NCBI GenBank assembly: GCA_038093975.1
Contig: JBBPTG010000299.1
Span: 1-27,593 of the forward strand
DNA length: 27,593 nt
Direction: 5' to 3'
DNA from: Chalciporus piperatus
Lineage: Eukaryota; Basidiomycota; Agaricomycetes; Boletales; Boletaceae
Positions 1 through 27,593 of the stretch are shown here, one piece after another. Under the pieces are notes generated by a model that worked only from the letters and a program-made list of their open reading frames with translations, was not told the origin of the DNA and did not search any database. Made by a program: the position numbers and the translations under genes. Position 1 is the stretch's first letter. Each line of letters begins with the position of its first letter.

Positions 1-858
1 GGTTAGGTCCATGGCGGGACCCGGGGCCGTTGGTAGATATTAGGGGTCACATGCACTCCTTCATGTAACTACATAAGCATCATGATCTTGACGGTCCCTG
101 CGCAAGGAGGGATTGAGTGTTCACAAGGCCCTCGAGCTTTGTAGAGCCTCTGTCAGAAAGGGGGGGATCGAAGATAGAAGGAAACACGGCGGACCGATAA
201 ACCTACGAATATATGGAGTGTTACCCAAAGCCTCCATCGAACACCTCGTCGAACACGTCGAACATGGTCGAACACCTGTGAAACGTTGATGGATAGCTAC
301 AGAGCCTGGTCTAACATCTGTTGGAATATTGCTAGATAGGTACCATGATATCAACCGCGCTGGCAAAATGAATGTGTCTCGTAACGATCTGTTTAACCTC
401 ATTACATTGATATACAGCTAACGTAGAACAAATCTAATATTGTAGAATATGCCTCTAACATACACACCCCGTCGAACATGTCGAACATGCGTCGAACATC
501 GTCGAACACCTGTGAAACATTCGTGGATAGCTACAGAGCCTGGTCTAACATCTGTTGGCACATTGTAGATAGGTACCATGATATCAACCGCCCTGGCAAA
601 ATGAGAATTATGTATACCCACTGCTACATTCCCACAGGCGTCGAACATGCGTCGAACATGCGTCGAACATGCGTCGAACCTTGTCGAACATCCATCAAAC
701 CTTGTCGCACATCTGTCGGCATGTTCCCATATATATGATATCAATTTGAAATCATAAGCTCTGTTCCAAAGTATACATAATACCGACTTTGGACCCTGAT
801 ACAATAAATGCATATATAAATACAGGGAGGAGACAGACAAACATCCAATTCCGCCATT
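1..858. repeat. GTCGAACATG minisatellite and duplicated module upstream of the first gene
   Basis: Units of about 10 nt, close to GTCGAACATG or GTCGAACACC, cluster at about 240-280, 468-512 and 638-690. The first two clusters are each followed by the same module of about 120 bp (about 248-370 and 484-605). In each copy the module reads through a Tyr/Trp-like stretch GATAGCTACAGAGCCTGGTC and ends near TACCATGATATCAACCGC, so a minisatellite plus flank was duplicated as one block. No protein-coding frame is convincing here. Antisense open frames across the region simply follow the repeat. A TATA box at 813-820 belongs to the downstream gene. Bases 1-240 show nothing I can identify. Confidence 0.8.
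813..820 (+). promoter_or_regulatory. TATA box of the 859-1780 gene
   Basis: A perfect TATATAAA lies 46 bases before the ATG at 859. With the usual 25-35 nt spacing the leader would be only about 10-20 nt. The position supports 859 as the true start and the + strand as the coding strand, against the long antisense frame over the same DNA. Confidence 0.55.
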
Positions 859-1780
859 ATGTCCCAAGCCACCGCTGTCCCCTCTGGATCCCTCTTTCCC
901 ATCGACCCCCCCTCCCCCATGCAGTTGCGGGACCGATCCTGGGACACCTTCCTGTGTGCCAAACAGGATGGCCGGGCCACGGTCACCATCCAGACGGAGG
1001 GGAGGGCCAACCCAACGGTCATACAAATCCCCCTCGCATACTACGAGCTCCTCCGCCGCTTTTGCTGGCGGCGTAGCGTCCAGAACTTTGTGCTCCGCCA
1101 GTGGACGGCCACAAACGATAGCGAGCACGAGGAGGCCGCCAAAGCCCTCGCTCGTAACTTCGTTTATGGTGACTACATCTTCGATGCATGTACGGCCCAA
1201 CTTCGCCGGGCTGCAGCGGAACAGGGCCAGGTACGTATCCGGGTCCTCGATATTTACATGGTGGAGGAATGCTACGTTGGGAGGCACGAACCTGCCGCAG
1301 TCTCCCTGTGGCAGTACGAGCATCCAGGGATCAACCTGCGGAGGCTAGATGCTCTGACCCTTCGTGAGTACATGCTCCAGCTCTGTCCCGATGTCGAACG
1401 ACATCTAAATGACCTTAGGTTGGTCTCATGCCGGACCCCGCCTCGGCATGGATTGGGATGGACAGTCCCATCGCTGGACCTTCCGCGACTTCAGGCCGGA
1501 GATCAAGGCCGCGCTGGTGAACGCAGCAGTGCTGCTGTATACCGACTGGTACGATCATCCATTCCCACAGAATGATGATGAAGGCCATCGATACTACGCC
1601 GGAGGTAAGCAGTACAATACAACTATATCATTCGGTCTGATGGCGCTAACACCAGATGTGCTTGCCGACCTTCCCGAGGAGGAGGAGGAGGAGGAGGGGG
1701 ATGAGGAGGAGGAGGATGGGGAGGATGAGGATGGGGAGGAGGATGCGGATGGGGTGCCAGACGACGGGGAGGGGTCATAG
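859..1780 (+). CDS. Hypothetical protein with glutamate/aspartate-rich tail (spliced, orphan)
   Basis: Not recognised. The frame from ATG 859 runs open to 1422. A GT..AG pair at 1423-1465 (43 nt, short for this group) restores the frame in which the rest of the protein reads well. A second intron at 1605-1655 (GTAAGC, branch GCTAAC, CAG; 51 nt) joins that frame without changing phase. The product is about 275 residues: a globular part rich in Trp, Tyr and Arg, then a C-terminal tail of about 40 residues that is almost all Glu, Asp and Gly, then stop 1778-1780. No membrane segment or signal peptide is visible. The short first intron could instead be a one-base frameshift in a decaying gene. 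A TATA box 46 bases upstream and the gene at 1961 in the same orientation are its only context. A Glu/Asp tail like this is common in nucleic-acid- or histone-binding proteins, but that is only an inference. Confidence 0.6.
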
Positions 1781-1960
1781 GTCGATTTATGGCATATGTA
1801 CAAATCCGGATGTCCAAAAGCATTATATAGCGCATTATGATGGCGGGAATACTTCCCTTAAGGTTTAATAGGATGTATGCGATGATATAAGGATGGCACA
1901 CATGCTAGGTGAGACAACGTCATAAGCTCCCATCTCACCCCAAAGCCTCCATAACCGAAT

Positions 1961-3388
1961 ATGGCCCGAAGAGTAACAAGGGGTTACGAAGTCTGTACTC
2001 ACACCTGCAGGCAAGGGAGGTGCCTCAACAATAGTGGAACCCCCTTGTGGGCCAAGGAGGGTTCGTCCCTGCACAGGCATGCCGCGAACAAGACGATAGC
2101 CCATCCCAACTGCTGGGATGGATGTCCCGCAGGGACACGTTCTGCCACTGCGGCAGAGCTACTGGAGTATATTCCAGCAATCCGGAGGAAACCCAAACTC
2201 AACGCCAAGCTGCCTGAGCGTCTTGGCCTAACCGTCGAGGAGATCGACAGGATCTATGGACTAGTCACCTCGTCGTCGACATCCGCCAACCCTGCGCCGA
2301 TCGATGAGGATGTCAACATGGAGGGCGATGAGAATGAAGACGAGGAAGAATCGCTTGGTCAGACGGAAGGGAGCGAGATGAACATGGACCCCGAGGTGGA
2401 AATGTATCCAACACTCGGCAACCCACCGATAGCTCGAGCGCTGTCGGTGGTCTCGACGAGGTCTGGAGGGACCTCCTCCTCCTTCTCCGGTGTTCCCTCC
2501 TCCTTCCTGCGTAACCCGGGCACGGGTACCTCTAGCCCCTCCCTCCTATACGAAATCATGCCGTTCCGCATTCTTTATGTCCCCGATCCATCTCGTGGCT
2601 GTGATGGTGCAGCAGACTCGATAGGAGACCTTGGGTTTACAACGCGGACATTACCGCGCACGACTATCGAAAGCCTGATTCAACAGGTACCTCGCCATAT
2701 AGCGTATCTCGGACGCAGGCCGACAAAGGGCAAGAATGCAACCGTTCGAATCTCAGAATGGGTATGTAACATGAATATGCCTTGCGTGAAACACGATTAC
2801 TTACATGTTATAGCTGTGGGTAGTGTACCGACTTGGTCGAATGAGTAACTCGCAATACTTCGATGTGTCGTACATGACGTGGGAGAGGTTCAAGACCATT
2901 CTGACCACTCCAGATGTTGTGGCCATGTCTGAGCTCTCGACATACAAGGCGATCCTAGGAGGAATCGATTACACCATCGATTACAAGTAGGCAGTCATTC
3001 AGAATCTACCCTGCATGATCACTACTGATGAACCGCCCATAGGTCGAGCGCAGACGTGTATGGGCTGGCATCCGAGGAGGACCGGGAGAGATACTCCCTA
3101 CATTTATCCGCTTTAAACACCATCGTGTGGCCACCCCCCAATCAGCTCCAATACGCCGGGCAGAAGATGAGCGTCATCAATAACCTCATGTCCGTTGCGG
3201 ACCTCATGTCGCTTCCCTATCCCCGAACGCGCCCCCTCAGACATGGCGACCCTATTCCCACCGACACCGTCCTAATAATCTTACCCAGGATTCATGCCCA
3301 TGAATCCGGGTGCGCGCATGCGCGCCGTGCGCGCCCGTGCGCGCCAGTATTTAAAGCATGCCAGTGCTTCCCAAAACACTCCAAATAG
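1961..3388 (+). CDS. Hypothetical protein, three exons (orphan)
   Basis: Not recognised. Exons are 1961-2761, 2814-2986 and 3043-3388. The introns are 52 nt (GTATGT..ATAG) and 56 nt (GTAGGC..branch TACTGAT..ATAG), and both keep a single reading frame to the TAG at 3386-3388. The first exon starts with a Cys-rich segment (pattern C..C....C within residues 12-21, then CWDGC near residue 51). It continues with a Leu/Pro helix-like part, an acidic stretch around residues 113-150 (DEDVNMEGDENEDEEE type) and a Ser/Gly/Thr-rich linker. Exons 2 and 3 encode an aromatic-rich globular region. The last 30 residues fall in alternating GCGC repeat DNA, so the natural C-terminus may have been replaced by repeat insertion. 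Acidic character and orientation resemble the gene at 859, so the two may be related neighbours. No function can be assigned. Confidence 0.6.
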
Positions 3389-3800
3389 ACAGTAATACCT
3401 TTGTTTAGACCCCCCCTGGCCTAGGAGAGTGAAAAATCGCAGATTTTGACCCCCCCCTCAACCCCTCATATATCCTCATATATCCTCTCCAATATGCCTT
3501 TTGACCCCCCAGAAACAGGGGTTGGGTCATGGTTGGATCAGGGTTATGGTTTACTCCCTGCAAGATATTGCAAACAAAAGTTAGGGGTGACGTTAGGGAA
3601 AGTTAGGGGCTAGCTGGGGACTAGCTGTGAATTGCTTCATTGAAGAAGTCAAGAGAGGGCTTCATAGAAGATATGTGATGATAGTCATGAAACACATCCC
3701 AGATGATGCCTAGAATGAACCAAAAGAACAAAAATCTGGGTGTGCGCGTTGACGCGCACGGGCGCGCACTGTGCGCGCCTAACATCAAACATCACGTGCG
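3306..3800. repeat. GC-rich alternating repeats and surrounding non-coding DNA
   Basis: Blocks of GTGCGCGC-type sequence occur at about 3308-3345 and 3739-3800. The core CGCGCACGGGCGCGCAC is present on the + strand in the second block and on the - strand in the first, so the blocks form a rough inverted pair around about 400 bp of unassigned DNA. That DNA has C-tracts (around 3410 and 3455) and repeated CATATATCCTC. I see no gene in 3389-3990. A 10-bp inverted repeat TCATCAGGAA / TTCCTGATGA sits at 3895-3904 and 3946-3955. Confidence 0.45.
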
Positions 3801-4029
3801 CGCCTAATGTCAGTCTCTCCATTGAAGTGACCATGATACACATGACATCTACTTACTTCCCTTGAGATGCTTAGTCTGCTTCCATAGTTTGATATCATCA
3901 GGAAAAAAACCCCTATGCCATAACAGGCCATTTGTGCTATACTATTTCCTGATGATTGTACCATGTTGGAGAGTGCTTTAAGCATTGGTATATAGGACAG
4001 TGGACATGTATGTGGTCCAGGAGAGCAGC

Positions 4030-4300
4030 ATGGAATATGGGGTGAACTTCATCTCTGGCAATGGTGAGAGAGTGGAGGCGATCTTCAACAGCAGGTAGAG
4101 CAGACTCGGTGATCACTGAGGGAAGGGTTCATCATGAGATAGAACAGAGATTTGCTGGTGGTTTCTACCTTCTGGTTAACATGTTTGGTTTCCCCATCGA
4201 AAGGTCATATCCGAGGATTTGTCCTAGTTCATGAGCGAGCTCAGATGCAAATTGTGGTCCTCGGTCGCTGATGATTTTGTCGTACACACACATCAATCCC
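4030..4300 (-). pseudogene. Decayed Ty3/gypsy integrase fragment
   Basis: Read on the minus strand, about 4245-4290 encodes KIISDRGPQFASEL, the central aspartate motif of a gypsy integrase core. Element 1 in this window carries the same motif near 22500. Further on (4041-4110) the minus strand encodes PAVEDRLHSLTIARDE, resembling the helical segment downstream of the catalytic Glu in basidiomycete gypsy integrases. Stops and frameshifts lie between, and the part carrying the catalytic Glu is missing. It is a relic with an internal deletion. No LTR or other domain of this copy is recognisable nearby. Confidence 0.75.
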
Positions 4301-4471
4301 ACTGGCACTGAAGATCCGCGGACTGTCACTCAGCCCATCATTTTTTGGGCTATAAGACCATCAAACAGACAATTGAAGAGTGACATGGTGGCAGGGTGTT
4401 CTCAGTCTACTATCTCTAAATTATCTGTCATTCTTGCTTAGGTAACAATATTGAGCCACAATGTTGCCCAA

Positions 4472-4567
4472 ATGTCACCCCAAATAGGCAGTCTTACCTC
4501 AGCAATGTTGAAAACATGTATGTCGCCCAAAATAGGCAGTCTTACCTCAGCAATGTTGAAAACATTC
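4472..4567. repeat. 48-bp tandem duplication
   Basis: A unit of about 48 bp containing AAATAGGCAGTCTTACCTC and AGCAATGTTGAAAACAT is present twice in direct repeat (offset 48 bases). It lies about 100 bases upstream of the ATG of the helicase locus, so it may be in its promoter. I see no coding potential in 4300-4660. Confidence 0.8.
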
Positions 4568-4660
4568 TATTCTATCACCTTTCTCACCTTCCGTCATTTC
4601 TGACACCTGTCATCTCTGACACCTGTCATCTCTTCCTGACATATCACATCTTCCGAGATC

Positions 4661-6290
4661 ATGTATACCTGTGGCAAGTGTCTGGCTTCCTTTGACATCA
4701 AAAAGGAGCACTCCAAACATCAGAAGAAATGTACCATTGGTCTCACCAATGGCACCACCTTCACTCTTCAAGAGATCGGTCACCCAATTACTGTCTACCC
4801 AAATGATAAGGGTGTCTACCTCTGCCTCTGTTCCCCTGCTGGCTGTCCTCGGCAGAAAGGCTTCGCTACCTTGGAGGGTCTCAAGAAGCATTTACGCAAG
4901 AAGCAAACCTGGAGCCATCCATCCGATGTAAGTGTTTTTTCTCTATCTAGGTCCTCACCTCCTAGTATTGGCCCCATCCTATGCATGAGCCAGACTGTCA
5001 GTCCTCTCATTGCATCTGGACGCCTCTCGATATGCTCTGCCTTATCCTGGATTTCACTTGACCCACCCTGCCCTGGTTTGTCTATGGCGACGTGAACGTC
5101 GCCTCTGCTTTACTACTCTCTTTGTATCTTGTTATGCAGCTCCTTCTCTTTCTTTTCTTACCTTTTGATTGAATTTTACAGCCGATCATCGATGGCGTCC
5201 CTATGCTGGATGTCGTCATGACAGACCCTGTCGTCGAACATTTGAATACAGGTCCAGCTTCCTCCCAACCCATGCTACAGAACCCATCATCCAATGAAAG
5301 CAGTGACCCACTTCCATCGAATGTGAGCATCATATATTGTACAATTGTTCATGTTTATACAACTTACCTTCACCTCAGAGTCAAGCTGCGAGTCACGACT
5401 CTCCCAACAGTTCAACCCACGCCATCAACATAGAAGAGCTTTGTTCCCTAGTGAGCACCAAAGTTTGTCCTGTTCGATGTCCATTCTTTCTCATTCTGGT
5501 TTCACAGACATATGATCCAAAAGATGGTTTAGAACATCATCCATTTTTAGAAGCGATCAATCTCGTTTTCGATCCCGCTTTACGTGTCTTGTGTTGTAAT
5601 GCCTGTCTTGTCGCTTTGATCCCAGACGAGGTTCTAGGTCACCTGAGAAACAAGCATCACAACATCAAATTCAACAAAGCCTTCTTTTGGGATTCTCGCT
5701 GAATTCTTGATACTGATGAAGACTTCCTTTGCCTGCATTCACTCAGAACAGCAGCCATTCTAGGATTAGAAAGGTGCCTTGATGGGTTTCTGCCCTTCAT
5801 GTTCAGCTGTCTTGAGTTGGCAATCTTAAAATTCTGCATTCTTGTCTCCAGCCTCCTGTGTCCTCAAAAGTTTGGCTGGGGTAAGATGCAGCAGGTTGAT
5901 CAACAGAGTTGGCTGGTGTTCTCTCCATTGGCTGCCACAACCCAGAAGCACCATCTCCTGCTCTTAGCAGGCAATACCCGCAGTCAACATGTCATGAATC
6001 ATCCGTAACAGGTCTGAGCGTGTGCTTCACGACCATCAACTTGAAGTTTCCCAAGATAACCGTGTCATCTCTCCTTGGCTTTGCATGACACGATGGCATG
6101 AACACATTGTTGGCCATGATCCAGCGTCCCTGCAATCCCTGGTACATCCGCCCAATGCCTTAGATACAGATCCTGCCGCACCTGGCATCAAGGTTGCCGT
6201 GGACAGCTATTTCCGTGAAGCTGTTCGTCTCATGAATGACACGGACGAGTTAATTTTGCAGAAGCTGAACTCTCCAGACCCACAAGCAAA
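4661..6290 (+). pseudogene. N-terminal zinc-finger part of the helicase locus, frameshifted
   Basis: ATG 4661 opens exon 4661-4927, with a C2H2-like finger at the very start (C4, C7, H16, H20) and more Cys/His further on. It is followed by exons 5182-5322, 5379-5450 and 5508-5702. The introns are 4928-5181 (254 nt, contains a dispersed repeat), 5323-5378 and 5451-5507. The fourth exon contains CCNACLVALIPDEVLGHLRNKHH, a C-x2-C..H-x4-H finger of the OrsD/DUF3505 type that precedes RecQ-like helicases in fungi. The frame then stops at 5700-5702. Recognisable protein continues in other frames: 5690-5755, a second finger (FCPSCSAVL) near 5787-5815, and NPEAPSPALSR near 5939-5972. It then returns to a stable frame at about 6005-6290. 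At least three shifts plus stops are needed and no intron explains them, so this part is probably broken. An intron at 6291-6336 leads to the next feature. Confidence 0.7.
4935..5145 (+). repeat. Dispersed repeat, copy 1, inside helicase intron 1
   Basis: From TATCTAGGTCCTC-like bases near 4945 to the hairpin GGCGACGTGAACGTCGCC at 5086-5103, this stretch matches, with many differences, the minus strand of about 11030-11185. It accounts for the unusual length (254 nt) of an intron in a gene whose other introns are 46-65 nt. It has no coding frame of its own and no poly(A). Confidence 0.65.
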
Positions 6291-6336
6291 GTAAGCATAT
6301 CGAAACTTGTTGCTTGCAAATTCGCTGCTGATTCAG

Positions 6337-8388
6337 ATGTTTTCAAAGTGGCATAAGCAACACTCCAATGCAGCCTCACCAGAACTCCAAAACTCTCCAC
6401 AAGTATATTCAGCCCGTGATTTCCCTTCTCTGTCTCTTGCTTCGCTTGCCATCTCAGCACCACTATCACATTCCCTTGCCTGAGGAAGTCCAAAATCGGG
6501 TGATCTCGCTTCAAGCAGCACTCCGAGTCCACAACAACGCCCCAAACATTTCCACTCTGTTGCATCAACTACTCTGTGCAGTTTGGTTGACTATGTGGCA
6601 TAGATCTTCCGACAATCACATCCCTTGTCCTACCGAACGACTCCTCATTCTCATCACCTTGAATGAAGATGGTGGCCATCTGGAACCCAAAGACGTCACT
6701 GGCTATCTTGCCAAACTCCAATACTGCATTCGGTTGACCTGTTTGGTAGAGATCAAGCTCCTGGCTGTTAAGCAGTTTCATGGCGATGAAGTTCAAGCCT
6801 GCAACTCTCTTCTTCCATGGTTCACAGAGAAGACCAACACTCCCTTCAGCCGCATACGTCATTTACAGCACTACGCTTCCTCCATCGCATACCAGACCAT
6901 GAGTCTACCTTGCATCTGGTGGCTAGACCGTACAGAATGGAAGGAGCTCCTCTTCAAAGGAGACAAGATCCATCTCAACCAGCTCAGAACCATGTTCAAC
7001 GCAAGCAGAGAGACCATCATCGATCTATGGGAGAAGAAGGTCTTGAAGGGCGTGGACTTGCGAGTGACATACGATCATCTTGCAGACACAATGGGCAACA
7101 CCGACATTGGTTACTCTTTCCTCACAGATCCTCGCAATCATTGTTTCAACAACCGCGATGCATTGGCAAATGCGTTCATGGAAGATCCGATCATCAGACA
7201 ATCATTCGGACACTTGTACGAAGGAAAGATGACTTGGAACCATGGAGCACTCAAGGAATGGCTGCGAAACTATGCTGAGTTTCAACTGCACCTCCTGATG
7301 CGTTGCGAGATGCTCAGTGGTGCTCCAGCTCGTGGAACGGAGCTCACTCCTATGTTGTTCTGCAACAGCAAGCATCGATCTCAACGCAATCTTGTCATCA
7401 TGGGAAAGCATGTTGCAATCCTTCGTCGATATAACAAGATGGGTTCCATTACAGGCCAGGACAAGCTCATCCCTCACTCTCTCGACGGCATCACCAGCGA
7501 TCTCATGATCCAATCTCTTGCGCTTGCACGGCCATTCGCAGAACTTGCAATCCATCTCTGCAACCCCCCAAACTCCCAAGATCTCCTGAATCTCTACCAA
7601 AGCCATCTCTTTGTCAACTTTGACAGGCTGTTCAACACCAACGATCTCAGCAATGTTATGGCTCGTATGAGTCTCACTCATGTTCACTCCAAGCTGTCCA
7701 TCAATCCATGGCGTCACATCAGCATTGCCTTCAAGCGCAAGCTCGCACATTACACAGATGATCTCTTGGACTTGGACGAGCATGACACAGTTGATGTCCT
7801 GCAGGCTGGCCACTCGCGCGCCACAGAAAATCGCATCTATGGTCTTAGCCCTGATGCTCTTGCCGGAACTCCAGAAGATCTTCTTCCTCAATTCTTGCAA
7901 GCGAGCATCAAGTGGCAACTGATTCTCCATACTATGCCAGGTGGCCTGGGTATACCATACAGTCAAGCTGGTCCAGCCCACTTTCAGCATCTGGCCAAGT
8001 CTGGTCAATTGGGTTCAGATACACAGAAGGAGATTCTAGGCAATGTTCAGCCACATCAATCTGCTCTCTCAGAAGAGTTGATCGCTGATCGCATCTTGGA
8101 CAAATTGGATGAAAGGCTATTCAGCAAGATAGAAGCTCGGTTGACCAAGAACCTAGTTGCTTCTCTTTCTGCCATCGTTCAATCTACAGTCAAGGAAGCC
8201 CTGGCTGGCAAGGCAATGTCTTCAGGCATGGATGTGGATCATGATGGCACTGGTAAGCAGGACTATCACTTTAAATCAGCATTTTAATCTGGCTTGATTT
8301 CCAGATAAAGATCCTATTGGCAGTCAAACATTGTCTGAGACAGATAACTCAGTCAATATTGTGGATGAAGATGATGAAGATGAAGACA
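6337..8388 (+). CDS. Tyrosine-recombinase-like central domain of the helicase locus
   Basis: Exon 6337-8252 (one open frame, about 640 residues) is followed by intron 8253-8304 (GTAAGC..CCAG) and exon 8305-8388, which encodes an acidic linker (DEDDEDED). Numbering from the Met at 6368, a set of residues matches the tyrosine recombinase catalytic core in order and spacing. They are R322 in ARGTEL (7331), K357 in RRYNKMG (7436), NPWRH with R449 (7712, Asn where most have His), GHS with H482 (7811) and Y491 in RIYGL (7838). The H-to-Y gap of 9 and the K-to-(H/N)xxR gap of about 89 are close to those of Cre. The first 300 residues are helical and could be the DNA-binding part. The domain sits directly upstream of, and is spliced to, the RecQ-like helicase exons. 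The fold assignment rests on motif reading only. If wrong, this remains the conserved uncharacterised region that accompanies these fungal helicases. Confidence 0.7.
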
Positions 8389-8453
8389 GTGACATGGAAG
8401 AAAAGGAACTGACTGCTGGAAACTCAAACAAATGGATTAGCATCATGTTGCAG

Positions 8454-10414
8454 GCATCACGACGATGAACAACTTGAAGGCATCCCCAAGACAACACCCC
8501 CACCTAGATGATGTTGCTCACCAGTGCCTGAAAGCTCTCAGGCAAACCTTGAACAAACCAGATGCAACATGGATCTCAGAACAGCAAAAGCATGCAGTCC
8601 ACACTGTCATGAAATGTGACACTGACGTGATAGCAATGCTCAAGACTGGTGGTGGCAAATCTATGCTAGCTATCATCCCCACCATAGTGTCACCCAAAAC
8701 AGGGGTCATTGTGGTCCTCCCTCTGAAGTCTCTCATGACTGATTGGAAACGAAAACTGGAGGGCATGCATATCCCCCATCAAGAATACAATCCATCGAAA
8801 GATGGAGGCCGATTGGATTCCAGAATCAACCTGATTCTGGTTTCAGCCGACCGGGCAACTTCCAGTGGATGGCGCCAAGCGATGGCAGAGCTGAATGAAA
8901 AGCTCCCTATCACTCGGATGGTGTTTGATGAAGCACATCTTCCATTGCTATCCGACAACTTCCGCTACTCGCTCGGACGCGTTGATGAATTACGAGCTCA
9001 TAGCATGCAACTCATCCTCCTCAGTGCCACTATACCTCCCTCAAGTGTTCCTGCCTTGAAAACATCGTTCGTATTACTGGAGAATGCCATGGAGATCCGC
9101 GAAAGCAGCAATCGACCGGAACTGGAGTATATTTTGAATCAACAGATTTCATCCAACAAAATCTCGGTAATGGTCTTGAACATTGTATCACGGGAGAGGA
9201 ACAACTGGGACACAAGAGACAGGGGACTTGTCTTTGTGACGTACATTGAAGATGGAAATGCCCTAGCAGAAACAGTAAGTCACTACGCCTTTCTTGATGG
9301 ATATCTTTGCCAATTCAGAGTGTAGACTGGCTGGCCATTCTACAATGGTACAAAATCCGTCACTGACAAAGGGCGACTGGAGATGTACACCAATTGGAGA
9401 AATGGAACCACACCTGTGATGATCTGCACAAGCGCATTCAGTACTGGAAACGACTATCCTCATGTTCGACTCACAATCCATTTCAAGATGCCATTAGAGA
9501 TGAGTGAGCTCATCCAGGCACAGGGACGCGGTGGGCGCGATGGCAGAAATGCTCGATGCTACATCATTCCTGCATTCACCCCCCAGAAGCCAAAAATTGC
9601 AAGGGAAGCCCAGGATCACAAAGGCCAGTGGTATGCACATGACTATGTCTACATCCACGGGACAACGCGATGCCTACGATATGGTGCAACACTATACATC
9701 GATGGAAAGGGACTGGAGTGCAAAGAGGACCTGATGAACATCCACTGCTCCGTCTGCAAATCAAAGTCAGAATTCCGGACGATGAAGACCACCACCCAGG
9801 CACAAAATTCAGACACAGCAAGTGTCACTCATCAAGAATCATCAACATCTCGATTAAAGCGTGGATTCGACCCTGCAATACATTCGCAGAAGGATTCATT
9901 TGCAGTTGCAGCTCAGGTGTCTAAAAAGCAGCGCACAGAGCGAGAGACCAAAACCGCGGAAGAAGCAAATCGGATGCGAAATGCGTTGAACAAGGTCAAA
10001 GACTATGGATGTGGGTTATGTTTTGTGCGGAGGCAGCCGTGCACACGCCACACAATATTTGGCTGTTCTGTTCTACCTCATTTGGGAGGATCTCATGCAC
10101 TAATGGACTGGAAGAAGACACTCCGATATCCACGCCACGGAGCCTGCTGGAAGTGTCATGTTCCATCATGTTCCGACACGCTGCATCCTGAATTTGGGAC
10201 CAAGGATCCATGCGAGTGGGAGGATGTGGTGGTGCCAACATTGTGGGGGATTTGGAAATGTCAGGCCATTCGGGAACAGGCACAACGGATGGTTGGAGTG
10301 GAATGGATGGATATTCAAACATACGCTTCGTGGCTAATGGGGCCTCCATCACCCCCATATCACACCAATGTGATGCAGCTATTTCTCTGGTATGTTGAAA
10401 CGGTAGTTGGATGA
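8454..10414 (+). CDS. RecQ-like SF2 DNA helicase with Cys-rich C-terminus (telomere-linked-helicase type)
   Basis: Exon 8454-9274 is reached through intron 8389-8453 (65 nt, branch CTGAC, TTGCAG). It joins exon 9326-10414 by a 51-nt intron at 9275-9325 that preserves frame across an in-intron stop. Counting from Met 8465, motif I is KTGGGKS (60-66), motif II is VFDEAH (153-158) and motif III is LLSAT (185-189). After the intron, motif V is STGNDYPHVR and motif VI is QAQGRGGRDGR. A RecQ-type zinc site follows (C-x16-C-x8-C-x2-C, around 9670-9760). A basic linker leads to a second Cys/His-rich module (YGCGLCF, CTRH, GCSVL, CWKCHVPSC, 10005-10200). It should unwind DNA 3'-5' using ATP in the nucleus. 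All helicase motifs are intact, unlike the N-terminal part of the locus. Fungal relatives with this layout are often subtelomeric, which fits the flanking minisatellites but is not shown here. Confidence 0.85.
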
Positions 10415-10579
10415 ATTTGAATTGATTTATGTATCACTATCAACGACCTGGAAATGTATTAACCCCTCGAATCATGCTTACTATACTTACGATGTTCATG
10501 ACACGGCAGTGCGCATACCTGGATCAGGTTCGGCCATGTTTGATCCCTGAGATCCTCATAATCGTGCTCAATAACCACT

Positions 10580-10830
10580 TGGAGGCTTGGTCAAGGTCAG
10601 TCAAGTTCGTCTACAATGTTCATAATATGCCAGTCTCTGAACGACTTCGCAAGTTCGGTCAAGTTCGGTCAAGTTTCATCCAATAAAAGGTGTTCCAAGT
10701 TCAGTCAGTCAAATGATCCACAGAAAAACGAGGGTAAATATAGATAGAAAAGTAAATGAAGTTCGGTCAAGTTCGGTCAAGTTCGGTCAAGTTCGGTCAA
10801 GTTCGGTCAAGTTCGGTCAAGTTCGGGAGT
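10580..10830. repeat. GTTCGGTCAA 10-bp minisatellite
   Basis: At 10761-10827 the unit GTTCGGTCAA is repeated perfectly six times plus a partial. Shorter runs with the same unit occur at 10651-10675, with related GGTCAAGGTCAGTCAAGTTC at 10588-10607 and GTTCAGTCAGTCAA at 10698-10711. The array begins within 180 bases of the helicase stop codon. I see no gene in 10415-10920. Confidence 0.92.
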
Positions 10831-10924
10831 GTACGTCGGAGGTTTCAGTTCCAGAATTGGAGAAGGCCACTTCAGTGAAGTTGGGATTCGCTTTCAAATG
10901 TATCAAGTAGTATACGATATTACA

Positions 10925-11185
10925 CGTCTAAGAAAGAGAAAAATGACATGACGTTCACATCGTGCAAGACGAGCGACGTCCACGTCGCGCAACGAAATAC
11001 AACGAAACAATAAACAAAGACGACGTTCACGTCGCCTCAAGAGGAAGGGAATGAGGCGAGGCAGGAAAATCCAGGGTGGGCCATGGAGCAACTCGAGACC
11101 GTCCAGATGGACGAGCAGACTAACAGTCAGACTCGTCCATTGGATGAGGCCAATTCCAGGCGGCGAGGACCTAGATAAAAAGAAA
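10925..11185 (-). repeat. Dispersed repeat, copy 2, downstream of helicase gene
   Basis: On the minus strand this reads TTTTATCTAGGTCCTCGCC, then GTCTGACTGTTAGTC, GGCCCACCCTGG and ends with GGCGACGTGAACGTCG, in the same order as the intronic copy. It continues with two further variants of the ACGT(G/T)(A/G)ACGT hairpin motif (near 10950-10985), so the 3' end may be a short array. The long antisense open frame across it has no recognisable domain. The remainder, 11186-11385, shows nothing else identifiable. Confidence 0.6.
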
Positions 11186-11385
11186 GAAAAAATCACCAGG
11201 GGACAGAAATAAAACCACAAGCGAACGCCGACATAGATCACATACGATGGGAAGGGATCGATGAGAACAGGATTGGGTGCCAAACAAACAAACACAGTGT
11301 GTCAAGTTCCAACACGAATTCGGGCGCCAAACAAACACAAAATAGGTCATATTACTTAATCACATTAACGACGCTTGTTACAACA

Positions 11386-13769
11386 ATGAATGAATGAATT
11401 TTATTTGGCTAACTACGCTCATGACATCGTAAAAGGCAGGCGAGGAATAAACATCAAATTAAAGAATGTAAGTGTTCGGGCAAGAAGAAAGCAGAAGGCT
11501 CATGAGGAGACAGAAATTACTTATGGTATCGGAGGTGTGCGTGAACATGAGAGATAATTGGTTGTAGCGAAGGAGGTAAACGATGTAAAATCTTGAGTAT
11601 CCAACGGTAGAGGGCACGAGCGGAATTGGAACGCAAGAGCATGACAGGAGATGTAGTGGGGGAGGAAAGCGCGGATATGAGATTAACGGAAGGGAGGTGA
11701 TGTTGGACACAGACGTAGATGGAGAGGTGGAGGAAAGAGAAAGGAATGCGAGGACAAGGGCGTAGACTTCGGCGTGTAGGATAGAGTTAGAACGAGCTGG
11801 AAGAGGGAGGGTTGCAAGCAATGTAGATGCAGTGGATGCAGTGGCGAAGGTCAGACGACGATGCGTGAAAATATCAGGAGAAGCTGGCAACATTGATCCG
11901 TCGGTGGCGAGAAGAGCCGGCGTAGTAGTGTTAGGCAAAGGCGGTATTGACGACAGAAATTGTAGAGCGTGTATGGCGTTCTCAGCGGCGTTTTGACGGT
12001 CATGTGGCGGGAGAGCCAATTGAGCAGGTGATGTTTGTAGGATATCACCTAGGCGGAGATGTTGAAGCCAATTTTGTACTACAGGCCAATCGTTATAGGA
12101 CGGGGTGAAGCGCATGAGAGCTGGTAGAGTAGGGTGGGTGTGGAAAGGGGAAAGGGAAGGGTAAGGATGAGGGTGCCACGATCCTAGATCCGCCAAAGTA
12201 GAGAGACCTGCTTGTATCTCATGCGAGATTACGCGGGAGGGTAGAGGACGCGGTGCGAGTTTGGAAACATGACGAATTCCAAGTTGCGCTGAAGAGAGAT
12301 AGGACTGATCAGTAGACAGGACAGAAACGTTTACGGTCCGTAGTGCTTCATGTGCGACAATCCAACTGTAAGGCAGTGAACGGCGACAACGGAGGAAGGA
12401 ACAAGAGGAAGTAGATTGCAAAGGATCCTTGCAATCGTTCAACTCACAAGACCAGTCTGCCAGCGTGATTTGCGCCATTGTACGGAATAAGGCGACGTGG
12501 TGTTTAAGGTCACGGAGGAGACCGGTTACGGCAGCGGTGTAGTTTAATCTAGAGATGGAAGTGAAATCGAAGCCCCCAAGGGATAAGGGCACGGTTAAAA
12601 GATGAGTATTAAAATGGAAGGGAAAATGCAGATACTGATGGATACGGGTCGCCAGTTGAACATCCAAGTGATCCGCATCCTTTGGCCGAAGTGGTTGATA
12701 TGCCAATCGTGGGCGTATGCGAGATACGAGAACCTGAGAAATGGTACGGCGAAGGAGGGTGAGTAGTAGACGTGTACGCAAAGGGGGAAAAGTGAAGTTG
12801 AGCATGAGGTTACCACGAAATGGGCTCGTCGTGAACGCGATGGGCGACTTCGCGTACAGTAGCCAGGGTTTTTCAACGGCTTCACGCTCTTGTCGCGTCT
12901 AGAGTTGTTGATAATAGTCAGTGGTCAGTTGTTTAATGTACTGATGCGGTGAACTACGCAGGTCGGTTGGGCCTTCAGGTGAGTGCAGGGCCACGAAATG
13001 GGCTCGTCGTGAACGCGATGGGCGACTTCGCGTACAGTAGCCAGGGTTTTTCAACGGCTTCACGCTCTTGTCGCGTCTAGAGTTGTTGATAATAGTCAGT
13101 GGTCAGTTGTTTAATGTCTTGCGGTGAACTACGCAGGTCGGTTGGGCCTTCAGGTGAGCGCAGTACGATAGGTGGTCCCCAATAGTTTTCTCTAGGGTAG
13201 AGACGCTTTGCAGAACTTCCATGCAACGTTGCGGCTATCCGAGCACGAGAGGATTGAGTGGCTCGACGGCCAAGTTCGTCCTTTTCTGCACGGTAACGAA
13301 GCTTGGCTAAGGACCGTCGTGTTTGGGTGAGGAAGGACACGAAGTCAGCAGGGGGTTGTGTACAAGAGATAAGGGTCGTCTGAAAGGAAGAAAGGTATTG
13401 AGACGCCCAGGGGTAGGTCGAGAGGAGGAATTGGAGTCTTTGGGGGTTTCGCTTGGCCGCGTAAAGAAGCCTTCCAACCCGATGAGTCTCGCAGAGAATG
13501 AGACATATTTGGTGATTTGAGACCTTGCGACCGGTTGGATGACGTGGCTGAGGAAAGTGAAAAGTATCTTTAGCAGCTTCATGCATAACGCCGGTGAGCG
13601 TGTTGTAGACGTGGTCGAATGCTTCGTCATCAGAAGGAGGTGGTGTATCTGTAAGGCCTTGTTCCACGAGGAGCTGATCAACCGTATTGGCAAAACGGCC
13701 GAGTAGTTGCTTTTCCTCCTTCTTCGGAAATAACGCCCGTCATGGAGGGAGGTTTAGGGGATGCTCCGT
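11386..13769 (-). mobile_element. LINE remnant B: RT deleted, RNase H frameshifted
   Basis: Two coding blocks survive. Minus-strand 13667-13077 matches the Lys/Arg-rich linker between endonuclease and reverse transcriptase of basidiomycete LINEs (SLAKLRYRAEKDELGRRA, then a LHGSSAKRLYP-type segment). Minus-strand 12805-11459 encodes the region after the RT thumb and an RNase H start: LLATDGSM with the first Asp and SILHAEVYAL with the Glu. Beyond about 11680 the RNase H continues in another frame (ALYRWILKILHRLPPSL near 11620-11570), so it is frameshifted. The RT palm (YADD-type motif) is absent: the two blocks meet across the tandem duplication at 12813-13162. The 3' end is AAATAAAATTCATTCATTCATTG near 11386-11407, an ATTC-repeat tail. 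The 5' end is missing, because the DNA abuts the poly(A) of LINE A at 13770. Confidence 0.8.
12813..13163. repeat. 178-bp direct tandem duplication in LINE B
   Basis: The sequence starting CCACGAAATGGGCTCGTCG occurs at 12813 and again at 12991, directly adjacent. The copies differ by a 3-base indel (ATGTACTGATGCGG against ATGTCTTGCGG) and a few substitutions near the end, so the duplication is fairly young. It lies exactly where the LINE's reverse transcriptase is missing, so the deletion and duplication may be one rearrangement. Confidence 0.93.
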
Positions 13770-13824
13770 ATTTTTTTTTTTTTTTTTTTTTTTTGAATCC
13801 ATTATTGTCCCGTGTGGGGTAATA

Positions 13825-14508
13825 CTACCCTATGTAGGACAAATCTAATCTAGGTACTAGGGGGCACCCGTGCCCCCACCGCATCCCCGGTTGTGCGGAT
13901 GCCCCGACGAGCGAGACCAAAGTCCCCCCATCGGTCCTGTCGTTCCCGCCGACAGTTTTAGGCGCACCAACCTTCCAATCAGCGGGTGTGCCTATTGTTC
14001 CATGGCGTTTGAGAGCAAGGCTGCTGACGAGAGTTCTAAGAAGCGGTTTGCGTAGTACAACAGTAGTGAACTCCTTCCAGGGATCGTGATAAGTACGCAA
14101 ACGGAATACGGCGCGGAATAAACGTAGCATTTGCGGGACCAGTGTTCCCTGACAACGCTTAAAGACGATGTTTCGGATACCATCTGGTCCCGGTGCCTTC
14201 AGCGCGCTGAGTTTGGATATGCATCTTTCAATTTGTTCGCCCGTGATCGGTATTGCATCTGAGACAGCGTCGGGGTATAGGAAATCATCGGGTACAGTGG
14301 AGACTGCGGGGGGTGGGGGGAAGAACGCTTTGGCTAGTATTGAGCTTTTCTCCTCGTTCGTCTCCGCTGAGATGGGAGCGCCGTGCTGATCTTTGGCTTT
14401 GAGGGTGGGAATACGGGATGGGCCTCCGTCGCTGGGCTCCGAGTTGAGGTACTTGTTCGCGATCCATATCTCGTCGCTGTTCATGTTGTCCAGCCAGTCC
14501 AGCCAATG
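13825..14508 (-). pseudogene. LINE A reverse transcriptase N-terminus joined to 3' end
   Basis: Continues the endonuclease frame after one stop codon. It contains the RT entry motif SKLSALKAPGPDGIRN and the TVVLRKP segment of RT motif 1. It then jumps into a short C-terminal/3' UTR-like stretch rich in Gly that has no RT motifs. Motifs 2-7, including the catalytic Asp pair, are missing, so this copy cannot reverse-transcribe. Confidence 0.75.
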
Positions 14509-15591
14509 TTATTTTTTGGTGCGTTTTATTGCTTCTTCATAGCGGTTGCGTGCGATCCGATGCCCCTCGTGGGATGGATGGTCTTCCAAGGCTCGCATCT
14601 TATATGATAGGGCAGCTAGCCGCAATACTTCCTTCCTCATTTCCGTGAGATCGCGATTCCACCATCGCTTTGAGTGGGGACTTGGTTTCGAGAATGGGAC
14701 ATGTAGCTGGATGGCGTTTTGGATAGCCGCAGTGATGCCTTTCGCTGCAGCTTGAAAGTCATCCTCAGTGGTGATCGGAGTATCAGTGGGGTACACAGCT
14801 AGGTCTCTCTGTAGCGTGGTATTGAACTTCTTCCAGTCTACGTCGTTGAAGTTTCTGGTCTCGGGTGGTTTGGCATGGGCGGTGGGCATGTCTAGTACTG
14901 TGAGGATGGGGACGTGGTCGGTGCGAGCTCCTCTTGCCCTTGGTTCCGTGTAGCATTGAGTGATGAGCTCTGTCGCCGAGTCTGATCCGAAGACATTGTC
15001 GGGCCTTGTCCAGTTTTTGGTCGCTAGCGCCTGAAGAGTGGGTACGCCCTTTGGGAGAAATGGTATCATTCCGTATTCAGCTAGCAGCATGATAAGGGGT
15101 TGGGCGGCGTCGAGGTATCGAGGGGTGAGTAGATGCGAGTTTCGGTCATCCTCCCATAATGGGTGGTGGCGGTTAAAATCGCCTATCCACAGCATGTGGT
15201 CGTCGTCTGTCCTGCGGACGTTTTGGATGTTCTCCTCTAGATATTTCTGCAGTGCGTCTAGCGATTGGTCATGATTGCAGTCATTGTAAATGTTAAAGAT
15301 TACGCAGCTTCCGTGAGTCCCCTTCACGCGGATGGCCACCACATCCGGTGAGGGGAACGGCACTTGTGTCCACGCATTGGTGTCCAGTTCCGTGGATACT
15401 AACGTGGCTGCACGGTAGTGTAAGTTACTCGTTGTGTAGCGTGGTGTAGGGTAGAGAACGTGGAATTTTCGATTAGAAGTGGTGTCCCCCCAGGAATTGA
15501 TATGGGGTTCCTGGAGCGCTAGTATATCCCAATCCTTGGGCGACGTGGTATTAAGTAGGGCATGTTGAGTAGTTAGGGATGTGTTCAGCAT
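14509..15591 (-). pseudogene. LINE A endonuclease domain (EEP/APE family)
   Basis: Exonuclease-endonuclease-phosphatase domain that would nick target DNA for target-primed reverse transcription. Numbered from 15591, the visible catalytic motifs are LALQEP (E28), WIGDFNRHHPLW (D138, N140, H142), a RPDNVF substrate-loop motif near residue 196 and ARTDHVPIL (D225, H226). All key residues are present except the first-strand Asn motif at the truncated N-terminus. The frame ends at TAA 14509-14511, after which homologous sequence (HWLDWLDNMNSDEIW) continues in the same frame. The stop is therefore a single nonsense mutation. Confidence 0.85.
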
Positions 15592-15599
15592 CAGGAAAA

Positions 15600-15800
15600 G
15601 GTCGGGTCTCTGTCAGACACTGCCCCGACTGTGGGGAACTGCCAGGCAGTCCAGGAACTGTATACAGGCAGCGACAGCAAATCAGCCACAGTGAAATAGT
15701 TATAATTTTTGTGTTGAGATCGAGAATCGAACACACGACAGCCACACTTAACAAAAATATACAACGCACACAGTAACCGCTACGCTAGAGAGTTGCTCAG
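15600..15800 (-). mobile_element. Possible tRNA-derived SINE at the LINE A 5' junction
   Basis: On the minus strand an A-box TAGCGTAGCGG (15787-15777), matching TRGYNNANNNG, is followed 45 nt later by a B-box-like GTTCGATTC (15732-15724). This is the spacing of an RNA polymerase III internal promoter. The stems of a functional tRNA cannot be folded. The downstream body (15720-15600) has the palindromic stretch ACTGCC..GGCAGT and ends directly at the truncated LINE A. A second copy elsewhere would be needed to be sure. Confidence 0.4.
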
Positions 15801-16304
15801 TAGCATGATAATCATAAATATATCGCTATTAATCCATGCCATGGGTGAAAATTTTCTCAAGTCCTTTGTCATTGCCTTTTGTCTTGACTCTTGAACGACC
15901 CCCAAACACGATGATGGACCGATCACAATTCACATGCCCAGGGTGGGCAGTTGAAGATGCGGAGCGGAGAGGCCAACAGGCGATTCACTCGGAGACTGCC
16001 ACCAGGTCGACAGCGATAACATCTGCGGACGCATGAAGGCTCACCGAACAACCCCCAGCAAGGATATCGAAACGATTGACAACAAGTTGGCCAGTTCGTT
16101 GTCCGTTGGAAACTCGTCCTTGGCGATATTTCAAGCCACTGTTGCCATCACTGTCGCGCGATTGTTGTACGAGAGGTTGTTGCGTGGGCCTCTGCTCGCC
16201 AACCACACTGTCGTAAGTTTCCCCTCAGACATCCTTCCTCCAGTGTTCACCTTTGATTTACGCTCCGTCCCAGACCCTTGTTGTCCATCACCTAGAACTC
16301 ATCC
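15801..16304 (+). other. Unassigned DNA between the LINE block and the gypsy LTR
   Basis: Two overlapping + strand frames (15836-16036 and 16033-16404) are open. The second encodes a hydrophobic segment (LAIFQATVAITVARLLYERLL) at about 16111-16173 and then a possible donor, GTAAGT at 16204. This could be an exon of a host gene cut by the LTR insertion at 16305, or old repeat DNA. I recognise no family. Confidence 0.25.
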
Positions 16305-16554
16305 TGTTACGATCACCCATTCTTTCTTTCTTTGGTACCTTGTACTAAGTCCTAGTCGCTGGTTCGAGTCCTGCCTAGGCCTCTCTTTTCTTACCTTGCT
16401 TTAGTCAGCGAACATTCCTTAATGTTCTTTCACCTTCCACGCTTTGTCATCGCTGACTCGCATGCTCACCGAGCATGACTCATTCCTATTCGTCATGACT
16501 TGTTCTTACATATTCCGACTTGTTCCATGCCTGCCCTTAACTCGTTTCTTCACT

Positions 16555-16562
16555 TATATAAA
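16555..16562 (+). promoter_or_regulatory. TATA box of element 2 LTR
   Basis: Perfect TATATAAA. The segment complementary to the PBS starts 32 bases downstream (16587), which is where transcription should begin. Confidence 0.75.
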
Positions 16563-16586
16563 CCCTCGAGTTTCCTCCTGTAACCC

Positions 16587-16598
16587 TAACTTAGACCT
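16587..16598 (+). other. Element 2 self-primer segment (predicted RNA 5' end)
   Basis: TAACTTAGACCT is the exact reverse complement of AGGTCTAAGTTA at 24755-24766, just inside the LTR. Position relative to TATA makes it the likely 5' end of the transcript. Known parallel: Tf1 of fission yeast primes minus-strand DNA with the first 11 nt of its own RNA. Confidence 0.7.
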
Positions 16599-16825
16599 AC
16601 GCAATCTAGCTTGGTCTTTCCTCGTTTCCTTTGAACCTTCTGAGAGTCACCGTCTGTTACGAACGCTTCATTCCTTATCCTAATCACCCCTACATTCCAT
16701 TACGCTTACTAGGTTTCTCTTCGTTTCTTGGACTTAGTCGTTTCATTTTCCCTTTTGTTATCTTATCTTATCGTGTCACGTGACTTACTTACATAAGCTA
16801 GGTCTAGACCTTCGCTTACTACTGA

Positions 16826-16937
16826 TGACTCACCACTCACTCGTCAGCATCAGTCAGCATTACTCATCATATGACTCACGCTTACTCATTCCGCAGTAGA
16901 GCTAGTTACGCCATTGGCTAGTAGTCAGTATGAGTCA
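16826..16937 (+). promoter_or_regulatory. Cluster of bZIP (Gcn4/AP-1-like) sites in element 1 U3
   Basis: Three perfect TGA(C/G)TCA 7-mers within 112 bases, 56-167 bases upstream of TATA. Such sites bind Gcn4/Atf1-type bZIP factors in fungi, which suggests stress- or starvation-driven transcription. This is inferred from motif only. Confidence 0.45.
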
Positions 16938-16992
16938 TACCCAGTCACCTACGATAAGGTTTAGTCACAACATGTACAAACATTGACAATAG

Positions 16993-17000
16993 TATATAAA
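16993..17000 (+). promoter_or_regulatory. TATA box of element 1 LTR
   Basis: TATATAAA lies 35 bases upstream of AGTCTTGTTCT (17028-17038), the segment complementary to the PBS. The spacing makes 17028 the likely RNA start. Confidence 0.75.
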
Positions 17001-17027
17001 CCCGGGTCGACAAGCACTGGACTCCCC

Positions 17028-17038
17028 AGTCTTGTTCT
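17028..17038 (+). other. Element 1 self-primer segment (predicted RNA 5' end)
   Basis: AGTCTTGTTCT is an exact 11-nt reverse complement of AGAACAAGACT at 17132-17142, and the match does not extend at either end. Eleven nt is the length used by Tf1 self-priming. Confidence 0.75.
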
Positions 17039-17131
17039 CCTGGAGTTTCCTCATCGAACCTCAGCCAAGTTCATCGGCTCGCTATTGTCTAGTGTGAGTC
17101 TTAGCTCTTAGTTGAGTTGAGTCGTTTCATT

Positions 17132-17142
17132 AGAACAAGACT
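17132..17142 (+). other. Element 1 primer-binding site
   Basis: AGAACAAGACT begins two bases after the LTR end (CA 17128-17129). It pairs with the element's own predicted RNA 5' end, so minus-strand DNA synthesis is probably self-primed rather than started from a tRNA. Confidence 0.75.
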
Positions 17143-17214
17143 AATATTTTCTTTTGTCTTAGCGTCTCGTCGCTACCACACGTGTCTTGTACGCCACTTC
17201 ATCGTTGATCACTA

Positions 17215-17271
17215 GTGGGTACCGCGCTGCTTGTTCGCGCCTTGTCATCGCTGACCTTGTTTTTGAATAAG
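17215..17271 (+). other. Predicted leader intron that would assemble an ATG
   Basis: Donor GTGGGT at 17215, branch-like GCTGAC, a T-rich tract and acceptor AATAAG ending at 17271 give a 57-nt intron of typical size. The exon before ends in A (17214) and the exon after starts TG TCG AGC, so splicing would create ATG at the head of the upstream ORF, which otherwise has none. A longer alternative donor at 17092 (CTA|GTGTGA) gives the same junction. Confidence 0.5.
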
Positions 17272-18528
17272 TGTCGAGCAACCCCGCCGCATCTCAGCGC
17301 GCCGTGTCCCCGGTCCCTTCCATCCAGTGGAACGGGATACTTGATCTCCCCGCCGTCGAGAACAACCTCGACTTCGCTAGCGTCATCAGAAACCTCGAAC
17401 GAGCTGTAGAGGTCGTCCCCGGCTTCACCAGCATCATCGACGATCTCGAGCGAGAGAACGCTCGTATCCAGGAAGAATACGCTCGTACTCAGGCGTTACA
17501 CGCTGAAAGACAAAGGGAGACTATTGAGAAGTACTCAACGCCGATAGTCCCAGAGCCAGACTATTCGGATCTCTACGTTGATTGGTTGGAACCTCCGGTA
17601 ATTCCCTCTTACCCATACCACCTTCCATCTGAGGTTTACATTCACCCTCTCGGTACCCTTCGGTTACCTCATCATCCCGCCAATCTTCAGATCGGTACTC
17701 GTCGACTTCCGTCGCTCCCTCCCATCGAGACTATTCGGGCACCGTTGCCGCCCAACCCCCAGCAAATACTAGCCGACGCCTTCGGCGTTGAAGAATTATT
17801 CTATCGTGCCTCCTCCATTCCCAGAGCCCCAACCCCGCTCGCGGAGCCCGTTGATTGGACCACCGTCGACGAGGATATTCTTGCTCTTCAACACAGATTC
17901 CCCCTTGGAGTCTCTGGTCGTACGCAAAGTTTCCGTAGCGCTATCTATCACACGCTTATATCACCGGCAGGAGAGAAGGCGATTCGAGAGAACATTGACG
18001 ATCGGGTACGTCAACGCCGACGAAGCGACAGGCTACTTAGAGGTATCCCAGAGGACGCCGGTATTCGTATTAAGGAGAGAGTACCAACCCCGCGTCCTAC
18101 TCGCCGCACTCGCCGCCATAAGCCTCTTGTACCCCTTAGGAAGATTCGCCCAGTACAGCTTACAGGCCTTCCTATTTCTTTCATACCTCATCTTCGGCCA
18201 CGAAATTCTCTCAAGCGACCGTCGCGTTACCTTTGACTTTGCCTATATTCTCGTATCTCACAGGATTCGCCCAGTAGCACCACCTACTCCTCCCCTTTCT
18301 CCTGTTGTATCACAAGCAGAGTTAGAAGAGGACAGTGAATCGGTACCAGGATTAGTAGAATCAGATAGTGAAGACGAAGGAGGACTAAGAGAGACAAACG
18401 CACCAGGAGTGCAACTGTACTATCCCGCGCCTCATTCCATCAGAAGAAGTATTCCACCGCCACCTTATCAAAGAGACGCCCCTGCTTCGTTATCAGGAGA
18501 AACCCTTGAAGGATCTCAGGAGATCTGA
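17272..18528 (+). CDS. Upstream accessory ORF (ORF0): predicted membrane protein with PPPY motif
   Basis: No known family. The open frame 17271-18236 has no Met codon, and its start would be formed by splicing of 17215-17271. A second GT..AG pair at 18006-18051 (46 nt; GTACGT..CCCAG) joins it to the frame that stays open to the stop at 18526-18528, giving about 403 residues. The N-terminal half is Pro-rich with a charged coiled-coil-like helix (residues about 60-85). After the second junction come one or two hydrophobic segments (VLLAALAAISLLYPLG, then SLQAFLFLSYLIFG). The rest is an acidic Pro/Ser-rich tail containing IPPPPYQ at 18451-18471, a PPxY motif of the kind bound by WW-domain (Nedd4/Rsp5) ubiquitin ligases. 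Between 17788 and 18236 two frames are open, so +1 frameshifting instead of the second intron cannot be excluded. It may act at membranes, but the function is unknown. Confidence 0.5.
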
Positions 18529-18540
18529 AATAAAAACCTA

Positions 18541-18561
18541 GTTTTATTCCTTCCATTCTAG
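18541..18561 (+). promoter_or_regulatory. Possible alternative splice acceptor just before gag
   Basis: A T/C-rich tract ending CCATTCTAG lies 10 bases before the gag ATG. Used with a leader donor it would remove the whole upstream ORF and give a short-leader gag mRNA. There is no evidence it is used. Confidence 0.25.
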
Positions 18562-18571
18562 TGCATCAAGA

Positions 18572-19774
18572 ATGTCGGTTCTCGCCCCAGACTTAGCAGC
18601 TGCCCTAACAGGCATTCTCGGACATCGTGACGCGTCCATACGGGATCTTGGAACGCAGTTGAGACTCGCGTTAGAAACCATGACGGATCAGCTTACCAAC
18701 GCTCAGAGAGTAAATCAAAATCTAAACAATAATGTCTTGCAGCTTGAAGCGCAAGTACAAGCCATTCAAGTGCCTGGTGCAATACCAGCTCCTACGGTCG
18801 GACCTAGCGGACCTAAGCTATCCAAAATCATCAAAGATCCAGGAGATTATGACGGATCTAGAGGAAGGAAGTTCGAAGAATGGTGGACAAGAGTCCGTGC
18901 ATGGATAGACGAAAACAACACCGTGTTAACCGGAATGACGGCGATCAGAGCTATCCTTAGTCGAATGACAGGAGGAGATGCCGCAACTTTCTCACGAGCC
19001 ATGACACATGACATCTTGGAGAATGGAACCACGTATACTTCCGCCGAGTTCCATAAACGAATCACCGATCAATTCCGCTCGGGTAACGAAGTGGAATATC
19101 ACCGCAATCAGATCAAGAATCTGAAACAAGGCAAAATGTCTATGGAGAAATTCCTTACCACGTTCCAGACTCATCGACTTATGGACGATTGGAACGATGC
19201 GCGACACATCGAACTTCTAGAGCTAAACGCAGATCCAGAGATCACACATCGGATTTTAATGGAGAAGGGACGGATCGACAAATATGACACATACGTCGAA
19301 GAGTTACGCCTCCTTGCAGGAAGGAAACAGCTTATCTCCATGATCAAGACAGGAACCGCAGGTGATACCCCGCGATATAAATATACCAACACGGGCACAC
19401 AACCGGGTCGTGGTGCCCCAATGGATATAGGTTCTGCCGAAATCGAAGAAGGAGAAATCGTGGAAGAAGAAGAAGAAACACCATCTGCCGTAAAAGCAAC
19501 CACAAGCAATTTCAAAGAGAAGAAACAAGGAAATTGTTGGAACTGTGGGAAACCGGGACATCCGAAACAGCAATGTTCGGTGCCTAGTACCAAATGCAAG
19601 GGCTGTGGCTGGTCACGAGGCGAACACAAACGTGCCTGCAAACTTCAGAAGAGACAGGTGAGAGAACTGTCTACCGAATCTAACCCTCTTGAAGGCCGTT
19701 CATTCGACGAAATGAAGGCTTACTTCTACGATATGAAAGATATCGAAATGAAGGGAAAAGGCAAAGCGGCCTGA
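18572..19774 (+). CDS. gag: Element 1 Gag
   Basis: 400-residue nucleocapsid precursor starting at the first ATG after the predicted RNA start. Residues 30-60 form a Gln/Asn-rich coiled coil. About 85-240 is the retrotransposon gag fold (EEWWTRVRAWIDENN, RSGNEVEYHRNQIKNLKQG). An acidic stretch EIEEGEIVEEEEE follows, then a CCHC knuckle CWNCGKPGHPKQQC (from residue 322) and a second CKGCGW...HKRAC cluster. A Lys-rich end includes the frameshift site at 19753-19759. It would assemble virus-like particles in the cytoplasm and bind element RNA. Confidence 0.93.
   Translation: MSVLAPDLAAALTGILGHRDASIRDLGTQLRLALETMTDQLTNAQRVNQNLNNNVLQLEAQVQAIQVPGAIPAPTVGPSGPKLSKIIKDPGDYDGSRGRKFEEWWTRVRAWIDENNTVLTGMTAIRAILSRMTGGDAATFSRAMTHDILENGTTYTSAEFHKRITDQFRSGNEVEYHRNQIKNLKQGKMSMEKFLTTFQTHRLMDDWNDARHIELLELNADPEITHRILMEKGRIDKYDTYVEELRLLAGRKQLISMIKTGTAGDTPRYKYTNTGTQPGRGAPMDIGSAEIEEGEIVEEEEETPSAVKATTSNFKEKKQGNCWNCGKPGHPKQQCSVPSTKCKGCGWSRGEHKRACKLQKRQVRELSTESNPLEGRSFDEMKAYFYDMKDIEMKGKGKAA
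19753..19759 (+). promoter_or_regulatory. -1 ribosomal frameshift site (GGGAAAA) of element 1
   Basis: In gag phase the bases read G GGA AAA, a canonical X XXY YYZ heptamer, five codons before the gag stop. The pol frame is -1 relative to gag and has been open since 19693, so a slip here gives Gag-Pol. No ATG occurs in the pol frame before the protease, so independent initiation is unlikely. A downstream pseudoknot was not searched for. Confidence 0.65.
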
Positions 19775-22700
19775 ATGATCTGGGCAAACGGACCGCAACT
19801 AACTCGTTAGGAAAATCTGTAAACTATTCACACAGTCAAACGGGGTCTCATGTTGAACATGAGCTTGGCCTGGACTCTAGTCAGGTGCTTAATTCCGTTT
19901 CCATAATCCGATATCTTTCCGAAAACCCAGGACCACGTTTCATTCGCACGACGGATCGAGAATTGAAGCTATCCACTTCCATTGCCTCGCAACGCCTCCC
20001 GTCTGCTTTCACACGAGCAGACGCACTTCTTGATTCAGGAGCTAACGCCATCTTCGTTGATCGGAGATGGGCTGATAAAATCAAATTACCCCTCGTGCAA
20101 CTCAGACATCCACTTACGGTATACAACGTGGACGGAACGCATAACTCCGCTGGACAGATAACACACTGTGCAGAAATCATTATCCATTTCAACGGACATC
20201 GTGAGAAGGCCATTGCAGAAGTCACTGATCTCGGAAAGAATCAGGTGATACTGGGATACGCATGGCTGAAGCAACACAATCCAGAGATAGATTGGAACAA
20301 AGGAACGGTCCACATGACACGTTGTCCTTGGTCTTGTTCCGTTTTACGAGATAAACCGCCGTTCGCACGTCAACTTGATGATGAAGAACGAAACTCTCTT
20401 CGTCACATCAACGCCGCAAAGAAGGATGTACCGGAACCAAAAACGGAAAAGACTCCGGAAGAACTTGTTCCAAAAGAATATCACAAGTATATTCACCTGT
20501 TCAAGAAAAAGGAATCTGAACGCATGCCAACCCGTAAGCCGTGGGATCATGCAATTGACTTAAAAGACACCTACAAGCCGAAAAAGGGTCGTCTTATCCC
20601 ACTATCTGTCACGGAACAAGAAGAAGTCAGCGCATTCATTGATGACCAGCTCAAGAAAGGATACATTCGTCCTTCCAAATCTGAGCAGACTTCTCCCGTG
20701 TTCTTCGTTCCTAAGAAGGATGGCAAGAAGCGCATGGTTCAAGATTACCGCTATCTGAATGAACACACGGTGAAAAACAATTATCCGTTACCCCTCATTT
20801 CCCAATTGGTTGATAAACTGAAAGGCGCAAAATTATTTACCAAAATGGACTTGCGCTGGGGATACAACAACATCCGCATCAAAGAAGGCGATGAATCTAA
20901 AGCCGCATTCGTGTGCTTCCGTGGCGCCTTCGAACCCTTGGTCATGTACTTCGGATTATGCAATTCTCCTGCGACATTTCAAACCATGATGAACGACATC
21001 TTCTCGGATATGGAAGACGCCGTTGTTGTCTACATTGATGACATCATGATCTTTACCAAATCCGACGATCCTGCTGTCCATACCAAGATAGTCAGAGAAG
21101 TTCTTCGTCGCCTAGAGGAGAATGACCTCTTCGTCAAACCAGAGAAATGTGTCTTCCATACCAAAGAAGTAGAATTCTTGGGAATGACAATTACCCCCGA
21201 AGGAATCAGGATGGATGACGATAAGGTCAAGGCAATCACCGAATGGCCAACTCCGACAAATGTCAGAGGTGTCAGAAGCTTCCTGGGGTTAGCAAACTTC
21301 TATCGCCGCTTCATTCAGGACTACGCTCAAGTGGCTAGACCCTTGAATGACCTTACCAAGAAGGATACGAAATTCGCATGGGAAGATGCGCAGAAGAACG
21401 CCTTCAACACGCTGAAACAGAAGTTCATCACCGCCCCCATACTCGCTTTCCCAGACAATGACAAACGCTTCCGTCTAGAATCGGATGCATCTAATTATGC
21501 CACGGGTGCTGTTCTATCTATAGAACAAGGAGACAAATGGCATCCCGTCGCGTTCTCTTCCCACTCCATGTCACCGGAAGAACGCAACTATCCCATCGCG
21601 GATAAAGAGATGCTAAGCGTTATCAGAAGTCTAGAACAATGGAGACATTATCTGGAAGGTTCCAAGCACGAGTTTGAAATCTGGAATGATCACGCGAACC
21701 TTCAGTTCTTCATGACTCGGCAAGATCTAAATCGTCGCCAAGCACGTTGGTCTCAATATCTTAGTCGATTCAATTTCAAATGGTTACACAAGGCAGGTTC
21801 TCAAATGGGAAAAGCCGATGCCTTATCAAGAAGAGAAGATCACGCAATCGGTATCGAAGCAGATAACAAAGCTGTCCTTGTAATACCTCCGGACAGAATA
21901 GCTGCCACGTCAACTGTTCAACTCTCAACCGATTCCGATCTGATCAAGAACAAAATCAGAAAAGCAACCTTCAAAATACGTGAAACAGAAGTCATGAAAC
22001 TCTGTAAGGAACACGGCATTTGTGAAGAGTCTGATGGAATTCTGATTGACAAGAAAGGAAGACTATACGTTCCTGAAGAAGAAGATCTCCGCATGGAGAT
22101 TATTCGACTTCATCACGACACACCCCTTGCTGGGCATCCCGGATATGAGAAGACAATTGAACTGCTACAGCGCAGTTATGCCTGGCCAGGAATGGCTACG
22201 CTCGTAAAAGACTACGTCTCACGCTGTGACAGATGTGCACGCTTCAAAGGGATAAACTATGCTCCTTCTGGAAAGCTCCGCCCCCTTGAAGTTCCGGATC
22301 TTCCCTGGGAACATATCTCTGCAGATTTCACTACCGACCTGCCACTCTCGAATGGATTCGATTCTATTCTTGTCGTCGTTGACAGATTCTCCAAAGAAGT
22401 CGAATTCATTCCCTGCAATAAGACGGTCACCGCTCTCGACACCGCCCGTCTTTACCTAACCCATGTATGGAAACATCATGGACTTCCTAAAACCATCATA
22501 TCGGATCGAGGTCCGCAATTCGCATCTCAAGTGATGAAAGACATATGCAAACGTCTTGGCATTACGCCCAAACTCTCCACCGCCTTTCATCCCCAAACTG
22601 ATGGACAAACTGAACGTATGAATCGAGATCTACAACAGTATCTCCGTCTATTCACGTCAGAAAAACAAGAAGAATGGACTGATTGGTTGCCAATTGCGCA

Positions 22701-23487
22701 ATTCTCATACAACTCAAAGAAACAAGCTTCTACATCCAAGGCACCTTTCAACGTCACGCACACATATTCTCCAAGAATGGGAATAGAGAATTACACGTCT
22801 AAAGCACCCGCTGCTACAGACTTTGTTGACACGCTTGCCAACACGTTGAAAGAAACCAAGGATAACATAATAGAAGCTCAGAAACGTATGAAGGCACAAG
22901 CTGACAAACACCGTTCTGAATCGCCATCTTACGAGATTGGTCAGAAAGTCTGGTTATCTACAGCTAATCTCCGCCTGGCGCAGAGATCTAAGAAACTTTC
23001 TCCACGATGGCTGGGCCCTTACGAAATCACAACCCTGATTGGACGGAACGCACTACGTCTGAAGCTTCCGCGTACCATGAAAATACACCCCGTCATTAAT
23101 GTTTCACGTGTCAAACCATATAAGGACAGGTTACGGAAGCAAACCGTTGACAAGCCTGGGCCTGTGATTGTGACAGAAGACAGAGATGATGAATATGAGG
23201 TGGACTATATCGTTGATTCTCGTTTACAGGGAAAAACCCTGAAATACCTCGTGCACTGGAAAGGTTATGCGGAATCTGATCGAACATGGGAGCCAAGATC
23301 GAATCTCAAGAATGCACAGGATGCAATAAGGGAATTCAACAAGATACATCCGTCCGCTCCACGATTCCTTCGCATGTCACGGAGTCTGTTCGAGTCACTG
23401 TTCCAGCCGTATGACAACTTAACGAGTCAGGTGGATGATGGACAAATCAATTGGCTGAATACCGTGCCGGATACCGAAAAGGTATAA
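19759..23487 (+). CDS. pol: Element 1 Pol: protease, RT, RNase H, integrase, chromodomain
   Basis: One uninterrupted frame entered by -1 frameshift from gag. Counting from 19885, the aspartic protease has LLDSGAN (D50). RT has the palm motif YIDD at 383-386 (21031). RNase H starts LESDASNYATGAV near 531. The integrase zinc finger starts at HH 743-744 and closes with CDRC. The core DDE is D814 (ADFT), D874 (SDRGPQFAS) and E910 (QTERMNR), 35 residues between the last two. The GPY/F-like segment RWLGPYEI follows. A chromodomain lies at about 1103-1155 (DYIVDSRLQG, YLVHWKGY, TWEPRSNL) and classes it as a chromovirus likely to target modified histone. All catalytic residues are intact. It would act in particles in the cytoplasm and, for integrase, the nucleus. 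Confidence 0.95.
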   Translation, partial: RQSGLNDLGKRTATNSLGKSVNYSHSQTGSHVEHELGLDSSQVLNSVSIIRYLSENPGPRFIRTTDRELKLSTSIASQRLPSAFTRADALLDSGANAIFVDRRWADKIKLPLVQLRHPLTVYNVDGTHNSAGQITHCAEIIIHFNGHREKAIAEVTDLGKNQVILGYAWLKQHNPEIDWNKGTVHMTRCPWSCSVLRDKPPFARQLDDEERNSLRHINAAKKDVPEPKTEKTPEELVPKEYHKYIHLFKKKESERMPTRKPWDHAIDLKDTYKPKKGRLIPLSVTEQEEVSAFIDDQLKKGYIRPSKSEQTSPVFFVPKKDGKKRMVQDYRYLNEHTVKNNYPLPLISQLVDKLKGAKLFTKMDLRWGYNNIRIKEGDESKAAFVCFRGAFEPLVMYFGLCNSPATFQTMMNDIFSDMEDAVVVYIDDIMIFTKSDDPAVHTKIVREVLRRLEENDLFVKPEKCVFHTKEVEFLGMTITPEGIRMDDDKVKAITEWPTPTNVRGVRSFLGLANFYRRFIQDYAQVARPLNDLTKKDTKFAWEDAQKNAFNTLKQKFITAPILAFPDNDKRFRLESDASNYATGAVLSIEQGDKWHPVAFSSHSMSPEERNYPIADKEMLSVIRSLEQWRHYLEGSKHEFEIWNDHANLQFFMTRQDLNRRQARWSQYLSRFNFKWLHKAGSQMGKADALSRREDHAIGIEADNKAVLVIPPDRIAATSTVQLSTDSDLIKNKIRKATFKIRETEVMKLCKEHGICEESDGILIDKKGRLYVPEEEDLRMEIIRLHHDTPLAGHPGYEKTIELLQRSYAWPGMATLVKDYVSRCDRCARFKGINYAPSGKLRPLEVPDLPWEHISADFTTDLPLSNGFDSILVVVDRFSKEVEFIPCNKTVTALDTARLYLTHVWKHHGLPKTIISDRGPQFASQVMKDICKRLGITPKLSTAFHPQTDGQTERMNRDLQQYLRLFTSEKQEEWTDWLPIAQFSYNSKKQASTSKAPFNVTHTYSPRMGIENYTSKAPAATDFVDTLANTLKETKDNIIEAQKRMKAQADKHRSESPSYEIGQKVWLSTANLRLAQRSKKLSPRWLGPYEITTLIGRNALRLKLPRTMKIHPVINVSRVKPYKDRLRKQTVDKPGPVIVTEDRDDEYEVDYIVDSRLQGKTLKYLVHWKGYAESDRTWEPRSNLKNAQDAIREFNKIHPSAPRFLRMSRSLFESLFQPYDNLTSQVDDGQINWLNTVPDTEKV

Positions 23488-23550
23488 GAGACTGATGTTT
23501 GACGGTCTTCACTCTCACGGTCTCTCTTCCACAAACCACCATCATCACCA

Positions 23551-24117
23551 ATGGATCTCAACGACGCCTACGCTTGGGAAAGTGTCCTCCGCGACATTTT
23601 CATTCGAAACTTCACTCGGGATCGAGGCAACTTCGTCCTCTCCCTCCTCTTTGTACTTTTCATCATCTGCAACGGTTGGATTCTCCGCATGCTCATCCCC
23701 TCCCTCCTCGCCTTCATCACCATCATCATCGTCACTATCGCCATTCAATACCTGATGTTCGCGCGGATGATCGTAACTAGACGGTCCACGTCTATCGAAG
23801 TTAACTGGGATTGGACGACAAAGTGGATGAAACTCGTCGTGTGGCACCCCGATTTGAGCAAATGGGACAACGTGGTGGAGGTACAGCAAGAGAATCCTGA
23901 TCAACAGGAATGGCCCACAAATTGGCCAGATCTCGCTCAACCTCCTATTCCCGACCCTGCACTCGTAGGTGCTCCCCACCCTATTCCTGTCGATGAAAAC
24001 GATGGTAACCCATTTGAGCCACCAGTAACCTGGACGAACAATAATCTTCAGGTCGCTGCTGCTCCACCAGCAGATGGAGTACCGTGGATGAATCAAGGTC
24101 CACTCATCGAAATCTGA
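23551..24117 (+). CDS. 3' accessory ORF of element 1: membrane protein
   Basis: 188 residues from ATG 23551, 63 bases after the pol stop, in the place where envelope-like genes sit in some gypsy elements. Two hydrophobic segments (about 28-43 and 48-72; FVLSLLFVLFIICNGW and an Ile-rich helix) are separated by a short basic turn. They are followed by a 110-residue Trp/Pro-rich, acidic domain (DWTTKWMKLVVWHPDLSKW) with no glycosylation-rich ectodomain, furin site or coiled coil. It therefore does not look like a fusion protein. No family recognised. The frame is intact, which in so young an element is weak evidence of use. Confidence 0.7.
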   Translation: MDLNDAYAWESVLRDIFIRNFTRDRGNFVLSLLFVLFIICNGWILRMLIPSLLAFITIIIVTIAIQYLMFARMIVTRRSTSIEVNWDWTTKWMKLVVWHPDLSKWDNVVEVQQENPDQQEWPTNWPDLAQPPIPDPALVGAPHPIPVDENDGNPFEPPVTWTNNNLQVAAAPPADGVPWMNQGPLIEI

Positions 24118-24138
24118 TCGTCTAGGAATACGATCCAT

Positions 24139-24151
24139 AGAGAGGGGGTAG
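24139..24151 (+). other. Element 1 polypurine tract
   Basis: AGAGAGGGGGTAG immediately precedes the 3' LTR at 24152, the position required for plus-strand priming. Confidence 0.8.
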
Positions 24152-24626
24152 TGTTACGAACGCTTCATTCCTTATCCTAATCACCCCTACATTCCATTAC
24201 GCTTACTAGGTTTCTCTTCGTTTCTTGGACTTAGTCGTTTCACTTTCCCTTTTGTTATCTTATCTTATCGTGTCACGTGACTTACTTACATAAGCTAGGT
24301 CTAGACCTTCGCTTACTACTGATGACTCACCACTCACTCGTCAGCATCAGTCAGCATTACTCATCATATGACTCACGCTTACTCATTCCGCAGTAGAGCT
24401 AGTTACGCCATTGGCTAGTAGTCAGTATGAGTCATACCCAGTCACCTACGATAAGGTTTAGTCACAACATGTACAAACATTGACAATAGTATATAAACCC
24501 GGGTCGACAAGCACTGGACTCCCCAGTCTTGTTCTCCTGGAGTTTCCTCATCGAACCTCAGCCAAGTTCATCGGCTCGCTATTGTCTAGTGTGAGTCTTA
24601 GCTCTTAGTTGAGTTGAGTCGTTTCA
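24152..24626 (+). repeat. Element 1 3' LTR
   Basis: Same length as the 5' LTR with one substitution seen by eye. It is followed at once by CCGTC, the second copy of the target duplication, and then by the rest of element 2's LTR. Confidence 0.95.
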
Positions 24627-24631
24627 CCGTC

Positions 24632-24752
24632 CCACTCTTGAACGGACGCTAGGCCTTAACGTGGACATCCCATCGTTAGGCTACCTTTAAAACCCTTGTC
24701 CTTGACTAGGCTTTTGCGTCTACGCTTTGACCTATCCGGTACAAGCGTAACA
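24632..24752 (+). repeat. Element 2 5' LTR, second part
   Basis: Continues the LTR interrupted at 16654, after the duplicated CCGTC. It ends GCGTAACA at 24752, followed two bases later by the PBS. Confidence 0.82.
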
Positions 24753-24754
24753 AA

Positions 24755-24766
24755 AGGTCTAAGTTA
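24755..24766 (+). other. Element 2 primer-binding site
   Basis: AGGTCTAAGTTA starts two bases after the LTR end. It is the exact 12-nt reverse complement of 16587-16598, the predicted 5' end of element 2 RNA, as in element 1. Confidence 0.75.
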
Positions 24767-24791
24767 CCCCTGAAGGCTACCCTCGCTGTAG

Positions 24792-26093
24792 ACCTCCACC
24801 ATTTCCCAACGACCTCGCCTCGACACCTCTCGCTGGGGCCCCCCACGAGAGACCGCTAATCCACAGAACCCCGAATCTTCTGACTCGGGCTCACCTGAAG
24901 AGGAAGATCCCTCTAACCCCTACGACACCTCGGATCTTTACGACGAACCAATCACCACCCAAGAGGAACAAGAAGAAACCCTTCACCTCTCCCACGAATT
25001 TTCCTCAGCTGTAACCATCCCAAGGTCACCAACACCACCGTCGCCAACCCCAATATCCCGAAGAGCTCCACAGTTCCCTGTGTCGCCTGCTCCCCCACGA
25101 ACCCTAGCTTTCCCCACTCCTTCCCTTCCCGCACCCGCATTTGCACCAGGAGCGTATCAGGTACCCCCTACCTTTGTAAACCCCATGTCGTCCTCCAAAC
25201 CCACTGAACTCCGCATCGGAGCCCCAGACGCCTTTGATGGCTCCTTTGAAAAGAGCACTGCTTGGATGAATTCTATCCAATTCTATCTCACTGTCAATGG
25301 TGACGTATACAACACCGACCCCAAGAAGATCGCCTTTGCGCTGTCTTACATGTCCAAAGGATCAGCAGCCACTTGGGCCGCCACCTTCCGCCGCAAAGCC
25401 ATCACCGGCGCCACAGTCACAATGGGAACCTGGGCTCAGTTTATCACTGATTTCGAAACCGCATTCAAACATCACGACACCGTAGGAAACGCCGTCGCCT
25501 GGCTCTCCACCAAGCGAATGAAACCTCTCAAGAATGGAGAGCATTCTCCCTCCCTCCCAGAATTCATTTCAAGTTTCCAGAATCAAGTCGCCTTATCAGG
25601 CATCACCGATAACAATGTCCTAATCGGATACTTTTCCGCAGGGATACCCGTCTCCCTCATGAGACGAGTCAACAGCATGGACACTGTCCCTACCACGATG
25701 GAGGATTGGTACAAACGCACTACCCAGTTCCAGACCCAATGGGAACACGCCAATGAAATCGCAAATCGCAATCGCAACCCTGCTAAGCCATTTCGTCCAT
25801 TCTCCTCCACCAACCACTCTACCCCTGCCCGGGACCCCAATGCCATGGACGTCGACGTCATCCGTATCTCCAAACTCACTCCTGAAGAGCGGAAACACTG
25901 CCAGGAGAAAGGGCTCTGCTTCCGCTGCAGGAAAGCTGGACATCGGTCCAACGCCTGCCCAGAATTCTCCTCGAACCAGAAAACCCCGAAGAAGGTTCAG
26001 AAGGTTGAGGAAGAAATTCCCTCGCTGATCGAGATAGATGATGAGGATGAAACCACCGTTCGTAAAGTAGCCTTTGTCACAAAGGGTTTTTAG
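24792..26093 (+). CDS. gag: Element 2 Gag, with ATG-less N-terminal open extension
   Basis: The first ATG after the predicted RNA start is 25185 and gives a 302-residue Gag. It holds a gag fold from about ELRIGAPDAFDG to EHANEIANRN, an AMDVD linker and a single CCHC knuckle CFRCRKAGHRSNAC near 25918-25959, then an acidic tail ending at TAG 26091-26093. The same frame is open upstream to a stop at 24789-24791. It encodes a protein-like Pro/Ser- and acid-rich segment (SSDSGSPEEEDPSNPYDT) without any Met, similar in composition to the N-termini of other basidiomycete gypsy Gags. That extension may need splicing or a non-AUG start. The conservative start is 25185. Confidence 0.82.
   Translation, partial: TSTISQRPRLDTSRWGPPRETANPQNPESSDSGSPEEEDPSNPYDTSDLYDEPITTQEEQEETLHLSHEFSSAVTIPRSPTPPSPTPISRRAPQFPVSPAPPRTLAFPTPSLPAPAFAPGAYQVPPTFVNPMSSSKPTELRIGAPDAFDGSFEKSTAWMNSIQFYLTVNGDVYNTDPKKIAFALSYMSKGSAATWAATFRRKAITGATVTMGTWAQFITDFETAFKHHDTVGNAVAWLSTKRMKPLKNGEHSPSLPEFISSFQNQVALSGITDNNVLIGYFSAGIPVSLMRRVNSMDTVPTTMEDWYKRTTQFQTQWEHANEIANRNRNPAKPFRPFSSTNHSTPARDPNAMDVDVIRISKLTPEERKHCQEKGLCFRCRKAGHRSNACPEFSSNQKTPKKVQKVEEEIPSLIEIDDEDETTVRKVAFVTKGF
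26084..26090 (+). promoter_or_regulatory. -1 ribosomal frameshift site (GGGTTTT) of element 2
   Basis: G GGT TTT in gag phase lies directly before the gag TAG. The pol frame (-1) opens at 26066 after a stop at 26063. Same class of X XXY YYZ heptamer and same geometry as element 1. Confidence 0.65.
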
Positions 26094-27593
26094 ACCGGGA
26101 AGCTCTGCCGACGCAAGCTTCCCCAATCACGTGTGCACCTGTACTTGTAAAGTCGCGAAAGCGCTCTATGCAAATCCCCATACAGATTATCGTTCCCTCG
26201 CACACGATGAAAGCCGTCGAAACCCACGCCCTCATTGATAGCGGCGCAGACATCTCCTGTATCGACTGGGGCTTTATAAGAAGAAATCGAATCCCCACTA
26301 CTCGACTTGAAACCCCTATTCGAGTCCGAAACGTCGACCAGACTGCAAACAAAAGCGGGATGATACTCTTTACCACCACCCTCTTCCTTGATATCGAAGG
26401 AATCGCACAAGAAGTAATCTTCCACGTCATGAATTGCGGAAACGAGAACGTCATCCTAGGACTCCCATGGCTTGAAAAAGCTAATCCAACCATCGATTGG
26501 CGCCGGCGTACCTTGTCGCTGTCGGAATCCATCGACGAGTCAAAGAAGTTGTATACCATACATGCTGCAGCCTGTAAAACCAATGACCAACTCTTCACTC
26601 GACCCACCCCTCCTCCTCGACACTCTTATGTAACCCCGGAAGTCGATCAACAACTCTATGACTACCTGGACTCTGAAACCGAATCCACCTTTCTTAACCG
26701 CGCTTACGAAAACCATACCCTAAACCGCATTATTCGTTGCGGTTCACGCTTTGTCCCCAATCATGTTGTCGCTCGCCTTACCCGAGCTACTGAACTCGCA
26801 ATCGCAGCCGAACTGGCTAAACCCAAACCTATCCTCCCAAAAGAATATGCCAGATATGCCTCGGTTTTCGATGAACCCTCGGCTGGTCACCTTCCTCCAT
26901 CTCGGGTTTATGACCACGAGATTAACCTGAAGGAATCCTTCGTCCCTAAAATTGGAAAACTTTATCCGCTATCTCCGGATGAAAAGAAAGCCACAGAAGA
27001 CTTCCTCGAAGAGAACCTGCGTACGGGAAAGATACGTCCCTCCAATTCCCCCCAGGCATCCCCCTTCTTCTTCGTCAAAAAGAAAGATGGAAAACTCCGC
27101 CCTTGCCAAGACTATCGATATCTCAACGAACATACTACTCGAGACGCGTACCCACTTCCCCTCATTGGGGATCTCGTCGACAAATTGAAAGACGCCGAAG
27201 TCTTTACCAAGTTTGATGTGCGATGGGGTTACAACAATGTCCGCATCAAAGACGGACACCAGTGGAAAGCCGCTTTCCTCACCCACAAAGGCCTCTTTGA
27301 ACCAACTGTGATGTTCTTCGGACTAAACAACTCCCCAGCCACCTTCCAGCGCTTCATGAACGACTCTTTTCGAGACATGATAGCTGAAGGGTGGCTTGTC
27401 ATCTATATGGACGACCTTCTCATCTTTTCTCCCGACAATGCTACTCACACCGCTCGCACACAACGAGTCCTCGAAGGGATGCAAGAGCTAGATCTCCATC
27501 TTCGTTTAGAGAAATGCAACTTCGCCGTAAACGAAGTAGAATATCTTGGCATGATCGTCCGCCCCGGAGAGCTTGCCATGGATCCCGTCAAAC
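26090..27593 (+). CDS. pol: Element 2 Pol, partial (protease and RT; runs off window)
   Basis: Open in one frame from the -1 shift to the last base. The aspartic protease has ALIDSGADISC near 26228-26260 and the VILGLPWLEKANP flap-end motif at 26452-26490. RT begins around 26920 (LYPLSPDEKKATEDFL), with SPQASPFFFVKKKDGKLRP at about 27046-27102, DVRWGYNNVRIK, and the palm motif IYMDDLLIF with YMDD at 27404-27415. RNase H and integrase lie beyond the end. RT differs clearly from element 1 (YMDD against YIDD), consistent with a separate gypsy family. A possible internal Met at 26168 precedes the protease. Confidence 0.9.

Follow-up and report, generated by a model that had tools for sequence, protein, structure and literature searches.

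The window, i.e., the whole stretch of 27,593 nt of Chalciporus piperatus DNA that was analysed (contig JBBPTG010000299.1), contains a recent LTR retrotransposon whose two LTRs differ at 1 of 475 positions and which has the five bases CCGTC on both flanks (Table 1). The pol frame displays the domains RVT_1, RT_RNaseH, rve and Chromo in that order, each above the Pfam cut-off. Reverse transcriptase, RNase H, integrase and a chromodomain in pol thus identify the element as a Ty3/gypsy LTR retrotransposon of the chromodomain type (chromovirus). The gag frame matches Retrotrans_gag with an E value of 2e-4, which is under Pfam's cut-off, and for the open frame downstream of pol no Pfam family above the cut-off was found. 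A tblastn search with pol against plasmids gave solely matches of less than 60% identity, which were judged irrelevant. Other open frames are found in the same window. One at 24792-26093, just past the 3′ LTR, has a gag-like zinc knuckle (CFRCRKAGHRSNAC) and probably belongs to another retroelement; those at 11459-15612 on the - strand resemble, by eye only, a non-LTR retrotransposon with endonuclease and reverse transcriptase, and neighbouring frames at 8441-10414 look like a RecQ-type helicase, also by eye only.

Table 1. Features of the retrotransposon in the window, with the observations on which each assignment is based
Feature	Position	Strand	Basis
Target-site duplication CCGTC, left copy	16650..16654	+	Identical five bases follow the 3′ LTR
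5′ LTR, 475 nt, TG...CA	16655..17129	+	474/475 identical to 24152-24626
TATA box TATATAAA	16993..17000	+	Read from sequence; spacing equal in family 2
Predicted RNA 5′ end (R start) AGTCTTGTTCT, complementary to primer binding site	17028..17038	+	Exact reverse complement of 17132-17142
Possible intron 1, GTGAGT...TCTTAG, 69 nt	17094..17162	+	Spans LTR end and primer binding site
Primer binding site AGAACAAGACT, self-priming type	17132..17142	+	Identical in 56/56 copies
Non-coding leader exon, ends ..CACTA	17163..17214	+	Many copies have 1-nt indels at 17184 and 17200
Predicted intron 2, GTGGGT...CTGAC...AATAAG; removal would create A/TG	17215..17271	+	Signals invariant
Putative branch point CTGAC	17251..17255	+	56/56 copies; CTGAC also in L090
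ORF a, pre-gag protein, ~321 aa, no internal Met	17272..18236	+	Codon-position pattern; multiple-of-three indels; tblastn in own genome
ORF b, 251 codons, no Met, other frame, overlaps a	17773..18528	+	Third-position pattern; conserved bounding stops
gag, first AUG of unspliced RNA, A at -3	18572..19774	+	ATG in 50/50 copies reaching that point
pol: protease, RT, RNase H, integrase, chromodomain	19693..23487	+	81 nt overlap with gag frame
Hydrophobic ORF downstream of pol, 204 codons from stop to stop	23503..24117	+	Open frame
3′ LTR	24152..24626	+	Matches 5′ LTR, 474/475
Target-site duplication CCGTC, right copy	24627..24631	+	Pairs with left copy

The start of the element RNA can be inferred with good reason at 17028. 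The TATA box begins 35 nt upstream of this position, in the window copy all 11 bases of the presumed RNA 5′ end pair with the primer binding site (PBS), and four ATGs of U3 lie just upstream, the last of them at 16972. Among 56 aligned copies from the same genome the R start is exact in 54. The complementarity between R and the PBS predicts a self-priming, Tf1-like layout.

Between this predicted start and the gag start codon, from 17028 to 18571, no ATG is found in any of the three + strand frames, as had been reported in the initial annotation of the sequence, and of the 64 triplets ATG alone is missing from this stretch. The ATG-free run extends from 16972 to 18572 and is the longest in the window with both strands considered; it begins after the last U3 ATG, 56 nt before the RNA start predicted here, and ends at gag. 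The number of ATGs expected by chance had been put at about 24, which is too high: dinucleotide-preserving shuffles of the stretch give 10.6 +/- 2.7, with a minimum of 3 in 2000 shuffles. The open frame of more than 300 codons without Met, described at the same time, was recovered at 17271-18236 (321 codons). When synonymous codons of the window copy were shuffled with the Met-less proteins kept, frame a gave a strong signal (mean of 4.2 ATGs, zero in 0.2% of shuffles) and frame b a weak one (mean of 1.9, zero in 7.6%).

A search of the genome gave 42 matching places, and tblastn with frame a gave 86 matches in the same genome, from which 39 regions and then 28 more were fetched for comparison. 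The resulting alignment of the family to which the window element belongs (family 1) has 56 sequences; 51 of these include both ends of the leader, and 48 that are not decayed were used for a test of sequence variants. The leader is free of ATG in 39 of the 51 complete copies. The expectation that related copies would also lack ATG in this interval holds for the most part. ATGs are present in 12 of the 51, but 16 of the 30 ATGs in total are in L062 and L065, which are the most divergent and are decayed, and among non-decayed copies a single ATG is shared.

The number of ATG gains to be expected in the 48 non-decayed copies was computed from the substitution spectrum that this leader shows. ATG-creating variants present in at least one copy number 11, against 24.7 expected, which is the second lowest value among triplets, TAA being lower. 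Of variants common to at least two copies there is 1 against 15.3 expected, and of those common to at least three there are 0 against 12.1, each the lowest of all 64 triplets. Since gains are seen singly and nearly none are shared, ATGs do arise in the leader but do not persist. Elsewhere in the same copies the number of ATGs is normal, with mostly four to seven in U3 and mostly eight or nine in the first 429 nt of gag. Selection against ATG, of a kind that would let ribosomes scan to gag as initially proposed, is well supported by these dozens of copies together with the second family described below, and in both families the depletion starts near the predicted RNA start.

The one ATG common to more than one non-decayed copy, at 17806, is a real exception. 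It has an A at -3, is in frame b, and is found in L012, L013 and L035, which have differing flanks; in L035 the leader is incomplete towards gag, so that this copy is outside the 51 complete leaders. The presence of this ATG at three different genomic sites shows that a single ATG did not block new inserts, which in this lineage were perhaps made in trans.

The substitution pattern of the leader shows that frames a and b are both under constraint at the protein level. From 17271 to 17772, where frame a is alone, third positions have 1.95 changes per site and first and second positions 0.56 and 0.47, and from 18237 to 18525 the third positions of frame b have 2.05 against 0.42 and 0.31; gag displays the same kind of third-position pattern. 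In the overlap, a pattern like that of frame b, with lower rates, is seen from about 17850 to 18110, and constraint on frame a returns around 18110-18180. Over the ~460 nt of 17773-18236 both frames are conserved, with b most constrained at about 17990-18110. The stops before and after b and the stop that ends a are conserved in 48 of 48 copies, and indels within the frames keep to multiples of three, the broken copies L025, L063 and L065 excepted. One-base indels are common before 17214 and again after 18526. Thus the change from one-base indels to multiples of three places the beginning of coding near 17272, at the 3′ end of the predicted intron. Frame-b-like coding in 17164-17270 was considered and rejected, since the pattern stems from a few hot columns inside the intron and one-base indels are present there.

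A Pfam search with a and b gave no family at E 0.1. As read from the sequence, frame a has an arginine-rich stretch and frame b has a hydrophobic stretch and an acidic tail; AlphaFold models made without an alignment have a mean pLDDT of 50.8 for a and 43.0 for b and are uninformative. Frame b could be entered by splicing from a, by frameshifting, or at a near-cognate codon, with the GTG at 17806 as one candidate. Conserved GT and AG sites that could form an a-to-b intron were listed, and no pair was prominent. A shifty-looking CTTTGAC is found at the end of a, where the preceding codon specifies L in 41 and I in 7 of the 48 copies; frameshifting at this site was set aside because constraint on b sets in well upstream and because the codon before the stop varies.

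Frame a is probably switched on by removal of a GT-AG intron that assembles its AUG. The predicted junction, ..CACTA/TGTCG.. (the slash marks the joined ends), gives an ATG in frame with the 321 codons of ORF a, and the predicted spliced start, ATG TCG AGC AAC, is that of MSSNPAASQRAVSPVPSIQW. Donor, branch point and acceptor sequences (AGTGGGT, CTGAC and AGTG) are invariant in 56 of 56 aligned family-1 copies, as are the A that ends the preceding exon and the A at -3 of the resulting AUG. The intron is 57 nt long in 54 copies, 56 nt in one and 58 nt in one. A search of the genome for a family-1 copy that exactly lacks intron 2 found none. The coding region upstream of gag had been proposed to be kept silent on the genomic RNA. 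It seems to be more than silent, as its start appears to be assembled by splicing, and there are two overlapping conserved frames and not one.

A second family was recovered from the same genome with a gag search, which gave 29 places with 48-56% identity over at least 190 residues. Nineteen of these were fetched, plus L090 (54% over nearly the whole gag), and 16 could be aligned. The gag of family 2 is ~50% identical to that of family 1. Each of the 16 displays a TATA box, the R start AGCTTAGTTCA and the PBS TGAACTAAGCT, with self-complementarity between R and PBS, and the leader is 977-1034 nt long, with 1028 nt as the figure for the family. There is no ATG in 12 of the 16 leaders; L084 has three, L089 and L094 have one each, and the one in L086 is the splice junction itself. 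L083, L085 and L091, which are rearranged or broken and are outside the alignment, have ATGs near gag.

The sequence CGCAA/GTGCGT...TAG/TGTACTT is present in 15 of the 16 family-2 copies, with an intron of 50 nt in L076, and its predicted removal gives an ATG in frame with a pre-gag ORF of 258 codons, which is conserved and in which changes favour third positions (88 of 258, with 38 of 257 and 30 of 258 at the other two). A comparison of this ORF with frames a and b found no convincing similarity. Family 2 has the same A/GT...AG/TG design built with a different intron and a different ORF. The exception is the sixteenth copy, L086. It lacks exactly the 50-nt GT...AG segment and begins MYFPSF with a genomic ATG, while elsewhere its leader is 99.2% identical to that of L076. 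Reverse transcription of a spliced RNA would be the simplest source of this copy; a genome search for a second intron-less copy of this kind found none. In the single copy L090, A/GTAGGT...CTGAC...CAG/TG delimits a putative intron of 53 nt, and the predicted N-terminus, MSAPYSYLADASRAPSPVPSV, is recognisable next to the MSSNPAASQRAVSPVPSIQW of the window element. L090 is degenerate past the first 50 or so codons and has many ATGs further on. At the sequence level, a splice-made in-frame AUG is therefore predicted for 56 of 56 family-1 copies, for 15 of 16 in family 2 (the sixteenth being intron-less) and for L090.

Upstream of the leader exon, the donor and acceptor hexamers of possible intron 1 are invariant in 56 of 56 copies, and splicing at these sites would take the PBS out of the mRNA. 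Comparable signals are found in L090, with none obvious in family 2, and on this account even odds are given to this intron. An exact match to the junction expected in family 1 after excision of intron 1 was searched for in the genome and none was found. The sequence GTCTAGTCGTCTCGTCACCA, with two mismatches to the family-1 pattern, occurs in 29 places. One locus with this appearance, L098, was not counted as an intron-1-spliced copy, as it is a non-coding relative of L068 and L069 that has no family-1 first exon. L098, L068 and L069 represent non-coding relatives present in many copies (one 20-mer occurs exactly in 29 places). They retain the region of intron 2 and some of the first 27 residues of frame a, and the long pre-gag frame is absent where they were read; in L068 and L069 a different open frame, also hydrophobic, lies between positions 2435 and 3539 of the locus. 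At the other end of the leader, a pyrimidine-rich tract that ends in TAG just before gag (18542-18561) resembles a 3′ splice site and is found in family 1 only. Some gag mRNA could be spliced at this tract.

The reading preferred here, with a probability of about 0.83, is that the leader has a dual use, i.e., that it is an AUG-free path for scanning to gag in unspliced RNA and that spliced RNA yields a pre-gag protein from a splice-made AUG. With no AUG from the cap to gag, ribosomes scanning the unspliced RNA would reach the gag AUG 1.54 kb downstream. Internal Met codons would be barred from frames a and b, where they would act as start sites on this RNA and trap the scanning ribosomes, which would account for the Met-less proteins. 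The initiator AUG of frame a would not be contiguous in the DNA but would be formed when removal of the 57-nt intron joins A to TG. On spliced RNA, ribosomes would meet the assembled AUG first and translation would move from gag to the pre-gag protein. Several observations count against this model. The intron-less L086 is one copy and belongs to family 2 only, ATGs are present in 12 of 51 family-1 leaders and in 3 of 16 family-2 leaders apart from L086, and ATGs confined to single copies do arise (11 gains against 24.7 expected with variants of a single copy counted too). The ATG shared at 17806 and the tract before gag that resembles a 3′ splice site are further points on this side.

The pre-gag frame might instead be translated from unspliced RNA through a near-cognate start, with most ribosomes leaking on to gag, in the manner of ORF I of rice tungro bacilliform virus (RTBV), which starts at AUU. 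An AUG-less ORF followed by an AUG that is reached by scanning is the same kind of arrangement (PMC5902531). Frame a opens with GTG at 17271, and in frame b the GTG at 17806 has an A at -3 and is an ATG in one lineage. However, position -3 of the GTG at 17271 is not a purine, and this GTG overlaps the invariant acceptor; moreover three lineages, each with its own intron, have A/GT and AG/TG, and in L086 the junction is present in the DNA. A near-cognate start is thus improbable as a general explanation, and for frame b it could still hold. Quite improbable is also that a spliced mRNA without most of the leader is the source of gag, with TAG at 18561 as acceptor and, e.g., GTGAGT at 17094 as donor, and that the absence of ATG reflects something else. 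The tract TTTTATTCCTTCCATTCTAG does precede gag, with its AG invariant in 50 of 50 copies and with C/T exchanges within it, but a spliced gag mRNA gives no reason for the loss of ATG over 1.5 kb, and in family 2 ATG is lost likewise, though the sequence before gag holds no such tract.

Base or codon composition, or chance, is a very remote explanation for the missing ATG and is already disfavoured by the data. The leader is C-rich (30%), and zero ATG is a result that the synonymous shuffles of frame b, in one copy, do reach. Dinucleotide shuffles on the other hand never fell below 3 ATGs, gains of ATG are depleted across copies, the U3 and gag of these copies are not depleted, and the loss is repeated in the independent family 2.

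The dual-use leader could be part of a wider arrangement, which is put forward as a tentative and rather doubtful extension. A single splicing decision would sort the RNA. With introns kept, it would be an AUG-free, PBS-bearing genome that also serves for gag; with introns removed, it would have the pre-gag AUG and, with the PBS deleted together with intron 1, would be an mRNA that can no longer be copied. The arginine-rich pre-gag protein and the membrane-like frame b may feed back on splicing, export or packaging, in a retrovirus-like logic. The sole intron-less copy, L086, is in family 2, which is without obvious intron-1 signals; this fits RNA sorting of this kind, as a single case.

Splice-made start codons are known singly. 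The initiator AUG of EBNA-LP of Epstein-Barr virus is reportedly made by a splice junction, and the likeness is that the start codon exists only after splicing; this virus is unrelated, and no AUG-free scanning leader is known to be shared there with a capsid gene. Self-priming elements of the Tf1/sushi type have in common with the window element a chromodomain integrase and an RNA 5′ end complementary to the PBS. Tf1, which reportedly has this self-priming layout, is said to have a single ORF, whereas the window element has in addition a pre-gag coding region, with a start predicted to come from splicing, and a further ORF downstream of pol. In badnaviruses and RTBV, ORFs I and II are free of internal AUG and ribosomes scan ~900 nt to ORF III (PMC5902531). 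Long upstream ORFs are thus kept free of internal AUG for the sake of a downstream AUG there as well (PMC5902531), but in RTBV the start of ORF I is an AUU of the same RNA, and shunting plays a part. In the window element the upstream AUG is predicted to be assembled by splicing, the element is a fungal-type LTR retrotransposon, and the distance is 1.5 kb. In BARE, splicing of a small intron gives a gag-only RNA, so that here too a small alternative intron sets the protein made from the RNA of an LTR element (PMC3735527); the BARE intron is at the end of gag and alters a stop, not a start. Human L1 SpIREs are, like L086, integrated copies of spliced element RNA (PMC5860796), but L1 is a non-LTR element and is harmed by splicing, whereas the intron is conserved here.

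A literature search, in which subscription journals were thinly covered, found no retrotransposon described with both an AUG-free leader and a splice-made start. With AUG-free scanning known from plant pararetroviruses, and splice-made starts known one at a time, the combination of the two in one leader would make a binary switch, and the same 1.5 kb would be a leader or a gene depending on one small intron. This would explain the presence of conserved Met-less frames before gag and why gene finders miss them, and it would show a route by which an LTR retrotransposon can gain accessory proteins with gag left unblocked.
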